Source: Glutamicibacter ardleyensis
GTDB lineage: Bacteria > Actinomycetota > Actinomycetes > Actinomycetales > Micrococcaceae
DNA: 64,000 bases
Assembly (NCBI RefSeq): GCF_014644555.1
Contig: NZ_BMKX01000003.1
Location: 186,001-250,000, forward strand
Direction of reading: 5' to 3'
Shown piece after piece: positions 1 through 64,000 of the stretch (positions are counted from its first letter, which is position 1; each line of letters opens with the position of its first letter). The notes beneath the pieces were generated by a model. The model had not been told where the DNA came from and did no database searches. It saw nothing but the letters and a program-made list of their open reading frames with translations. The position numbers and the translations under genes are program-made.

Positions 1-91
1 CGTCACCCAGCCCACGAGCGATGGCGGTACCGAAACCGTAGCCGAATTCCGCGGCCGCTCACGCACCGTCCCACAGCCTAAAAACCGCTAA
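1..91 (+). CDS. paaI: PaaI-type thioesterase, C-terminal end only
   Basis: The window opens inside this gene. The frame starting at base 2 reads 29 codons to a TAA at 89-91 and ends in VAEFRGRSRTVPQPKNR. That tail closely resembles the C terminus of hydroxyphenylacetyl-CoA thioesterases (PaaI), hotdog enzymes that hydrolyse dead-end CoA thioesters and rescue CoA during phenylacetate catabolism. paaK follows 22 bases later on the same strand, which is the expected operon order. The ring epoxidase genes paaABCDE probably lie just to the left, but this is inference. Only the tail is visible, so catalytic residues cannot be checked. Confidence 0.7.
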   Translation, partial: VTQPTSDGGTETVAEFRGRSRTVPQPKNR

Positions 92-113
92 GCGTTCCAC
101 ACCACACGAAAGA

Positions 114-1439
114 ATGAGCATGTCACAGACAACTGACCGCGATAACCTGCCTAATCCACTGGATCCTGAAGAGACCATGAGCCGGGACCAGATCGAGTCG
201 ATTCAGCTCACCCGTCTCAAAGAGACTCTGGACTATGCGTACACCAATGTTCCTTACTATAAGGACAAGTACGACACCGCCGGTGTGCACCCTAGCGATT
301 TGAAGGAACTGGCAGATCTGAAGATCTTCCCTTTCACCGAAAAAGAAGATCTACGCAAAAGCTACCCCTTTGGCATGTTCGCTGTTCCACAGCACCAGGT
401 AGCGCGCATCCACGCATCTTCAGGAACCACCGGCCGAGCCACGGTGGTTGGTTACACGCAGCAGGACCTCGATGACTGGGCCAAAATGGGTGCACGTTGC
501 TTGCGCCTGTCCGGCGTAAAGCCCGGCTGGAAGGTTCATAACGCTTACGGTTACGGCTTATTCACCGGCGGAATGGGTGCGCACGCCGCAGCCGAGCGTC
601 TAGGCACCACCGTCATTCCGATGTCTGGCGGACAAACCGATAAACAGATCACCATGATTCAGGACTTCGAGCCGGATGCCATCTTGTGCACGCCGACCTA
701 CCTGTTGACTATCGGCGACGCGATGCAGCGTGCGGGACTTGACCCACGCAAAACCTCCTTGAAGGTTGCCGTATGTGGCGCAGAGCCGTGGACCGAAGAA
801 ATGCGTCACGAGCTGGAAGAAATGTTCGGCATTGATGCCTGCGATATTTACGGACTCTCCGAGGTGATGGGCCCAGGTGTGGCCGGGGAATCTGGCGAGC
901 TCAAGGACGGAAGCCATATTTGGGAGGATCACTTCCGCCCAGAAATCGTGGATGCTTATGACTCAACGAAGGTTCTTGGCGACGGCGAACACGGCGAACT
1001 TGTTTTCACCTCACTGACCAAGCAGGCCTTGCCTATCATCCGTTACCGCACCCATGATTTGACCCGGTTGCTACCCGGTTCGGTTCGCCCAGGACACCGT
1101 CGTATGGGTCGTATTACCGGACGCAGTGACGACATGATCATTTTGCGCGGTGTGAACCTCTTCCCAAGCCAGATCGAAGAGCTCATCTTGAAGTTGCCGG
1201 CACTCTCACCACACTTCCAGCTGGTACTCACCCGCCCGGGCCGCATGGATCAGCTCGCGGTCAAGGTTGAGCGCCGTGCCGGGATAAGCACCGAGGACGC
1301 TACCAAGGCCGGCGGCGAGTTGGTCAAGCTCATCAAGATCCATGTTGGTTCTTCATGTGCCATTGAAGTTCTTGACCCGGAGACGCTGGAGCGTTCTATG
1401 GGCAAGCTCAAGCGCATCTTCGACATGCGAGACAAGTAA
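114..1439 (+). CDS. paaK: Phenylacetate-CoA ligase
   Basis: This cytoplasmic adenylate-forming ligase converts phenylacetate, ATP and CoA to phenylacetyl-CoA, the entry step of the paa pathway. The 441 residues fit the family (about 430-440). The AMP-binding P-loop SSGTTGRAT is at residues 102-110. The acyl-adenylate motif IYGLSE lies near residue 244, and GRSDDMIILRGVNLFP, typical of PaaK, near 338. A second ATG six bases downstream (base 120) is an equally good start. The gene sits between paaI and a TetR regulator gene, as in other actinobacterial paa clusters. Confidence 0.95.
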   Translation: MSMSQTTDRDNLPNPLDPEETMSRDQIESIQLTRLKETLDYAYTNVPYYKDKYDTAGVHPSDLKELADLKIFPFTEKEDLRKSYPFGMFAVPQHQVARIHASSGTTGRATVVGYTQQDLDDWAKMGARCLRLSGVKPGWKVHNAYGYGLFTGGMGAHAAAERLGTTVIPMSGGQTDKQITMIQDFEPDAILCTPTYLLTIGDAMQRAGLDPRKTSLKVAVCGAEPWTEEMRHELEEMFGIDACDIYGLSEVMGPGVAGESGELKDGSHIWEDHFRPEIVDAYDSTKVLGDGEHGELVFTSLTKQALPIIRYRTHDLTRLLPGSVRPGHRRMGRITGRSDDMIILRGVNLFPSQIEELILKLPALSPHFQLVLTRPGRMDQLAVKVERRAGISTEDATKAGGELVKLIKIHVGSSCAIEVLDPETLERSMGKLKRIFDMRDK

Positions 1440-1470
1440 AGTCCACCTAGCGTGGGATAATTAAGGGATC

Positions 1471-2088
1471 ATGAAACTTATCGAAAAATCGCGCATGCCT
1501 GTGAAGCGCGGTCGCCCCGGCTACGATCAGGATTCCGTACTTCGTATTGCTGTCGAAGCTTTTAACGAACACGGGTATGAAGCGACGTCGATGGGTAAAT
1601 TGGCGGACCGGCTGGGTATCAGTAAGTCCGCCATCTACCACCACGTTTCTTCGAAAGAAGATCTGTTGCGGCTCGCCCTTGACGAGGCACTGATTCCTTT
1701 GGAATCTGTCATCGATGAGGTTCAGGTACATCAGGGAAGTGCCGATGAGCGCTTAGATTTCTTCTTGCGGGCCACCTTCCGCATCTTGATTTCCAAGCGT
1801 AGCTACGTCACCTTGCTGTTGCGCTTGCGCGGTAATACAGAGCTTGAACGCAATGCGTTGGATCGCCGTCGCGCTATGGACCGCCAGCTGGCACAGCTGG
1901 TCACCGAAGCGCAGAGCACCGGCAGGCTTCGCGAGGATCTTGATCCTCGGGCTACCGCCCGTTTGCTGTTCGGTCTGATCAACTCCGTTGTGGATTGGTT
2001 CCGCGAAGATGGTCCGATTGAGGCCGAAGATCTGGAAAACCAGGCAATTACCTTGGTCTTTGACGGATTGCACCCCACACAGAAGTAA
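1471..2088 (+). CDS. paaR: TetR/AcrR-family regulator, probable PaaR
   Basis: A 205-residue DNA-binding regulator. The N-terminal helix-turn-helix is clear (RIAVEAFNEHGYEATSMGKL, then RLGISKSAIYHHVSSKEDLL at about residues 45-66), followed by a TetR ligand-binding domain. A second in-frame ATG at base 1495 would remove eight residues. Coming directly after paaK, it is most likely the phenylacetyl-CoA-responsive repressor of the paa genes. That role is inferred from position and from the palindromic sites found before paaZ and the thiolase operon. The TetR family assignment is secure. Confidence 0.85.
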   Translation: MKLIEKSRMPVKRGRPGYDQDSVLRIAVEAFNEHGYEATSMGKLADRLGISKSAIYHHVSSKEDLLRLALDEALIPLESVIDEVQVHQGSADERLDFFLRATFRILISKRSYVTLLLRLRGNTELERNALDRRRAMDRQLAQLVTEAQSTGRLREDLDPRATARLLFGLINSVVDWFREDGPIEAEDLENQAITLVFDGLHPTQK

Positions 2089-2097
2089 TTTCATAGC

Positions 2098-2147
2098 TTC
2101 GGCCCCGGTTCCTGATGCGTTTTTACGTTACAGGAGTCGGGGCCGAA
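2098..2147. terminator. Hairpin after the regulator gene
   Basis: A 17-base arm (2098-2114, beginning TTCGGCCCCG) pairs with 2131-2147 (ending CGGGGCCGAA), with two mismatches and a 16-base loop. It lies just past the TetR gene stop. No long T-run follows, so it may be a weak or Rho-assisted terminator, or part of the leader of the next gene. Confidence 0.5.
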
Positions 2148-2267
2148 CTATGTTCTATGTCGCTTCGCAGTACCGAGCTATTCGTCTTCACAGGTTTCGG
2201 CGATAGCATCAAGAGGGTGCATTTTGCACCTACCCGATCATTTCCCAGTCAAACTTAAAGAAGCGTC

Positions 2268-2951
2268 GTGGAAGAACTTTTTTACACTCTTTTCTCCCAG
2301 CTGCCAGGTACTGAATCAGGCATGCAGGTTGCACTCTATGCACTAAGCGCACTTCTCTCGCTGGTCGCATGCATTCTGTTGGCGCATCGTAACGACCTAG
2401 GTTGGTGGGCACAGATCCTCGCGGTCTTCGCCGGACCGCTAGTCATTGCCATGCAGTACGACATGCTGTTCTTGATCTATGCGATCCCTGCGCTGTTTGT
2501 CGGCGTCTTTGGTCTCTGGCGGTTCTCCCGTTATAGCTTCCAGGGTAAGTTCACGCGGCAGGTCACTCGTTCCCCGCTGGGTCTTTCGGCAATCATCACC
2601 ACGGTGCTCGGCATAGCCGTGTTGACCGCGCTTCACCTAGGTGAAATGCTCACCACTGGTTTTGCTTTCACTGCCGGGACCGGAACCATCTGGGTTTCTT
2701 ACATCACCGAGGCCGCGGTCTTGATGGCCTTCTTCTTGGTCGCTCAAGGCATCCGCTCCGGCTGGCTGCTGATGGCGCTGGCCTCGGCCGTTTACGTGGC
2801 AACCCTGTTCACTAACAACCCGGCCTTCGCGTTGTTGTTCGTCTGGGTATTCATGGTCATCGCCTCGCTCTACGCATGGTTCATGTGGCGCGTGCTGCCA
2901 CGCCGTGATGCCACCGCGCAGCTAGCGGATCACCAGGCCGTCACCGAATAG
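2268..2951 (+). CDS. PnuC-like nicotinamide riboside/vitamin transporter
   Basis: A 227-residue integral membrane protein with six to seven hydrophobic segments and a GTG start. The C-terminal pattern VWVFMVIASLYAWFMWR and the overall size resemble PnuC-family transporters, which move nicotinamide riboside or, in variants, thiamine or riboflavin precursors. The match is by pattern only; PnuC substrate residues are not clearly visible. The roughly 120-base stretch before the start has a small hairpin (GGTGCA at 2216-2221 with TGCACC at 2225-2230) but no riboswitch signature I can recognise. It stands alone between the paa regulator and paaZ. Confidence 0.5.
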   Translation: MEELFYTLFSQLPGTESGMQVALYALSALLSLVACILLAHRNDLGWWAQILAVFAGPLVIAMQYDMLFLIYAIPALFVGVFGLWRFSRYSFQGKFTRQVTRSPLGLSAIITTVLGIAVLTALHLGEMLTTGFAFTAGTGTIWVSYITEAAVLMAFFLVAQGIRSGWLLMALASAVYVATLFTNNPAFALLFVWVFMVIASLYAWFMWRVLPRRDATAQLADHQAVTE

Positions 2952-2972
2952 GCTCTAATCCTCGGATACGCC

Positions 2973-3017
2973 AAAAGGCGGTGGCTACGGAAATAATTTC
3001 CGTAGCCACCGCCTTTT
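2973..3017. terminator. Bidirectional terminator between pnuC-like gene and paaZ
   Basis: A perfect 22-base inverted repeat centred on base 2995. It begins with an A-run and ends with a T-run (TTTTTG), so it can terminate both convergent genes. Confidence 0.9.
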
Positions 3018-3037
3018 TGTTACCAACCGGGCTAGTA

Positions 3038-5167
3038 CTAGTCCTGCCAGTTAGCGTAGGTGGTGTCTTCCTTCTCCACCAACGTCAGCACGTCGTAAGT
3101 TGCGACGATCTCATCGTTTTGATTATGCAAGATGGCATCCCAAGCGACCTCACCGTACGCGTCGGTGACGCGCGGGGTGATCTTCTTCGCGGTCAAGGTC
3201 ACTCGTACCGAGTCTCCGGCGGCTACCGGCGTGATGAAGCGCAGGTTTTCCAACCCGTAGTTCGCCAGTACGGGTCCCGGAGCTGGCTCCACGAACAGTC
3301 CTGCTGCCCAAGAAACTAGCAGGTAGCCGTGAGCTACGGTTCCCGGGAAGAACGGGTTGGCTTCAGCAGCCTTTGGATTTACGTGTGCGTAGAACGTGTC
3401 ACCGGTTTCGTTGGCGAATGCAGTGATCTCCTGTTGATTTACCTGACGTAGATCCGAGGCTAGACCGTCACCGATTTTCAGTTCGGCCAGTGACTTACGG
3501 AACGGGTGTACGTTACCTGGCTGAGCGCCAAATTTTTCGCTGCCCGCAAGCTGCTGAGCGGCACCGGTGTGCCAGACGCCGGTCAGTGCGGTGAGCATAT
3601 TTGGTGAGCCCTGCACGGCGGTACGCTGCATGTGGTGCTTTACCGAGCGGATACCGCCCAGTTCCTCGCCGCCACCTGCACGGCCCGGACCACCATGAAC
3701 CAGGTGTGGAACCGGTGAGCCGTGACCGGTGGTGCTGCCTGCGGTTTCACGGTTCAGAATGTGCACACGCCCGTGATGAGCGGCAATACCAAGGGTCAGG
3801 GTGCGCATGGCTGCTGGATCGTTAGTGCAGACCGTAGCAACCAGCGAGCCAGCTCCCATAGCTGCCAATTCAATGGCTTCATCCACCGAGTCGTAGCCAA
3901 CGACCGAGCAGACCGGCCCAAAGGCTTCACACGAATGCAAGATCGGATTGCGTGAATCGGCCCAACGCAAGACCAACGGCGACATGAAGGCGCCGCCTGT
4001 GGCCAGTGCGTCACGCTCCGGTGCTACGCGAACTACTGGTGCGTCCAAATTACCGAAGCCTAGCTCGCCACCGGCATCAATCATGTCCTGTACCGCAGCA
4101 CGCACATCGTGCATCTGCTCCACCGAGGCGAGTGCGCCCATGGTGACGCCCTCAACGCGCGGATCTCCGAGCACTACTCGCTCTTCGATACGTTTGCCAA
4201 CGGCTGCAATCACCGCATCTACCTGTGCGGCAGGGACAATGTTGCGACGAATCGCAGTACATTTCTGTCCGGCCTTTGAGGTCATTTCTGTGACTACAAC
4301 CTTGACGAAGGCGTCAAACTCTGCGGTGCCTTCTACCGCGTCTGGTCCCAGGATTGCGGCGTTCAGCGAGTCGGTTTCGGCGCTGAAACGTACACCTCCG
4401 TCAATCACATTCGGGTGTGACTTCAAGCGGCTGGCAGTAGCGGCCGAACCGGTGAAAGAGAACATGTCGCGGTAGTCCAGGTGATCCATCAGGTCTCGGG
4501 CAGAGCCGGAAATCAGCTGCAAGGATCCTTCAGGCAGGATGCCGGACTCGATGATCATGCGCACGGCAACTTCGGTCAGGTAGCCGGTGGGTGTTGCTGG
4601 TTTCACGATGGTTGGCACACCAGCGATGAAGGCCGGAGCAAACTTTTCAAGCATTCCCCAGACCGGGAAGTTGAACGCGTTAACCTGCACGACCACGCCT
4701 GAAATGGCGGTGTAAATATGTGAGCCGAGGAAGGAACCATCCTTGCTCAGTGGTTCAGCGGTACCGTCAATGATGACATTGCTGTTGGGAAGTTCGCGGC
4801 GGCCCTTTGAAGAGAAGGTGAAGAGCACACCGATGCCACCATCGATATCGACCATTGAGTCAATTTTCGTGGCGCCGGTCTTATAGGAGACCTCGTAGAG
4901 GTCTTTACGACGCTCGTTGAGGTACATGGCCAGCTCTTTGAGCTTCAAGGCACGCTCATGTAGCGAAAGGCTGGACAGTTCACGCTGTCCTACGCCACGG
5001 CCGTATGCCACGGCTGCCGCGATATCTAGTTTTCCACCGGTGACGATGGTGATGAGCTCACCGGTGTTGGCATCGAGAACCTCGGTGCCTCCGGCTGCTT
5101 CGGGGGTCTGCCATTGCCCGGCAATGAAACTTGGGACCACACCAATCTGGGATGTCGACATCGACAC
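3038..5167 (-). CDS. paaZ: Bifunctional oxepin-CoA hydrolase / 3-oxo-5,6-dehydrosuberyl-CoA semialdehyde dehydrogenase
   Basis: PaaZ opens the oxepin-CoA ring and oxidises the aldehyde formed, a central step of phenylacetate degradation. The 709 residues (E. coli PaaZ is about 680) hold an aldehyde dehydrogenase domain (about 10-530) with the general base in FSAETDSLN (E264) and nucleophile in AGQKCTA (C303). A MaoC-like hydratase domain follows (about 550-709) with GDTFYAH and FFPGTVAHGYLL. Both active sites look intact. The start is GTG 5167, or ATG 5161 two codons in; AGGAAGG precedes both. It is divergent from a hotdog thioesterase gene and shares a probable operator with it. Confidence 0.96.
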   Translation of the reverse strand: MSMSTSQIGVVPSFIAGQWQTPEAAGGTEVLDANTGELITIVTGGKLDIAAAVAYGRGVGQRELSSLSLHERALKLKELAMYLNERRKDLYEVSYKTGATKIDSMVDIDGGIGVLFTFSSKGRRELPNSNVIIDGTAEPLSKDGSFLGSHIYTAISGVVVQVNAFNFPVWGMLEKFAPAFIAGVPTIVKPATPTGYLTEVAVRMIIESGILPEGSLQLISGSARDLMDHLDYRDMFSFTGSAATASRLKSHPNVIDGGVRFSAETDSLNAAILGPDAVEGTAEFDAFVKVVVTEMTSKAGQKCTAIRRNIVPAAQVDAVIAAVGKRIEERVVLGDPRVEGVTMGALASVEQMHDVRAAVQDMIDAGGELGFGNLDAPVVRVAPERDALATGGAFMSPLVLRWADSRNPILHSCEAFGPVCSVVGYDSVDEAIELAAMGAGSLVATVCTNDPAAMRTLTLGIAAHHGRVHILNRETAGSTTGHGSPVPHLVHGGPGRAGGGEELGGIRSVKHHMQRTAVQGSPNMLTALTGVWHTGAAQQLAGSEKFGAQPGNVHPFRKSLAELKIGDGLASDLRQVNQQEITAFANETGDTFYAHVNPKAAEANPFFPGTVAHGYLLVSWAAGLFVEPAPGPVLANYGLENLRFITPVAAGDSVRVTLTAKKITPRVTDAYGEVAWDAILHNQNDEIVATYDVLTLVEKEDTTYANWQD

Positions 5168-5171
5168 AATT

Positions 5172-5193
5172 CCTTCCTGAACGATCGGTCAGT
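5172..5193. promoter_or_regulatory. Probable PaaR operator (paaZ / thioesterase divergent promoter)
   Basis: The 22-base site ends in CGATCGGTCAGT, whose complement starts ACTGACCG. The core TGAACGATCGGTCA is palindromic apart from one pair. It lies 5-26 bases upstream of the paaZ start and resembles the ACTNACCG...CGGTNAGT palindrome that I recall for PaaR of corynebacteria. The same half-site recurs at 12998. Confidence 0.65.
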
Positions 5194-5248
5194 ATTACCA
5201 TTAACAGTAACAGCACCGCGTGATCGAAGACACTCAGGAGACGAAACA

Positions 5249-5677
5249 ATGACAAAAGAGTCAACAAACAACCCAGTACTAGAGCCATGGATCATCGAGC
5301 TTGGCTCACTAGATCAGAAGATGGGAGTTGAAATCCTCGAAGAATCCGTGCAGAAAGTTGTAGCGCGCATGCCGGTAGCGGGAAACACCCAGTCCTTCGG
5401 CCTGTTGCATGGTGGCGCTTCGCTGGCGGTCGGCGAAGCGGTAGGTTCATGGGCCGCTGTGAAGTATGCCTCAACCTTCGGCAAGGTAGTGGTCGGCGTG
5501 GACGTTAATGCCACCCATCACCGCTCGGCCACCGAAGGTTATATTTTTATTACCGCCACGCCGATTAAATTGGGTCGGCGCATGACAAGTCACGACGTGG
5601 TGATCACCGATGAGCAAGAACGTAGAATCTGCACTATGCGGATCACCAATCTAGTGATTGACAAGCCAAAGCACTAA
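5249..5677 (+). CDS. Hotdog-fold acyl-CoA thioesterase (PaaI/MenI type)
   Basis: A 142-residue single-domain thioesterase. The hallmark LLHGGASLAVGEAVGS places the motif His at residue 54 and the catalytic Glu at 63. The start is ATG 5249, preceded by a good AGGAG at 5237-5241; the longer open frame upstream runs through the operator and paaZ 5' end and is rejected. Divergence from paaZ suggests it releases CoA from stalled aromatic or ring-opened thioesters. A dihydroxynaphthoyl-CoA thioesterase (MenI) is the alternative, since menB, menE and menA are 11 kb away. Sequence alone does not decide between these. Confidence 0.8.
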   Translation: MTKESTNNPVLEPWIIELGSLDQKMGVEILEESVQKVVARMPVAGNTQSFGLLHGGASLAVGEAVGSWAAVKYASTFGKVVVGVDVNATHHRSATEGYIFITATPIKLGRRMTSHDVVITDEQERRICTMRITNLVIDKPKH

Positions 5678-5684
5678 GTCAACT

Positions 5685-6053
5685 TTAGCTCTTTGACCAG
5701 ACTCCAAGTTCGTTGCCACTGGGGTCTGCAAAGTGCAATCGGCGTCCACCGGGAAACTCATAGGGCCCCTGCACAATGCGGCCGCCAGCTACGGAGATCG
5801 CCTGCTTGGTGACATCTAGATCCTTGGAGTACAGCAGGACCAGCGGTCCCCCGGCGGGCCGTGGCTGTTCGGCGAGCGCTAGTCCGCCAACTTCCTCGCC
5901 GTCGATGGTGGAAGAGAGAATTCCTGCGTAGTTGGGGCCATAATCTTTGAAGGACCAACCGAATGCTCGCGTATAAAAAGCCTTGGCCACTTCCATGTCA
6001 GTGACGGTCAGCTCGATGTAGTTGAACGCATGGTGTAGTAGATGAGTGCTCAT
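5685..6053 (-). CDS. VOC (glyoxalase/bleomycin-resistance) family protein
   Basis: A 122-residue single-domain vicinal-oxygen-chelate protein. The opening HHAFNYIELTVTDMEVAKAFY and the ending GRRLHFADPSGNELGVW are the paired beta-alpha-beta-beta-beta signatures of this fold. The family uses a divalent metal for isomerase, dioxygenase or binding roles; the substrate is unknown here. The frame can be extended to ATG 6068 with no better ribosome site. It converges on the thioesterase gene with 7 bases between the stops. Confidence 0.75.
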   Translation of the reverse strand: MSTHLLHHAFNYIELTVTDMEVAKAFYTRAFGWSFKDYGPNYAGILSSTIDGEEVGGLALAEQPRPAGGPLVLLYSKDLDVTKQAISVAGGRIVQGPYEFPGGRRLHFADPSGNELGVWSKS

Positions 6054-6084
6054 GCCGCGAGCATACAACGCCCGTGAGTAACTG

Positions 6085-6825
6085 TCACGGCTTTGGTTGC
6101 CGGACCAAATTTTGTAGTTGATCTAGGTCTTCGCTTTGCATGCCGCAGGAGGATAAGAAATCTCTAGCGCTGCCCAACCACTGTAGGAACTCTTGTAGCC
6201 CCTGTGCCCGCTCGGCGATGTTGCGACGCAGCTCAGGTTCGTTTTGGTACGACTCATAGGGGTGTTTTCTAGGGGATACGCGGTGCCATTCATTGATGCC
6301 GCGTACCGCCAGCTCATCATGCGCCACGATGTCTTCGCGGCGGCCCGCTAGGTCCAGGAGCAGCGTTGCGATAAGTCCTGAACGGTCTCGTCCGGCGGAG
6401 CAATGAATGACCGTACCGTGTTCTGCTGTTTCGCTCAGCGCCTCGAAGACCGCGCGCAGCTGATCCCCAAATTCTTCACACACAAGCCGGTACATGTTGG
6501 TGTGGTTCATATACGGTACCGCAACCGAAGCAAAGCGCTCATTGTCCGAGGTTTCCAAGGGCAGCTCTAAAACCTGCACTCCTTCGACACCTTCATGGTC
6601 CAGCACCGGATCATGTTCACGGCGCTTGATTTCCCCGGGATTGCGCAGGTCAATGACGCGAGCTATTCCATCCCCGCGCATTTGTTGCCAGCCCAGGTCC
6701 GTGAGCCATTCATGACGTCCCATGCGGTAGAACGCCCCGGTAATCCAGCGCGCATTAACTGCGCCCTCCCAAAACATATCGTTTGGCAGTGGACGATATT
6801 CAGGAACAGATCTCATAGAACCCAT
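6085..6825 (-). CDS. Tyrosine/serine protein phosphatase (CX5R type)
   Basis: A 246-residue cytoplasmic phosphatase. The P-loop HCSAGRDRSG has the catalytic Cys-x5-Arg, and RVIDLRNPGEIKRREHDP upstream supplies the general-acid region, as in the MptpB-like Y_phosphatase3 group. These enzymes remove phosphate from phosphotyrosine, phosphoserine or lipids. The start is uncertain: ATG 6825, ATG 6816 and TTG 6876 all lack a clear ribosome site; the last would give 263 residues. Next to it, divergently, is a RIO kinase, so a kinase-phosphatase pairing is possible but unproven. Confidence 0.8.
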   Translation of the reverse strand: MGSMRSVPEYRPLPNDMFWEGAVNARWITGAFYRMGRHEWLTDLGWQQMRGDGIARVIDLRNPGEIKRREHDPVLDHEGVEGVQVLELPLETSDNERFASVAVPYMNHTNMYRLVCEEFGDQLRAVFEALSETAEHGTVIHCSAGRDRSGLIATLLLDLAGRREDIVAHDELAVRGINEWHRVSPRKHPYESYQNEPELRRNIAERAQGLQEFLQWLGSARDFLSSCGMQSEDLDQLQNLVRQPKP

Positions 6826-6902
6826 TGCATCACAGAGAATCGGTACTGTAGAGTCCAAGTCATTGGTAAATGCCAATTAGTCTACGAGAAGGAGGGGTAA
6901 CA

Positions 6903-6989
6903 ATGAGTGCTTTGTCCCCAATCAAGCAAACACCCCTACTTTTCAAGGACTTAACGTGTCTTCATACTCCGCAGAGTTCGCCAATCTAG
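6903..6989 (+). CDS. Possible 28-codon leader/upstream ORF
   Basis: ATG 6903 follows a strong Shine-Dalgarno (GGAGG at 6891-6895, seven-base spacing) and opens 28 codons ending in TAG at 6987-6989. The product begins MSALSPIKQTPLLF. It overlaps the first codons of the RIO kinase gene (GTG 6956) in another frame. The peptide resembles nothing I know. It may be a regulatory leader that couples translation to the kinase, or the Shine-Dalgarno may simply feed the kinase start. Confidence 0.4.
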   Translation: MSALSPIKQTPLLFKDLTCLHTPQSSPI

Positions 6990-7837
6990 ACGACTCACAA
7001 TCCTACGTTCGCACACGGCGCTCACCGCGCGTTTGGAACGAATCCACCATCGATGATTTAGGCTCCGAGCAACGCTATTCCAGCTGGCCCTTTATCGAAA
7101 AACTTGCCCGTGGCCCGCAACCCTACCCAGCTTGGATCATTGAGGATGCGGCGGCCATTGATACCGAGCTAGGCGTTCTCAAAACCGGCAAGGAAGGCGA
7201 TGTCTTCCTTGTTGAACGAGCCACCACTCAACGCAGCGTACTTCTTGCAGCTAAACGCTATCGACGCCGCGAGCAACTTCAATTTAGTCGCTCGCAGTCT
7301 TATACCGAAGGGCGTGCCGCACGGCGCTCGCGCGATAACCGCGCCGTCAGCAACAATTCTCTCTACGGGCGTGAAGTTGCCGCGCTGCAGTGGGCTAACG
7401 CCGAATGGTCATATTTACGCCGGTGCCATCAAGCAGGCATCCCGGTCCCCTACCCGGTACAAATCGACGGGACCGAAATCCTCATGGAATTCATCGAAGA
7501 TCCGCTGAACCCCTCGGCCGCCGCACCACGGCTACAACAACTGGCCCGCCACGACCCAAGGCTGGCCACCCTATGGGATCAACTGGCAGAGACCATGGAG
7601 AAGTTTGTGACATTGGGACTAACCCATGGAGACTTCTCGGCCTATAACTTACTTGTCGCCGGCGAGCGCCTAGTAGTTATCGACGTGCCGCAGTGCGTTG
7701 ATTTGGCAGGCAATCCGCAAGGCTTGGATTACCTCCATCGCGACTGCGTAAACATGTGCGAATGGTTTACCGCCAAAGGCCTGCCGAGAGACGCCGATTC
7801 ACTGTTCACCTCGTTATTGGCGAGCATGTTCGCCTAA
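6956..7837 (+). CDS. RIO1-family serine/threonine kinase
   Basis: A 293-residue atypical protein kinase. The RIO nucleotide loop LGVLKTGKEGDVFLVE is followed by AAKRYRR (ATP-binding lysine), the catalytic loop THGDFSAYNLLV, and the metal-binding VVIDVPQCVD in place of DFG. Bacterial RIO kinases are poorly characterised; archaeal and eukaryotic members act in ribosome maturation. GTG 6956, preceded by AAGGA, is the only start before the conserved region; the frame is open back to 6881 without an ATG. It lies downstream of a short, strongly initiated ORF. Confidence 0.88.
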   Translation: MSSYSAEFANLDDSQSYVRTRRSPRVWNESTIDDLGSEQRYSSWPFIEKLARGPQPYPAWIIEDAAAIDTELGVLKTGKEGDVFLVERATTQRSVLLAAKRYRRREQLQFSRSQSYTEGRAARRSRDNRAVSNNSLYGREVAALQWANAEWSYLRRCHQAGIPVPYPVQIDGTEILMEFIEDPLNPSAAAPRLQQLARHDPRLATLWDQLAETMEKFVTLGLTHGDFSAYNLLVAGERLVVIDVPQCVDLAGNPQGLDYLHRDCVNMCEWFTAKGLPRDADSLFTSLLASMFA

Positions 7838-7916
7838 TTTTGCCCGTTAACGCAGGATCCGCCCCATTGCTCGCCGAGCTTCGGGACGGATTTTGCGGCG
7901 CTCCAGCCGCCCAGCG

Positions 7917-8543
7917 TTAGGACTTAGCCCAGGTTGGAAGCACCGAACGCTTCCACGTGGCGTTGATGACGGCGGCGGCCGAACCGTACCAAGCTAGGAA
8001 TGCGGTCAGCAGACCCAACCAACCACCAAGTGCATGAATTGCGTGGACTCCGCTGAAGGCGCCAATCGACAGGGCGAAGAAGGTCAAGGTGACCACAACG
8101 AACACTGAAATCAGCACGCCATTGGTGCGCAGCGATGCAATGGTCATGTACACGCTGAAGATTGCCCACGCCAACAAGAACGCGCCAAGACCTACAGAAC
8201 CGGCAGCTTCGGCGACCGTTGGGTTGGTTTCCAACCACCAGAAGCCCAACCAGAAGGCTCCGTAGGAGGTAAAGGCCGTCGCGCCAAAGACATTGCCCTT
8301 GATAAATTCAATGATGCCGGCCAATATCTGGGCGATACCACCGTAGAACAATGCCAAGGTGAGAACCACGGAACCTGCTTCAGGTAGAATTCCCGCATTG
8401 GCAAGACTCAAAACGAAGGTAGTCAAAGCAAAAGCGCCAAGTCCCAACGCTGCCGGATCTGCCATGATGTCTTTCGCTGGACTTACGACAGGGATTGCTT
8501 CGGGAACCGGCGAGTTCGCTGGTCGTGTCAGTGTTGCAGTCAT
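7917..8543 (-). CDS. satP: Acetate/succinate permease, AceTr (SatP/GPR1-FUN34) family
   Basis: A 208-residue inner-membrane protein with six hydrophobic segments. DPAALGLGAFALTTF near residue 30 is the family variant of NPAPLGL, and LFYGGIAQILAGIIEF and YGAFWLGFWW are also typical. Members carry acetate or succinate with protons. ATG 8543 is chosen because GGAG lies eight bases upstream; GTG 8552 is too close to it. A CRP-like palindrome (8591-8606) lies about 50 bases upstream, and a GAF-LuxR regulator gene is divergent, suggesting control by carbon status. Confidence 0.9.
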   Translation of the reverse strand: MTATLTRPANSPVPEAIPVVSPAKDIMADPAALGLGAFALTTFVLSLANAGILPEAGSVVLTLALFYGGIAQILAGIIEFIKGNVFGATAFTSYGAFWLGFWWLETNPTVAEAAGSVGLGAFLLAWAIFSVYMTIASLRTNGVLISVFVVVTLTFFALSIGAFSGVHAIHALGGWLGLLTAFLAWYGSAAAVINATWKRSVLPTWAKS

Positions 8544-8590
8544 GCGTGGCACTCCGTTGTGTTGTCCTGATCATTACTCTTACCTCGACC

Positions 8591-8606
8591 CGTGACCCAC
8601 GTCACG
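8591..8606. promoter_or_regulatory. CRP/GlxR-like site (acetate permease / LuxR)
   Basis: CGTGACCCACGTCACG contains GTGA-N6-TCAC, the exact core of CRP/GlxR sites (TGTGA-N6-TCACA), in the divergent intergenic region. The window encodes such a regulator at 59431. Confidence 0.6.
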
Positions 8607-8633
8607 AACCCTTAGCCTGTATCCTAAAATGAG

Positions 8634-8668
8634 GGTGGTGCGGCTCACTACCACCTAAAGGAGGTAGT
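8634..8668 (+). promoter_or_regulatory. Leader hairpin covering the LuxR-gene ribosome site
   Basis: ACTACCACCT (8647-8656) pairs with AGGAGGTAGT (8659-8668) apart from one mismatch, which would bury the Shine-Dalgarno AGGAGG (8659-8664). The upstream GGTGGT (8634-8639) can instead pair with ACCACC (8650-8655), freeing it. The loop of the masking hairpin would be tight (about two to six bases). It could equally be a protein-binding palindrome. Confidence 0.4.
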
Positions 8669-8670
8669 CG

Positions 8671-9516
8671 GTGATGACCGGAAATGCACACGAGATTGCA
8701 CTACTTGAACGCACCTTGACCACCTTGGTGGCAAGGACGGGTTTCCCCGTAGCCTTTGGTGGATTCGCGAAGCCCTCCGGCACCGAGCTGACATCTTTCG
8801 CAGGCACTCGCACCGGCGCGCTGCGTGGTCTGGTGATTAAATCCGGGCAGGGTTTGGGTGGATTAGCACTGGCCAGACGTCAGCTGACAGCCACCGGTGC
8901 CTATCACGAGTCCGCAGAAATCATCCATAGCTATGACCGCGAAGTAGGTGGCGAAGGCATCCTGGCTTTGCTGGCGGTGCCCGTGGTTGTTGATGATCGT
9001 GTACGTGCGCTGATCTATGCCGGTGTACGTAATCGCACCGAGATGGAGCACAGCACGCTAAGTCTCGCAGCGAACGCTGCACGCAGATTGGCGTGGGAAC
9101 TATCCGTGCATGAAGAAACCCAGCGACGCATGGCGGTACACGACAGCCAACGAGGCCCGCAGACCGCGGACACCGGTCCTACACAGTATGATTTGGCGGA
9201 GTTATATGCCGAGCTACGTGAGATCTCCAAGCTGGTCAGCGACCCAGAGCTGGCGACACGAATCGATGTGGCCAGTGCGCTCTTGCGTCCAGTTGCCGAG
9301 CAACCGGCCATTGCAGGGGGCACTGAGCTATCACCCAGAGAGCTTGACGTGGTCACGCACCTAGCTTTGGGCAAAAGAAATGCGCTGATCGCTACGCACT
9401 TGGGATTAGCCGAGAGTACCGTGAAGAGTTATCTGGCATCGGCCATGCGAAAGCTCGAGGCAACAAACCGTTTCGAAGTGGTTCTGATGGCCAGACGCCA
9501 AGGACTCATTCGCTAG
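8671..9516 (+). CDS. GAF-like domain LuxR-family transcription regulator
   Basis: A 281-residue regulator. Residues about 8-145 look like a GAF sensor domain. A central linker follows, and the C terminus is a LuxR/NarL helix-turn-helix: LSPRELDVVTHLALGKRN, then IATHLGLAESTVKSYLASAMRKL. No receiver domain is present, so it probably senses a small ligand rather than phosphorylation. GTG 8671 and ATG 8674 share the ribosome site AGGAGG; the ATG has the better spacing. It is divergent from the acetate permease gene and likely controls it (inference). Confidence 0.85.
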   Translation: MMTGNAHEIALLERTLTTLVARTGFPVAFGGFAKPSGTELTSFAGTRTGALRGLVIKSGQGLGGLALARRQLTATGAYHESAEIIHSYDREVGGEGILALLAVPVVVDDRVRALIYAGVRNRTEMEHSTLSLAANAARRLAWELSVHEETQRRMAVHDSQRGPQTADTGPTQYDLAELYAELREISKLVSDPELATRIDVASALLRPVAEQPAIAGGTELSPRELDVVTHLALGKRNALIATHLGLAESTVKSYLASAMRKLEATNRFEVVLMARRQGLIR

Positions 9517-9546
9517 AGTCGTGACCAACAGCCGAAGTGCTGCAGG

Positions 9547-9858
9547 CTATTTGAACTCAAACCCCTGTTTTTCACAGGCCTTCTTGAATGCCGCTTGATC
9601 ACTGATCTGCGGCGAGCCTGACTCATCAGTTGAAACGGCCTGACGGATCTGCTCGGTGGTTGCCGCCGCACCATGTTCTGCGGCTTTCGTAAGATTTGTG
9701 CGGCCTTGTTCTCCGGTAGTAGCTATGGCACCACCGAAGTGGATACACGCGGAATTCCCATCCGGATCCTGTTGCCGAAAGTCAGCCAAAGAAGGTCCTC
9801 CACAGGCGGACAACGACAAACCTAGGACTAGCAGCAGCGGCAAAATTTTCTTCACCAC
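9547..9858 (-). CDS. Small secreted lipoprotein, function unknown
   Basis: About 103 residues. The N terminus VVKKILPLLLVLGLSLSACGG is a classical lipoprotein signal with lipobox LSAC, so the product should be acylated on Cys and held on the outer face of the membrane. The mature part has two Cys residues and no recognised domain. GTG 9858 or 9855 is the likely start; an upstream TTG (9882) would place charged residues before the signal. It stands alone between the LuxR gene and the beta-oxidation operon terminator. Confidence 0.65.
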   Translation of the reverse strand: MVKKILPLLLVLGLSLSACGGPSLADFRQQDPDGNSACIHFGGAIATTGEQGRTNLTKAAEHGAAATTEQIRQAVSTDESGSPQISDQAAFKKACEKQGFEFK

Positions 9859-9939
9859 ACCATCATACGTATTGCGCGCCAAACTGAGACATCGATTCGA
9901 GCAGGCATAAGTATTTGGATTGATCTTGAGTTTAATGAC

Positions 9940-9983
9940 GAAGAACCTGACGAGGAGGGATACACCACCTCGTCAGGCTCTTC
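9940..9983. terminator. Hairpin at the end of the beta-oxidation operon
   Basis: GAAGAACCTGACGAGG (9940-9955) pairs with 9968-9983 with one mismatch. It lies 13 bases past the dehydrogenase stop (minus strand). The T-run is short, so termination strength is uncertain. Confidence 0.65.
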
Positions 9984-9996
9984 TCCAAACTCTGTG

Positions 9997-10872
9997 TTAC
10001 TGCTGCGACCAATCATAAAAACCCTGGCCGGACTTCCGTCCCAGTTTCCCTTCGGCCACCAGATCCCGCAAGATCTGTGGTGGCGCAAAACGATCCCCCA
10101 AGGTCTCATACAGGTATTCGGCGATACCTAGGCGTACATCTAGGCCTACAATGTCGGTGGTCTTCAATGGGCCAGTCGGGTGCTTGTAGCCAAGCACCAT
10201 CGCGTTATCGATATCCTCGGCACTAGCCACGCCCTCTTCAACCATGCGCATTGCTTCTAAGGCGATAGCCACACCTAATCTAGAGGACGCGAAGCCTGGT
10301 GCATCATTGACCACCACTGCGGTTTTGCCCAGGGACTGAACCCAACCGCGCGCTGCCGTTTCCAGAGCCGCGTCGGTTTGTTTGCCGATAACAACCTCGA
10401 TAAGTGTCGAGGCCGGTACCGGGTTGAAGAAGTGCAGACCAATGAAGTTTGCTGGGCGCTGCAGATTTTCGGCGAGTCCCGACACAGACAACGAAGAAGT
10501 ATTCGACGCAAGAATGGCCTGTGGGCTAAGCACCGCTTCTACCGCTTGCAAGGAAGAAATCTTCAGATCCCAGATTTCGGGAACCGCTTCAACTACTAAT
10601 CCGGCCGCCGCAAAATCGGCGTACTCGGTACTGGTAGCAAACCGTGCCAGCAATACCTCACGGGTCTCTGATACCCCGCCGCGAGCCAACGACTTATCTA
10701 CCGACTGCGCGACGCGCTCATAAGCGGCCTGCGCCGAAGGCTGATCACGTTCAACCACCGTGACCTTGGCTCCGCTGATCAAGAACGCGTGGGCAATACC
10801 CGCGCCCATGCGCCCGCCACCGAGCACTCCAACGTGCTCTGGCAAATTATTTGGGATCACATCATTGCTCAT
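9997..10872 (-). CDS. paaH: 3-hydroxyacyl-CoA dehydrogenase (PaaH type)
   Basis: A 291-residue soluble NAD-dependent enzyme oxidising 3-hydroxyacyl-CoA, in this context 3-hydroxyadipyl-CoA. The N-terminal Rossmann motif VGVLGGGRMGAGIAHAF is near residue 10. The catalytic His is in IGLHFFNPVP, followed by the conserved PGFASSRLG. The family's C-terminal domain ends near YDW. ATG 10872 is taken as the start; the frame extends upstream only by overlapping the hydratase gene. The stop of the hydratase gene is four bases away, so the two are translated together. It is the third gene of the thiolase-hydratase-dehydrogenase operon. Confidence 0.9.
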   Translation of the reverse strand: MSNDVIPNNLPEHVGVLGGGRMGAGIAHAFLISGAKVTVVERDQPSAQAAYERVAQSVDKSLARGGVSETREVLLARFATSTEYADFAAAGLVVEAVPEIWDLKISSLQAVEAVLSPQAILASNTSSLSVSGLAENLQRPANFIGLHFFNPVPASTLIEVVIGKQTDAALETAARGWVQSLGKTAVVVNDAPGFASSRLGVAIALEAMRMVEEGVASAEDIDNAMVLGYKHPTGPLKTTDIVGLDVRLGIAEYLYETLGDRFAPPQILRDLVAEGKLGRKSGQGFYDWSQQ

Positions 10873-10876
10873 GCGC

Positions 10877-11671
10877 TTACTTCTTCTTTCGGTCAAGGAA
10901 GGACTGCATCCGGTCAAATTTTGCTTGGGACTCAAAGAGCATGCCCTGCGCGAGTGTGTCAATGACCGGGTGAACTTCACGTGGGGAGTGGAAGACCGCC
11001 TTGGTAATCCGTACCGCCAAGGGATCTTGTGCACCGATCCGGTCGGCTAGTGCATCTACCGCACCGTCAAGCTGTGCTGCGTCGTGTAGTTCGGTAATTA
11101 GTCCCACTGCTAAGCATTCGCTACCGGTAAGTACCTTGCCTGCTAGCAGGATTTCTTTGGCCGCTGGCTCACCAACGAGTTCTTTCAACCGCCACGTTGC
11201 TCCGGCCGCAGCCATAATACCCAGGTTAGTTTCCGGGTTGCCCATGCGTAGTGCCTCGGTACCCAAACGGAAGTCTGCGGCGTAAGCCAGCTCGGCTCCC
11301 CCACCTAGTGCGTACCCATCGAGGGCGGCGATCACCGGCATGGGCAGCTTTGCGATGCGGTCAAAGATCGAGGAGTTGATCCCGGCCAGTGCATCATCGC
11401 GACGGCGTTCACGCAATTGCGCGATATCTGCACCAGAGGCAAAGATTCCCTTGGAACCTTTCGGCTTGTCCTCGGTTGGAGCTTGCCCTGGGGTTCCAGC
11501 CAAGATGAGAATCTTCGGAACGCGCTCCAGATAGCTACATACCGCGTGTAGCTCATCGACCATCTGCTGGTCGATGGCGTTGCGCACCTCTGGGCGGTGA
11601 AGTCGAACCCAGAGCCGGTCACTGCTTTCTGAAATCTTCAGGGTACTAAAGTCACTAGCATTCATGGTCAT
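10877..11671 (-). CDS. paaF: Enoyl-CoA hydratase/isomerase (PaaF/PaaG type)
   Basis: A 264-residue crotonase-family enzyme. The oxyanion-hole segments are FASGADIAQL (about residue 75) and DGYALGGGAELAYAADFRLG (about 115). The region NPETNLGIMAAAGATWRL carries one family glutamate, while the second usual Glu position is less clear. In the phenylacetate pathway it would hydrate 2,3-dehydroadipyl-CoA (PaaF) or isomerise the ring-opened intermediate (PaaG); sequence alone does not separate these. ATG 11671 or 11665 lies three to nine bases after the thiolase stop. Confidence 0.85.
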   Translation of the reverse strand: MTMNASDFSTLKISESSDRLWVRLHRPEVRNAIDQQMVDELHAVCSYLERVPKILILAGTPGQAPTEDKPKGSKGIFASGADIAQLRERRRDDALAGINSSIFDRIAKLPMPVIAALDGYALGGGAELAYAADFRLGTEALRMGNPETNLGIMAAAGATWRLKELVGEPAAKEILLAGKVLTGSECLAVGLITELHDAAQLDGAVDALADRIGAQDPLAVRITKAVFHSPREVHPVIDTLAQGMLFESQAKFDRMQSFLDRKKK

Positions 11672-11674
11672 GGG

Positions 11675-12898
11675 TTAGACACCCTCGATCAGCAGTGCGG
11701 TTCCCTGGCCGACACCGACGCACATCGTGGCGACACCGAGCTTGCGCTGGGCACCGGTCAGTTCGCGTTCCATTCGGCCAAGCAAAGTGATCACAATACG
11801 CGAACCACTAGAGCCCAGCGGGTGACCCAGTGCAATCGCTCCACCATCACGGTTCACAATCTCAGGATTCACCCCAAGTTCGCTCATACTTGCCAAGGAC
11901 TGTGAGGAGAAGGCCTCGTTGATTTCCATGGCGCCGATATCCCCGATGGACAGGCCGGCACGGTCAAGCACCTTGTTGGTGGAAGGAACCGGGCCCATAC
12001 CCATGATTTCTTGGGCCAGGCCAGCTGCCTGTCCGTCAATAATGCGGGCGCGGGGCTTCAGGCCAAAACGTTCGATGGCACGTTCGGAGACAACGAGGAT
12101 TGCCGAGGCGCCGTCGTTGAGTGTGGAGGCGTTTCCAGCGGTCACCACTGTTCCACCCTTGACCACTGGGCGCAGCGCGGAAAGTACGTCCATGCTGGTG
12201 CCGGGGCGTGGCCCTTCGTCGGTGTCCACCACAGTTTCACCCTTGCGGGTTTTGACGGTCACCGCAACGATTTCGTCCTTAAAGCGTCCGGCTTCGATGG
12301 CATTGATGGCCTTCGTGTGGGACTGCACGGCGAATTCGTCTGCCGCTTCACGGGAGATGTTGTAAACGCGGGCAACTTCCTCGGCGGTTTCCGGCATCGA
12401 GAAGGTGGCCTTACCGTCGCGGGATAATTCACCGGAGAGGAAACTTGGGTTGGTGAAGCGCCAGCCGATGGAAGTGTCGAATACCGCACCGGGCTTAGCG
12501 AACGCCTTGTCAGGCTTCTCCATAACCCAGGGGGCACGGGACATAGATTCCACACCGCCTGCCACAACGATGTCTGCGGCACCGGATTTGACCATGTGAC
12601 TGGCCATCGTAATAGCACTCATGCCTGAGGCACAGAGTCGGTTCACGGTGATCCCTGGAACGCTGTCGGGGAATCCGGCAAGCAGCCAGCCCATGCGGGC
12701 CACGTTGCGATTTTCTTCGCCTGCACCATTGGCGTTGCCAAAGATCACTTCGTCAACCATGGCCGGATCAATGCCGGCATCTTCGATGAGCTGGCGGATG
12801 GTGAGGGCGGCCAGATCATCGGGCCGAACCCCGCTCAACGCTCCACCGTAACGACCAACCGGGGTGCGTTTTCCGCCCACCAAGAATGCTTCAGCCAT
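11675..12898 (-). CDS. paaJ: Acetyl-CoA acyltransferase (thiolase), PaaJ/PcaF type
   Basis: A 407-residue thiolase that would cleave 3-oxoadipyl-CoA to acetyl-CoA and succinyl-CoA, ending phenylacetate degradation. The nucleophilic Cys is in NRLCASGMSAI (about residue 90). The His is in GGAIALGHPLGSSGSRI and the second Cys in ATMCVGVGQGTALL. ATG 12898 is chosen for its GGAG ribosome site five bases upstream; ATG 12934 is rejected. First gene of the operon, about 100 bases from a PaaR-like operator. A general fatty-acid thiolase is possible, but the operator favours the paa role. Confidence 0.88.
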   Translation of the reverse strand: MAEAFLVGGKRTPVGRYGGALSGVRPDDLAALTIRQLIEDAGIDPAMVDEVIFGNANGAGEENRNVARMGWLLAGFPDSVPGITVNRLCASGMSAITMASHMVKSGAADIVVAGGVESMSRAPWVMEKPDKAFAKPGAVFDTSIGWRFTNPSFLSGELSRDGKATFSMPETAEEVARVYNISREAADEFAVQSHTKAINAIEAGRFKDEIVAVTVKTRKGETVVDTDEGPRPGTSMDVLSALRPVVKGGTVVTAGNASTLNDGASAILVVSERAIERFGLKPRARIIDGQAAGLAQEIMGMGPVPSTNKVLDRAGLSIGDIGAMEINEAFSSQSLASMSELGVNPEIVNRDGGAIALGHPLGSSGSRIVITLLGRMERELTGAQRKLGVATMCVGVGQGTALLIEGV

Positions 12899-12997
12899 GA
12901 TTACTCCTTCGTACTCCGGGTTCAGTTCTGGCATCTCTTTCGCGCCAAACGTACCCGGAAAGCTATCCGTACTGGCGCAGTGACACCCACCACGCTA

Positions 12998-13019
12998 ACT
13001 TACCGACCATTCGTTCACT
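12998..13019. promoter_or_regulatory. Probable PaaR operator before the thiolase operon
   Basis: A 22-base imperfect palindrome beginning ACTTACCGAC and ending CGTTCACT. It shares the ACTKACCG half with the site at 5172-5193. A further lone half-site, ACTGACCG, lies at 13182-13189, nearer the MHS transporter gene. The 393-base gap between the thiolase and transporter genes otherwise shows only promoter-like AT-rich DNA. Confidence 0.65.
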
Positions 13020-13291
13020 AATAGAATCACAGAAATGTTCGCTCAGCGTCAAGAAAGCTACGTCGGTAATGGCCTAAATTGCTCACTTCAAAGCTTTTTC
13101 TGCTTCCTATAAATATCCACTGCGGGTAGATATCCATGTCAGGAGGTTGAATCTCGAATGACACTAACGTAATCTTTGGTAACTGACCGACTCTGGGGGA
13201 AATTCCAGATCGTGGACCGTCACCAAGGCCATGTTGTTCGGAAGGCTTTGGGCATCTGGTCGACGGAAAGCTGAAGAGTTACGGAGCACTC

Positions 13292-14725
13292 ATGCCACCG
13301 GGAAACAGCAACCAAAACAGTAATCAATCTACCGATCATTTCACTCCTGATCTCAGTCACGATATCGGCCCCGATATGACCACCGCCGATGGACGAAGAG
13401 AAGTGCGTAAAGCCACCGCAGCCTCGGCCATGGGTAATATGACCGAATGGTTCGACTATGGCGTTTACGCCGTGGCGGTCACCTATATCACCGCACACTT
13501 CTTCCCCACCGAGGGTGGAACGCTCATGGCTCTGGCCACGTTTGCGCTTTCCTTCCTCGTTCGCCCGCTAGGCGGGCTAGTCTGGGGTCCACTGGGCGAC
13601 AAGCTCGGACGTAAGAAGATCCTGGCACTGACAATCATCATGATGTCGCTGGCAACATTCCTCATCGGTGTGCTGCCAACGTATGCATCTATTGGCGTTG
13701 TCGCTCCGGTGCTACTGATCTTGCTTCGCATGGTCCAGGGTTTCTCCACCGGTGGCGAGTACGGTGGCGCAGCCACCTTTATGGCCGAGTATGCCCCGGA
13801 TAAAAAGCGTGGCTTCTTTGGCTCATTCCTTGAATTTGGCACCTTGGGCGGTTTCGCCCTCGGTACCGCGGTGATGCTGTTCTTGCAGGTGATTCTCGGC
13901 GAGCAAGCGATGATGGACTTCGGCTGGCGTATTCCATTCTTCCTCGCACTTCCAATGGGCCTCATTGGCCTCTACCTACGTAGCAAACTCGAGGACACTC
14001 CGGTGTTCCAGGAGATGGAAGCAGCCGGAGAAACTCAAGAAGGTGGAACGCTCAAGCAGCTCATCGTTGACTACTGGCGCCCCATGCTGGTGATGAGTGG
14101 CTTGGTGATCGCGTTGAACGTCGTGAACTACACGTTGCTCAGCTACATGCCCACCTACCTGGAAACGCAGATCGGTTTGGCCCCAAGTGCTTCTCTGGCC
14201 ACCATCCTCATCGGTGAGGTGGCGATGATGGCGGTGATCCCGTTTGCCGGTTCGCTCTCGGATAAGGTCGGCCGAAAACCCATGTGGTACACCTCGGTGA
14301 TTGGGCTCTTTGTCTTCGCACTGCCAATGTTCTGGCTGATGGGCCAAAGCTTTTTGTGGGCGATTGTTGGCTTCGCCGTCCTCGGTTTGTTGTACATTCC
14401 GCAGTTGGCAACGATTACCGCGACCTTCCCAGCGATGTTCCCATCCCACGTACGTTTCGCCGGGTTCGCCATCACCTACAACGTGTCCACGGCGATCTTC
14501 GGTGGTACCGCGGCCATTGTGAACGAGGCGGCAATTGATGCTTCCGGGTTCCTGCTCTTCCCGGCGGTTTACATGATGATCGCCTGTGTGATCGGTTTCA
14601 TCGCGATCCGTTTCATGCCGGAAACCGCTGGTGCTTCCTTGCGCGGCACCGACATTCCAGATGCTCTGGATACCGGTATTCTGGCCACCGTCTCGGCGGA
14701 TGAAAAGACTACCGAGCAAAAGTAA
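13292..14725 (+). CDS. MHS-family MFS metabolite:H+ symporter
   Basis: A 477-residue, 12-segment transporter of the major facilitator superfamily. The MHS signatures are visible: AASAMGNMTEWFDYGVYA before the first segment, GPLGDKLGRKKIL in loop 2-3, and RMVQGFSTGGEYGGAATFMAEYAP. Family members carry proline/betaine, citrate, 2-oxoglutarate, shikimate or aromatic acids. The N terminus is unusually hydrophilic (about 45 residues, Asn/Asp-rich). GGAG is six bases before ATG 13292. It is divergent from the paa thiolase operon, so an aromatic acid such as phenylacetate is a plausible substrate, though unproven. Confidence 0.85.
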   Translation: MPPGNSNQNSNQSTDHFTPDLSHDIGPDMTTADGRREVRKATAASAMGNMTEWFDYGVYAVAVTYITAHFFPTEGGTLMALATFALSFLVRPLGGLVWGPLGDKLGRKKILALTIIMMSLATFLIGVLPTYASIGVVAPVLLILLRMVQGFSTGGEYGGAATFMAEYAPDKKRGFFGSFLEFGTLGGFALGTAVMLFLQVILGEQAMMDFGWRIPFFLALPMGLIGLYLRSKLEDTPVFQEMEAAGETQEGGTLKQLIVDYWRPMLVMSGLVIALNVVNYTLLSYMPTYLETQIGLAPSASLATILIGEVAMMAVIPFAGSLSDKVGRKPMWYTSVIGLFVFALPMFWLMGQSFLWAIVGFAVLGLLYIPQLATITATFPAMFPSHVRFAGFAITYNVSTAIFGGTAAIVNEAAIDASGFLLFPAVYMMIACVIGFIAIRFMPETAGASLRGTDIPDALDTGILATVSADEKTTEQK

Positions 14726-14743
14726 GCAACACCGACACAAAAT

Positions 14744-14787
14744 TAGGGGCTTGGTTTCCGCCATCGCTGGCGGGACCCAAGCCCCTA
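14744..14787. terminator. Terminator between convergent transporter genes
   Basis: TAGGGGCTTGG (14744-14754) pairs exactly with CCAAGCCCCTA (14777-14787), with further GCC/GGC pairing inside. It serves the MHS gene on the plus strand and probably the permease on the minus strand. Confidence 0.8.
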
Positions 14788-14811
14788 GCTTTATCTGCCG
14801 AAGAGTAGATC

Positions 14812-16257
14812 CTAGAAATCAACCGGGCCGTTGGCTTTCTTGCCAACAAATTTCCATCCAATAAACAACAGGATCGCAAACACCGGGATGGCCGCAATGG
14901 TGTAAAGCCCGATAGGGAAGACCTCGCCGTCGTCACCGGTCAAGGTGTCAAAGGCAATCAGCGCGGTAATGATCACCAAGGACACCAGACCAATCCATCC
15001 GGTCACCGGTGCACCAGGCATGGGTAGTTTTGAGATCTTTCCCTTTTTCTTACGTAGCATCAGCTGGCAGGCGAAAATCGTCGCCCAGGTAAACAGCACC
15101 CCGATTGATGCGGTGTTCAGAGCCAGGTCGAAGGCGAAAGTGCCACCAAGCCAGACGTTAAGCACCACACCGAGCAGGTAGATCACGCCTACGGTGAGAA
15201 TTCCTGTGGACGGGACAAAACGTTTGTTCATCTTGGATAACCACTGTGGTGCGTGACCGTTGCCGCTCATGGTGCGCAAGATTCGACCAATAGAATACAG
15301 CCCCGAATTACATGAGGATAGTGCAGCGGTGATCACCACGAGGTTCATCACCGAACCAATCCAGCCTAGGCCCATCTCGTCGAATACCGTCACGAACGGG
15401 CTGACCCCAGCCTCATATTCATTCCACGGCAAGACCATCGCGAGCAAGCTGACGCTACCGATGTAGAAAACGAGAATTCTAAAGACCACCGCGCGAATTG
15501 CCGAAGGCACCTCTTTCTCCGGATTTTCCATCTCTCCGGCGGCAATACCCACCAGTTCAATGGCGTTGTAGGCGAAGATCACCGAGTTCAGCACCAGGAT
15601 GGAAACGAAGAAACCACGCGGGAACATGCCGCCCTCGCCGTTTTCATTACCAATAAAAAGATTAGAGACCGAGGCGGTGTGCTCCCCCACCTGCGCATTG
15701 GTCACCACCATGTAGGTGCCTACGGCGAGGAACAACAAGATCGCGGTGACCTTGATAAAAGCTGCCCAAAATTCGAATTCTGCAAAGGCTTTGGCGCTGA
15801 ACAGGTTAATTGCCACCAGCATTGCCAGCGCACATATTGCCGAAACTTCCACCGGAAGCTGTGGGAAAAAGTATTGGAAGTACAGCCCGATCGCGACCAG
15901 CTCCGCGATTCCGGTCATCACCCAGTTCAGCACGTACATCCAACCCGAAATAAAGGCACCCTTGGGACCAAAAAGTTCCCCGGCGTAAGACACAAAGGAA
16001 CCAGAGGTTTGCCGGTACATGATCAGCTCGCCTAAGGCGCGCATCAGCAGGTAGGCGATACCACCAGCTAAGGCGTAGGAGAAGATCAGTGCAGGCCCGG
16101 TAGACGCAAGTCGTCCGCCAGAGCCCATAAACAGGCCCACCCCGATAGCTCCGCCAATGGCAATCATTTGCACATGTCGGCGGCCCAGAGTTTTCTTATA
16201 ACCTTCGGAACTAATCTCAGCGTTTTTTGTGCCCTGCTGGTGCTGGCTTGACGACAC
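14812..16257 (-). CDS. APC-family amino-acid permease (AnsP/CycA type)
   Basis: A 481-residue, 12-segment permease. The opening GYKKTLGRRHVQMIAIGGAI and following GVGLFMGSGGRL are the APC signature, and RQTSGSFVSYAGELFG plus AFISGWMYVLNWVMTGIAEL point to the amino-acid transporter (AAT) group. That group includes asparagine (AnsP), D-serine/D-alanine/glycine (CycA) and GABA permeases; I cannot choose among them. The start is GTG 16257, with CAGGAG upstream. It is divergent from menB. Confidence 0.85.
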   Translation of the reverse strand: MSSSQHQQGTKNAEISSEGYKKTLGRRHVQMIAIGGAIGVGLFMGSGGRLASTGPALIFSYALAGGIAYLLMRALGELIMYRQTSGSFVSYAGELFGPKGAFISGWMYVLNWVMTGIAELVAIGLYFQYFFPQLPVEVSAICALAMLVAINLFSAKAFAEFEFWAAFIKVTAILLFLAVGTYMVVTNAQVGEHTASVSNLFIGNENGEGGMFPRGFFVSILVLNSVIFAYNAIELVGIAAGEMENPEKEVPSAIRAVVFRILVFYIGSVSLLAMVLPWNEYEAGVSPFVTVFDEMGLGWIGSVMNLVVITAALSSCNSGLYSIGRILRTMSGNGHAPQWLSKMNKRFVPSTGILTVGVIYLLGVVLNVWLGGTFAFDLALNTASIGVLFTWATIFACQLMLRKKKGKISKLPMPGAPVTGWIGLVSLVIITALIAFDTLTGDDGEVFPIGLYTIAAIPVFAILLFIGWKFVGKKANGPVDF

Positions 16258-16442
16258 TTAACTACACTCCTGAAAATAGGACCTTCACTTGCCAGCTACT
16301 ACACGTTGGCGGAAGGCACGGGGCAAATTTACTCCCATCTGACCGCAAAGCACCAATCATTGAGGTGAGAGATCATTGCTCACTATCGCCGGCTGCGGAC
16401 GCCTACGCTAAGTTCCGTGAGCGTTGGACTAGCATTTAGAGA

Positions 16443-17405
16443 GTGAGTAGCCAAAATAATTCAGTCCTGCCCGAAAAGGTCTCCGACATTTTTGATCCCG
16501 TGCGTTGGCGCGTTGTCGAAGGGTTCGATTTCACCGACATCACCTACCACCGTCAGGTTGAACGTGATGAAGCCGGAACGATTGTCCGTGACCTGCCGAC
16601 GGTACGTATCGCCTTTGACCGTCCAGAGGTACGCAATGCTTTCCGTCCGCACACCGTAGATGAGCTTTACCGCGCAATGGATCATGCACGCATGACCAGT
16701 AACGTGGCTACGGTCTTGCTCACCGGTAACGGACCTTCCCCGAAGGACGGTGGACACGCCTTCTGCTCCGGCGGAGATCAGCGTATCCGTGGACGTGACG
16801 GCTACCGTTACGCCGAAGGTGAGACCGGCGAATCCATTGATCCAGCCCGTGCCGGACGTCTGCACATCTTAGAAGTCCAACGCCTGATGCGCACCATGCC
16901 AAAGGTCGTAGTGTGTGTGGTCAATGGGTGGGCAGCCGGTGGCGGACACTCCTTGCACGTGGTCTCTGACCTGAGCATCGCGTCCACTGAGCATGGAAAA
17001 TTCAAGCAGACCGATGCAACGGTTGGTTCATTTGATGCCGGCTACGGCTCGGCCTTACTAGCCCGCCAGGTGGGTCAGAAGACCGCCCGCGAGATTTTCT
17101 TCCTGGCCCGCGAATACTCGGCAGATGACATGGTGCGCATGGGCGCGGTGAACGAGTCAGTTCCACACGAGCGACTGGAAGAAGTGGCGCTGGAATACGC
17201 AGCCGATATTGCCAAGCAGTCCCCGCAGGCCATCCGAATGCTGAAGTTTGCGTTTAACCTCGCCGATGACGGACTGGCCGGTCAGCAGGTCTTTGCTGGA
17301 GAAGCTACCCGCATGGCCTATATGACCGACGAAGCGGTGGAAGGCCGCGACGCGTTCTTAGCTAAGCGCGACCCAGACTGGTCCAACCACCCGTACTACT
17401 TCTAA
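16443..17405 (+). CDS. menB: 1,4-dihydroxy-2-naphthoyl-CoA synthase
   Basis: MenB closes the second ring of the menaquinone naphthoquinone from o-succinylbenzoyl-CoA. The 320 residues include the crotonase oxyanion-hole stretches FCSGGDQRIRGRDGY and NGWAAGGGHSLHVVSDLSIAS. The ASTEHGKFKQTDATVGSFDAGYG region is strongly MenB-specific, as is the Gln/Arg-rich disordered loop. The start is GTG 16443 with a weak ribosome site. It heads menB-menE-menA on one strand, with 20 bases to menE. Confidence 0.93.
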   Translation: MSSQNNSVLPEKVSDIFDPVRWRVVEGFDFTDITYHRQVERDEAGTIVRDLPTVRIAFDRPEVRNAFRPHTVDELYRAMDHARMTSNVATVLLTGNGPSPKDGGHAFCSGGDQRIRGRDGYRYAEGETGESIDPARAGRLHILEVQRLMRTMPKVVVCVVNGWAAGGGHSLHVVSDLSIASTEHGKFKQTDATVGSFDAGYGSALLARQVGQKTAREIFFLAREYSADDMVRMGAVNESVPHERLEEVALEYAADIAKQSPQAIRMLKFAFNLADDGLAGQQVFAGEATRMAYMTDEAVEGRDAFLAKRDPDWSNHPYYF

Positions 17406-17425
17406 GCCAAGGAGAAGTTCTTCGT

Positions 17426-18553
17426 ATGCTGGCACCCCACCATGTCCTGTTGCAATCTTTGGCCGCTAACGCCAATGACTCCGGGCCCGCAATAGAAGTG
17501 TTCGCGGATCCCGCGTCAGCTGATGGCGTGCAGATCAAACATCTGCGTGACGAAGACCTACCGGGCTTTGCACAGACCATGGTGGTGGTCCGCACCTCCG
17601 GGTCAACCGGCCGGGCTAAGCGCACGGTGCTGAGCCTGACAGCCATGGCAGCTAGCGCTCAAGCCACCGCCGAATATCTAGGGTTCGAGGGGCAATGGCT
17701 GCTGGCTTTACCGGTGCACTACGTGGCCGGGCTCAGCGTGCTCACCCGTTCGCTGTTCGCCGGCACCAACCCGGTGAGTATGGACCTATCCGGTAGCTTC
17801 TCCGCGGAGAAATTCGTGGACACGGCCGAACAAATGGTGGAGAGCCGCCGGCTGACCTCGCTGGTTCCCACCCAATTGGCGCGGTTGCTCGACAACCCAG
17901 AGCCACGCACGGTGGCGGCGTTGAAACGATTTGATGCGATTCTGCTTGGCGGGGCGCGTGCCAGCAAAGACCTGCTCCAGAATTCACGTCATCTAGGTTT
18001 GAAAATTTTCCAAACCTACGGCTCTTCAGAGACCTCCGGCGGTTTGGTGTACAACGGCACCGCGCTTCCAGGGGTCAAACTTGCCGAACGTGAAGGCAGG
18101 ATTATGGTCTCCGGCCCAATGCTTGCCGATGGTTATGCAAATAATCCCGAAGCTACTGCCGAGCACTTTATCCTTCATGAGGGGTCGCGTTGGTATCTGA
18201 CCGATGATCTAGGCACCGTGCGTGGAAATCGTTTAGAAATTGCAGGGCGTATCGACGATGTGATTAATACCGGCGGCGTCAAACTTTCCGCAGGGAAGAT
18301 TGAGGGGCTGCTAGATGAGTTCTTCACGCAGAGCCTGATCCTGCCGGTCCCCGACGCGCAATGGGGTCAAAGTGTAGGTTTGGCCTATTCAGGCCCCACA
18401 AATACGGCAGAAGCATTCGACGCTGTGCGCCAAACTATTGGTTCAGCTGCGGTACCCAAATATGTACAGCACTACCCGGCGGGGCTTCCCCAATTGCCTA
18501 ACGGGAAATTTGATCGGCGTAAAATTCTGGCTGCACTGCTCGCCACACACTGA
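17426..18553 (+). CDS. menE: o-Succinylbenzoate-CoA ligase
   Basis: MenE activates o-succinylbenzoate as the CoA ester for MenB. The protein is 375 residues, shorter than the Bacillus enzyme as is usual in actinobacteria. The AMP-binding P-loop is RTSGSTGRAKRTVLS (about residue 55). TYGSSETSGGLVYNG (about 195) forms the adenylate site and DDVINTGGVKLSAGKIE the hinge. A K-containing C-terminal motif, PNGKFDRRKI, completes the fold. AGGAG precedes ATG 17426, which follows menB closely. Confidence 0.93.
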   Translation: MLAPHHVLLQSLAANANDSGPAIEVFADPASADGVQIKHLRDEDLPGFAQTMVVVRTSGSTGRAKRTVLSLTAMAASAQATAEYLGFEGQWLLALPVHYVAGLSVLTRSLFAGTNPVSMDLSGSFSAEKFVDTAEQMVESRRLTSLVPTQLARLLDNPEPRTVAALKRFDAILLGGARASKDLLQNSRHLGLKIFQTYGSSETSGGLVYNGTALPGVKLAEREGRIMVSGPMLADGYANNPEATAEHFILHEGSRWYLTDDLGTVRGNRLEIAGRIDDVINTGGVKLSAGKIEGLLDEFFTQSLILPVPDAQWGQSVGLAYSGPTNTAEAFDAVRQTIGSAAVPKYVQHYPAGLPQLPNGKFDRRKILAALLATH

Positions 18554-18629
18554 TCCGATTCGCCTTGCCCGTGGTTTCGCGGGAAACTAGAGGGTACGAG
18601 TTTTTTATCCACGCCGAAAGGAACGAGAA

Positions 18630-19514
18630 GTGGCAACGCTTTCCCAATGGGTCGCTGGCGCGCGCCTGCGCACCCTACCCATCGTTATTGCCCCGGTAGT
18701 CATCGGCACCGCGGCTGCAGTGGGTCAGACTGGCCAAGTCTCCTGTTTCCGTTTTGTGCTCGCCCTCTTAGTAGGGCTGCTGCTCCAAGTCGGCGTGAAC
18801 TACTCTAATGACTACTCAGATGGAATCCGCGGGACCGATGATGAACGCGTCGGTCCGGTGCGTTTGACCGGTTCCAAGCTAGCCACTCCCACACAGGTAC
18901 GAAATGCCGCTTTTGGGTGCTTCGGGCTCGCCGCGATCTTCGGCCTGCTGCTAGTAATACTTTCCTCAACTTGGCCACTGCTCTTAGTCGGTGTGGCCGC
19001 GATTTTCGCCGCATGGGGTTACACCGGAGGGAAGAACCCTTACGGTTACCGTGGCTGGGGCGACGTGTACGTGTTCATTTTCTTTGGTCTGGTTGCCACG
19101 TTGGGAACCACTTATACCCAAAGTGGTCAGCTCACGTTCGCGGCACTGCTCGGTGCCATCGGCACCGGCTTTATTGGCTGTGCCTTGCTCATGGCAAATA
19201 ACGTTCGAGATATTCCCACCGATAGTGAGGTTGGAAAAATCACGCTGGCGGTGCGTCTAGGCGAGCAGCTGGCTCGCCTGAGCTATGTGCTGATGCTCAG
19301 TGTCGCCATCGTCCTGCCACTGCTATTGACCGGATCTAATCCGTGGATGTGGCTGATCCTGCTGACCTTCGTTCCGGCCGCGGCACCGAGCTGGGTGATG
19401 CTTCGCGAGCAGTCGCTACCGAAGCTGGTTGTGGTGCTCAAACAGACCGGCATCGTCAACGTGGTTTATGCCGTGCTCTTTACCTTAGCCATCGTGCTGA
19501 ACACCTGGCTATAA
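18630..19514 (+). CDS. menA: 1,4-dihydroxy-2-naphthoate polyprenyltransferase
   Basis: MenA attaches the polyprenyl chain to dihydroxynaphthoate in the membrane. The 294 residues make eight or nine membrane segments. The two Asp-rich, Mg-binding motifs are NDYSDGIRGTDDERVGP (about residue 60) and NNVRDIPTDSEVGKITLAVRLG (about 190). GTG 18630 is preceded by AAAGGAACGAGAA. It completes a men cluster with menB and menE; menD, menF, menC and menG are not in this window. Confidence 0.94.
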   Translation: MATLSQWVAGARLRTLPIVIAPVVIGTAAAVGQTGQVSCFRFVLALLVGLLLQVGVNYSNDYSDGIRGTDDERVGPVRLTGSKLATPTQVRNAAFGCFGLAAIFGLLLVILSSTWPLLLVGVAAIFAAWGYTGGKNPYGYRGWGDVYVFIFFGLVATLGTTYTQSGQLTFAALLGAIGTGFIGCALLMANNVRDIPTDSEVGKITLAVRLGEQLARLSYVLMLSVAIVLPLLLTGSNPWMWLILLTFVPAAAPSWVMLREQSLPKLVVVLKQTGIVNVVYAVLFTLAIVLNTWL

Positions 19515-19517
19515 CGA

Positions 19518-19557
19518 AGAAGCCTTCCAATTTTGAATTTGGAAGGCTTCTTTTTTA
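19518..19557. terminator. Terminator after menA
   Basis: AGAAGCCTTCCAA (19518-19530) pairs exactly with 19539-19551 across an eight-base loop, followed by a run of T (TTTTTTATTT). It lies between menA and a convergent small gene. Confidence 0.92.
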
Positions 19558-19836
19558 TTTGTCGTCTGAACGGAGTTTTTCATCGTAAGCGTCCTCGATG
19601 GCTTCTTCGGCCAGCTGAGAATCGGTCTTCGACGCTGAGGTTTTGGCGAACGCCTTGCGTGCGTCATCATTGGCTGCCAGACGTAATTTGTTAAAGAACA
19701 AATAGGTCACGGCAAAAGCGATTACCAGGGCAATGAGGCCTGCGGTGAAGATCGGCCAGAGCATCAGTTTCCACAGTGCCAAGAAGACAACGAGAAACAA
19801 GCCCAACCGAATCACCGAATATTTCAGAAACTGCAT
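19555..19836 (-). CDS. DUF4229-like small membrane protein
   Basis: A 93-residue protein with two membrane segments (LGLFLVVFLALWKLMLWPIF and GLIALVIAFAVTYLFF) and a charged cytoplasmic tail rich in Ala, Asp, Glu and Lys. It fits the small actinobacterial DUF4229 family, whose members often lie next to men genes. The function is not known. It is convergent with menA, and its stop lies in the T-run of the menA terminator. Confidence 0.75.
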   Translation of the reverse strand: MQFLKYSVIRLGLFLVVFLALWKLMLWPIFTAGLIALVIAFAVTYLFFNKLRLAANDDARKAFAKTSASKTDSQLAEEAIEDAYDEKLRSDDK

Positions 19837-19889
19837 ACGTTAAAGTCTACCGATGAACCTGTGAGCCAGATTGTCACTAGACTAGAGTC

Positions 19890-20282
19890 ATGGTCCGCTT
19901 TATTATCTTTGCTGCACTCATTTCGGTGGCACTCATGATCTATACATTGATCGAGTGTGCTCGCACCGAACGACATCGGGTACGCTCCTTGCCTAAGACG
20001 GCATGGATCATCATTATCATCGTGCTTCCCCTGATCGGGGCGGGTTTGTGGTTTGTTCTAGGACGCCCACAGGCCGCTTCATCTGGCCCCGCTAACAAAC
20101 AAAGCGCCCCAGATGACGACGAGGATTTCTTGCGTCAACTTGAAATCTGGCGTCGCCAGCAACAGCGTGAGTCTGAGCTGAAGGCACGTGAGGAAGAACT
20201 CAAACGAAAAGAAGACGATAAGAAGAAGCCGAAGAAGGATAATTCTTCGGACGACTCAGATACTCAGCCCAAAGATCTTTAG
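19890..20282 (+). CDS. PLDc_N-domain membrane protein
   Basis: A 130-residue protein. Residues 1-62 form two membrane segments with the PLDc_N pattern TLIECARTERHRVRSLPKTA and a Gly-rich end (LPLIGAGLWFVLGRP). The remaining half is a highly charged, Lys/Glu-rich, probably coiled or disordered cytoplasmic tail. No phospholipase catalytic motif (HxKxxxxD) is present, so it is not an enzyme. It is divergent from the DUF4229 gene. Confidence 0.75.
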   Translation: MVRFIIFAALISVALMIYTLIECARTERHRVRSLPKTAWIIIIIVLPLIGAGLWFVLGRPQAASSGPANKQSAPDDDEDFLRQLEIWRRQQQRESELKAREEELKRKEDDKKKPKKDNSSDDSDTQPKDL

Positions 20283-20299
20283 AACCTTTGGCTTCGTCA

Positions 20300-20341
20300 C
20301 CTTGTAGGGCCCGGCATACGCCGGGCCCTACAAGGCTTTTA
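20300..20341. terminator. Terminator after the PLDc_N gene
   Basis: A perfect 16-base stem (20300-20315 with 20320-20335; CCTTGTAGGGCCCGGC on the left arm) with an ATAC loop, followed by CTTTT. Confidence 0.9.
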
Positions 20342-20460
20342 AAGGCCGTTTCACGCAGGCACCCACGTATCTAAGCCATCGAAGGTATCTCGTCCGTAGG
20401 TCGGGCCTCTTACGAGCCGGACGATAAGTGCACGCGGGTCCCCCTACTAGGCGGGAAAGA
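20342..20460. other. Gene-free stretch with possible structured element
   Basis: No convincing ORF. TCGTCCG (20390-20396) pairs with CGGACGA (20418-20424), and it lies between two strong terminators. This could be the body of a small RNA or simply spacer. Confidence 0.25.
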
Positions 20461-20462
20461 AA

Positions 20463-20507
20463 AGATCCCCGAGGGATAAGCCAGTCAGGCTTTTCCCTCG
20501 GGGATCT
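20463..20507. terminator. Terminator of the cytochrome c maturation operon
   Basis: AGATCCCCGAGGGA (20463-20476) pairs exactly with 20494-20507. Read on the minus strand it is followed by a T-rich stretch (TTTTCTTTCC), which places it at the end of the resC transcript. Confidence 0.9.
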
Positions 20508-20530
20508 CTAGAACTCTAATCGAGCAGACT

Positions 20531-21601
20531 TTAGACTCCGGCGTAGGAGTGCAGTCCGTTGAAGAAGATGTTCACGATGGTGAAGTTGAAGATCACGCAG
20601 CCGTAGCCGATGATGGACAACCAGGCCGAGCGAGGACCGGTCCAGCCGCCGGTGGCACGTGCGTGCAAGTAGCCCGCGTAGACCACCCAAATCACGAATG
20701 ACCAGACTTCCTTTGGGTCCCAGCCCCAGTAGCGCCCCCAAGCAGCTTCGGCCCAGATGGCTCCTGCAATCACGGTGAAGGTCCACATCACGAATGCGAT
20801 GGTGTTGATGCGGTAGGCGAAGTTCTCCAGAGCGCCGGCACCAGGAACCAAACGCATGAATGGGAGCTTGTCCGGTAGCCCGCTTGCAATCTTGTTCATG
20901 CGCGAGTGCTGGATCAGCTGCAGTACGTTCATGGCAAAGCTGATGGAGAACAGTGCCGAGGCAAATACTGCGATAGATACATGGATGACGATCCAGGGAC
21001 TCTGCAGAGCTGGCATCAGGTGCCCCAAGGGGGTTGGGAAACCAATGGTTGCACCGCATAGCATCAAGGTCACTAGACCGATGATGAAGCTGCCCATAAA
21101 TCGCAGATCCTTGAAAAACAGCACCACCAGGTAGACCACGGCGACCACCAATGCGCCGGTGGAAAGGAACTCATACATATTGCCCCACGGCACACGGTGT
21201 GCTGCCACACCGCGGCCGATGACCGCGAAACCATGCATTGCCACAGCAAGCCATGAGAGTACCAAAGCAATTCGAGCCATATTTCGGTTCGAAGAGTGTT
21301 CAGTGTAGTTCATCTTATCGTTGACAACGTTTTCGCTGACGTTGTCCGCTCGTGGCACAGGAGCTCCACGCTTGGTGCTTCGTGGCGCCGACACGGAGGT
21401 GGCTGTCGCACCCACCAGCATTTCGGAGTCGCGCTTGAGCGCTGCCGCATCAATTTCACTGATGATCTTGTTACTCTTGGCCAGATCAAGTGCGAAGAGG
21501 ATGAAGGCAACCATATAGACGAAGGCCGAAAGCAACATGAACAGCTGGCTGTAGTTACCCAGTGTTTCATTGATTGGCGCGAGATTTGAGCCGTTAGGCA
21601 T
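20531..21601 (-). CDS. resC: Cytochrome c biogenesis protein ResC/CcsB (CcsA family)
   Basis: A 356-residue, roughly eight-segment membrane protein of the system II haem-delivery complex. The Trp-rich haem-handling motif WGRYWGWDPKEVWSFVIW near residue 290 is intact, with flanking His residues including YLHARATGGW. It works with ResB to attach haem to apocytochrome c outside the membrane. ATG 21601 overlaps the last eight bases of resB, with AAGGAG upstream, so translation is coupled. Last gene of the operon. Confidence 0.94.
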   Translation of the reverse strand: MPNGSNLAPINETLGNYSQLFMLLSAFVYMVAFILFALDLAKSNKIISEIDAAALKRDSEMLVGATATSVSAPRSTKRGAPVPRADNVSENVVNDKMNYTEHSSNRNMARIALVLSWLAVAMHGFAVIGRGVAAHRVPWGNMYEFLSTGALVVAVVYLVVLFFKDLRFMGSFIIGLVTLMLCGATIGFPTPLGHLMPALQSPWIVIHVSIAVFASALFSISFAMNVLQLIQHSRMNKIASGLPDKLPFMRLVPGAGALENFAYRINTIAFVMWTFTVIAGAIWAEAAWGRYWGWDPKEVWSFVIWVVYAGYLHARATGGWTGPRSAWLSIIGYGCVIFNFTIVNIFFNGLHSYAGV

Positions 21602-23222
21602 TTACTTCTCCTTGGTCCTGCTTCTGACTGGCCAATGGCCACTTGCTATCAAAGATATTGTGCAACTCTGTGGACTCGCGTTCAAGACGCGGATCCTCAC
21701 CGCGGGCCAACAGAGCGTATTCGACACTTCGCTGGCCATCGTTATTCTTCAGCTTCACCCAGACGCGACGACGCGGGGTGAACAGCGATACTATCAGTCC
21801 TGCCAGAGCCAAAAATGAGAAGATCGCCATCGGAATTTTACTTGGATCATAATTCACGTCAACGCCGATAAATCGCTTCAGATCATTGAAGGTGATGCTG
21901 CCTTTGCCGTCGGGGAGATCATACGTCTGTCCGGCTTCCAGCACGATGCCACCGGCGTCAAGGTTCCGGGAGTTCACTTCGGTGAGGTTGTCGGTATCCA
22001 GTACGTAGACGTTCTGCGGCACCCCGTCGTCCAGACCCAAATTTCCGGCAAAGGAGTTCAGGTGCAGCTGCGGATTGATGGCATTCGGGTCACCTGAAAT
22101 ACCGAATCCTGTTTCATCCACCAGTGCGGTGGGCAACAAGAATCCCTGGAATCCCAACTGTTCTGGTTTCGCGTCCGGAGCCTTGATCACCATCATCGAG
22201 GTATACACCGAGTCTTGCGGGACGGAAACCACCGGTCCGGAGAAGGCCACGTCCCCATTGCCGTCCTTGACGGTCACTACCGGTGCGTAGCCGTTGCCTA
22301 CCAGGTAGACATCGGCACCGTTAATGCGCAGCGGATGGTTCACCTTGATGTCTTCTTCGACAGGTTCCGCATCGGCCGAACGCCGGGTTTGAACATGTGC
22401 GGTGAAGTCCAGCGGCTGGCCAAAGTGGGTCTTGGATTCACGGTCGAAAACAATGTCGAATTTGTCCAGCTTCACCGAGTACGGGGTGAGATTTTCGGGA
22501 TTGAAATTCGTCCCGGGGGTGAACGCGTCATAGGAAACCAGGGAGTTTACAAAGGTCTCCCCCTCCACGATGACTCGCTGTCCGCTGTAACCGAAGGCGC
22601 CACCAATAGCTACCGAAATGAGCACGCCGATCAGCGAAATATGGAAGGTCAGGTTTCCGATCTCACGAGTATAGCCACGCTCTGCGGCTACCGAACGACC
22701 GGTGGCATCGGAGCGACGTTCGACTCGGTACCCACGTTTGCGCAGCACCTTGTAGGCATCGTCGATGACTTCATCATCGCTGGGAGTATCTGCTTCACCT
22801 TCAACCAGCTGCAGGGAGGTGTACTGGGGCAGGCGGTTAAGCCTGGACGGCGTACGCGGCGGTGGGGTCCGCAAAGCTTGCGCATGCTTTTTTACCCGCG
22901 GAACAATGCAACCGACCAACGAGATAAACAGCAAGATGTAAATCGCCGAGAACCACGCGGAAGAATACACATCAAAAAGCTGGAACCGGTCAAGCCACGG
23001 GCCGGTGACCGGGTTATTATTCAGATATTCCCTGACGGTCTCCGGGTTCATTGAACGCTGCGGGAAGATTGATCCCGGAACTGCTGCGACCGCGAACAGC
23101 AGCAGCAAGAAGAGCGCCGTGGGCATGGAGGTCAGTTGCGTCCAGATCCACCGCAGGGACCCAACCAAGCCCAAGGCCGGTGCATCGCCGCGGTCTTTAG
23201 CGGTGCGTTTATTTTTCGCCAT
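21594..23222 (-). CDS. resB: Cytochrome c biogenesis protein ResB
   Basis: A 542-residue partner of ResC in system II cytochrome c maturation. It has three N-terminal membrane segments (first at about residues 33-52, AVAAVPGSIFPQ following), a fourth near residue 455 (IPMAIFSFLALAGLIVSLF), and a large extracytoplasmic domain between. GNLTFHISLIGVLISVAIGGAFG carries a conserved haem-channel His. ATG 23222 shares one base with the ccdA stop (TAATG). Confidence 0.94.
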   Translation of the reverse strand: MAKNKRTAKDRGDAPALGLVGSLRWIWTQLTSMPTALFLLLLFAVAAVPGSIFPQRSMNPETVREYLNNNPVTGPWLDRFQLFDVYSSAWFSAIYILLFISLVGCIVPRVKKHAQALRTPPPRTPSRLNRLPQYTSLQLVEGEADTPSDDEVIDDAYKVLRKRGYRVERRSDATGRSVAAERGYTREIGNLTFHISLIGVLISVAIGGAFGYSGQRVIVEGETFVNSLVSYDAFTPGTNFNPENLTPYSVKLDKFDIVFDRESKTHFGQPLDFTAHVQTRRSADAEPVEEDIKVNHPLRINGADVYLVGNGYAPVVTVKDGNGDVAFSGPVVSVPQDSVYTSMMVIKAPDAKPEQLGFQGFLLPTALVDETGFGISGDPNAINPQLHLNSFAGNLGLDDGVPQNVYVLDTDNLTEVNSRNLDAGGIVLEAGQTYDLPDGKGSITFNDLKRFIGVDVNYDPSKIPMAIFSFLALAGLIVSLFTPRRRVWVKLKNNDGQRSVEYALLARGEDPRLERESTELHNIFDSKWPLASQKQDQGEVNA

Positions 23223-23992
23223 TAAATCGGCAACCTCACTTCATTGGCAAACCAGTTTTGTAGTTCTGCGACCCAGCTTCCCCAGAGCCCGGTCATCATG
23301 ACTACACCAAGCAGAATCAGCATTCCGCCGCCCAAACGCATGACCAGCAGTTGGTGGCGGCGGAAGAACGCCAGCGCCCGCATGCCACGCTGCAGTCCCA
23401 GGGCAATCCCAATAAAGGGAAGGCCCAATCCCAAGCAATAAAACGCGGTTAACAATGTTCCACGAGCTATATTCGGGTCGGTTCCTGTCGACATGATCAG
23501 TACGGCACTGAGCGTAGGACCAATGCATGGAGCCCAGCCCAGTCCGAAGGTGAACCCCAGAATCGGTGCTCCCCACAGGCCTGCCGGCGGCTTGCGGTGA
23601 ATTTTCCGGTCACGCTGCAACCACGAAATACCGCCCATGAAGACGACACCCATGATGACCACCACTAGGCCAAGTACCTGGGTCACCCAGGCGCCTTCGA
23701 ATCTCAGCCAGGCAGTGGTCTGGCTGAAGAGTACTCCGATGGCAATGAAAACCACCGAGAATCCCAGAACAAAGAGCAGTACCCCAAGCAATACCCGCCC
23801 TCGGCGGTGCTCTCGTAAGTCAGCACCGGACAGCCCAGTGACATAGCCCAGATATCCGGGAACCAAAGGAAGTACACAAGGCGAAAGGAAAGAAACGAGA
23901 CCCGCTAATATAGCCACCGGCGCGGCCAACAGCATGGATCCGTCCAGCACAATATCGGCAAAGGGATTCGACGTAGTCAACAAGTTGCTCAC
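23222..23992 (-). CDS. ccdA: CcdA-type cytochrome c biogenesis/thiol-disulfide transporter
   Basis: A 256-residue, six-segment membrane protein that passes electrons from cytoplasmic thioredoxin to an extracytoplasmic thioredoxin-like protein, keeping apocytochrome cysteines reduced. The redox Cys residues are in FLSPCVLPLVPGYL and GWAPCIGPTLSAVL, both with the conserved Pro. The start is GTG 23992, overlapping the stop of tlpA by four bases (GTGA). The substrate is presumably the TlpA lipoprotein encoded just upstream. Confidence 0.95.
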   Translation of the reverse strand: MSNLLTTSNPFADIVLDGSMLLAAPVAILAGLVSFLSPCVLPLVPGYLGYVTGLSGADLREHRRGRVLLGVLLFVLGFSVVFIAIGVLFSQTTAWLRFEGAWVTQVLGLVVVIMGVVFMGGISWLQRDRKIHRKPPAGLWGAPILGFTFGLGWAPCIGPTLSAVLIMSTGTDPNIARGTLLTAFYCLGLGLPFIGIALGLQRGMRALAFFRRHQLLVMRLGGGMLILLGVVMMTGLWGSWVAELQNWFANEVRLPI

Positions 23993-24612
23993 AACTCTTC
24001 AGTGAGTGCTGTATCGATCAGCGTCTTCAGAATCTTTGGGTCAACCGCGCCGATTACACGTGCACGGACTCGTCCCTGACGGTCAAGTACCAAAGTGGAA
24101 GGCACCGCCTGCAGCGGAACATATTTTGTCATAGCCAGCTGAATCTGGCCACCTGTGTCTTGAATCGACTCGTAGGGAATCTCAAAGCTGCGTTCAAAGG
24201 CTTGTGATGCTTCGGCTTCGTCACGGACGTTGACCCCGACAAATGGAACCTTGTCACCAAATTCTTCGGACAGCTCTTTCAGGTGCGGTGCTTCGATCCG
24301 GCACGGAGCGCAGGCCGCGTACCAAAAGTTGATAACCACTGGTTTACCGCGCATTTTGCTGAGATCCACGGTCGTGCCTTGGTAGGTTTTGGAGTTGATC
24401 TCGATGGGCTCGGTACGTTTTTCAACCGCGTATTCTTCCACGGCGCCGTCTCCGGCAATGTAGTTCTTGTTGTCTCCGGAGCGCGCCTGTTTGGAAAGCG
24501 GATCCTCGGTGGCCGTGCAGGCGGCCAATGGCACAGCGACCGCAGCAACCAGCATCGAGCGCAACATGGTGCGACGATTTAAGAAGCGAGGGTTCTGTGA
24601 GGACTCATTCAT
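23989..24612 (-). CDS. resA: TlpA/ResA-like thioredoxin lipoprotein
   Basis: A 207-residue extracytoplasmic thiol reductase. The signal region has a twin-Arg (NRRTML) before the hydrophobic core and a lipobox LAAC, suggesting a lipoprotein possibly exported by Tat. The redox site is WYAACAPCRIEAP, and the cis-Pro lies in QAVPSTLVLD. It would reduce apocytochrome c before haem attachment, fed by CcdA. ATG 24612 is preferred over TTG 24615; GGAG lies ten bases upstream within the end of the preceding gene. Confidence 0.92.
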   Translation of the reverse strand: MNESSQNPRFLNRRTMLRSMLVAAVAVPLAACTATEDPLSKQARSGDNKNYIAGDGAVEEYAVEKRTEPIEINSKTYQGTTVDLSKMRGKPVVINFWYAACAPCRIEAPHLKELSEEFGDKVPFVGVNVRDEAEASQAFERSFEIPYESIQDTGGQIQLAMTKYVPLQAVPSTLVLDRQGRVRARVIGAVDPKILKTLIDTALTEEL

Positions 24613-24617
24613 CAATT

Positions 24618-25280
24618 TTAAGCTCCAGGGATGTTCGCCGCGCCAGCCAGCAGGTCTGGGCTCGGTTCGGTGTAGTTCACGGAGCGAAGTTCGTCTCCGT
24701 CAAATTCAAAACTGGTTATTGAGGTCAACGTGCATTGCCGCGCTCGCGGATCATGGAAAAGGCGTCGGCCTTCTGCGTCGCGGCGGGTCACCCAGATAGG
24801 CAATTGGTGGCTCACGATGATGATTTCTGCACCGTCTCCGTGCTCGGCGAGGGCGGCGTGGCGTTGTTCGTCCATGGCCAGGCGCATTCGAGCAACCTGC
24901 TGCACATAGGGTTCACCCCAAGAAGGCTTCAGCGGGTTGCGCAGCAACGGCCAATAGCGCGGGTTCTTCAGCTGCGACTTGATCTGTGCTAGGCCTTCAA
25001 AACTATTTCCGGCTTCGATGACTCGTTCATCGGTGATGATTGGTAAGTCCAGTGCCTGCGCGGTTGGCTGCGCGGTCTGCTGGGCCCGAATCAGCGGGGA
25101 GGCGACCAAACGGACAACGTTGGCGCCTTCGGTCTGCCGCTTGGCGAAGTATTCTCCGGCACGGTCTGCCATCTGGAATCCCAGCTCGGAGAGTCCGAAT
25201 CCTGGGATGCGACCATACAACATGCGGTCCGGGTTGAGAACTTCCCCGTGGCGCAACAAATGAACGGTTGAAACTGGCAT
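24618..25280 (-). CDS. Histidine phosphatase (phosphoglycerate mutase-like)
   Basis: A 220-residue enzyme of the branch-2-like histidine phosphatase superfamily. The catalytic motif LLRHGEV is at residues 8-14, the Arg pocket residue lies near RLVASPLIRAQQT, and the second His is in IIVSHQLPIWV. The true substrate is unknown; cofactor-dependent mutase activity is unlikely. It heads the cytochrome c maturation operon, with five bases to resA. The same gene order occurs in mycobacteria and other actinobacteria. Confidence 0.88.
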   Translation of the reverse strand: MPVSTVHLLRHGEVLNPDRMLYGRIPGFGLSELGFQMADRAGEYFAKRQTEGANVVRLVASPLIRAQQTAQPTAQALDLPIITDERVIEAGNSFEGLAQIKSQLKNPRYWPLLRNPLKPSWGEPYVQQVARMRLAMDEQRHAALAEHGDGAEIIIVSHQLPIWVTRRDAEGRRLFHDPRARQCTLTSITSFEFDGDELRSVNYTEPSPDLLAGAANIPGA

Positions 25281-25464
25281 GGTTACAGTCTCTCAAACAA
25301 TCAACCCAAAAGATGAAAATTGTGGCCACGATCAAGTATTCACAGCATCCGCATGGGATTCCCATATCAAAAAACCATCCTTTCGGAGGGCCTGATCACA
25401 ATCGCCACCAACTAGGCTAGAAGATAGAGAAACCCGATAGCTCAGCGACATGCAAAGGACGGTT

Positions 25465-26220
25465 ATGAGCACCAACGATCCGAACCAGCCGGGCCAGCCG
25501 TACAACCCTGCGGCGGGCTCAGGACATTCGAACCCGAATCCTTACGGCGAGAATCCCTACGGCGGGCAGCCCAACCCCTATGGCCAGAATGCCGGGCAGC
25601 AGCAACCCCCACAGTTCCAGCAATATCCGCAGCAAGGCGGATACGCTCCGGTGCAGCCACCGGCCGAGCGTCCCAAAACACTGCGGATCGCATTCTTATT
25701 GATCTTGCTCGCCGGAGTGTTCAACGCCGCCTCAAGCTGGCTAGTCAACAGCACCAATCTCATTGGCAACGTCATCACTTCGCAGTGGGGGCTATTTGAA
25801 GAGCAGATGCGGACCTCGATGGAGTCGAGCAGCGACCCCGCGGCCAATGTGGAGCTGGAAAAAATGCTCGCCAACCCGGACGCGTTCATGGCTCAGGTCT
25901 CCTCATCGATGACTAGCTTCACCATCGTTGGCATGATCATCAGCCTGCTGGCTTACTTCTTGGTTGGTTTTTTTGTTGGTCGTGGCGTCGGCGCGATGCG
26001 TATTATCGCCACCATCTTTGCTGCCCTGTCGATCATCAGCTTGCTGATGTACCTGCCAATGATCAGCATGTACGCGAACTCCTCGGACACCATGATGATC
26101 AACGTGGTCTTCACGCTCAGCGTGGTGCTCGGTATCGTGGGCGTAGTTTTTGCTTGGTTGCCTGAGTCCTCGAAGTACATCGTCGCGCGCCGCATGGCCC
26201 GCCGCGCCGGCTACCGCTAA
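25465..26220 (+). CDS. Membrane protein with Pro/Gln/Asn-rich N-terminal tail
   Basis: A 251-residue protein. Residues 1-70 are low-complexity (PNQPGQPYNP, NPYGENPYGGQPNPYGQ, QQQPPQF) and presumably cytoplasmic and disordered. Four membrane segments follow: near 75 and 160, then ATIFAALSIISLLMYLPMI and VVFTLSVVLGIVGVVFAWL. This layout is common in actinobacterial envelope proteins of unknown role. ATG 25465 has AAAGGA upstream; the ATG at 25450 lies too close to be favoured. It is divergent from the phosphatase gene. Confidence 0.75.
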   Translation: MSTNDPNQPGQPYNPAAGSGHSNPNPYGENPYGGQPNPYGQNAGQQQPPQFQQYPQQGGYAPVQPPAERPKTLRIAFLLILLAGVFNAASSWLVNSTNLIGNVITSQWGLFEEQMRTSMESSSDPAANVELEKMLANPDAFMAQVSSSMTSFTIVGMIISLLAYFLVGFFVGRGVGAMRIIATIFAALSIISLLMYLPMISMYANSSDTMMINVVFTLSVVLGIVGVVFAWLPESSKYIVARRMARRAGYR

Positions 26221-26250
26221 GCCGAACGGGCATGGCGTTTGTGCCTTAAC

Positions 26251-26294
26251 AACCCGGGTCACGACTTCTCAGAAGTCGTGACCCGGGTTCTTTC
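26251..26294. terminator. Bidirectional terminator before rex
   Basis: A perfect 19-base inverted repeat (26251-26269 with 26271-26289), centred in ACTTCTCAGAAGT, followed by CTTTCTT. It lies between the convergent membrane-protein and rex genes. Confidence 0.92.
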
Positions 26295-26309
26295 TTGAGA
26301 TCTTCGTCT

Positions 26310-26945
26310 TTAGCTTTGAACCGCGTGATAGGCCAGAATCTGCAGTTCGGTGGACAGATCCACGCGGCGCACAATCATCCCGGCCGGAATCCGCAAGGGG
26401 CGCGGTGCGAAGCTGAGTACCGAGTTCACCCCATGCGCTGCCAGTGCATATATCAATTCTTGGGCCGCCTCCCCCGGAACGGCGAGAACCGCAATATTGA
26501 TTTGTTCTCGTCCGATGACCTCGCCCAGGGTGCTTATTGGCTCCACCACAAGATCTCCAACGTCACTGCCGATTATGCTCGCGGACGTATCAAGAATTGC
26601 TCGGACCTGGAATCCACGGCTGGCAAAGCCTGCATAGCCGCTCAAGGCTCGTCCCAGGTTACCTGCACCCAGAATGGCTACCCGCCAGTCCCTGGTCAAT
26701 CCCAGCGTTCGGTTGATATGTTCGGCCAGTTCGGTCACCACATATCCCACGCCGCGGGTTCCATAGGATCCCAGCAATGAGAGATCTTTACGCAGAATCG
26801 CCGGATTAACGCCGGCTTCCTTGGCCAGCACACCCGAACTGGTGCGTTCGGTGCCCTGGGCTTCGAATGCGTTCAGCGCACGCAGATATTGGGTCAGCCG
26901 GGTCAATGTTGCTTCGGGTAATACCCGTGGCTCAGGCTCAGTCAT
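26310..26945 (-). CDS. rex: Redox-sensing transcriptional repressor Rex
   Basis: Rex senses the NADH/NAD+ ratio and releases DNA when NADH rises, inducing respiratory and fermentative genes. The 211 residues have a winged helix (about 10-80; SSGVLAKEAGVNPAILRKDL) and the actinobacterial GSYGTRGVGY. A Rossmann domain follows, with ILGAGNLGRAL at 91-101 and LDTSASIIG carrying the Asp that selects NADH. I find no clear Rex operator (TTGTGAA-N4-TTCACAA) upstream of it here. It follows a glutaredoxin-like gene. Confidence 0.94.
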   Translation of the reverse strand: MTEPEPRVLPEATLTRLTQYLRALNAFEAQGTERTSSGVLAKEAGVNPAILRKDLSLLGSYGTRGVGYVVTELAEHINRTLGLTRDWRVAILGAGNLGRALSGYAGFASRGFQVRAILDTSASIIGSDVGDLVVEPISTLGEVIGREQINIAVLAVPGEAAQELIYALAAHGVNSVLSFAPRPLRIPAGMIVRRVDLSTELQILAYHAVQS

Positions 26946-27003
26946 GAGCGGGCGCTCGAACAGGTTCGGTGAGCGCAGGGCATGTCGCTGGGATCATCAT
27001 TGC

Positions 27004-27249
27004 CTAGCTACCCAGCAGACGTTCAAGGCGTTTTCCGTCAACGGTCCAGAAGTCGCGCACTTGACCGTCAATGAGCAACACCGGCACCTCTTCGTGGTGC
27101 CTGGCCAGCAGTTCCGGGTGCTCATCGATATCAAGTTCTGAGAACTCCATGTTCATCCGTTCGGTGACGTCTTTGACCGTGGCCCGGGCCGCCGCGCACA
27201 GGTGGCAACCTTGACGCATCAACAACTGAATCTCATGCAATGTACTCAC
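27004..27249 (-). CDS. Glutaredoxin-like protein
   Basis: An 81-residue thioredoxin-fold protein. The redox motif is GCHLCAAA at residues 14-21 and the cis-Pro is in HEEVPVLLIDG. It belongs to the DUF836 / glutaredoxin-2-like group found beside rex and hemA in actinobacteria. Its partner is unknown; mycothiol is the main low-molecular-weight thiol in such bacteria. It is 58 bases upstream of rex on the same strand, so probably co-transcribed. Confidence 0.85.
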   Translation of the reverse strand: MSTLHEIQLLMRQGCHLCAAARATVKDVTERMNMEFSELDIDEHPELLARHHEEVPVLLIDGQVRDFWTVDGKRLERLLGS

Positions 27250-27311
27250 CCTTCAATAATCTCACGAGCCGCAACCAGCGTCTAAGTCGAGAATGAAATA
27301 AACTGAATCAA

Positions 27312-28118
27312 ATGCAGTCATCAGAGCACCTCAGCGAGCAGCCCACCACGACGCCACACGATGTCGTTGCCGCCTTCTTCGATGTGGATAACACCATGGT
27401 GCGCGGTGCCACCCTGTATTTGCTGGCCCGAAAAATGCATCAGCGCCGGTTTTTCCAGTTTCGCGAAATTCTATGGTTTGCGCTCAAGCAGCTGCGTTTT
27501 GCCGCCCGTGGCGAGCATATTGGTGACATCCACCAGATTCGTGACCGTGCTTTACTCATGGCCAAGGGTATTTCCGTGGCCGAGATGGCCCAAATTGGCC
27601 AAGAGATCTATGACGAGTACATCGAACCAAAACTTTGGAAAGGTACCGTCTCGATTGCCCATCAGCATTTAGCCGTAGGGCGTGAGGTGTGGCTAGTGAC
27701 GGCAACTCCCCTGGAAGTAGCGAACGTGATATCCGAAAGGCTGACATTAACCGGTGCCTTGGGGACGGTTGTGGAGCGTAAAGACGGAAAATACACCGGT
27801 GCGTTGGCCACCCCGATCCTGCATGCAGCCGAAAAAGCACAAGCTATTCGATTGCTAGCTAAAGAACGCGGGATCAAGCTTTCGAAATCGTGGGCCTACT
27901 CTGATTCCTATAACGATGTGCCGCTGTTAGAGGCCGTAGGCCACCCGGTGGCGATCAACCCCGACGCCCGGCTCCGTGCCTACGCTAAACGCCGTGGTTG
28001 GCAAGTCTACGACTTCCGCACCGGTCAGCGTGCAGCACGGATCAGTTTGCGCCTTGCGGGCGTTCTAGGCGCGCTGTGGGCCGCCAGGCGGTCATTGCTC
28101 GCTCGGCGCGGCCGATAG
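27312..28118 (+). CDS. HAD-superfamily subfamily IB hydrolase (SerB-like)
   Basis: A 268-residue phosphatase. Motif I is AAFFDVDNTMVRG (about residues 19-31) and motif II is WLVTATPLEVAN. The motif III lysine lies before KSWAYSDSYNDVPLLEAVG, which holds motif IV. Members of this group (SerB1, CicA-like) dephosphorylate phosphoserine, phospholipid heads or other small molecules; the substrate is not determinable. A hydrophobic C-terminal stretch (LAGVLGALWAAR) might touch the membrane. It is divergent from the glutaredoxin-like gene. Confidence 0.87.
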   Translation: MQSSEHLSEQPTTTPHDVVAAFFDVDNTMVRGATLYLLARKMHQRRFFQFREILWFALKQLRFAARGEHIGDIHQIRDRALLMAKGISVAEMAQIGQEIYDEYIEPKLWKGTVSIAHQHLAVGREVWLVTATPLEVANVISERLTLTGALGTVVERKDGKYTGALATPILHAAEKAQAIRLLAKERGIKLSKSWAYSDSYNDVPLLEAVGHPVAINPDARLRAYAKRRGWQVYDFRTGQRAARISLRLAGVLGALWAARRSLLARRGR

Positions 28119-28132
28119 TTCCAGAAAAAGCA

Positions 28133-28171
28133 ATCGCCACCGTCAAGGTCAAACCTTGATACGGTGGCGAT
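28133..28171. terminator. Terminator after the HAD hydrolase gene
   Basis: ATCGCCACCGT (28133-28143) pairs with ACGGTGGCGAT (28161-28171), with inner AAGGT/ACCTT pairing. It separates convergent genes. Confidence 0.85.
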
Positions 28172-28205
28172 AATTGCCAAGAGGCAAAAGCTGCTTGAAG
28201 CAGAT

Positions 28206-28304
28206 TTACTTCTTATTGCGACGCTGGTGACGAGTTTTACGAAGCAATTTGCGGTGCTTCTTCTTCGACATACGCTTGCGGCGCTTCTTGATAACAGAGC
28301 CCAT
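28206..28304 (-). CDS. bS22-like ribosomal protein / AURKAIP1-COX24-domain peptide
   Basis: A 32-residue, very basic peptide beginning [20 protein letters not shown] and ending in RHQRRNKK, read from ATG 28304 with GAGGAA upstream. It matches the AURKAIP1/COX24 motif peptide of actinobacteria, which in mycobacteria is a small-subunit ribosomal protein named bS22 bound near the decoding centre. It is too short for usual ORF filters. bldC follows on the same strand order, as in mycobacteria. The sequence match is strong; the ribosomal role is taken from the mycobacterial orthologue. Confidence 0.88.
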
Positions 28305-28442
28305 AGTGGTTCCTCACAAACTAATTAAATATGTCAACCAAAATGTAGGCCTTGAAACTATTCTAAGCCACAAGGTTGACCGGACGTTAAACGTTCCTTA
28401 ACAGATTACCCGCTTTTCGGTCATGCTCTGACCATCGCGCGG

Positions 28443-28667
28443 CTATCGACCGAGGGAACCCGTTCCACGCTGCGGATCAATCGCCGCAGCTTGCAGGTAT
28501 GCTTCCACTGCGTTTTCAGGAACACGATAGGAGCGACCGAATTGAACAGCAGGCAGGTCGCCTGCATGAATCAAGCGATAAACCGTCATTTTGGAAACAC
28601 GCATCATTTCGGCCACTTCGGCGACCGTCATGAAACGGGCTCCTGCAAAATTCTGTTTATCCGCCAT
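28443..28667 (-). CDS. bldC: BldC-type MerR-like DNA-binding protein
   Basis: A 74-residue winged-helix protein resembling BldC of Streptomyces, a head-to-tail oligomerising regulator that holds back differentiation. The DNA-binding part is FMTVAEVAEMMRVSKMTVYR, then LIHAGDLPAVQFGRSYRVPE, nearly the whole protein. There is no sporulation expected in this kind of organism, so its targets are unknown. An imperfect inverted repeat (28701-28733) lies just upstream and may be an autoregulatory site. Confidence 0.9.
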   Translation of the reverse strand: MADKQNFAGARFMTVAEVAEMMRVSKMTVYRLIHAGDLPAVQFGRSYRVPENAVEAYLQAAAIDPQRGTGSLGR

Positions 28668-28861
28668 AGGGGAAATTCTCCTGACGCTGATCTCTGATTC
28701 GTCGTGTATTTTGCTCGCGTGAACAAATACGACTTGGGATCAACATCTGCAATCATATTCACGTTCGCTCGGTTCCAGTCTAGTCGCACTTACGTAACTT
28801 TTGCATCACGGAACACACCAGAACCACGCTTAGATCTCGATTGTGACATTTAAAGTGCTTT

Positions 28862-28903
28862 GGACACCTGTCTGCCACCAAAAAAGGTGGGAGACAGGCG
28901 TCC
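28862..28903. terminator. Terminator after gdhA
   Basis: GGACACCTGTCTGCCACC (28862-28879) pairs with 28886-28903 apart from two mismatches, across an AAAAAA loop. It lies about 25 bases past the gdhA stop on the minus strand. Confidence 0.75.
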
Positions 28904-28927
28904 AAAAGTGCGTTTTAACCAAAAAGC

Positions 28928-30370
<1,443 letters not shown>

Positions 30371-30465
30371 TTAGCGAAAATTCTTTGTTATAAAACGCGT
30401 ACTTGTACGTAACGTAAAAGTCGCGTAGAAGAACGGCTCAGACAGTCTTTACCGAAGTCAAAGGG

Positions 30466-30915
30466 TTATCGACGACGACCAAAACGAGGGAAACGCTCCA
30501 AGATCTCTTGAGCTCTGCCCGTGACTTGTTCCAAGCCCCGCCCTACACTGCGGCCGAGCTGATGCGCGGCAGCCGGAAGTGCATTGGCATCTTGCGGATC
30601 CTGCACCAAGTCCAGATCCACGGACACCATCTCGGGGACGGGTTCCAAGGCCGGCAGGATCTCGGCACACCAAGCGACCAAAGTTTCAACGGCTTCGCAC
30701 TGCACGCTATAAATACGCCGCTGTCCTTGGGCGTTCATGGTCACCAGATTTGCTTCGCGCAAAACCTTAAGGTGCTTAGAGACCGTCGGTTGCGAAATTT
30801 CCAGTTGTGTCACCAGTGCGCCGACGGCCATGGGTTCGGCCTTCAGCGCTTCGATGATCTTACGTCGGGTTGGTTCTGCCAACGCAGAAAACACTTCATC
30901 AATAGCCACAGACAT
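30466..30915 (-). CDS. ArsR-family winged-helix repressor
   Basis: A 149-residue regulator. Residues 1-80 are the ArsR winged helix (FSALAEPTRRKIIEALKAEP, then LVTQLEISQPTVSKHLKVLREANL). No ELCVCDL-type Cys metal site is present, so it is probably not an arsenic sensor. The C-terminal 60 residues are acidic and then Arg-rich and unlike typical ArsR proteins. Proteins of this size occur next to acuC in some actinobacteria. Targets unknown. Confidence 0.82.
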   Translation of the reverse strand: MSVAIDEVFSALAEPTRRKIIEALKAEPMAVGALVTQLEISQPTVSKHLKVLREANLVTMNAQGQRRIYSVQCEAVETLVAWCAEILPALEPVPEMVSVDLDLVQDPQDANALPAAAHQLGRSVGRGLEQVTGRAQEILERFPRFGRRR

Positions 30916-30997
30916 AACCCTATCGGCATATGACCTGACAGCAGCAGATTTCCCACCACGGTCAAGGCTTCAGATTGATCACAGATGGTCAAAAATT

Positions 30998-32200
30998 CTA
31001 GTCAAACCAGGGGTCTAGACCATAGAGCGGAAAGACTTCTTTACGCGTGGCAATAATCGTACGGTCCACCGGATCCGCGGGATCATAGCCGACCTCCCAA
31101 TTTCGCCACCATAATTGTGCGTCATCACCCATGAGATATGGCATCGCTCGTCCGTAAGTTTCAAGGACATAGCGGCGGAACTGCTCGGGCACATAAGTTC
31201 TCAGTGGTACTGGTTTTCCAGCGGCGATTGCGGTCAGATGTGTCCACGTTCGCGGCACCACCGCGGTGACGTTATATCCCCCGCCTCCGGTCGCAAGCCA
31301 ACGTCCATCACACACATCATCGGCCAGTTGCGCGATATCCAAGGCAACTTGGCGTTGGGCATCTACCGAAAGTTTCAGATTAGTCATCTCATCATCGCGG
31401 TGTGCATCACAACCATGCTGAGAGACGATAATTTCCGGATCAAATGCGCGGACCAGCTGTGGGACGACCGCGTGGAAGGCTCGCATCCATCCGGCGTCCC
31501 CGGTCATCGCCGGCAAGGCAATATTGACCGCACTACCTTCGGCACGTGGGCCGCCAATTTCGTTGGCGAACCCGGTGCCGGGAAAGAGCGACAGCCCGGA
31601 TTCATGAATGGAGATCGTCAGAACCCGCTCGTCATCCCAGAAGATTGATTCGGTGCCATCACCATGGTGCGCATCCACATCGATGTAACACACGCGTTTG
31701 GCACCACGTTCAAGCATCCGGTGAATGGCTGCGGCTGCATCATTAAAGATGCAGAACCCACTGGCTTTGTTGCGTTTGGCATGATGCATACCGCCGGCAA
31801 AGTTCACTGCGCGAACCGTCGACTGATCCATGATGGCGTCCGCTGCGATCACCGAACCGCCGACAATGCGCGCGGCCGCCTCATACATGCCAGCAAAGAC
31901 TGGGTCATCTTCGGTTCCTAAACCAAAGTCCACGGCTTGCAAGCCGGGGTCTTCACTGACCGCCTTGACCTGATCCAAATAGTCCTGGTCATGCACCGTC
32001 AAGAGGATGTGTTCCTCTGCAACCTCCGGAGCGCTCAGGCTCACGTTGGAAGAGGCGTAAACGTCGAGGGCTTCACTGAGTCGATGGGTCAGCTCTAGCC
32101 GCGATGGGTGCATTGGATGATAGTCACTGAACTTGTATTTCAGGTATTGCTCATCCCAGAGCACGAGCGTTGGTTGCGGCGCATGTTGAGGTTCTAACAC
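30998..32200 (-). CDS. acuC: AcuC-type histone-deacetylase-family enzyme
   Basis: A 400-residue zinc-dependent deacetylase. Metal and catalytic residues are in CYIDVDAHHGDGTESIFW (about 170-185), with a preceding FAGGMHHAKRNKASGFCIFND, and GGGYN near 310. In Bacillus AcuC deacetylates, and so reactivates, acetyl-CoA synthetase. An AcsA with an acetylatable Lys is encoded 23 kb away, so the same role is plausible. GTG 32200 is the likely start but its ribosome site is poor; internal starts remain possible. Confidence 0.9.
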   Translation of the reverse strand: MLEPQHAPQPTLVLWDEQYLKYKFSDYHPMHPSRLELTHRLSEALDVYASSNVSLSAPEVAEEHILLTVHDQDYLDQVKAVSEDPGLQAVDFGLGTEDDPVFAGMYEAAARIVGGSVIAADAIMDQSTVRAVNFAGGMHHAKRNKASGFCIFNDAAAAIHRMLERGAKRVCYIDVDAHHGDGTESIFWDDERVLTISIHESGLSLFPGTGFANEIGGPRAEGSAVNIALPAMTGDAGWMRAFHAVVPQLVRAFDPEIIVSQHGCDAHRDDEMTNLKLSVDAQRQVALDIAQLADDVCDGRWLATGGGGYNVTAVVPRTWTHLTAIAAGKPVPLRTYVPEQFRRYVLETYGRAMPYLMGDDAQLWWRNWEVGYDPADPVDRTIIATRKEVFPLYGLDPWFD

Positions 32201-32353
32201 CTTTGTAGGCTACCTGATGGTGATTCAACTAACCCGTTTATTGCCTTTTGGGCATTTTGCTCGTGTTTCGAGGCCCCAAGACGAGCACATTGTGCTTTGA
32301 CCGCGTAAATTACAAGGAGAACAGTCCACACCACGAAATGGCGATTTAACGCG

Positions 32354-33787
32354 ATGAGCACCCAAAGCGAACCGAGTCACCCGGCAAGGGCGGCTGAGTC
32401 GCGCGGCCAACGCCGTAAACAGTGGCTGGCGTTGCGGGTACGCATCGCCGATTTCACCGTCCGCTCCCCCGCTCGTTTAGCCTTGGGTGCCTTTCTGGTC
32501 GCCATCACCCTATTCACCTCATTGCTCGCCGCGCCCTTTTCCTCGGCCAGCGGAGAGCCCACACCGTTGCATGACGCCTTGTTTACCGCGGTCTCGGCGG
32601 TCTGTGTGACCGGACTGACGACCGTCTCAACTGCGGTGCACTGGTCTTTTGCCGGGCAATTGGTGATGCTCATCGGTACCTTCATGGGTGGCCTGGGAAT
32701 TTTGACCCTCGCTTCAATTTTTTCTCTTGCGGTCTCTCGGAAGCTCGGCGTGCGTGGCAAACTTATGGCGCAGAACTCCATGAATACCAATGCAGCCTCC
32801 GCTTTAGGTGAGGTCGGTTCCCTGCTGCGTATTGTGATCCTCACGGCGGTCAGCCTGCAGGCGCTCATTGCGGCATTGCTCATTCCACGCTTTATTTTGC
32901 TGGGTGAAGACTTTCTCTCCGCCATTTGGCACGGAGTTTTTTACGCGGTCTCCGCGTTTAACAACGCAGGCTTCACTCCGCACTCCGACGGGTTAGTTCC
33001 TTACGAGACCGACCTGTGGATCTTAGGCCCATTGATGCTTGGCGTGTTCCTAGGATCCTTAGGTTTCCCGGTCATCATGGTGTTACTGGCCCACCGCTTC
33101 AACGTCAAAAAATGGAACCTGCACACCAAACTCACCATATTGGTGACGCTCATCTTGCTTGTAGCAGGTACCGCGTTGTGGCTACTGGTCGAGTGGAACA
33201 ATCCACGGACCATTGGCTCGCTGAATTCCGGAGACAAATTCATCCACGGCCTCTTTGCTTCGGTGATGACCCGCTCTGGCGGGTTTAACCTGGTGGATCA
33301 AAATGACATTGGACAAGTCACCGTGTTGGTCACTGACGCGCTCATGTTTGCTGGTGGCGGCTCGGCCTCCACCGCTGGCGGCATCAAGGTCACCACCATC
33401 GCGGTGATGTTCTTAGCGATCATGGCCGAGGTCCGTGGTGAACGTGATGCCAAGGCCTTTGGGCGGCGTATTCCCGAGGGCACCATGCGCGTGGCCGTGT
33501 CGGTAGTGGCCATGGGCGCCACACTGGTCATGGTGGCCACCGGGTTGCTCTTAGCCATTGACGAGCAGGTCGGGTTCTCCCGGGCACTGTTCGAATCAAT
33601 CTCTGCTTTCGGTACGGTGGGGCTGAGCATGGGAGTTTCCGCAGAGATGCCCCCAGCCGGTAAATACGTGCTCAGCGCATTGATGTTCGCCGGACGCATT
33701 GGAAGTATTACCCTAGCCAGCGCCTTGACCATGCGTCATCGCGATACGCTGTTTAGCCTCCCCGAAGAAAGGCCGATCATTGGCTGA
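32354..33787 (+). CDS. trkH: TrkH/KtrB-family potassium uptake channel subunit
   Basis: A 477-residue membrane protein with four M1-P-M2 repeats forming the K+ pathway. Pore loops are visible as TAVSAVCVTGLTTV (about 80), AVSAFNNAGFTPHSD (about 203), SVMTRSGGFNLVD (about 305) and SISAFGTVGLSMGVS (about 425), each with the key Gly. The Gly-rich gate region GGGSASTAGGIKVTTIAV is also clear. The N terminus carries about 30 basic residues. It overlaps the downstream trkA-like gene by eight bases. Confidence 0.94.
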   Translation: MSTQSEPSHPARAAESRGQRRKQWLALRVRIADFTVRSPARLALGAFLVAITLFTSLLAAPFSSASGEPTPLHDALFTAVSAVCVTGLTTVSTAVHWSFAGQLVMLIGTFMGGLGILTLASIFSLAVSRKLGVRGKLMAQNSMNTNAASALGEVGSLLRIVILTAVSLQALIAALLIPRFILLGEDFLSAIWHGVFYAVSAFNNAGFTPHSDGLVPYETDLWILGPLMLGVFLGSLGFPVIMVLLAHRFNVKKWNLHTKLTILVTLILLVAGTALWLLVEWNNPRTIGSLNSGDKFIHGLFASVMTRSGGFNLVDQNDIGQVTVLVTDALMFAGGGSASTAGGIKVTTIAVMFLAIMAEVRGERDAKAFGRRIPEGTMRVAVSVVAMGATLVMVATGLLLAIDEQVGFSRALFESISAFGTVGLSMGVSAEMPPAGKYVLSALMFAGRIGSITLASALTMRHRDTLFSLPEERPIIG

Positions 33788-34451
33788 GAAAAACATTGAG
33801 CACAACGCCCCGGTGCTCGTCATTGGTCTGGGACGTTTTGGCGCCTCGGTTGCGGAGACCTTAGTGAAACAGGGCCGCGAGGTGCTAGCCATCGAGCGTA
33901 GTCCCGAACTCGTTCAGCAGTGGGCCAGCACGCTCACCCACGTGGTCGCGGCCGACGCCACCAATATCGATGCTTTACGCCAACTTGGCGCTCAAGAGTT
34001 TAGTTCTGCGGTGGTCGGTGTGGGTACCTCGATTGAGTCCTCCGTGCTGATTACGGTGAATCTGGTCGATTTAGGCATTGAACACCTGTGGGTGAAGGCG
34101 ATTACTCCCTCGCACGGCAAGATCCTCACTCGCATCGGCGCAAACCATGTGATCTATCCCGAGGCAGACGCCGGAGTTCGTGCCGCCCACTTGGTCGGTG
34201 GCCGAATGTTGGACTTCATCGAATTTGATGATGGCTTCGCAATCGTGAAGATGTACCCGCCCAAGGAGACACAGGGATTCACGCTGGCCGAGTCCCAGGT
34301 GCGCTCCAAGTACGGGGTCACCATCGTTGGGGTGAAGTCCCCCGGCGAAGATTTCACCTACGCGGTACCAAATACCATGGTCACCCGCCGCGACGTACTG
34401 ATCGTCTCCGGACATGTAGACCTACTTGAACGCTTCGCTGCTCGCCCCTAA
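33780..34451 (+). CDS. trkA: TrkA/KtrA-type RCK regulatory subunit
   Basis: A 223-residue cytoplasmic nucleotide-gating partner of the K+ channel. The RCK_N Rossmann motif VLVIGLGRFGASVAETLVKQG starts near residue 11, followed by the acidic VLAIERSPE that binds the ribose. The RCK_C domain fills residues about 140-223. The start is TTG 33780 inside the end of trkH, so translation is coupled. One RCK unit is present, as in KtrA, rather than two as in E. coli TrkA. Confidence 0.93.
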   Translation: MAEKNIEHNAPVLVIGLGRFGASVAETLVKQGREVLAIERSPELVQQWASTLTHVVAADATNIDALRQLGAQEFSSAVVGVGTSIESSVLITVNLVDLGIEHLWVKAITPSHGKILTRIGANHVIYPEADAGVRAAHLVGGRMLDFIEFDDGFAIVKMYPPKETQGFTLAESQVRSKYGVTIVGVKSPGEDFTYAVPNTMVTRRDVLIVSGHVDLLERFAARP

Positions 34452-34465
34452 GGCCTAGCAGATAC

Positions 34466-34511
34466 ACCGATGGCGTCAGTGCCCCTTGGCTGGGGCTCTG
34501 ACGCCATCGGT
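34466..34511. terminator. Terminator between trkA and proC
   Basis: ACCGATGGCGTCAG (34466-34479) pairs exactly with 34498-34511, with an inner GCCCC/GGGGC stem. It separates the convergent genes. Confidence 0.9.
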
Positions 34512-34529
34512 ACTTAACGCTTCAGGTGT

Positions 34530-35372
34530 TTAGCTCAGTTCATCACTCAAAGCCGCAGCACGAGCCGCAGCGGCCTTGGCGCCGGCTTCAATGATCGCCG
34601 GGATCCCCTGCTCGTCAAAGGTCAGAATCGCCTGTTCGGTGGTGCCCTTCGGGCTGGTCACCGCACGACGCATCTGAGCCGGGTTAGCTTCCGGATCCGC
34701 AAGCATCTTTCCGGCACCCGCCACGGTGGCACGAGCCAAGTCAGTAGCGAGCTTTTCGTCAAGTCCCATGGCGATACCTGCGTTGGCCATCGCTTCGGCA
34801 AGATAAAAGCCGTACGCCGGGCCGGAACCGGAAATAGCCGACAGTGCGTTTTGCTGCGACTCATCAATCACATGTACGTCGCCGGAACCGGAGAACAGCT
34901 CGGTGACTCGTTCAATTTGCTGGTCACTGACCGCTTCACCGGCGCTCAGACCGACCACGCCAGCACCGACCATCAATGGCGTGTTTGGCATGGATCGCAC
35001 TACCGGCTGGCCGGCAGGAAGGTGTTCTTGCATGGTCCTCAAGGTGATGGCAGCAGCCACCGACACCACGACGGTTGATTCGTTTAATGCCGAAGAAATC
35101 TCATCACACAGTGCGGTAATGCCCACCGGCTTCACACCGAGGAACACAATGTCTGCAGCGGCCGTAGCTTTCTTATTGGCTTCCGGGTCTTCATTCCCGA
35201 TCAGCACGTTGATGCCTAGCTCACGCAATTGCGCGGCGCGATTATCGCTGCGCAGGGTGGCAGTAATGTTTTTCGGGTCATGCCCAGCGCCCAGAATTCC
35301 GCGCAGAATCGCGCCGTTCATGGAGCCGGTACCTAAAAATGCAAGCTTGAGATGATTTGTCGCTTCGCTCAT
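34530..35372 (-). CDS. proC: Pyrroline-5-carboxylate reductase
   Basis: ProC reduces 1-pyrroline-5-carboxylate to proline. The 280 residues have the N-terminal NADPH-binding LAFLGTGSMNGAILRGILG and, toward the end, the substrate-binding AVTSPKGTTEQAILTFDE. The conserved MPNTPLMVGAGVVGLSAG and AISGSGPAYGFYLAEAM are present. It follows the sugar-phosphate isomerase gene by four bases, so the two are probably one transcript. Confidence 0.94.
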   Translation of the reverse strand: MSEATNHLKLAFLGTGSMNGAILRGILGAGHDPKNITATLRSDNRAAQLRELGINVLIGNEDPEANKKATAAADIVFLGVKPVGITALCDEISSALNESTVVVSVAAAITLRTMQEHLPAGQPVVRSMPNTPLMVGAGVVGLSAGEAVSDQQIERVTELFSGSGDVHVIDESQQNALSAISGSGPAYGFYLAEAMANAGIAMGLDEKLATDLARATVAGAGKMLADPEANPAQMRRAVTSPKGTTEQAILTFDEQGIPAIIEAGAKAAAARAAALSDELS

Positions 35373-35376
35373 ATAG

Positions 35377-36204
35377 TTATTTTGTCACCCGTTCAGAGTC
35401 TTGATTAATTGTCAGATGCTCGCGCGCAAATTCCAGTGTGCGTCCGAGCCATTCTTCCTTTTGTCCAGCATGTTTGGCCTTGCGTGTGGATACTTCCACC
35501 GCAACCACGCCTTCCCACTGTGAATCTCGCAAGAAGTTCAGTGATTCGGCCACCGGCTGGGTGCCTAATCCAGGCACCAAGTGTTCGTCCTTGCCATTGT
35601 CCAACCCATCACAAAGGTGCAGGTGAGTCAATCTGTCGCCTAGGTCTTCAAGCGCTTGGCGCGAGTCCATATTGGCGATCGCCGCATGGGAGAAGTCCCA
35701 GGTGACATGCTTATAGTCTTCCGGAACCGGGTTCCAGTGTGGCAGGTACATTTTGGAGGATTCGCGTCCCCGGCTACGCCATGGGTACATGTTCTCCACG
35801 GCGATCTTCATCCCCGTCGATGCGGTGATGCGACGCACGCCCTCGACGAAGCTCTCCGCGTAGGTCCCCTGCCAACGAAATGGCGGGTGCGCGACAACCA
35901 CCTTCGCTCCGACGGCCTGTGCCAGGATTACCGAGCGCTCAATCTTCGCCCACGCCGAACCCCAGACCTGCTGGGTGAGCAGCAACGTTGGTGCGTGAAT
36001 CGCCATAATTGGCAACTGGTACTTATCCATGAGGGCCATCAGTGCGGTGGCGGACTGGCTCGCTTGGTTACCGGTAATTAATACCTCTAGCCCGTCGTAA
36101 CCCACGTCCTTAGCCATCGCGAAGGCATCATGCACGGTCAGCGGATAAACCGAGGCACTAGATAGTGTCACCGGTACCCGAGGCACCCGTTGTTGGTCTT
36201 GCAT
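35377..36204 (-). CDS. Sugar phosphate isomerase/epimerase-like (xylose-isomerase-type TIM barrel)
   Basis: A 275-residue TIM-barrel protein of the AP endonuclease family 2 superfamily. Metal-ligand candidates are AVENMYPW (Glu), TWDFSHAAIANMD (Asp, His), LTHLHLCDGLDN (His, Asp) and VAVEVSTRK (Glu). The exact substrate is unknown. GAGGAGGGG precedes ATG 36204. It lies between ppx/gppA and proC, as do its orthologues in mycobacteria. Confidence 0.83.
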   Translation of the reverse strand: MQDQQRVPRVPVTLSSASVYPLTVHDAFAMAKDVGYDGLEVLITGNQASQSATALMALMDKYQLPIMAIHAPTLLLTQQVWGSAWAKIERSVILAQAVGAKVVVAHPPFRWQGTYAESFVEGVRRITASTGMKIAVENMYPWRSRGRESSKMYLPHWNPVPEDYKHVTWDFSHAAIANMDSRQALEDLGDRLTHLHLCDGLDNGKDEHLVPGLGTQPVAESLNFLRDSQWEGVVAVEVSTRKAKHAGQKEEWLGRTLEFAREHLTINQDSERVTK

Positions 36205-36258
36205 CTTCGACCCCTCCTCGCCGCGCCGTCGCTTGCCGGCGCATCTTTCAATGAAGTA

Positions 36259-37278
36259 TTAAGCCGAAGGTTCACTCAGACTGACGGTCTTGAGTGAGCC
36301 TAACGCAACCTCTCCTACCCCCACGCTACTACTGAGCGGTGTCGAAGAGTCAAACATCACGTGATCAAATCGTCGCAGCATTAAACCTTCACGTAACGCC
36401 CAAGGACAGATACGGACACTTTTTAATTTAAGTGCGCTCATCGCTTCATGGGCCACAATAGCGCCAGCAAGCAGTTGCGGTGCACGAATTTCCGAGACCC
36501 CAGGAAGCTCGGCACGCTCTTCCCAGCTCATCGCGGTCAATCGGTTGGCCCAGAGTTTCAGCGAGTCACGGTGCAATACGCGTTTAACGTAAGGCCCCTC
36601 ACCGCTGGGGGCGGCCCCGGTAATTCGCGACAGTGATCTGAAAGTTTTTGACGTGGCCGTAGCCAAGGTGGGCTTGCCGTATTGGCGTAGTTCGGTGGTG
36701 GGGTCCGTCAGCACATCACGAACGTAGGTGCGTAGCTCTTTGACTTCCTTGATCGAAGGTAGATCATTGGGCAACCATTCGCGGGTCAGCCGGCCCGCGC
36801 CCAGTGGCACCGAGTAGGCGACCTGTGGGAACTCGTCGGTGCCCACCGCGAGCTCCAGTGAACCGCCACCCATATCCAAGTTCAGGATCGATTCAGAAGA
36901 CCAACCAAACCAACGGCGCACCGAATAGAAGGTCATTCCGGCTTCTTCCTCACCGGAAAGCTCCATCAGGCTCACCCCGGTTTCGGCAGTGACTCGTTCA
37001 AGAACCGCCGCGCCGTTGGATGACTCGCGAATAGCCGAGGTGCAGAAACCCATAAAGTCTTCGACTCGGTGGCTCTGCGCGAATTCGGCGGCCTCCTTGA
37101 TGAAGGCGATCAGCTCCTGCTGGCCTTCTTCGGTGATTGCACCGTACTCGTTGAGGTAACGCACCAAGGACAACGGCCGCTTATGCGAGGCATAAGATAC
37201 CGGCCGGGCACCCGGGTAGGCATCCACCAGTAATAGGTGGACCGTATTTGAGCCAATGTCCAATACGCCAAGCCTCAT
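36259..37278 (-). CDS. Ppx/GppA-family exopolyphosphatase
   Basis: A 339-residue ASKHA-fold phosphatase. The start GVLDIGSNTVHLLLVDAYPGA contains the phosphate-1 loop, and NLDMGGGSLELAVG (about 150) the second. Members remove terminal phosphate from polyphosphate or from (p)ppGpp; short actinobacterial forms like this one lack the extra C-terminal HD domain. Substrate preference cannot be read from sequence. It is first in a minus-strand run with the isomerase-like gene and proC. Confidence 0.9.
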   Translation of the reverse strand: MRLGVLDIGSNTVHLLLVDAYPGARPVSYASHKRPLSLVRYLNEYGAITEEGQQELIAFIKEAAEFAQSHRVEDFMGFCTSAIRESSNGAAVLERVTAETGVSLMELSGEEEAGMTFYSVRRWFGWSSESILNLDMGGGSLELAVGTDEFPQVAYSVPLGAGRLTREWLPNDLPSIKEVKELRTYVRDVLTDPTTELRQYGKPTLATATSKTFRSLSRITGAAPSGEGPYVKRVLHRDSLKLWANRLTAMSWEERAELPGVSEIRAPQLLAGAIVAHEAMSALKLKSVRICPWALREGLMLRRFDHVMFDSSTPLSSSVGVGEVALGSLKTVSLSEPSA

Positions 37279-37307
37279 GATGCGCTCCTCAACTCAGCAG
37301 ACAAGGT

Positions 37308-40118
37308 CTACTTTTCACTCTTTTTTGCGGTGGCTTTTTTGGCCGGAGCCTTTTTAGCCGGAGCTTTCTTGGCCGGAGCCTTTTTAGCAGCGGGCTTCTT
37401 CGCAGTAGCTGTCTTCGCGGTTCGTTTCACCGGACCGCGAGCACGCTTATCTGCCAACATTTCGATGGCTTGTTCGCGGGTGAGCTCCTCCAGCGAGGTG
37501 GCGCGAGGCACCGTGATATTGGTGATGCCATCGGTGATGTACGGACCGAAACGGCCGTCCTTGACCACAATGTTTTTCTCACTGGTCGGGTCAACACCAA
37601 ATTCTGCCAGTGGTGGCACCGCGGCCCGAGCTCCACGCTGCTTAGGCTGTGCATAAATTGCCAGTGCTTCGTCCAAGGTGATGCTGAAGATCTGCTCTTC
37701 GCTCTCGATAGAACGCGAATCGCTACCCTTCTTCAGGTAAGGACCAAAGCGGCCGTTCTGCACGGTGATCTCTTCGCCCTCAGCATCAGCGCCCACCACG
37801 CGTGGCAGACTCATCAGCTTCAGCGCCTCATCCAAGGTGACAGTTTCCACGGTCATGGATTTGAACAGCGACGCGGTGCGTGGCTTAACCTTCACCGGCT
37901 TCTTAGGCGGCTTTGGCTTGCCGTTCTTGTAGTACTCCACCGGTTGCGCGGCGATTTCTTCTTCAGTCATGTCCGGGATGATCTCGGTGACGTAGGCACC
38001 GTAACGGCCATCCTTGGCCACAATCTTTCGCCCGGTGGCCTCTTCAATTCCCAGCTCACGCTCGGATACCTGGGCGGTGGCGAACAGTTCTTCGGCCTTC
38101 GCCGCGGTCAGCTCATCCGGTGCCAGTTCCTCAGGAACGTTGGCGCGCTGCGGATCGGTGCCTTCCTCGGCGCCTTCCGGAAGGGCGCGTTCGAGATACG
38201 GGCCGAACTTGCCCACACGCAAGGTGATGTCGTCGGTGATCTTGATCGAGTTGATAGCTCGGGCATCAATATCACCCAAGTTATCCACCACGTATTTCAG
38301 ACCTTCAGGGCGAGTTTCGCCCTTGCCACCGAAGTAGAACATGTTCAGCCAGTCGGTACGTGCCCGGTTGCCGTGAGCAATTTCGTCCAGGTCATCTTCT
38401 AGGCGCGCGGTGAAGTCATAGTCCACGTACTTTGCGAAGTGCTCTTCGAGCAGTCGAATCACGGAGAACGCGATCCAGCTTGGCACCAGGGCGCCACCAC
38501 GCTTAGTCACGTAGCCGCGATCCATGATGGTGGAGATCGTTGGCGCGTAGGTCGACGGGCGGCCAATTTCGCGCTTTTCAAGCTCAGCAACGATAGACGC
38601 TTCGGTGTACCGGGCCGGAGGGGTGGTTTCGTGGCCCAGCGCGATCAGTTCATCACCGGTCAGCCCCTGTCCCACGGTGAGCTGTGGCAGGCGTGCTTCG
38701 GCGTTCTCGGCCTTTTCTGCCGCATCGCTTTCACTGTCCTTGCCCTCTTCGTAGGCCGAAAGGAAACCACGGAAGGTGATCACGGTGCCCGAGGCGGAGA
38801 ACTCGGCAACGCGGCTATCGCTGGCGGTACCGGAAAGTTTAATAGTTGCGGTGAAACCCTTGGCGTCAGCCATCTGGGAGGCGACGGTGCGCTTCCAGAT
38901 CAGCTCATACAAGACGAATTCATCCTTGGAAAGCTGTGAACGCACATCCTTTGGACGGCGGAACATGTCACCGGCCGGACGGACTGCTTCGTGGGCTTCC
39001 TGCGCGGAATCAGATTTCCCCTTGTACACGCGCGGGCTGGACGGAATCGAGTCTGCCCCGTAAAGCTCGGTGGCCTGTGCACGGGCGGCACGCACGGCTT
39101 CATTGGAGAGGAAGACCGAGTCGGTACGCATGTAGGTGATGTAACCATTTTCGTACAAACGCTGAGCGATCTGCATGGTCAGCTTTGAGCTCCAGCGCAA
39201 CTTGCGGCTGGCTTCCTGCTGCAAGGTGGAGGTAGTGAAAGGAGCAGCCGGGCGACGGGTGTACGGCTTGTCTTCGACCGAGGTGACGGCAAAGTCAGAG
39301 TTAGCCAGATTAGCAACCAAGGACTCGGCGGCTTCCTGGTTCAGTGGCGTCAGTGGGTTCTTCGTGGACTTCAGCTGACCGCGGTCATCATAGTCACGTC
39401 CCGAAGCCACACGCTTGCCATCCACTGAAGAAAGTTTCGCAGCAAAGGATTCCGAACCGGCGGTGGCGAAGTTTCCCTTGATGTCCCAGTACCCGGCAGA
39501 GATGAACGCCATGCGTTCACGTTCGCGCTCCACGACCAGGCGGGTGGCCACGGACTGCACACGGCCGGCGGACAAACCGCGGGCAATTTTGCGCCAGAGG
39601 ACCGGGGAGATTTCGTAACCGTAGAGGCGGTCTAGGACACGACGGGTTTCCTGCGCGTCAACCAGGTCGGTGTCCAGCTCGCGCATTGAGCCCAAGGCAC
39701 GCTCAATGCCTTCCTTGGTGATTTCGGTGAAGGCCAGACGGCGTACCGGAACTTTGGGCTTAAGCACCTGGAGCAGATGCCACGCGATGGCTTCACCTTC
39801 GCGGTCCGCATCTGTTGCGAGATAAAGTTCGTCGGCGTCTTTGAGCTTTGCCTTCAACTCGGCAACACGCTTCTTCTTATCCGGATACACCATGTAATAC
39901 GGTTCGAAGTCGTTATCCAGGTCGACCGCGAATTTACCTACCGAGGTCTTTTTTAACTCGGTCGGTAACTCGGAGGGCTGCGGAAGGTCACGGATGTGGC
40001 CCACCGAAGCGTCCACGTCGAAGCCCTCGCCCAAATACTTGGCGATCGACTTTACCTTGGCAGGAGACTCCACGATGACGAGTTTCTTACCGGTCTTTTC
40101 CTTGGCCTTTGCGGGCAC
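37308..40118 (-). CDS. topA: DNA topoisomerase I
   Basis: A type IA topoisomerase that relaxes negative supercoils. The 936 residues run from the TOPRIM motif LVIVESPAKVKSIAKYLG (about 12-29) and YLATDADREGEAIAWHL to the catalytic Tyr in GYITYMRTDS (about residue 329). GTG 40118 is chosen for the AAGGAGAGCT ribosome site. The C terminus has four topoisomerase CTD repeats (each with DGRYGAYV/GRFGPYL-like sequence) in place of zinc fingers, then a Lys/Ala/Pro tail of AKKAP repeats, as in mycobacteria. Confidence 0.96.
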   Translation of the reverse strand: MPAKAKEKTGKKLVIVESPAKVKSIAKYLGEGFDVDASVGHIRDLPQPSELPTELKKTSVGKFAVDLDNDFEPYYMVYPDKKKRVAELKAKLKDADELYLATDADREGEAIAWHLLQVLKPKVPVRRLAFTEITKEGIERALGSMRELDTDLVDAQETRRVLDRLYGYEISPVLWRKIARGLSAGRVQSVATRLVVERERERMAFISAGYWDIKGNFATAGSESFAAKLSSVDGKRVASGRDYDDRGQLKSTKNPLTPLNQEAAESLVANLANSDFAVTSVEDKPYTRRPAAPFTTSTLQQEASRKLRWSSKLTMQIAQRLYENGYITYMRTDSVFLSNEAVRAARAQATELYGADSIPSSPRVYKGKSDSAQEAHEAVRPAGDMFRRPKDVRSQLSKDEFVLYELIWKRTVASQMADAKGFTATIKLSGTASDSRVAEFSASGTVITFRGFLSAYEEGKDSESDAAEKAENAEARLPQLTVGQGLTGDELIALGHETTPPARYTEASIVAELEKREIGRPSTYAPTISTIMDRGYVTKRGGALVPSWIAFSVIRLLEEHFAKYVDYDFTARLEDDLDEIAHGNRARTDWLNMFYFGGKGETRPEGLKYVVDNLGDIDARAINSIKITDDITLRVGKFGPYLERALPEGAEEGTDPQRANVPEELAPDELTAAKAEELFATAQVSERELGIEEATGRKIVAKDGRYGAYVTEIIPDMTEEEIAAQPVEYYKNGKPKPPKKPVKVKPRTASLFKSMTVETVTLDEALKLMSLPRVVGADAEGEEITVQNGRFGPYLKKGSDSRSIESEEQIFSITLDEALAIYAQPKQRGARAAVPPLAEFGVDPTSEKNIVVKDGRFGPYITDGITNITVPRATSLEELTREQAIEMLADKRARGPVKRTAKTATAKKPAAKKAPAKKAPAKKAPAKKATAKKSEK
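37336..37395. repeat. 15-base tandem repeats in the topA 3' end
   Basis: Four units of about TTTTTGGCCGGAGCC and variants encode the AKKAP repeats of the TopA tail. Unit number may vary between strains. Confidence 0.85.
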
Positions 40119-40257
40119 AGCTCTCCTTTTATACAACGCGGTTCCGAGAGTTCCCCTCTAGGTTGCTCTCGGGCGGCAATCGCAGCACCATTGATTGCGA
40201 CCAGATGACAGTCACAATTCCCGATGATCTTACACCGAAGAACTGCCCAACTTTTCT

Positions 40258-40935
40258 CTAGCTCACCTCACTACCCAGGTGCTGGTACTCGGGTAGTAAT
40301 GAGATTAAGTAGAACATACGCTTTGAGTCGATGTTGCGTTCTTCGGCCGTGGCCATTGCCTCATACTCATAAACGAGCTCCAATAAACGCCGATTAAACT
40401 CCTTCTGTTTAGCCTCAGGAAGGAAGACTAAACCACTAGTCAGCATGGGTGGACGGTCCGCCGCAGGCATGATTCCTGCCTTGGCTTCAGCCTCTCTGCG
40501 TTCAACTTCTGCGTTGAGCCGAGTGCGGAACGCGTTTAATTGCACGTTAAGATAGGCGGTCTTCGCATTCGTCGAGTCAATTTGAGTGTTTAGTTCCAAA
40601 CGCTCACCGGCGGCGCGCCAGCGACGTTCGCGCGCGTCGCCCTCGCTGGCAGCGCGCGCTACATATCCGTATTTTTCTAAGGCTCGCAAGTGATAACTCA
40701 TGGCGCTAGGCGTCAATGAGCACATCGATGCCAGCTCGGTGGCGGTACGCGTGGTTTGTGAGGCGAAGAGCTCGTCGAGTACGATCAGTCGAGCATCATG
40801 GGCCAGCGCGCGAATAGCCTGCGGGTCGGTGATCGAGACAACTTGTGGGGCTTGATATTCCGCATCGGCGCGTTGCGCACCATCATCTTCGACTGTGTTC
40901 CGTGTCATAACGAAAAAGTTTAGCCTTTGTTTCAC
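40258..40935 (-). CDS. Winged-helix (ArsR-like) transcription regulator
   Basis: About 216-225 residues. The DNA-binding part (LAHDARLIVLDELFASQTTR, TATELASMCSLTPSAMSYHL, then RALEKYGYVARAA) spans about residues 35-95. A helical, charged C-terminal half without a known sensor domain follows. GTG 40935 overlaps the methyltransferase stop by GTGA, which suggests coupling; ATG 40908 is the alternative. The ligand and targets are unknown. Confidence 0.75.
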   Translation of the reverse strand: MKQRLNFFVMTRNTVEDDGAQRADAEYQAPQVVSITDPQAIRALAHDARLIVLDELFASQTTRTATELASMCSLTPSAMSYHLRALEKYGYVARAASEGDARERRWRAAGERLELNTQIDSTNAKTAYLNVQLNAFRTRLNAEVERREAEAKAGIMPAADRPPMLTSGLVFLPEAKQKEFNRRLLELVYEYEAMATAEERNIDSKRMFYLISLLPEYQHLGSEVS

Positions 40936-42521
40936 ATTTTACGAAGCATTCCATGCCGAAGAAGGCGGGCGATTGCTTCATATAGTCTTTCAGTGAAGGA
41001 TTCATCACCTTCACCGATTAATGAATCAAGCGCCACAACTAGCTGCCTTACAGACAATTCTCCGTCGCAAGCAGACAGGAAACCGGCCTGCGCCGAGTCC
41101 AGAATCTCAGTTCGACGCACACCTGCACCCTGTCGCAGAAGAATCACTTCGGGGTGTTCGGCGCCAGGGCGCTGATGGCGTTCCTCGGTGACGTCATCGG
41201 CCACCAGCAGGTGCCATTGCTTCCAAGCTTCTCCCGCTTCACGCAGAGCATCGGCCATCTGGATATCCCGATCCAAGGAGGGAGCCAGTGGCTGCTCCAT
41301 TTGGTGCGGGATCCGTTCGAAGCGTCGAAGCGTTACCTCACCGTGCGCGGGTCGGCGGAAATACACCATGCCAAAACCGATGGCACCCACCTGACGAGAT
41401 TCAAAGTCGTCAAGGTAGGCATCATACGCCAGAGCGTAAGCAGCACTATCTTCACTCTGCGAGGCATCACGTAGCCAGGTTTCTGCGTAGACACTCGGGG
41501 TGGTCTGCTCCCGCTCAATCACCCAAACGTCCAAGTCATCTGCGAACCATTCGGAGACTCGGCGCTCCCATGGTTCATTCGACTCCGCATCTAGGCGAGG
41601 AATCTCCCAATTGGAAAGCATTTGCATATGCGCCCCTGGATTTAAGTGCACCGGAGCCTGAGCAATGAGGGTGCTCACCAAGGAGTCTCCAGCCATCCCG
41701 CCATCGCGATAAGTGAATCGGTCTTGTTCGCGTTCTGACTTTTTACGTGGAGTGATTACGAATGGTGGATTACTGGCAATCAAGTCAAAACACTGATCCG
41801 CCACAGGATCAAAGAGACTTCCTTGGAGCAGCGTGACGCGCTCGTCGAGGCGTTGTGGATCCAGCTTGAGGATGCGGTGGTTGAGCATCAGGTTAAAGCG
41901 AGTGAACGCCAATGCACGCGCCGAAAGATCCGTTGCCGTGACATGTTTGGCATGCGAGAGCAAATGAAATAGTTGCACTCCGCAGCCCGTGCCTAGATCC
42001 AGTGCCCGGTCCACCTCGTGGCGGATGGTTATCTGCGCGAGCGTACGCGAGGCGTGCCCGATTCCAAGAACGTGGTCGGTGCGCAAAACTCCAGGACGCT
42101 GATGGGATCCGAGATCGTGGGCCACCCACATCTCCCCATCGGCATCGGAGGCATGTACCGCCAATGCCACCTTGGCCCGGTACCCCGAAGCCCAAGACTC
42201 AACTAGCCCCAGCTTCAGCAACCCTTCAACACGCACCGTGGGAAATGCCTCAACCAGCGCAACAGCGGATTCGGTTTGCCCCAGTTGGAATAGCCGAATA
42301 GCACAACCCAAGGCGCTGTCCACCGGCTGCTTATCAAGAACGCGAAGTGCCGGGTGGATCTGATCACGCCCATAGGCGGCCACCGCATCGACACCAAGCA
42401 ATTCGGTGATGGCATCAAAACCAAAATTTATCTCGGTTAAGTCTGTGTGGAGTTTGTCCACCAGCACAAGGTCATAACTATTTGGGGCATCTTCTATGGC
42501 AGAAAAATCAGCGGCATTCAC
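40932..42521 (-). CDS. Class I SAM-dependent methyltransferase (HemK/RsmC-like core)
   Basis: About 530 residues. The SAM motif I is LDLGTGCGVQLFHLLSHAKH, followed by VTATDLSARALAFTRFN. The catalytic motif is LIASNPPFVITP, typical of N-methyltransferases of the HemK/PrmC and RsmC groups. The N-terminal 140 residues and the C-terminal 200 are family-specific extensions seen in actinobacteria. The substrate is unknown. GTG 42521 is a guess; the frame stays open to 42602, which would overlap the divergent acetyltransferase start. Confidence 0.75.
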   Translation of the reverse strand: MNAADFSAIEDAPNSYDLVLVDKLHTDLTEINFGFDAITELLGVDAVAAYGRDQIHPALRVLDKQPVDSALGCAIRLFQLGQTESAVALVEAFPTVRVEGLLKLGLVESWASGYRAKVALAVHASDADGEMWVAHDLGSHQRPGVLRTDHVLGIGHASRTLAQITIRHEVDRALDLGTGCGVQLFHLLSHAKHVTATDLSARALAFTRFNLMLNHRILKLDPQRLDERVTLLQGSLFDPVADQCFDLIASNPPFVITPRKKSEREQDRFTYRDGGMAGDSLVSTLIAQAPVHLNPGAHMQMLSNWEIPRLDAESNEPWERRVSEWFADDLDVWVIEREQTTPSVYAETWLRDASQSEDSAAYALAYDAYLDDFESRQVGAIGFGMVYFRRPAHGEVTLRRFERIPHQMEQPLAPSLDRDIQMADALREAGEAWKQWHLLVADDVTEERHQRPGAEHPEVILLRQGAGVRRTEILDSAQAGFLSACDGELSVRQLVVALDSLIGEGDESFTERLYEAIARLLRHGMLRKM

Positions 42522-42595
42522 ACCTCTCAGTCTAACGAGTCCCCCAGCATTACAAGACTGCGCAACCCAACGCCTCCCGCCATAAGATATTCGGT

Positions 42596-43168
42596 ATGCC
42601 ACTTGTGACCATCACCTATTTGCAACAGCTCACACCATCCCAAATGCGCCCGAGTACCCGGCAGTTGCCGGAGAACGCCAGAATTGAGAAGGTGGAGCAG
42701 ATTACGCCCGAATTCTCGCGATTCCTCTATCAGTGTGTAGGTAGCCAGCTGAACTGGGCCGACCGGCTGAGCATCAGCCGTACTGACTGGGACGCTAGCT
42801 TGCGTAAACCGGGTTCGGAAACCTATGTGCTCTACCAAGATGGCGCACCCAAAGGCTACGCAGAGCTGGTCACCGAGGTCCGCGCGGGCCGCAGTGAAGT
42901 TGAGATCTATTACTTCGGACTATTTCCTGAGGCCATCGGGCAAGGTCTGGGCGGAATTCTGTTGAGTGAAGCCAACCGCAGGGCGTGGGATATTCCTCGT
43001 CGAGAGAACATTCTCCCGCCGGTGAGCCGTGTGTGGCTGCACACCTGTTCGCTGGATGGCGAAGCAGCTATCCCCAACTATCAGGCACGTGGCTTTAGTG
43101 TTTATGAAACGCTCGAAGAAGAAACGCTAGTGGTCGACGCATCGCTAGATTTGTGGCCGAACAGCTAA
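42596..43168 (+). CDS. GNAT-family N-acetyltransferase
   Basis: A 190-residue acetyltransferase. The acetyl-CoA-binding motif is LFPEAIGQGLGGILLSEANRRAWD (Q/RxxGxG/A form), and VWLHTCSLDGEAAIPNYQARGF is typical of GNATs acting on small molecules or peptides. Substrate unknown. It is divergent from the methyltransferase gene and ends before a strong bidirectional terminator. Confidence 0.85.
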   Translation: MPLVTITYLQQLTPSQMRPSTRQLPENARIEKVEQITPEFSRFLYQCVGSQLNWADRLSISRTDWDASLRKPGSETYVLYQDGAPKGYAELVTEVRAGRSEVEIYYFGLFPEAIGQGLGGILLSEANRRAWDIPRRENILPPVSRVWLHTCSLDGEAAIPNYQARGFSVYETLEEETLVVDASLDLWPNS

Positions 43169-43179
43169 GCGCAGTTTAA

Positions 43180-43224
43180 AAGCAGCGAGCGCAATGAATG
43201 ATCCATTCATTGCGCTCGCTGCTT
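43180..43224. terminator. Bidirectional terminator
   Basis: A perfect 21-base stem (43180-43200 with 43204-43224) around an ATC loop, with A-run before and T-run after, between the acetyltransferase and convergent trhO genes. Confidence 0.94.
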
Positions 43225-43236
43225 TGTGCTTACTAT

Positions 43237-44145
43237 TTATGCTTCGATAGCTGACTCGGTGCAGTCAGGGCACCGACGAAGTTCCTCGTCCTTGGCGCAG
43301 TCTTCACAGAACAGGCGCAAGTTACGGCAGGTAGGGTTCGAGCAATTCTCGAATTTATTTGTGGCGCCTTGGCAGCCAACGCACTGACCAATGGTGACTG
43401 CATCCTCGGAAAACTCGGTGTGCATGCGTTTGTCGAAGACGTACAGGGACCCTTCCCACAGCCCCTTGTCACCGTACTGCTCGCCATAGCGGACGATTCC
43501 GCCCTGCATCTGATAAACCTCTTGGAACCCACGCTTGACCATCAATGCCGAAAGCACTTCACAGCGGATACCACCGGTGCAGTAGGTGACAATCGGCTGA
43601 TCTTTCAGGTGATCGTATTTGCCTGAGTCCAGCTCATCCATGAATTCGCGCGTAGTTTCGACATCCGGAACGATGGCATCCTTGAACTTGCCAATTTGCG
43701 CTTCAAAGGCGTTACGCCCGTCAAAGAAATGAATCTTCTCGCCGGACTTTTCCTTGGTCTCCACTAGCTCGTGGAGCTGCTCGGGCCGCAGGTGTACACC
43801 GCCGCCAACTACGCCGTTTTCGTCTACTTCTAGTTCGCCCGGCGCGCCGAAGGTAACAATCTCGTCGCGGACCTTAACGGATATACGCGGGAAGTCTTCT
43901 GCAGAACCTTCGGACCACTTAATATCCATCTTGTTAAAAGCAGGCAACTCACGTGTAGCTTTCACGTACTTCTTGACAGCAGAAATCTCACCACCAACGG
44001 TACCGTTGATGCCGTCTTTGGAGATGATAATCCGTCCGCGCAAGCCCCAGCGTTCAAGCAACGAGCGTTGCCATAGGCGGATAGCTTCGGGGTCTGGAAG
44101 CGGCGTAAAAGCGTAATACAAAACAATGCGATGAATGGACACCAT
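43237..44145 (-). CDS. trhO: tRNA uridine(34) hydroxylase (rhodanese-like)
   Basis: TrhO (YceA) makes 5-hydroxyuridine at tRNA position 34 using oxygen. The 302 residues have an N-terminal acylphosphatase-like domain ([18 protein letters not shown]). A rhodanese domain follows with the active Cys in [11 protein letters not shown] (about residue 190). The C-terminal Cys-rich region ([29 protein letters not shown]) is the expected zinc-binding tail. The ATG 44145 start lacks a clear ribosome site, so the leader may be short or absent. Confidence 0.92.
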
Positions 44146-44307
44146 ATAAGGGTAGTAGCTTTTTAGTTCAAAACGCCGAGCAAAAGATGAAAGTCACATT
44201 CTTCATTTCGATCGTTGCTCGGCTATCAGCATTGACTATAGTTTCAAGTAAGCAACGATTAGCTCAACGTCAGCTAATTCCTAGGTAAGACAGGGTAGGG
44301 TCAAAAC

Positions 44308-44964
44308 ATGGCATCAAACGCAAGCGATGAACTGATTGGTACCTGGGTCGATGGTTGGGCAGGCGTCCGTGGATACGAGATCCGCCATGAAGGGCGCGTC
44401 CATGCTGCCCTACGCCATGACACCACCGGGGACTGGGAATACGTTATTTATGAGCCTTCCAAGGAAGAGCTAGCAGCAGTCGCTGAGACGCTTAAGAAGC
44501 ATCCAAAGCGCCGCCTTACCGCCTTTAACGACTCTGTTGATGACTTGCTGAATACCGCCAATGAAGTTGGTCTTCAGGTATCTGCAGATGATGAAGTGCT
44601 CATGGTGACCGAGCTGGCCGTACACGACGTCGAGGTACCGTTGCCTGCCGACGGCTTTGTGTTCCAGATTGAACGCGACGGAACCCATGCTTATGTATCT
44701 CTTCATCCAGAAGATAATCAGGAAGTCGTCGCCGCGTCGGGGCATGTCTCGGCAGTAGACGGTTTCGCGATCTTCGACCGCATCATCACCGGACCAGATT
44801 TCCGACGTCGGGGCCTTGGCACGCTGATTATGCGCGCGCTGGCTTCACTGGCTCAGGAACACGATGTTGAGGAAGGACTCCTCATCGCTTCCGTTGATGG
44901 CCAAGAGCTCTACGCATCTCTGGGCTGGACTTCGCTAGGCAAGGTTGTCCTGTTCAAAGCGTAA
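44308..44964 (+). CDS. GNAT-family N-acetyltransferase
   Basis: A 218-residue acetyltransferase. The acetyl-CoA loop is GPDFRRRGLGTLIMRALASLA (about residue 165), and the final segment LYASLGWTSLGKVVLFKA forms the C-terminal strand. Residues 1-80 form an additional domain not seen in minimal GNATs. Substrate unknown. It lies between trhO and the helicase gene, with its own terminator. Confidence 0.83.
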   Translation: MASNASDELIGTWVDGWAGVRGYEIRHEGRVHAALRHDTTGDWEYVIYEPSKEELAAVAETLKKHPKRRLTAFNDSVDDLLNTANEVGLQVSADDEVLMVTELAVHDVEVPLPADGFVFQIERDGTHAYVSLHPEDNQEVVAASGHVSAVDGFAIFDRIITGPDFRRRGLGTLIMRALASLAQEHDVEEGLLIASVDGQELYASLGWTSLGKVVLFKA

Positions 44965-44980
44965 GCTTCACACGCTTTTA

Positions 44981-45021
44981 CCTATCGCCGTCGAGAACAT
45001 TTTCGACGGCGATAGGCTTTT
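44981..45021. terminator. Terminator after the acetyltransferase gene
   Basis: CCTATCGCCGTCGA (44981-44994) pairs exactly with 45003-45016, followed by CTTTTAA. Confidence 0.88.
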
Positions 45022-45054
45022 AACAACTCTTCGCTGCTCCGAGAGGCCCTATAA

Positions 45055-47385
45055 GTGAAGTCAGTACATGCGTTGTTGGATCCGTTTAACCGCCAAAACG
45101 ATCCCGAAGCGGTGATTCACCGCAGAACCGTTGCGGCAAAAGACGAAATCACCGCGCCCTGGCCGCTCTGGCTCCACGATTCGGTACGCGAAACCTTCGA
45201 AGGTCTTGGCATTGCGCACCCCTGGCTTCATCAGGTGCAAGCGGCAGAATCAATTCATGCTGGAAACCACACAATCATTTCTACTGGCACCGCGTCAGGC
45301 AAATCTCTGGCCTATCTGATGCCGGGCATCGATCTGTTATACCGCACCCGAGAAACCGGGGCGAATGACGCTGCAGCCCAGGGAACGATCTTGTATATCT
45401 GCCCCACCAAGGCGTTAGCGGCAGACCAATTAGCTTCAGTCCAAGCCTTAGCCGTGCCCGGGGTTCGCGCGTCCAGCTACGACGGCGATACCGACCAAGG
45501 CACCCGCGCTTGGGTCAGGCAACACGCAAATTTTGTGTTCACCAATCCGGACATGTTGCATCGCGGGATCCTGTCCAATCATCAGGCCTGGTCACGTTTC
45601 TTCAAACGACTGCGCTACGTGGTCATCGACGAAGCGCATTCCTATCGTGGCGTTTTCGGTGCGCATGTGGCGAACCTGATGCGCCGGCTACGACGCATCT
45701 GCACTCACTACGGAAACGACCCGATATTTATCGGAGCCTCCGCCACTAGCTCGGATCCGGAACAATCATTTTCGCGGCTTATTGGGGCGCCAGCTACCGC
45801 GGTCACCCACGATTTCTCGGCGTCAGGTGAGCTGGTCATCGGACTATGGGAGCCACCGTTAACCGATAGAACTGGGGAAAACGGGGCGCCAGTTCGCCGT
45901 ACGGCCATTGCCGAAAGCGCTTCGATCCTCACAGATTTGATGGCTGAGCATGTGCGGAGCATCGTTTTCATCAAGTCCCGTCGTGGTGCTGAAACCATCG
46001 CAACGTTAACACGTAAGCACCTGGAGAAGTTTGCCCCGGAACTTAGCGTGCGGCTTGCAGCCTATCGCTCAGGGTATCTACCGGCCGAGCGGCGCGAAGT
46101 TGAAAAGCAACTACGCTCCGGTCAACTGCTTGGGGTGACTTCCACCTCTGCCTTAGAGCTCGGGATTGACATCGCTGGTTTGGATGCTGTGGTGGTCGCC
46201 GGTTGGCCTGGTACTCGCGCCTCGTTCTTCCAACAAATTGGCCGTGCCGGGCGCAGCGGACAAGATGCTCTTGCAATTTTTGTGGCCGCCGAAGATCCAT
46301 TAGATACCTATCTGGTTCATCATCCCGAGGCGATCTTTGAGCTCGGAGTCGAAGCGACGGTATTTGATCCGCAGAATAAGTACGTACTCAGCGGACACCT
46401 CTGTGCCGCAGCGCAAGAACATCCGTTGCGTCCCGAAGAGCTAGAACTTTTTGGCCCACAGACCGAAGAATTATTGGACTCGCTGGTGCAGCGTGGATAC
46501 CTTCGTCGGCGTCCGGCTGGATGGTTTTGGACTCATCCGCAACATGCTGCTTCGATGTTTTCGATACGCGCCGATGGCGGGGGCCCGGTCGATATTATCG
46601 ATGCTGATACCGGTGCCCTGCTGGGAACGATGGATTCACCTCAAACGCATTATCAGGCTCACCCGGGAGCCATCTATGTTCATCAAGGTGCAAGCTACCA
46701 TGTCGAAGAACTCGACGAACAAAATCATGTGGTCGTAGTCAGCCGCGTGAACCCTGACTATTACACCACCGCTCGTGACCTGACCACGGTAGCTGTGCAT
46801 TCTGAGGAACGCACCAGTAAACATCAAGAACTAAACGTATTCTTCGGAGAAGTCACCGTCACCACGCAAGTGGTCTCCTTTCAACGTAAATCGGTCGCCT
46901 CCAATGAAGTGCTCTCCGAAGAACCGTTGGAATTAGAAGCCCGCGAGCTACACACGAAGTCAGTATGGTTCACGCTCACCGAGCAACGCCTGCTCCAGGC
47001 AGGGCTTACGGTGGATCAGTTCCCCGGAGCCCTGCATGCAGCCGAACATGCAATGATCGGTTTGCTTCCATTGGTAGCTACCTCCGATAGGTGGGATATC
47101 GGTGGGGTGTCCACCGCACTGCACATGGACACCGGTCATCCCACGATCTTCGTCTATGACGCGCAACCGGGAGGCGCTGGATTCGCTGAACGCGGTTTCG
47201 AACGATTCCTCGATTGGGTCCGCGCGACTCGTGACGCCATTACCTCTTGTGAATGCGCACATGGTTGCCCCAGTTGTGTCCAGTCGCCAAAGTGTGGAAA
47301 TCGAAATAATCCTTTGGACAAGCACGGGGCGGTACTCTTGCTCAATATTGTGCTGCGGGATATTGAACCGGCTCATCACCGCTGA
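45055..47385 (+). CDS. DEAD/DEAH-box helicase, MrfA/YprA type (DUF1998)
   Basis: A 776-residue superfamily 2 helicase. Walker A is STGTASGKSLAYLMP (about residue 80), and the Walker B/DEAH box is YVVIDEAHSYRGVFG. Motif III is FIGASATSSDPEQ, and the C-terminal helicase motif VI is FFQQIGRAGRSGQ. The end holds a DUF1998-type domain with four Cys (CECAHGCPSCVQSPKCGN), probably zinc-binding. Bacillus MrfA of this family acts in excision repair of mitomycin damage. GTG 45055 start. Its stop overlaps the convergent Tad operon by ten bases. Confidence 0.92.
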   Translation: MKSVHALLDPFNRQNDPEAVIHRRTVAAKDEITAPWPLWLHDSVRETFEGLGIAHPWLHQVQAAESIHAGNHTIISTGTASGKSLAYLMPGIDLLYRTRETGANDAAAQGTILYICPTKALAADQLASVQALAVPGVRASSYDGDTDQGTRAWVRQHANFVFTNPDMLHRGILSNHQAWSRFFKRLRYVVIDEAHSYRGVFGAHVANLMRRLRRICTHYGNDPIFIGASATSSDPEQSFSRLIGAPATAVTHDFSASGELVIGLWEPPLTDRTGENGAPVRRTAIAESASILTDLMAEHVRSIVFIKSRRGAETIATLTRKHLEKFAPELSVRLAAYRSGYLPAERREVEKQLRSGQLLGVTSTSALELGIDIAGLDAVVVAGWPGTRASFFQQIGRAGRSGQDALAIFVAAEDPLDTYLVHHPEAIFELGVEATVFDPQNKYVLSGHLCAAAQEHPLRPEELELFGPQTEELLDSLVQRGYLRRRPAGWFWTHPQHAASMFSIRADGGGPVDIIDADTGALLGTMDSPQTHYQAHPGAIYVHQGASYHVEELDEQNHVVVVSRVNPDYYTTARDLTTVAVHSEERTSKHQELNVFFGEVTVTTQVVSFQRKSVASNEVLSEEPLELEARELHTKSVWFTLTEQRLLQAGLTVDQFPGALHAAEHAMIGLLPLVATSDRWDIGGVSTALHMDTGHPTIFVYDAQPGGAGFAERGFERFLDWVRATRDAITSCECAHGCPSCVQSPKCGNRNNPLDKHGAVLLLNIVLRDIEPAHHR

Positions 47386-47765
47386 TCTAATGGTGGTGCT
47401 CCGGCGCGGGCGCGCGCCGTGGCATCAAACAACTGCACATCCAGGGCAGTGAAGTTCACTGGAACGCTCACGGTGACGCGCACCGAAGTCCCGTCGGCTT
47501 CCACCGCGCAGGACTGGAGCAGGGCGTCATTTTCTGCAGAAACACTCCCGGCGATACCGCAGGGGTCTCCCGCGCGCAGTCCCCTGGCGGTATCCGCGGC
47601 AGCTAAGGCAGCCAAATCAGCTGCAGATGCTGCGCGCATCGAGGCGTGAGTGGCCGCAGTCCAAAGCAGTACTGCACACGTCAGGATGATCGCCACGGCG
47701 ACCAGAGCGGTAACCGTCACGGTTCCGTTGCCGCTCTCGTCTTTCAGAAAATGTAGCCCGCTCAT
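47376..47765 (-). CDS. Rv3654c/TadE-like pilin-related protein
   Basis: A 129-residue secreted-type protein. A short basic leader ending in ESGNGT precedes a membrane helix (VTVTALVAVAIILTCAVLLW), then a domain with two Cys. It fits the helicase/secretion neighbourhood TadE-like (Rv3654c) family. Unlike its two neighbours, it lacks the Glu at position +5 of the usual prepilin motif. ATG 47765 overlaps the tadE stop by ATGA. Last gene of the Tad operon. Confidence 0.82.
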   Translation of the reverse strand: MSGLHFLKDESGNGTVTVTALVAVAIILTCAVLLWTAATHASMRAASAADLAALAAADTARGLRAGDPCGIAGSVSAENDALLQSCAVEADGTSVRVTVSVPVNFTALDVQLFDATARARAGAPPLDQR

Positions 47766-48097
47766 TCCAACACCACGCTTGCCTCGCCTCGTACCTTTAC
47801 CTCTCCAAGCAACGGGATACTTACTGACTTGGTGACGTGAACATTCGAGTATCCGCCGGCGGTGGACACCGAATACGTTGCGTCGTGACCGGCCAATCTG
47901 ACACCGCTGGAGCGCACCACCGAATTTTCCTCACCGCGTGCCAACTCTCTAGCCATGGCGGCAGCGGCCTGTTGCACTTGGATTTGCTTCATACCCAGCA
48001 CCCCGAGACACAATAACAACGATAAAAATACGGCGACGGCCGGCAGTAGTACCGCAAATTCTGCGGTACTACTGCCTCGCTCATCATTGAGGTTCAT
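47762..48097 (-). CDS. tadE: TadE-family pseudopilin
   Basis: A 111-residue pilin-like protein. The N terminus DERGSSTAEFAVLLPAVAVF contains a prepilin-peptidase site (G^S, Glu at +5 of the mature form) followed by one hydrophobic helix. TadE-like minor pilins take part in Flp pilus assembly. Four bases follow the DUF4244 stop and its own stop overlaps the next start by ATGA. Confidence 0.9.
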   Translation of the reverse strand: MNLNDERGSSTAEFAVLLPAVAVFLSLLLCLGVLGMKQIQVQQAAAAMARELARGEENSVVRSSGVRLAGHDATYSVSTAGGYSNVHVTKSVSIPLLGEVKVRGEASVVLE

Positions 48098-48100
48098 GGC

Positions 48101-48283
48101 CTAGAGAGACAACGCTTTGCTAATCAGCCCCATGAGCATGCCACGCACATCCCCACTAGATAAGATGCTGATCAGCAATCCTGCGAATGCCACGGCGGCC
48201 AGAGTAACCATGGCGAACTCTGCGGTAGTTGAACCTTCTTCGTCGGCGAGACGCTCGGAAATTAAAGATTCCAGTCGTTTCAT
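48101..48283 (-). CDS. flp: Flp-type major pilin (DUF4244)
   Basis: A 60-residue pilin. The short leader MKRLESLISERLADEEG is followed by STTAEFAMVTLAAVAFAG, with cleavage expected after Gly and Glu at +5, as for Flp pilins. ATG 48283 is chosen for AAAGGA at six bases; the longer frame from 48298 overlaps this ribosome site. It is the likely structural subunit of the filament made by TadA/B/C. A 112-base gap precedes it, so it may have its own promoter. Confidence 0.88.
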   Translation of the reverse strand: MKRLESLISERLADEEGSTTAEFAMVTLAAVAFAGLLISILSSGDVRGMLMGLISKALSL

Positions 48284-48395
48284 GATGTGTCCTTTCATTG
48301 GTTCCCAAATGCGAATTATTTGGGGGTAGTGATTTCAGCTTGAGTGAGATTTACGGGTGGCGTCCTAGGTTGCTTCCAAGCTGGGGATTACTTCG

Positions 48396-48929
48396 CTACA
48401 ACCCCGGCAGCAGGGCAATAATCAGCGGCACGACGCCTAAGGCAATGAATGCTGGCAGAGCGCACGCGCCCAATGGCAGGACAAGTCTGGTGCCAAATTG
48501 TGCTCCAAGACGGGCGACTCTTTGGCTTCGTTCGCGGCGCTTTAGGGACGCCGCATTGCGCAATAGGCTTGCCGCGGGTGCCCCTGTCACGTGAGCGAAA
48601 CGCAAAGCCTTTTCAAGGGGATGCAGCCACGGCGGGACCGAATGCCAGGCTTTGTCCCACTCCATGTTCATTTCCAAACAACGCGCCACCGTGCACAGCT
48701 GCTCGCTGTGTGGCACGCTTCGGCCAAGCGTGTCCAGAATTTCCTTGATTGGCATGCCAGAATCCAGCAAGCTCGCGCTGACATCCAGAATCAATTCGGA
48801 AGGGTGATTGTGAGCTTCCGTGGTCTTGTTGCGCTCCCTCTTCAGGTTTTTTGCCGGTGCCTTGCTCGCTGAGGGGATGAATAGGAGCAGTACCGCAACG
48901 AGAACACAACAGCATGCGAAAAGAATCAT
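48396..48929 (-). CDS. tadC: TadC-like type II/IV secretion F-domain protein
   Basis: A 177-residue platform protein. An N-terminal membrane helix (LFACCCVLVAVLLLFIPSA) is followed by a cytoplasmic four-helix T2SSF domain (LDVSASLLDSGMPIKEILDT) and C-terminal segments (LVLPLGACALPAFIALG, VVPLIIALLPGL). ATG 48929 overlaps the tadB stop (ATGA), so the longer frame from 49031 is rejected. It forms, with TadB, the inner-membrane platform of the Flp pilus machine. Confidence 0.85.
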   Translation of the reverse strand: MILFACCCVLVAVLLLFIPSASKAPAKNLKRERNKTTEAHNHPSELILDVSASLLDSGMPIKEILDTLGRSVPHSEQLCTVARCLEMNMEWDKAWHSVPPWLHPLEKALRFAHVTGAPAASLLRNAASLKRRERSQRVARLGAQFGTRLVLPLGACALPAFIALGVVPLIIALLPGL

Positions 48930-49615
48930 TGCAGTGCTGCTTTCGTTGTCGTGCGCAACAGGTATCGACACCACAGCCGGTTCAGTAACCATAGGGTCAG
49001 GCCGGCTGCCACGCTCAGTTGGGCCGCCCACGATGTGCTCAGCGCCCCGAGTACGTCAATCCCCAAAAGCATTCCTGCACCAAATCCCACAAGTGGTAGC
49101 CACGTCAGTAATTTGGTGGTTGCTTTGGGCCCGGCCATCGCAGCATCAAAAGCTTGAGACGCAACCAAATCAGCTTCCAAATCATCTGCCAAGCGTTCGA
49201 GTACCTCGGCAAGGCTGGCGCCACTACGTTCGGATACTTGTAAACACCAATGCAGACGACGCACGCTCGATTGCTCGGTGCCAGAAAGGTTATTGGAGGA
49301 GGATTTGTGGGCCCCAAGTCGGTGCATCGCTCGTAATTGATGAAGCGCTTGATGCACTGGGCATTGGCTTTGTTCCGCGGTTAGTAGGGCGTCAACGGCT
49401 GGATAAAAAGTCAGTCCGCTGCGCACCAACGCTGCAAGTTCGCGGATAGTTCGGGCATCTTCAGCCAACAAATTTTTTGGCTCGCCACGTCGTCGTAAAA
49501 GCCCTCGACTGTCGAAGTTTCGCCGGATAGTCCCGGACTTGATCTGCTCGGTACTTCGCGGAAACCAAAGCCAGAAAGCGAGCACACCTAACAAAAAGAT
49601 CACCACGAGAATCAC
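48926..49615 (-). CDS. tadB: TadB-like inner-membrane platform protein
   Basis: A 229-residue protein with an N-terminal helix (LVVIFLLGVLAFWLWFP), a cytoplasmic T2SSF domain (IRELAALVRSGLTFYPAVDA; LHWCLQVSERSGASLAEVLERLADDLEA) and two C-terminal membrane segments (LLTWLPLVGFGAGMLLG, AAGLTLWLLNRLW). GTG 49615 overlaps the tadA stop by GTGA. It pairs with TadC. Confidence 0.88.
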   Translation of the reverse strand: MILVVIFLLGVLAFWLWFPRSTEQIKSGTIRRNFDSRGLLRRRGEPKNLLAEDARTIRELAALVRSGLTFYPAVDALLTAEQSQCPVHQALHQLRAMHRLGAHKSSSNNLSGTEQSSVRRLHWCLQVSERSGASLAEVLERLADDLEADLVASQAFDAAMAGPKATTKLLTWLPLVGFGAGMLLGIDVLGALSTSWAAQLSVAAGLTLWLLNRLWCRYLLRTTTKAALQ

Positions 49616-50844
49616 CTTGCGCCGTCTGCTAAGGCTTCGACAATCGCTTTCAACGTGTTCGCCCCAACTTTCTGTTCAAGCAATGGCATAAAAGAACTAT
49701 CAATGGCATCAGTTCGTTGGGTGTCAATGACCGTGTCCACACGCATATGTCCGTCCCGATCCGTGCCCAAAATCCCTAGAGCCACGGGGCCACGCCGCCC
49801 CTGAGGACCACGTGACATATGGATCACAAGATCAAGTGCGCTGCTCGCCTGAAGTGCTGTGGCTTGCAGGTTCCAGCCAGCTAGTGCACCGAGGGCCGCC
49901 AAGCGGGCGGGAACAGCTTCGGGATTATTTGCGTGTAATGTTCCTGCCGCGCCTTGATGTCCGGTGTTCATCGCTGCCAAGAAGTCTCTGATTTCAGCTC
50001 CGCGACACTCTCCGACAATTAAGCGGTCAGGTCGCATACGTAGGGCTTGGATCACGAGGTCGCGTAGCTCGATGGTGCCGGCGGCTTCGACATTCGCTGC
50101 GCGGGTTTGCATGCTTACAACGTGGTGGTGATCGACTTGGAGTTCTTGGGAGTCTTCCACCACGATGATGCGTTGACCCTGATGGGCTAAGGAAAGCATC
50201 GCTTGGAGCAAAGTGGTCTTGCCACTGCCGGTGCCGCCAGTGATCAGAAAGTTTAGTTCTCGCCTCATGATTTCTTCGAGCAGAGGACGCCACCAACTAG
50301 CAGTATTTTCCAGCACCCCGCTCAGATCTAAGGCCTGAGTTTTCTTCACACGTATCGAAATTAAGGGTCCTTGGGTCGCAATCGGAGGCAGAACTGCATG
50401 GACTCGATAGTGTTTTAAACTCATATCCATAAACGGGCTTGCATCATCTAGTCGGCGCCCGGATAACGTCGCAAGGTGTACGGCTAGCCTGCGCACCTGT
50501 TCTGCTGATCCAAAGACATAGTCGGTCAGTTCTAGACCACGTGGTGAGTCGGTCCATACCCGGCCCTGCCCATCAACCAGAACATCGGTGACCTCTGGCA
50601 ATTGTGCGAATGGCTCAAGAACGGACAGCCCGGTAACTTCGTCTTGAAGGGCCTTCAACGATTCGGCAGCTCCAGAAGATCCCAAGGCAGCGCCAGAGTC
50701 CTGTACGGCACCGGCGAGCGCCACAGCATCTAGCTGTCCCCCGCTGGCCATCGCACGTTGCCGTACGGATTCGAGAATCCGAGCATCAACTTCACGCCGG
50801 TTTGGACGACCCGTGCCTTGTGCACTATGTTTGCCCGGGCTCAT
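49612..50844 (-). CDS. tadA: TadA/CpaF-type secretion ATPase
   Basis: A 410-residue hexameric ATPase driving Flp pilus assembly. Walker A is ITGGTGSGKTTLLQAMLSL (about residue 200), the Asp box is RIIVVEDSQELQ, and Walker B/His box follow in RPDRLIVGECRGAEIRDFLAAMNTGHQGAAGTLHAN. The N-terminal domain includes VTDVLVDGQGRVWTD. ATG 50844 overlaps the ssd stop by ATGA. All motifs look active. Confidence 0.94.
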   Translation of the reverse strand: MSPGKHSAQGTGRPNRREVDARILESVRQRAMASGGQLDAVALAGAVQDSGAALGSSGAAESLKALQDEVTGLSVLEPFAQLPEVTDVLVDGQGRVWTDSPRGLELTDYVFGSAEQVRRLAVHLATLSGRRLDDASPFMDMSLKHYRVHAVLPPIATQGPLISIRVKKTQALDLSGVLENTASWWRPLLEEIMRRELNFLITGGTGSGKTTLLQAMLSLAHQGQRIIVVEDSQELQVDHHHVVSMQTRAANVEAAGTIELRDLVIQALRMRPDRLIVGECRGAEIRDFLAAMNTGHQGAAGTLHANNPEAVPARLAALGALAGWNLQATALQASSALDLVIHMSRGPQGRRGPVALGILGTDRDGHMRVDTVIDTQRTDAIDSSFMPLLEQKVGANTLKAIVEALADGAR

Positions 50845-51956
50845 GTTTCAGTCGCCTCTTTCTGCGGTAAAAGTCGCAGATCCGCGATATTCTGGCGAAC
50901 TTTTCGAGATCGCAAGATATCAAAGAGCGCCCCACGCTGAAGAACGCGAGTAATCTTTGGCAGGCTACAAAAGTGGCCTAGATATGCACTACTTGCCGGA
51001 ATTGAGTTCCGTAGATTTCTCGGACCGCACACAATGTGGGAGGTAATCGGGGGTTTACTACTGTCATCGCAGGTAAGGACTTCATGATCAATGAACTGTT
51101 CAATCACCGCATGTTGTGGATGTAAGGCGCGTCCGGTGTCGACGACGAGTAAGTCAAAGCCTTGCCTGGCAGCGGCCAATAAGCGAACCACCAATTGTTC
51201 ATCCACTCCGGCGCAGCTGGCGTTTGGGGACCATGTCAGCACGGCGGTGTCCTGCAAATATGGAAGTGTGTCCACTAGTTGATGCGGTGCAAGTGCACCA
51301 CCGGAACTACGTAGCTCCTCCCACCCGATTCCTGTAGGCGGGTCCAACGTCAGTCGAGGCCATAACCCGGTGGAATGTGGATCTAAATCAATGAGTAAGC
51401 TCTTTTGCCCACTCAACGTGCCAGCATGGGCGATGAGTGCAGCTAAGGTGCTGGTGCCTACCCCTCCAGCAAGGGATGCCAAGGACAGACAGTGAGCTTG
51501 TCCCGATCGCATCCCCCACAGTCCTAGATATTCTCCCAACCAATGGTGTGCGCTGGGTAAAATGGCAACCCGAGCGCGCGGAATCCTGCTTGCCACCGAC
51601 CAGAGCTGTTGGTCATCTTCTTCGAAGCCAAGAATGACGTCACATAGTCCAGGAAAATCCAACGCGTCATCAGCCATATCAGCACCCCAAAGCACTGGGC
51701 CATGACCTGCAGCGGGCAGATCTTTCAGCTCGGCACACTGGTGGATACGCACCGCGGCGCCCAACGCGATCAAGGCACAGCTTTCAATCAGCCGCACATC
51801 GTTACTGACCAAAGTGCACACCAGTTCTTCTGCCTGCTCACGCTCTGGTTTCACCAGGACAAGTTTTTGGTCCTGAAGCGTTTGTTCGGTAGCCACGAAG
51901 CGTGAATCACTTGGAACCTGCGGTATGCCAATACCAGGGAAAGATAACCAATTCAT
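50841..51956 (-). CDS. ssd: Septum-site determining protein / TadZ-CpaE-like MinD-type ATPase
   Basis: A 371-residue MinD/ParA-fold protein. The deviant Walker A is ASLAGGVGTSTLAALIAHAG, which lacks the usual signature Lys, and LLIDLDPHSTGLWPRL is the following strand. The N-terminal 150 residues form a receiver-like domain. In mycobacteria the orthologue (Ssd) inhibits septation and heads the Tad operon as here; TadZ/CpaE anchors pili at the pole. First gene of the pilus operon, with a divergent polymerase gene on the other side. Confidence 0.88.
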   Translation of the reverse strand: MNWLSFPGIGIPQVPSDSRFVATEQTLQDQKLVLVKPEREQAEELVCTLVSNDVRLIESCALIALGAAVRIHQCAELKDLPAAGHGPVLWGADMADDALDFPGLCDVILGFEEDDQQLWSVASRIPRARVAILPSAHHWLGEYLGLWGMRSGQAHCLSLASLAGGVGTSTLAALIAHAGTLSGQKSLLIDLDPHSTGLWPRLTLDPPTGIGWEELRSSGGALAPHQLVDTLPYLQDTAVLTWSPNASCAGVDEQLVVRLLAAARQGFDLLVVDTGRALHPQHAVIEQFIDHEVLTCDDSSKPPITSHIVCGPRNLRNSIPASSAYLGHFCSLPKITRVLQRGALFDILRSRKVRQNIADLRLLPQKEATET

Positions 51957-52043
51957 AGTTGAACGGTGACATCGTTTTGTACAGTGCCGGGCGCACCCCT
52001 AGCAAACTGGGGATATTGTCCTTGGACAATGCACAATAGAGCC

Positions 52044-53693
52044 ATGAGCATGCTTGCCTTTATCGGCGCAGACCCCGAAGGCTACGCCATCCTCGAACTG
52101 CGTCAGGCCCACAACGGTGCACCGGTCATCCCGGCCAGGTTGGTGTCCGCAACGGATTTTCCAATGGCCGTACGCACCATTGAAGACGAGCATTCTCCCC
52201 GGTGGATCATGTTGCGCACCACCCCGTGGATGCAGCCACTTTTGGCGCACGGTGTCTTCCTTGCCAAGGCACATATTCTTTCGCTTGCCCAAAGGATTTT
52301 GCATCGCAGCCCACTGAGCTCCGGTGCGTTAGATGATTTTGATGTAGATAGCCCGAATGCTCCGATACTCCGGCCAAATCAAGATGCACTGTTTGATTCT
52401 CCGGTTACCGGGGAAAGCCTCGATGACCTCGTTTCTATGTATCTGGCCCAGCGCCAGGCGCTACCTACCGAGAAGTCCGCGCGCAAACGGCTTGAACTAC
52501 TTATTCATGCCGAGTCCGTGGGTGCGCTGGTAGCCTGCGAAATGGAACATACGGGATTAGCCTGGGATGAAAAAGCACATCGCGAATTATTGCGCGAGAA
52601 GCTGGGGCCCGCAGTAGGCGAGGGGACACGTCCGGTAAAACTAGCGCAGTTAGCCCAGTCTTTAGCCCACGCGCTGAACAGTCCTGGTCTGAACCCCGAT
52701 TCCCCACGGGAACTTCTTCGTGCACTGCACCGTGCGGGATTTGCGGTTCAATCGGTCCGTGTCTGGGAATTAGAACAACTTAAACATCCACTTATCGAGC
52801 AGGTTTTAGAGTATAAAAAACTTTCTCGCTTAGCTAGTACTCATGGAGATGAGTGGCTAGACCAATGGGTCACCGAGGGACGTTTCCACCCGCATTACAT
52901 CTTAGGGACGGTCGCCTCTGGTCGGTGGGCTGCCAGTGGCGGCGGGGCTTTACAACTCCCCCACTCGATCCGCCAGGTCGTTCGAACTCCCGTGGGGCGA
53001 ACCTTTGTCATTGCCGACGGACGGCAACTTGAACCACGCATTCTTGCTGCAATCTCCCAAGACCGTCAGCTCCAAGAGGCAGGCCAACAAGATGACCTGT
53101 ATCAGTGGCTTATCAACGCGAAACTTGTCTCCGACCGCAATGAGGCAAAGTTGGGGATGCTCTCGGTTATTTACGGGGGCGGTGGTGGCACCTCAGGTGC
53201 GGTAGGCGCGGCGTTGAAGAAGAACTTCCCACAGGCGATGGCCTATGTTGATCAGGCGGCGAAAGCCGGCGAACGCGGTCAAGGGGTGCAAAGCTGGTTA
53301 GGTCGGGGCTGCCCACCGGCGGACGAAGCTTGGATACAGGCCCAGCGAGCCACCCACGATGGGGCCGGGCAGCGAGCTGCGGACGCGGCGGCACGTTCAC
53401 GCGGCAGATTCACACGGAACTTCGTGGTGCAATCAACCGCGGCGGAATGGGCTCTGGTGTGGCTAGGCCACGCCCGGCATCTGATTCGGCAGGCCGGATG
53501 GGGCGACACTTGCCAGCAAGTGTTTTTTGTTCATGACGAAGCGGTCTTTGAATGCCCGGTGGAATTGGCTCCGCAGCTAGGTGAATTAGTGCGCCACGCG
53601 GCATTGCTCGCCGGACGTACTCTCTTTGGAGAGCACAGCCCCAACTTCCCGGTCAGTGTCGGAATCTCGCAGAACTACGCTGAAGGCAAGTAA
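52044..53693 (+). CDS. Pol I-like (family A) DNA polymerase, stand-alone
   Basis: A 549-residue protein usually named bifunctional 3'-5' exonuclease/DNA polymerase. The polymerase motifs are seen: motif A FVIADGRQLEPRILAAIS, motif B DRNEAKLGMLSVIYGGG and motif C QVFFVHDEAVFEC. The N-terminal 190 residues show no DxE exonuclease motif. ATG 52044 is preferred, since the family starts there; GTG 51966 adds a non-conserved leader. It is separate from the main replicative polymerases and its role is unknown; repair is likely. Confidence 0.85.
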   Translation: MSMLAFIGADPEGYAILELRQAHNGAPVIPARLVSATDFPMAVRTIEDEHSPRWIMLRTTPWMQPLLAHGVFLAKAHILSLAQRILHRSPLSSGALDDFDVDSPNAPILRPNQDALFDSPVTGESLDDLVSMYLAQRQALPTEKSARKRLELLIHAESVGALVACEMEHTGLAWDEKAHRELLREKLGPAVGEGTRPVKLAQLAQSLAHALNSPGLNPDSPRELLRALHRAGFAVQSVRVWELEQLKHPLIEQVLEYKKLSRLASTHGDEWLDQWVTEGRFHPHYILGTVASGRWAASGGGALQLPHSIRQVVRTPVGRTFVIADGRQLEPRILAAISQDRQLQEAGQQDDLYQWLINAKLVSDRNEAKLGMLSVIYGGGGGTSGAVGAALKKNFPQAMAYVDQAAKAGERGQGVQSWLGRGCPPADEAWIQAQRATHDGAGQRAADAAARSRGRFTRNFVVQSTAAEWALVWLGHARHLIRQAGWGDTCQQVFFVHDEAVFECPVELAPQLGELVRHAALLAGRTLFGEHSPNFPVSVGISQNYAEGK

Positions 53694-53697
53694 CTGG

Positions 53698-54375
53698 CTA
53701 GCCCATCATGATTTCGCGTTGCCTGTTCCACGGCTTGTTCCAGCCCAACTCATCAAATAAGCGATCAAGCACAATGGCAGTAAATCCCCAGATCAAATGG
53801 CCCTCATATTCGAAGGCCGGGGATTTGAAGCGTTGTGCACCGCGGCGCACTACCGCGGTCAGCCGGTTATGCGGATTGAGCAGATGCGCCACGGGTACGC
53901 GGAACACATCCGCACTTTCACGCAGATCAGCCGCGTAAACCTTGGATTCGGTGTGCCACCAGCCGATCACCGGCGTGACGAGGAAACTCGATACCGGAAG
54001 TTCCGTCTCGGTCAGCTGACCGAGCACCTCAATCCCGGAGGTCTGAACTCCGGTCTCCTCCCATGCTTCGCGTAAGGCCGCAGCAACCGCTGAACCGTCC
54101 TCCGGGTCCACACCGCCACCTGGGAAGGCGACCTGCCCGGCGTGTTTGCGTAATGTTGAAGCGCGTTCAACAAAGAGCAAGTCAAGGTCTTGGGCCTTGG
54201 AATTTTCCCCCACCGCCTCCGCGGTGGCTGATCCGAAGAGGATGAGTACCGCCGCTTTACGCACGCTGTTGGCATCCAGCTGTGCAAAGACCCAATCCTT
54301 GGAAAGTTTGGTCGTGGAGCCCTTGCTTTGCTCGTGGGTGGCGATCACCTTTGCCAACTCTGTGCGTGCACTCAT
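53698..54375 (-). CDS. NUDIX hydrolase, CoA pyrophosphatase type
   Basis: A 225-residue enzyme of the NUDT7/NUDT8-like group, which cleaves CoA and acyl-CoA esters to 4'-phosphopantetheine products. The NUDIX box [20 protein letters not shown], followed by ETGV, is intact, and the upstream [11 protein letters not shown] is the CoA-hydrolase signature. ATG 54375 overlaps the nth stop by ATGA. Convergent with the polymerase gene, four bases apart. Confidence 0.9.
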
Positions 54376-55214
54376 GCGTCTAATCCATATCCTTCGGCGC
54401 GCAGTTCTCGACGGGTAGCTCCATCAAGCATTTTCTGCAGTAGTTCTTCTCTTCCGGGGGCCAATTCATATTTGAGTAGCTTTTGGGCCTTGGCCGGAAT
54501 TTCTTCACCGATTCCTGCCGAGGGGCAAAGCTGTGCCAAGACGCAGGCACCACACGCCGGCTTGCGGGCGTGGCAAACTCTGCGGCCGTGAAAGACTACC
54601 CGGTGGCTGAGCATGGTCCAGTCACGCTTTTCAAATAATTCACCGACCTCATGCTCTACCTTGACTGGGTCGCTCTGTCCGGTCCAGCCAAATCGATTAG
54701 CGAGCCGGCCGAAGTGTGTGTCTACGGTAATACCGGGAACGCCGAACGCGTTGCCAAGCACCACGTTAGCGGTCTTGCGTCCCACCCCGGCGAGTTTCAC
54801 CAGATCTTCGAGCTTGGCAGGAACTTCTCCGCCGTGTCGCTCGACCAGTGCCGCGGAAAGCCCCAGCAGCGATTCTGTTTTGGCGCGAAAAAAGCCCGTG
54901 GGTCGGATGAGCGCTTCGAGCTCTGAGCGGTCCGCCTGGCTCATTGCCAGCGCATCAGGGAATCGGCTAAAGAGTGCCGGGGTAATTGAGTTAACCCGTA
55001 CGTCGGTAGTTTGCGCGGAAAGTACCGTAGCAACCAGCAGCTCGAAGGGATTCTCAAAATCCAATTCTGCGACTGCATACGGGTATGCCTCGGCTAAGAG
55101 TCGGTGCATCTTGCGTGCACGCCGTTTCAGACCTAATTCAGATTCAACTTTTACTTTTGTTGCCACCAGATGATCGTGCCATGAGCCGACGATTTTTTCA
55201 TTGTTTACCTGCAC
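54372..55214 (-). CDS. nth: Endonuclease III
   Basis: Nth removes oxidised pyrimidines and cuts at abasic sites. The 280 residues have the helix-hairpin-helix [17 protein letters not shown] with the catalytic Lys (about residue 140) and the catalytic Asp in [16 protein letters not shown]. Four Cys bind a [4Fe-4S] cluster ([18 protein letters not shown], spacing 6-2-5). The N terminus is about 25 residues longer than usual, so a later start (GTG before ATKVKVES) is possible. It forms an operon with the NUDIX gene. Confidence 0.94.
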
Positions 55215-55301
55215 TTCGTCGCACTCTATGACCGTTCAGCGCAGAAATTGCCCACTGCCACCTCTGTGGTGACACAAACCACAGGTGTTAGCTTGTTGGC
55301 G

Positions 55302-55317
55302 TGTAACTTTGGTCACA
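55302..55317. promoter_or_regulatory. CRP/GlxR-like site before acsA
   Basis: TGTAACTTTGGTCACA matches TGTGA-N6-TCACA with one mismatch. Its centre is 45 bases upstream of the acsA start codon. Confidence 0.6.
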
Positions 55318-55354
55318 GAGTAAATTTTGTTTAACCGAAAGGAAGCGATCACCG

Positions 55355-57331
55355 GTGAGTGATTCCAAGACCCTGGACAATCTATCCCATGAAACCCGAG
55401 CTTTTGCCCCGAGCAAAGAGTTCAGTGACCAAGCCATCGGTCAGGCCAGCCAGTATGCGGCAGCCAAAGAAGACCGCCTAGGTTACTGGGCGCAGCAGGC
55501 ACGTAGCGTACTGACCTGGGATACAGATTTTGCCGAAACCTTGGACTGGTCGGAGGCTCCGGTAGCCAAATGGTTTGTCGGCGGAAAACTCAACGCCGCC
55601 TACAACGCACTAGATCGTCACGTAGAAAACGGCCTCGGCGACCGCGTCGCCATTTACTTCGAGGGCGAACCAGGAGATACCCGCACCTACACCTACGCGC
55701 AGCTCACCGAAGAAGTGAAGAAGGCAGCTAACGCCTTCGAATCCTTAGGAGTAGTTAAGGGTGACCGTGTGGCGGTATACCTGCCAATGATCCCCGAAGC
55801 GGTCATCACCATGCTCGCCTGCGCACGTATCGGTGCCATCCATTCGGTAGTCTTCGGCGGTTTCTCTGCCGACGCGCTACGTAGCCGTATTGACGACGCG
55901 GATGCCAAGCTTGTGGTCACCGCCGACGGCACCTGGCGCCGCGGCAAGCCATCCGCGCTGAAGCCAGCGGTAGACGCTGCGCTAGAAAAGCCCGGCCACA
56001 CGGTAGAAAACGTGGTGGTAGTTAAGCGCAATGGCGAACAGACCGCCTTCGGTCCGCTGGATAAGTGGTGGCATGAGGTAGTAGACGCTGCCAGCACCGA
56101 ACATGAGGCCCCTGCTCACGATTCCGAACACCCGCTGTTTGTGCTTTACACCTCCGGTACTACCGGTACCCCAAAGGGCATTGTGCACACCACCGGTGGT
56201 TATTTGGTCCAGGGCGCGGTCACTCACCGCGATACCTTTGATCTGCATCCCGAGACCGACGTGTACTGGTGCACCGCCGATATTGGTTGGGTTACCGGCC
56301 ACTCCTACGTCACTTACGCGCCATTGATCAATGGCGCCACCCAGGTGATCTACGAAGGAACTCCAGACACCCCGCATCAGGGACGCTGGTGGGAACTGAT
56401 TGAAAAGTACAAGGTCTCGATTCTTTACACAGCACCCACCGCGATCCGCACCTTCATGAAGTGGGGCCGCGACATTCCAGACGGATATGACCTATCCTCC
56501 TTGCGCGTGCTTGGCTCAGTAGGCGAGCCAATCAACCCCGAAGCGTGGATGTGGTACCGCGATGTCATCGGCACCAACAACGGTAAAAACGGTGAACGCA
56601 AGGAAAACCCCACCCCCATCGTGGATACCTGGTGGCAGACCGAAACCGGCGCGCATATGATCACTCCACTGCCTGGCGTCACCGCGACCAAGCCGGGCTC
56701 GGCTCAGGTTGCCGTTCCAGGAATTAGCATCGACGTGGTAGATGAAGCCGGCCAGTCCGTTGCCGATGGCGAAGGCGGTTTCCTGGTCATCCGTGAGCCT
56801 TGGCCCGCCATGTTGCGTGGCATCTGGGGCGATATGGAACGCTATAAGTCCACCTACTGGTCCCGTTTTGATGACATGTACTTTGCTGGTGATGGTGCCA
56901 AGAAGGATGAGGACGGGGATATTTGGTTGCTCGGTCGCGTCGATGACGTGATGAACGTATCCGGTCACCGTCTATCCACCACCGAAATCGAATCCTCGCT
57001 AGTGGCCCACCCATATGTGGCCGAGGCCGCGGTGGTCGGTGCGAAGGACGAAACTACCGGCGAAGCCGTGGTGGCGTTCGTCATCTTGCAGACGGAACCT
57101 GCCGAGGGCGAAGACGTGGTGGCAATCCTGCGCAACCATGTGGGCAAGGATATTGGTCCCATCGCCAAACCACGTCACGTACTGGTGGTTCCGGAGCTGC
57201 CGAAGACTCGCTCGGGCAAGATTATGCGACGTCTACTCAAGGACGTGGCCGAAGGCCGCGAAGTGGGCGACTCCACCACGCTGTCCGATGCTGATGTGAT
57301 GACACAGATTGCGCAGTCAATGAAGAAGTAG
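55355..57331 (+). CDS. acsA: Acetyl-CoA synthetase
   Basis: AcsA makes acetyl-CoA from acetate, ATP and CoA. The 658 residues fit the family. The AMP-binding P-loop is [19 protein letters not shown] (about residue 262), with [11 protein letters not shown] (about 425) in the adenylate site and [19 protein letters not shown] at the hinge. The acetylatable Lys is in [13 protein letters not shown] (about 625). GTG 55355 is preceded by AAAGGAAG. A CRP-like site lies just upstream. It may be controlled after translation by acetylation and by AcuC (31-32.2 kb). Confidence 0.96.
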
Positions 57332-57587
57332 CACTGGCTGGTTTTCATGAGAAGCCGTCACCGCCCTAGTTCATTTTCCTGCAACTCTTTGAGGGGTTGT
57401 CGGAAAGTGCCGGGGATGGTGGCGGCTTCTTTGTGCTCGTTTCATCTGAACTCCCCCACTAAAACAAACTTGAGCTCTCAACATTACGACAGATGTTACG
57501 GGCAAGCACAGCTAAATTTCCGCCTATGAGCCCCGTAATACCGGATGCAACAGCGGTGATAGCCAGAGTGTGTAATAGATTTGAATA
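57332..57587. other. Gene-free stretch after acsA
   Basis: No ORF. GAAGCCGTCACC (57351-57362) pairs with GGTGGCGGCTTC (57418-57429), one mismatch, followed by TTTG. This may be a long-loop acsA terminator. Confidence 0.35.
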
Positions 57588-58040
57588 ATGACCTACTCAG
57601 CGAAGCGCACCATCTTGTTACTGAACGGACCGAACCTGAACCTTTTGGGAACTCGCGAGCCCGAAATTTATGGGCACGATACGCTCGCGGATGTTGAGCG
57701 ACTGGCCATGCAGGCGGCCGCCGAACAGCAGCTAGATTTGGAAGCGCTTCAGTCCAACCATGAAGGTGTGCTCATTGATGCAATTCATGAGGCGAGACTG
57801 AGCAAAGGCGGCATCATCATTAACCCTGGGGCTTTCACCCACACCTCGGTGGCCATAGCCGATGCGCTTAGCGGGGTGTCCCTACCGGTAGTTGAGGTAC
57901 ATATTTCCAACGTGCATCAGCGTGAGGCATTCCGCCATCACTCATACGTTTCTGCGGTAGCGTCTTCAATCATTATTGGCGCCGGTGTTAACGGCTACCG
58001 GCTCGCGGTGCAGCAGATGGCCCATCTTCTTAGCCGCTAA
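57588..58040 (+). CDS. aroQ: 3-dehydroquinate dehydratase, type II
   Basis: AroQ dehydrates 3-dehydroquinate in the shikimate pathway. The 150 residues are the normal dodecameric type II length. The signature [20 protein letters not shown] is at residues 9-28, with the catalytic Tyr in [23 protein letters not shown] and [20 protein letters not shown] follow, the latter with the catalytic His. It is isolated from other aro genes and ends four bases into the marP 3' end (convergent overlap). Confidence 0.95.
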
Positions 58041-59227
58041 TCGCTAATGCAGTCGCCAGTCTTGATTGAGTTAGTCCGTTGCCCTGCGGCTTTAAGGGCG
58101 ATTTCCATCTCTTCAAGACTCAGCGCAAAGCCGATTTCATCGTTGCCACGAGATTTAGCAAAGACCATACCTACCGCTTCGCCAGATTCACTAACCAGTG
58201 GGCCACCGGAGTTGCCCTGGGCCACCTTTGCGGTCAGCTGATACACGGATAATGAGGACGGATCTTCACCATAAATATTGGCGATAGATACCGTAGCGCG
58301 TGAGGCAACTACCGCTCCACGCACCTGCAATGGCCCACCGGCCGGGAAACCAATAAATGCTGCCTGGTCGCCGCGCCCCAGATTTTGATTTGCGAGCTCT
58401 AATGGGGTGGTGTTCATCCCATCAACGCGAAGCACCGCGATATCGGCCTCCGGATCAAAATAAACAACCTTTCCGCGGTGAAGTTCATCACCACCAACTT
58501 CCACCGTGGCAGCGCTCAAACCGGCCACCACGTGGGCGTTGGTCATCACCAGTTGGTCAGCAATAACAAAGCCAGAACCGGTCAGGTTCACACCACATTG
58601 CACGGCGGTACCGGAGATCTTAGCTACCGATTGCACGGCCGCACGCTGCAAATCATTAGGTGCCCATTCTCCAGGCTCCACTGGCTCTACCGGTGGGGCG
58701 AATGGGTCCAGCAATGCGGGGATCGTTTCGGCCATTACCGCCGAGCGTGCTGAGGAGATTGCAGTGTTTACAAACTCCGGTGTCAGCCCGCGAATTGAGG
58801 CAATCATTTTTGACTTGTCGATCTCGGTGGATAAACGCGGAATACCCATACTTGACGTGGAGAATGCCAGTGCGCCGATGACCGTGGCGGTAATAAAAAC
58901 CGAAAGCACACCGCCAGCTAAACCATCCGCGGCACGCAAGAAATCAAAGTTCATCCAACGTCTTATTCGGACCGCAAATACTCGGCCCAAGGCTTGACCC
59001 AAAACGAGCAGTACGGCCGCGGTGGCCACCATCAGGCCTACTCGCCACCAGGGGTTTGAAGCGAGGGTTGAGACCATCGGTATGGCGAAGAATGCTGCAA
59101 CGCCGCCAGCGACGAGTCCGATCATGTCGCCGACCGTGTAGAGGAAGCCACGACGAATCCCGGCAATAAAAAAAGACAACAAAACTATACAGATGGCAAG
59201 GTCTAGCCAGCTGAATATTCCGAGCAC
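58037..59227 (-). CDS. marP: MarP-type membrane-anchored serine protease
   Basis: A 396-residue protein. The N-terminal 170 residues form four membrane segments (CvpA/colicin V-like). The periplasmic trypsin-like domain carries the catalytic triad: His in [10 protein letters not shown], Asp in DIAVLRVDG and Ser in [15 protein letters not shown] Cys pair in [10 protein letters not shown] and the C-terminal GDCIS probably forms the redox-sensitive disulfide known in mycobacterial MarP, which gives acid resistance there. It lies between aroQ and crp, in the same order as in mycobacteria. Confidence 0.92.
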
Positions 59228-59357
59228 CGAGACCCCGCTTCATTCACAAACTTTCTATTAACCCAAGGTACCCTTAGAAGCTGATGGATTTCTGCGAGGA
59301 TATTCGCGAGTTTTAGTAGGGTGAGCGTGATTCTCAACATTTCTTGGCCAAACCACG

Positions 59358-59373
59358 TGTGGAAACTGTCACA
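59358..59373. promoter_or_regulatory. CRP/GlxR-like site before its own gene
   Basis: TGTGGAAACTGTCACA matches TGTGA-N6-TCACA with one mismatch. Its centre lies about 65 bases upstream of the crp start codon, suggesting autoregulation. Confidence 0.6.
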
Positions 59374-59430
59374 TTGTTACCAAATACGGCACAATGAAGT
59401 TAGCGCTTACTACTGTTGACAGGAGATTTT

Positions 59431-60108
59431 ATGGATATCGAGGTACTGCGTCGTGCGCCGCTTTTTGCGTCGCTGGGTGATGAAGTATTCGCCACGCTAA
59501 CCGAAGAATTGACCGAGGTCGATCTGTCTCGCGGTGCATCAGTGTTCCGCGAAGGCGATCAGGGTGACCGTCTCTACTTCATCGTCTCGGGCAAGATCAA
59601 GCTTGGTCGCACTTCCGCCGACGGACGTGAAAACCTGATCGCCGTTCTCGGCCCAGGTGAACTGTTCGGCGAAATGGCGCTCTTCGATCCACACCCGCGC
59701 AACGCAACCGCAACCGCCGTGTCGGAAACCCGACTGGCAGGCCTAAGCCACGAAAACATGCGCAAGGCGATCTTGAACTCCCCGGAGGTCTCGATCCAGT
59801 TGCTGCAGGCTTTGGCTGCGCGTCTACGTCGCACTAACGAGTCCCTAGCCGATCTGGTGTTCTCCGACGTTCCTGGCCGTGTGGCCAAGGCACTGTTGGA
59901 TCTGGCTGACCGTTTCGGTCGCCCAGCAACCGATGGCATCCTGGTAGCTCACGAGCTCACCCAGGAAGAGCTGGCCCAGCTGGTCGGCGCCTCCCGCGAA
60001 ACCGTGAACAAGGCTTTGGCCGAGTTCGTGCAGCGCGGATGGCTCCGTCTGGAAGCCCGCGCAGTCGTCATCTTGGACATCCAGCGTCTGCGTCAGCGTT
60101 CACGCTAA
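59431..60108 (+). CDS. glxR: CRP/FNR-family cAMP-responsive regulator (GlxR type)
   Basis: A 225-residue global regulator. The cyclic-nucleotide domain spans about 1-120, with the phosphate-binding cassette LFGEMALFDPHPRNATATA (about residue 75-93, matching GEM...RxA). The DNA-binding helix-turn-helix is HELTQEELAQLVGASRETVN followed by KALAEF near the C terminus. ATG 59431 has AGGAG seven bases upstream; the longer frame from 59416 crosses it. This protein is the likely owner of the three palindromes in this window. Confidence 0.95.
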   Translation: MDIEVLRRAPLFASLGDEVFATLTEELTEVDLSRGASVFREGDQGDRLYFIVSGKIKLGRTSADGRENLIAVLGPGELFGEMALFDPHPRNATATAVSETRLAGLSHENMRKAILNSPEVSIQLLQALAARLRRTNESLADLVFSDVPGRVAKALLDLADRFGRPATDGILVAHELTQEELAQLVGASRETVNKALAEFVQRGWLRLEARAVVILDIQRLRQRSR

Positions 60109-60118
60109 GCATCGCTGT

Positions 60119-60170
60119 AAGAACTATGGCCGGAAATCCTTTCAAGGATTTCCGGCCATAGTTCTTTGTG
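60119..60170. terminator. Terminator after glxR
   Basis: A perfect 22-base stem (60119-60140 with 60145-60166) around a TTCA loop, followed by TTGTG. The most stable hairpin in the window, convergent with the NUDIX gene. Confidence 0.94.
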
Positions 60171-60180
60171 CGCAAAGTTT

Positions 60181-61095
60181 TTAGTGTCCTGGTTCGGCCT
60201 GCCAAGGACGAGTTGATTCGTCCCCTAAGGTTCCAAGTACTTCAAGATAATAGGTGCCATCACGCACCAGCAGGTCCGGGTGTTGAACATCCAGGCTCCG
60301 TGCACGGGAAAGGTACGCGACCACTCCGTGAGCGTCCACCATGCGCTCGAGCATGAGCTCCACCGCGGGACTGGTAATTTGTGAAAGCCGCAGCCCTTGG
60401 GTATCGGGCTGCCCAATCAGGTCTCCGAGGCCGCTGGTAGCCCGCTGCTCGATGATCTGCTCCGTACTGCACCATTGCGCCCATTGGCCCTTAGCGCGCA
60501 ATAGAGAGGGTTCCTGACGCAATGGAACCGTCGCCGCGAAGTACCAGGTGTCAAAACGGCGGAATGCGAAGTTAGGACTCACCCAGTGAGCCACCGGACG
60601 CAAGAGATCCGTGCGCAGGCCTAATCCACGTCTGCGCAAAAATTCTGCAAACTCCAGATCCTGCCCGGCAATAGCCTCACGCGCGGACATCCATTCTTCG
60701 GGATCGCTCATTTCGATGACCGATTGCTCGTCGGTGCCGGCCAGCAAGATCCCGGTTTCTTCAAAGAGTTCTCTGATCGCGCAAACAAGATGTACGCGCA
60801 CCAGCTGTTGATCCAGCACATCCAAGCGTTTGGACCACCAAGTCAGGTTCGGACCAAACCACTTGTATTCGGCTCGGTCTCCGACCTCGACGCTTCCACC
60901 GGGAAAAGCCACGCTGCCCAAGGGAGATTCACCAGAGCGGTAGCCCAAAAAGGTTTCCACGCCATGGGCGCCATCTTGGACCAGGCACACCGAGGAGGCT
61001 CGGCGCGCGGCCCGGGGTGTGCGCGAGCCATAGGTAAACCAATTTTCTGCCGCTGGAATTTGATGTGGCGGCAATTCCACCAGGCGGCGCGCCAT
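60181..61095 (-). CDS. NUDIX hydrolase with split NUDIX box
   Basis: About 304 residues. The NUDIX box is present in two parts: AFPGGSVEVGD and CAIRELFEETGILLAG, separated by about 28 extra residues (Trp/Arg-rich KWFGPNLTWWSKRL). A similar interrupted box is known in NUDT19-type CoA hydrolases. The conserved PVAHWVSPNFAFRRFDTWYF follows. ATG 61095 is a guess; the frame is open to 61335 across the ridA gene and GTG 61137 is possible. It lies after ridA on the same strand. Confidence 0.7.
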   Translation of the reverse strand: MARRLVELPPHQIPAAENWFTYGSRTPRAARRASSVCLVQDGAHGVETFLGYRSGESPLGSVAFPGGSVEVGDRAEYKWFGPNLTWWSKRLDVLDQQLVRVHLVCAIRELFEETGILLAGTDEQSVIEMSDPEEWMSAREAIAGQDLEFAEFLRRRGLGLRTDLLRPVAHWVSPNFAFRRFDTWYFAATVPLRQEPSLLRAKGQWAQWCSTEQIIEQRATSGLGDLIGQPDTQGLRLSQITSPAVELMLERMVDAHGVVAYLSRARSLDVQHPDLLVRDGTYYLEVLGTLGDESTRPWQAEPGH

Positions 61096-61156
61096 TCCGG
61101 TGCGCGCGGCAGACGGAATTGCCCGCCCCGCGCGCACACCGGAATGGCGTTGTGGA

Positions 61157-61633
61157 CTACTCAAATTCGGCGATGACCTCAACCTCAACCGGAGCGTCCA
61201 ACGGCAAGACGGCCACGCCGACTGCCGAACGTGCATGCACTCCGGCTTCGCCAAGAACATTTCCGAAGAATTCGGATGCTCCGTTGATGACGCCAGGCTG
61301 GCCGGTAAACGCAGGATCCGACGACACGAAGCCAACGACCTTCACGATACGCTTAATGCGATCTAGGTCACCTATTTCTGCCTTGATCGCTGCCAGCGCA
61401 TTCAGTGCGCAGGTCTGTGCCAGAGCCTTGGCTTCTTCAGCCGAGACCTCTGCCCCGACTTTGCCTCGAGCTGAGAGTTCACCGTTAATCAGCGGCAGCT
61501 GTCCGGAGGTGTAAACGTAGTTGCCAGTGGTGACCGCAGGCAGGTACGCGGCGACCGGCTTGGCCACAGCTGGCAACGAAAGACCGAGCTCGGCCAGTCT
61601 GGCCTCGACACGCGAGGAAGTAGCTTCTTGCAT
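61157..61633 (-). CDS. ridA: RidA/YjgF-family deaminase
   Basis: A 158-residue protein of the Rid family, which hydrolyses reactive enamine/imine intermediates from PLP enzymes. The expected motifs are YTSGQLPLINGE (Gln/Leu/Gly), LNALAAIKAEIGDLDRIKRI and VGVAVLPLDAPVEVEVIAEF. The key Arg is in HARSAVGVA. ATG 61633 starts 22 bases after the DUF4177 stop. Operon with the NUDIX gene. Confidence 0.87.
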   Translation of the reverse strand: MQEATSSRVEARLAELGLSLPAVAKPVAAYLPAVTTGNYVYTSGQLPLINGELSARGKVGAEVSAEEAKALAQTCALNALAAIKAEIGDLDRIKRIVKVVGFVSSDPAFTGQPGVINGASEFFGNVLGEAGVHARSAVGVAVLPLDAPVEVEVIAEFE

Positions 61634-61655
61634 GGGGTTTTACTCCTTCTAAAAG

Positions 61656-61811
61656 TTAGGCTTTTGGACGCTTCATGTAGGCCACTGGATTGGTTCCATT
61701 GGGGCCTGGAACGATTGCTACCAGCTCCCAACCATCGTCACCCCACTGATCCAAAATCTGCTTGGTTGCGTGGATAACGAGCGGCAAAGTGGCGTATTCC
61801 CATTTAGTCAT
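61656..61811 (-). CDS. DUF4177-like small protein
   Basis: A 51-residue protein, MTKWEYATLPLVIH followed by ILDQWGDDGWELVAIVPGPNG, close to the DUF4177 family of small actinobacterial proteins. It starts at ATG 61811 and is first in the minus-strand run with ridA. Function unknown. It is divergent from the PBP gene, 37 bases apart. Confidence 0.75.
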   Translation of the reverse strand: MTKWEYATLPLVIHATKQILDQWGDDGWELVAIVPGPNGTNPVAYMKRPKA

Positions 61812-61848
61812 ACTCGATACGTTAGCGCGTCCTTGTAAACTAGTAGGT

Positions 61849-64000
61849 ATGGCAGCCAAGAAGTCCCCCTTTTTTGACACAGCTACCACTCTGGGAAAGA
61901 TCGTTGCGTTCTTCGGAATCAGTGCCCTTTGTGGTGTGCTGGCCGCGGGCATGATCGTCCCCGTGGCAGCAATCGCAAAAACCGGTTTGACCACCGGAAA
62001 TAATATTGTAAGCGCGCTTCCGAGCACCTTCGAGAAGCTTCCAATTCCGCAGCCTTCGCGTGTCCTGGACACCGAGGGCAAGGAGATTGCGTCGTTCTAT
62101 GAACAGAACCGCGATCCGGTGAAGCTCAAGGATATTTCTCCTTACATGCGCAAGGCAATCGTTTCCGTGGAAGACGAGCGTTTCTACGAGCACAACGGTA
62201 TCGACCCCAAGGGCATCGCCCGCGCGGTCGTCGGCAACCTGACCAGCTCGTCACGTTCCGGTGCGTCAACATTGACTCAGCAGTACGTCAACAACCTTTT
62301 GGTCAATAACCAGATCTTGACCGGCTCCAAAGAGAGCACCGTCTCTGGTCAGAAGGAATACTCTGACAAGATTCGTGAACTGAAGTACGCGGTAGCTATC
62401 GAAAAGGAAATGTCCAAGGACGAAATCCTTGAAGGCTACCTCAACTTGGTGCTCTTCTCCGGCCGTGAGTATGGCGTGCAGGCTGCCGCTCAGCGCTTCT
62501 TCTCCGTAGACGCCAAGGATTTGAACCTGCAGCAGTCGGCAATGCTTGCCGGCATGGTTCAGCTTCCAAACGTCTACAACCCGATCAACAACCCCGAGCG
62601 TTCCCTGGACCGTCGCAACAAGGTGCTGGGCAATATGTACCGCACCGGTGCGATCACCAAAAAGGAATACGACAAGGCCGTCAAGTCCAAGCTTGGAACG
62701 GATCCCAGCGATTCCGCTTCGGGCTGCATGGCTGCCGGGGACAACGGATATTTCTGTGACTACGTCACAAACCTGATCCTCAAGGACAAAAACTTCGGCA
62801 AGACCAAAGAGGATCGCCAGAACATGCTCTTCCGTGGTGGTTTGACCATCAAGACCACGCTGAATTCTTCCTTGAATAAACAAGCTGCCAAGGATTCACG
62901 CGAAGCAATTGATCCGAATGCCAAGTCAAATGACGACATTTATTCCTCGCTGGTTTCGGTACAGCCTGGCACGGGCAATATCTTGACCATGGCGCAAAAC
63001 ACCACATACGCACCTAAATCCGAGGAAGTCGGCAGCCGTACCTTCTTCAACTTTGCTGTAGAACGTTCCCTTGGCGGCGCGGGAGGCTTCCAAGGCGGCT
63101 CTACCATGAAGCCATACACCACACTTGCATGGCTGCATGAGGGTAACAAGATGTACGACAAGATCAACGCGAAACGGCAGAGCTATCCCGGCGACTATAA
63201 GTGGAAGGCTTCTTGCCTTCCAGGCGGCTCGACCCAAACATACACAAAATGGGATGTCGGAAACGCTTCACGTGGGTTCGCAAGAACGATGACAGTTGAT
63301 TACGGACTAATGTGGTCAGTGAACTCCGCTACCGTCGCGGAAGCTGCCAAAGTGGATTTGTGCACAATAACTGATTACACCACCAAATTAGGCCTATTGG
63401 ATCAGGACGCTGATAAAGGCAATCCCGGCCCGATCTCCCCAGCCACCCCATCCTTCATTATTGGCTCACAAAACATCACTCCGCTAGCGCAGGCAGCAGC
63501 CTTCGCAACCTTCGCTAACAAGGGCGAATACTGCGAGCCACGCGCCATTACCTCGGTGGTGGATAAGGACGGAACCAATTACAAAGTTCCTAAGCAAGAG
63601 TGCTCGCAGGAAATTGATCCGCAATATGTTGCTGACCTCAACGGAACGTTGAAAAAAATTGCGACCCAGCGCGTCTCCAAGGGTCGAGTGGCCGGGCCAA
63701 TCGCCGGCAAAACCGGAACAAATAACTGGTCGTCGTCAACTTGGTTCGTCGGCTACAGCACCGGAATCTCAACCGCGTCGTGGGTCGGACGATTGGATGG
63801 AAAAGCTGGCGAAAAAAAGAACACTCTTCAGAATGCAATGATCAACGATCAGCGAGCAGGCTCCGTGGTTGATTCCTCGACTTACGCAGCTCCGCTCTGG
63901 GTTGATTTCATGTCCAAGGCAGTTCAGCAGTACGAGCGCGACTCTTTCGGTTCAGTGTCAAAGGCTCCAAAGCCGAAGCCGAAGCCGAAGGAAGAAGACA
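61849..64000 (+). CDS. Class A penicillin-binding protein (transglycosylase/transpeptidase), cut at the window end
   Basis: This frame starts at ATG 61849 and is still open at base 64000 (717 codons). It has a cytoplasmic leader, one membrane helix (about 20-45), a GT51 glycosyltransferase domain with VSVEDERFYEHNGIDPKG (catalytic Glu near residue 108), and a transpeptidase domain with GGSTMKPY (about 417), SVNSAT (about 487) and AGKTGTN (about 621). It builds and cross-links peptidoglycan. The last residues (APKPKPKPKEED) start a Pro/Lys-rich tail. The neighbours glxR and ridA place it as PonA2-like. Confidence 0.93.
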   Translation, partial: MAAKKSPFFDTATTLGKIVAFFGISALCGVLAAGMIVPVAAIAKTGLTTGNNIVSALPSTFEKLPIPQPSRVLDTEGKEIASFYEQNRDPVKLKDISPYMRKAIVSVEDERFYEHNGIDPKGIARAVVGNLTSSSRSGASTLTQQYVNNLLVNNQILTGSKESTVSGQKEYSDKIRELKYAVAIEKEMSKDEILEGYLNLVLFSGREYGVQAAAQRFFSVDAKDLNLQQSAMLAGMVQLPNVYNPINNPERSLDRRNKVLGNMYRTGAITKKEYDKAVKSKLGTDPSDSASGCMAAGDNGYFCDYVTNLILKDKNFGKTKEDRQNMLFRGGLTIKTTLNSSLNKQAAKDSREAIDPNAKSNDDIYSSLVSVQPGTGNILTMAQNTTYAPKSEEVGSRTFFNFAVERSLGGAGGFQGGSTMKPYTTLAWLHEGNKMYDKINAKRQSYPGDYKWKASCLPGGSTQTYTKWDVGNASRGFARTMTVDYGLMWSVNSATVAEAAKVDLCTITDYTTKLGLLDQDADKGNPGPISPATPSFIIGSQNITPLAQAAAFATFANKGEYCEPRAITSVVDKDGTNYKVPKQECSQEIDPQYVADLNGTLKKIATQRVSKGRVAGPIAGKTGTNNWSSSTWFVGYSTGISTASWVGRLDGKAGEKKNTLQNAMINDQRAGSVVDSSTYAAPLWVDFMSKAVQQYERDSFGSVSKAPKPKPKPKEED

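What the first reader, a model, noticed from the sequence alone, without database searches (positions are those of the whole stretch)
47376..48283. Three pilin-like proteins share the same processing site, but one lacks Glu +5
DUF4244 (EEGSTTAEFA), TadE (ERGSSTAEFA) and the Rv3654c-like protein (ESGNGTVTVT) align at a Gly before the hydrophobic helix. Only the first two keep Glu at +5, which normally guides subunit packing. The third may be a cap or a non-polymerising partner. No prepilin peptidase (TadV/CpaA) gene is found in the cluster.
Basis: partly seen in the sequence, partly recalled or inferred. Interest (0 to 1): 0.5.

Follow-up and report, generated by a model that had tools for sequence, protein, structure and literature searches.

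The report
Glu5-lacking minor pilin of Tad pilus
A soil actinobacterium carries three small pilus proteins with the same predicted cutting site; the one that lacks a usually essential glutamate belongs to a type that lacked it in every member checked, so it is probably the pilus tip piece, and the missing cutting enzyme is simply encoded elsewhere in the genome.

Summary
Three adjacent genes encode prepilin-like proteins (DUF4244/Flp, TadE, Rv3654c-like) with Gly before the hydrophobic helix; only the first two have Glu at +5. This is not peculiar to the genome: across 163 distinct relatives of the third protein Gly-1 is present in 163 and Glu+5 in 0, while TadE keeps Glu+5 in 163 of 163 and DUF4244 in 155 of 155 readable. 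The third protein is a whole-length homologue of TadE, predicted with the same helix plus three-strand fold, with a TadG-like N-terminus. TadG-type proteins of other Tad loci lack Glu+5 too: 0 of 70, 0 of 30 and 0 of 8. No prepilin peptidase lies in the cluster, but the genome has one elsewhere, with relatives in 80 of 80 family genomes, never within 20 kb of the cluster in 29 measurable pairs. That split layout, and the need for the peptidase, are published for Micrococcus luteus (PMC4322843). Best reading: an ordinary actinobacterial Tad pilus whose third subunit is the Glu5-less tip (cap) subunit. Cleavage and tip position are inferred, not shown. A second tad cluster and comEA/comEC are present, as in competent M. 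luteus.

The parts
48101..48283 (-). DUF4244 / Flp-like major prepilin candidate; Gly-1 at 48233-48235, Glu+5 at 48218-48220 (ORF listed from 48298; 48283 is the likelier start)
   Evidence: (PF14029 3.1e-21)
47762..48097 (-). TadE minor prepilin (NF041390); Gly-1 at 48074-48076, Glu+5 at 48059-48061
47376..47765 (-). Rv3654c-family (TIGR03816) protein with TadG-like N-terminus; Gly-1 at 47730-47732, Thr at +5 (47715-47717); 4-nt ATGA overlap with the TadE stop; Cys69 and Cys86
48396..49031 (-). TadC platform protein (T2SSF); the ORF as listed overlaps TadB, so the true start is probably further in
   Evidence: PF00482 5.8e-13
48926..49615 (-). TadB platform protein (T2SSF)
   Evidence: PF00482 8.3e-9
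49612..50844 (-). TadA/CpaF-type assembly ATPase
   Evidence: TIGR03819 408.3 bits, cut-off 373.15
50841..51956 (-). TadZ/Ssd-like (CpaE homologue)
   Evidence: TIGR03815 132.7 bits, below its cut-off 154.45
45055..47385 (+). neighbouring DEAH-box helicase, convergent; marks the 'helicase/secretion neighborhood', not itself a pilus part
   Evidence: TIGR03817 1135.4 bits

Best explanation
The locus is an actinobacterial Tad (type IVc) pilus cluster of the tad-2 type. DUF4244 is the major pilin; TadE and the Rv3654c-like protein are homologous minor pilins. All three are cut after Gly by a distant TadV-like A24 peptidase. The third protein has lost Glu5 because it takes the first (tip) position: Glu5 normally pairs with the N-terminal amine of the subunit above, and the tip subunit has none above it. 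TadE, with Glu5, would dock beneath it and start the DUF4244 filament. Shown: gene content, motif conservation, homology, predicted fold, a single A24 peptidase in the genome. Inferred: cleavage, complex formation, tip position.
For: Gly-1 163/163 and Glu+5 0/163 in the third family against Glu+5 163/163 in TadE and 155/155 readable in DUF4244. In TadE Glu5 is the only acidic residue in +1..+22 (163/163); in the third no acidic residue lies in +1..+21 (163/163; 7 have one at +22). Third and TadE homologous over 109 columns, 95.5%, E=1.6e-8, Gly in register; same predicted element order. ATGA overlap of tadE and the third gene in the window and in 11 of 11 named relatives. Same pattern in the genome's second cluster and its family (rows reading one shared site removed: TadG-like 0 acidic of 70, TadF Glu 65 of 65, TadE 39 Glu and 30 Asp of 69) and in plasmid-borne loci (TadG 0/8, TadE/F-like 16/16, Flp-like 9/9; how rows were picked is told under Tried and rejected). 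Peptidase. In M. luteus the distal TadG-like genes of both clusters and the peptidase were needed for surface Flp (PMC4322843, passages; the authors do not exclude polar effects for single tad genes). TadEFG tip complexes: PMC12075869 (passages).
Against: No direct evidence of cleavage or of tip position. In M. luteus TadE/TadF were not detected in sheared pili and the authors favoured a base structure (PMC4322843, passages). Two reviews list TadG among membrane components (PMC6916266; PMC10191384). PDB searches gave no clear pilin match for the third protein (EpsI:EpsJ entry Z 3.7, rmsd 3.6, 68 aligned, rank 49). The window protein misses the PF13400 cut-off, and its similarity to the second cluster's TadG-like protein covers only the N-terminal 50 columns (93.3%), to DUF4244 none was found (2.0%).
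Confidence: 0.68

Rival explanations
1. TadG-type anchor: the third protein stays in the cytoplasmic membrane as a scaffold that holds platform and pilus together and never enters the filament.
For: Suggested for A. actinomycetemcomitans TadG and repeated for M. luteus (PMC4322843, passages); TadG listed as membrane component (PMC6916266; PMC10191384). Absence of Glu5 would also fit a protein that never docks.
Against: An uncut anchor has no need of Gly-1 (163/163) with acidic -3 (148/163); homology and predicted fold are those of TadE.
Confidence: 0.17
2. Secreted protein: exported through the Tad machine or by ordinary signal peptidase I and released, as reported for Rv3654c.
For: Export of Rv3654c reported, without an obvious signal (PMC5405230, passages; PMC2864267, search listing only). 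A Cys pair 17 residues apart in 153/163 would fit an oxidised outer domain (inference).
Against: The conserved (D/E)-x-Gly site before the helix is of the prepilin type; the gene is overlapped with tadE. Export by itself is also expected of a pilin.
Confidence: 0.07
3. Ordinary polymerising minor pilin spread along the shaft, Glu5 simply dispensable.
For: Same predicted fold and site as TadE; +5 varies among non-acidic, mostly hydrophobic residues (L 74, W 39, T 10, A 10, M 9, V 8, F 5, H 3, others 5 of 163).
Against: Glu5 is kept in the paralogue (163/163) and absent here (0/163), and so in other clusters: this looks like a position-specific role, not tolerance.
Confidence: 0.06
4. Local decay: a mutation or start-site error in this genome removed Glu5.
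For: None found.
Against: 0 of 163 relatives have Glu5.
Confidence: 0.01

Closest known systems
tad-2 cluster of Micrococcus luteus (Mlut_18150-18190) with tad-1, comEA/EC and remote tadV (Mlut_05160), PMC4322843 (passages)
   Same: order tadA-tadB/C-flp-tadE-tadG-like; second tad cluster and ComEC with a ComEA-like neighbour present; peptidase in a remote place
   Different: tadB and tadC are separate here and fused there; a TadZ/Ssd-like gene is present here and reported absent there; competence untested here; no sequence-level comparison with the named M. luteus genes was made
Rv3654c-Rv3660c Flp operon of M. tuberculosis (PMC9531140, passages)
   Same: same gene order by that paper's primer table; the models NF041390 and TIGR03816 that match here are named after Rv3655c and Rv3654c
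   Different: that paper calls Rv3654c 'tadF'; the N-terminal signature here is TadG-like (no Glu5), whereas TadF proteins of other loci keep Glu5. The M. tuberculosis proteins themselves were not aligned by name here
TadEFG / KilLMN tip complexes (PMC12075869, passages)
   Same: heteromeric minor pilins of a Tad pilus; TadG-type members read here lack Glu5
   Different: KilN/TadG there carry large extra domains; here the mature chain would be 117 residues with one small head; no TadF-like gene in this cluster
Capping minor pilins without Glu5 of other type IV filaments (PMC10191384, passages; the names GspK/PilK for the cap are recalled)
   Same: same logic: a Glu5-less subunit in a tip complex
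   Different: different filament class; no sequence or fold match was shown here

Membership tests
Tad / type IVc pilus system | TadA ATPase, two single-domain platform proteins, Flp and TadE in one cluster | tested here: met
   TIGR03819, two PF00482, PF14029, NF041390
Tad / type IVc pilus system | a dedicated A24 prepilin peptidase | tested here: met
   in the genome, not in the cluster; both Asp motifs. That it acts on these proteins is not shown
Tad / type IVc pilus system | surface filaments made of Flp | not testable with these tools
   needs microscopy
Class III signal peptide (prepilin), third protein | short hydrophilic leader ending in Gly, then about 20 hydrophobic residues | tested here: met
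   12-residue leader, Gly12, helix 13-60 predicted; Gly 163/163
Class III signal peptide (prepilin), third protein | Glu at +5 | tested here: not met
   Thr; 0 of 163 relatives have Glu. An exception is described for tip-capping subunits (PMC10191384)
Class III signal peptide (prepilin), third protein | actual cleavage after Gly | not testable with these tools
   N-terminal sequencing needed
Rv3654c family (TIGR03816) | score over curated cut-off, beside the DECH helicase and TadA | tested here: met
   72.9 bits, cut-off 50.95; TIGR03817 and TIGR03819 neighbours
TadG type (PF13400) | score over curated cut-off 22.3 | tested here: not met
   20.5 bits, so called TadG-like and not filed as a PF13400 member
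TadG type (PF13400) | Gly-1 and no Glu+5 (signature derived here) | tested here: met
TadF | Glu at +5 | tested here: not met
   third has Thr; TadF of the second cluster Glu in 65 of 65
Known pilin fold in PDB | clear structural match | tested here: inconclusive

The most novel reading that the evidence does not exclude
The TadG-type subunit is the Glu5-less tip cap of Tad pili in general, the type IVc counterpart of the caps of other type IV filaments, and not a membrane anchor. In actinobacteria it survives as a minimal one-domain version with a conserved Cys pair. In a tad cluster the TadG-like prepilin without an acidic +5 residue would then mark the tip. (The second tad cluster of Micrococcaceae has a further Glu5-less Flp-size protein, so a strict 'exactly one per cluster' rule already fails there.)
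Probability: 0.5. Interest if true: 0.55.

Novelty: new member of a known kind. Interest (0 to 1): 0.34.

Why it matters
The locus itself is ordinary. What is useful is the sharp family-wide contrast: a pair of homologues of which one kept Glu5 in every sequence read and the other in none. It argues that the Rv3654c/TadG type is a processed tip pilin rather than an anchor (as two reviews list TadG) or a TadF (as one paper names it), and it makes the role of TadG testable in the simple Tad machines of monoderms. Whether this rule is in print for TadG: the search 'TadG'+'Glu5' gave two reviews, neither of which makes the link in the passages read, and a five-term search gave none; the library holds open-access papers only.

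Tried and rejected
Missing peptidase as an anomaly: rejected, it is elsewhere. The second, weak PF01478 hit (E=0.44 on C5) lies opposite a sulfurtransferase-like ORF (by eye) and was judged chance. Local loss of Glu5: rejected. Compensating acid near +5: none from +1 to +21 in 163 of 163.

Foldseek against PDB gave no significant match for the third model (best E 0.70); VIA-align listed an EpsI:EpsJ chain at rank 49 (Z 3.7). The TadE model gave one pseudopilus row (9a1f_R, Z 6.2, rmsd 3.1, 92 aligned, rank 42) below pantothenate synthetases (Z up to 8.5). Not used as evidence. hhalign with 12 sequences a side was weak (22.7%); with 164 and 163 it was clear.

Rows dropped or doubtful. Of 167 loci with the third protein 163 are distinct; L093 had no TadE or DUF4244 hit; in L180 TadE and the third site lie in one open frame and both are counted; 2 of 157 distinct DUF4244 rows are cut short at the site (non-Gly list: L081, L125); other non-Gly rows are DUF4244 of L032 (Ala) and TadE of L021 (Pro). 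The 167 loci were found with the TIGR03816 model or near TadA, so the sample is conditional on that family; a Glu5 member should still have scored, but the draw is not unbiased. Second cluster: one search gave TadF 69 Glu + 1 Asp and TadE 40 Glu + 30 Asp of 70, but in 6 loci both profiles had taken one site; removes these (TadF 65 rows, TadE 69). Flp-like: 69 of 70 loci with a hit, 67 readable.

Plasmid loci (11 records used; L230 is a conjugation locus and was not used): 8 TadG (7 of Pseudomonadota, 1 of an actinobacterial plasmid; 3 starts extended upstream in frame). Of the 16 TadE/F-like rows 12 are annotated TadE, TadF or TadE/TadG and 4 were taken by position or motif; 5 or more of the Flp rows are annotated Flp or PilA, the two of Ancylobacter only 'hypothetical'. 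In the Chloroflexota locus (L237) one TadE row has three possible Gly and I took the one that puts Glu at +5; a further Glu5 row and one candidate with Pro at +5 there were left out of the counts. The 30 PF13400 loci are the best of 30 genomes, and some also match TIGR03816.

Against my reading: of the class sample 4 of 256 TIGR03816-positive genomes lack a PF01478 hit (G251, G268, G287, G294, all drafts of 80-230 contigs); of the 39 without TIGR03816, 32 still have one, so the peptidase also serves other systems (lists compared by eye; Fisher p 9e-5, species not independent).
Full report
What is there. The window belongs to a Glutamicibacter-like actinobacterium (TadA 96% identical to Arthrobacter sp. 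MYb213; most other named relatives are Glutamicibacter or Arthrobacter). On the minus strand runs a tad cluster: TadZ/Ssd-like, TadA, TadB, TadC, DUF4244, TadE, Rv3654c-like, facing a DEAH helicase. This is the 'helicase/secretion neighborhood' of NCBIfam names.

Is it more than chance. Counts on distinct sequences: third, Gly-1 163/163, Glu+5 0/163 (L 74, W 39, T 10, A 10, M 9, V 8, F 5, H 3, others 5); TadE, Gly-1 162/163, Glu+5 163/163; DUF4244, Gly-1 154/155 readable, Glu+5 155/155. Acidic at -3: 148/163, 121/163, 149/155. In TadE Glu5 is the only acidic residue of the first 22; in the third none occurs in the first 21. Thr in the window is thus one of several non-acidic residues.

What the third protein is. 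Its profile is homologous to that of TadE over 109 columns (95.5%, E=1.6e-8) with Gly in register; it resembles the TadG-like protein of the second cluster over the N-terminal 50 columns (93.3%), and no similarity to DUF4244 was found (2.0%), whereas TadE and DUF4244 align over 33 columns (93.3%). AlphaFold2 with 12 sequences gives helix 13-60, starting at the first mature residue, a second helix and three strands (mean pLDDT 77.6); TadE has the same order (83.8). PDB searches were inconclusive. Two Cys lie 17 residues apart in 153 of 163. Its start overlaps the tadE stop as ATGA in the window and in 11 of 11 named relatives, which suggests coupled translation.

TadF or TadG. One paper calls Rv3654c tadF (PMC9531140, passages); the M. 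luteus authors liken the distal genes to TadG (PMC4322843, passages). I compared +5 in other clusters. Second cluster of this genome and 69 family loci, with rows that read one shared site removed: TadF Glu 65 of 65, TadE 39 Glu and 30 Asp of 69, TadG-like no acidic residue in 70. Plasmid-borne loci (Alpha-, Beta-, Gammaproteobacteria, Chloroflexota, one actinobacterial plasmid): Flp-like 9/9 Glu, TadE/F-like 16/16 Glu, TadG 0/8 (choice of rows under Tried and rejected). Best PF13400 locus of each of 30 actinobacterial genomes: Gly 30/30, Glu+5 0/30, the Gly lying at the Pfam match in the loci. So lack of Glu5 goes with the TadG type, and the third protein is TadG-like by that signature although it misses the PF13400 cut-off narrowly (20.5 against 22.3 bits) and in its body is closest to TadE.

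The peptidase. The genome has one PF01478 protein over cut-off, 164 residues, no other Pfam domain, on another contig, between an ORF of unknown kind and a NUDIX-like ORF (by eye). A relative is found in 80 of 80 family genomes, 17 of which have more than one; both Asp motifs are present in 30 of 30 loci read. Where cluster and peptidase share a contig (29 pairs) the shortest distance is 90 kb; the other genomes are not measurable because the contigs differ. Angelov et al. report the same split layout, call it typical of actinobacteria, and could not detect extracellular Flp when the remote peptidase was deleted (PMC4322843, passages).

How it probably works. Prepilins sit in the membrane with the leader inside; the remote TadV-like peptidase cuts after Gly. 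In type IV filaments Glu5 pairs with the N-terminal amine of the subunit above, and tip complexes are capped by a subunit lacking Glu5 (PMC10191384, passages). TadEFG were proposed as Tad pilus tips (PMC12075869, passages). I infer that the Rv3654c-like protein is the first subunit, TadE docks below it through its Glu5, and DUF4244 follows. Cleavage, complex and place are inferred. The main rival is the membrane anchor listed in reviews (PMC6916266, passages; PMC10191384); it does not explain the invariant cut site if uncut. The non-detection of TadE/TadF in sheared M. luteus pili counts against a place in the pilus, though one tip complex per pilus would be scarce.

Function of the pilus. The genome has a second tad cluster, ComEC and next to it a 209-residue ComEA-like helix-hairpin-helix protein (by eye). 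These match the set used for natural transformation in M. luteus (PMC4322843). DNA uptake is therefore the likeliest use, untested here; adhesion is the alternative.

Verdict.

Noticed in passing
L118:6736-6969 (-), G000 contig C8 (second tad cluster of the same genome): A 77-residue Flp-size protein between tadC and tadE with the site G|DVPGWV: Trp at +5, Asp at +1. It is invariant in 67 of 67 readable family loci, stricter than the sites of the true pilins; no Pfam match over cut-off. Its likely counterpart in M. luteus (Mlut_07530, by position only) is among the tad ORFs whose deletion ended transformation, polar effects not excluded (PMC4322843, passages). A second Glu5-less pilin-like protein, perhaps an adapter.
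   Followed up: partly
L118:6304-6720 (-) and relatives: TadE of the second cluster has Asp instead of Glu at +5 in 30 of 69 loci.
   Followed up: no
L118:5441-10036 (-), L119:3652-6548 (-): Second tad cluster plus comEC and a ComEA-like gene: the genome has the M. luteus-type competence set.
   Followed up: partly
L180:1559-2341 (-): TadE and the Rv3654c-like protein lie in one open frame with no stop between them: a natural fusion or a sequence error; one of 167 loci.
   Followed up: no
class sample, family f83: A family of small genomes (1.2-2.2 Mb) does not appear among the listed Rv3654c-family positives, yet many members keep an A24 peptidase (E 3e-5 to 3e-16); its substrates are unknown.
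   Followed up: no
window 51966-53693 (+): DNA polymerase I-like ORF divergent from the tad cluster (by eye, no family search).
   Followed up: no
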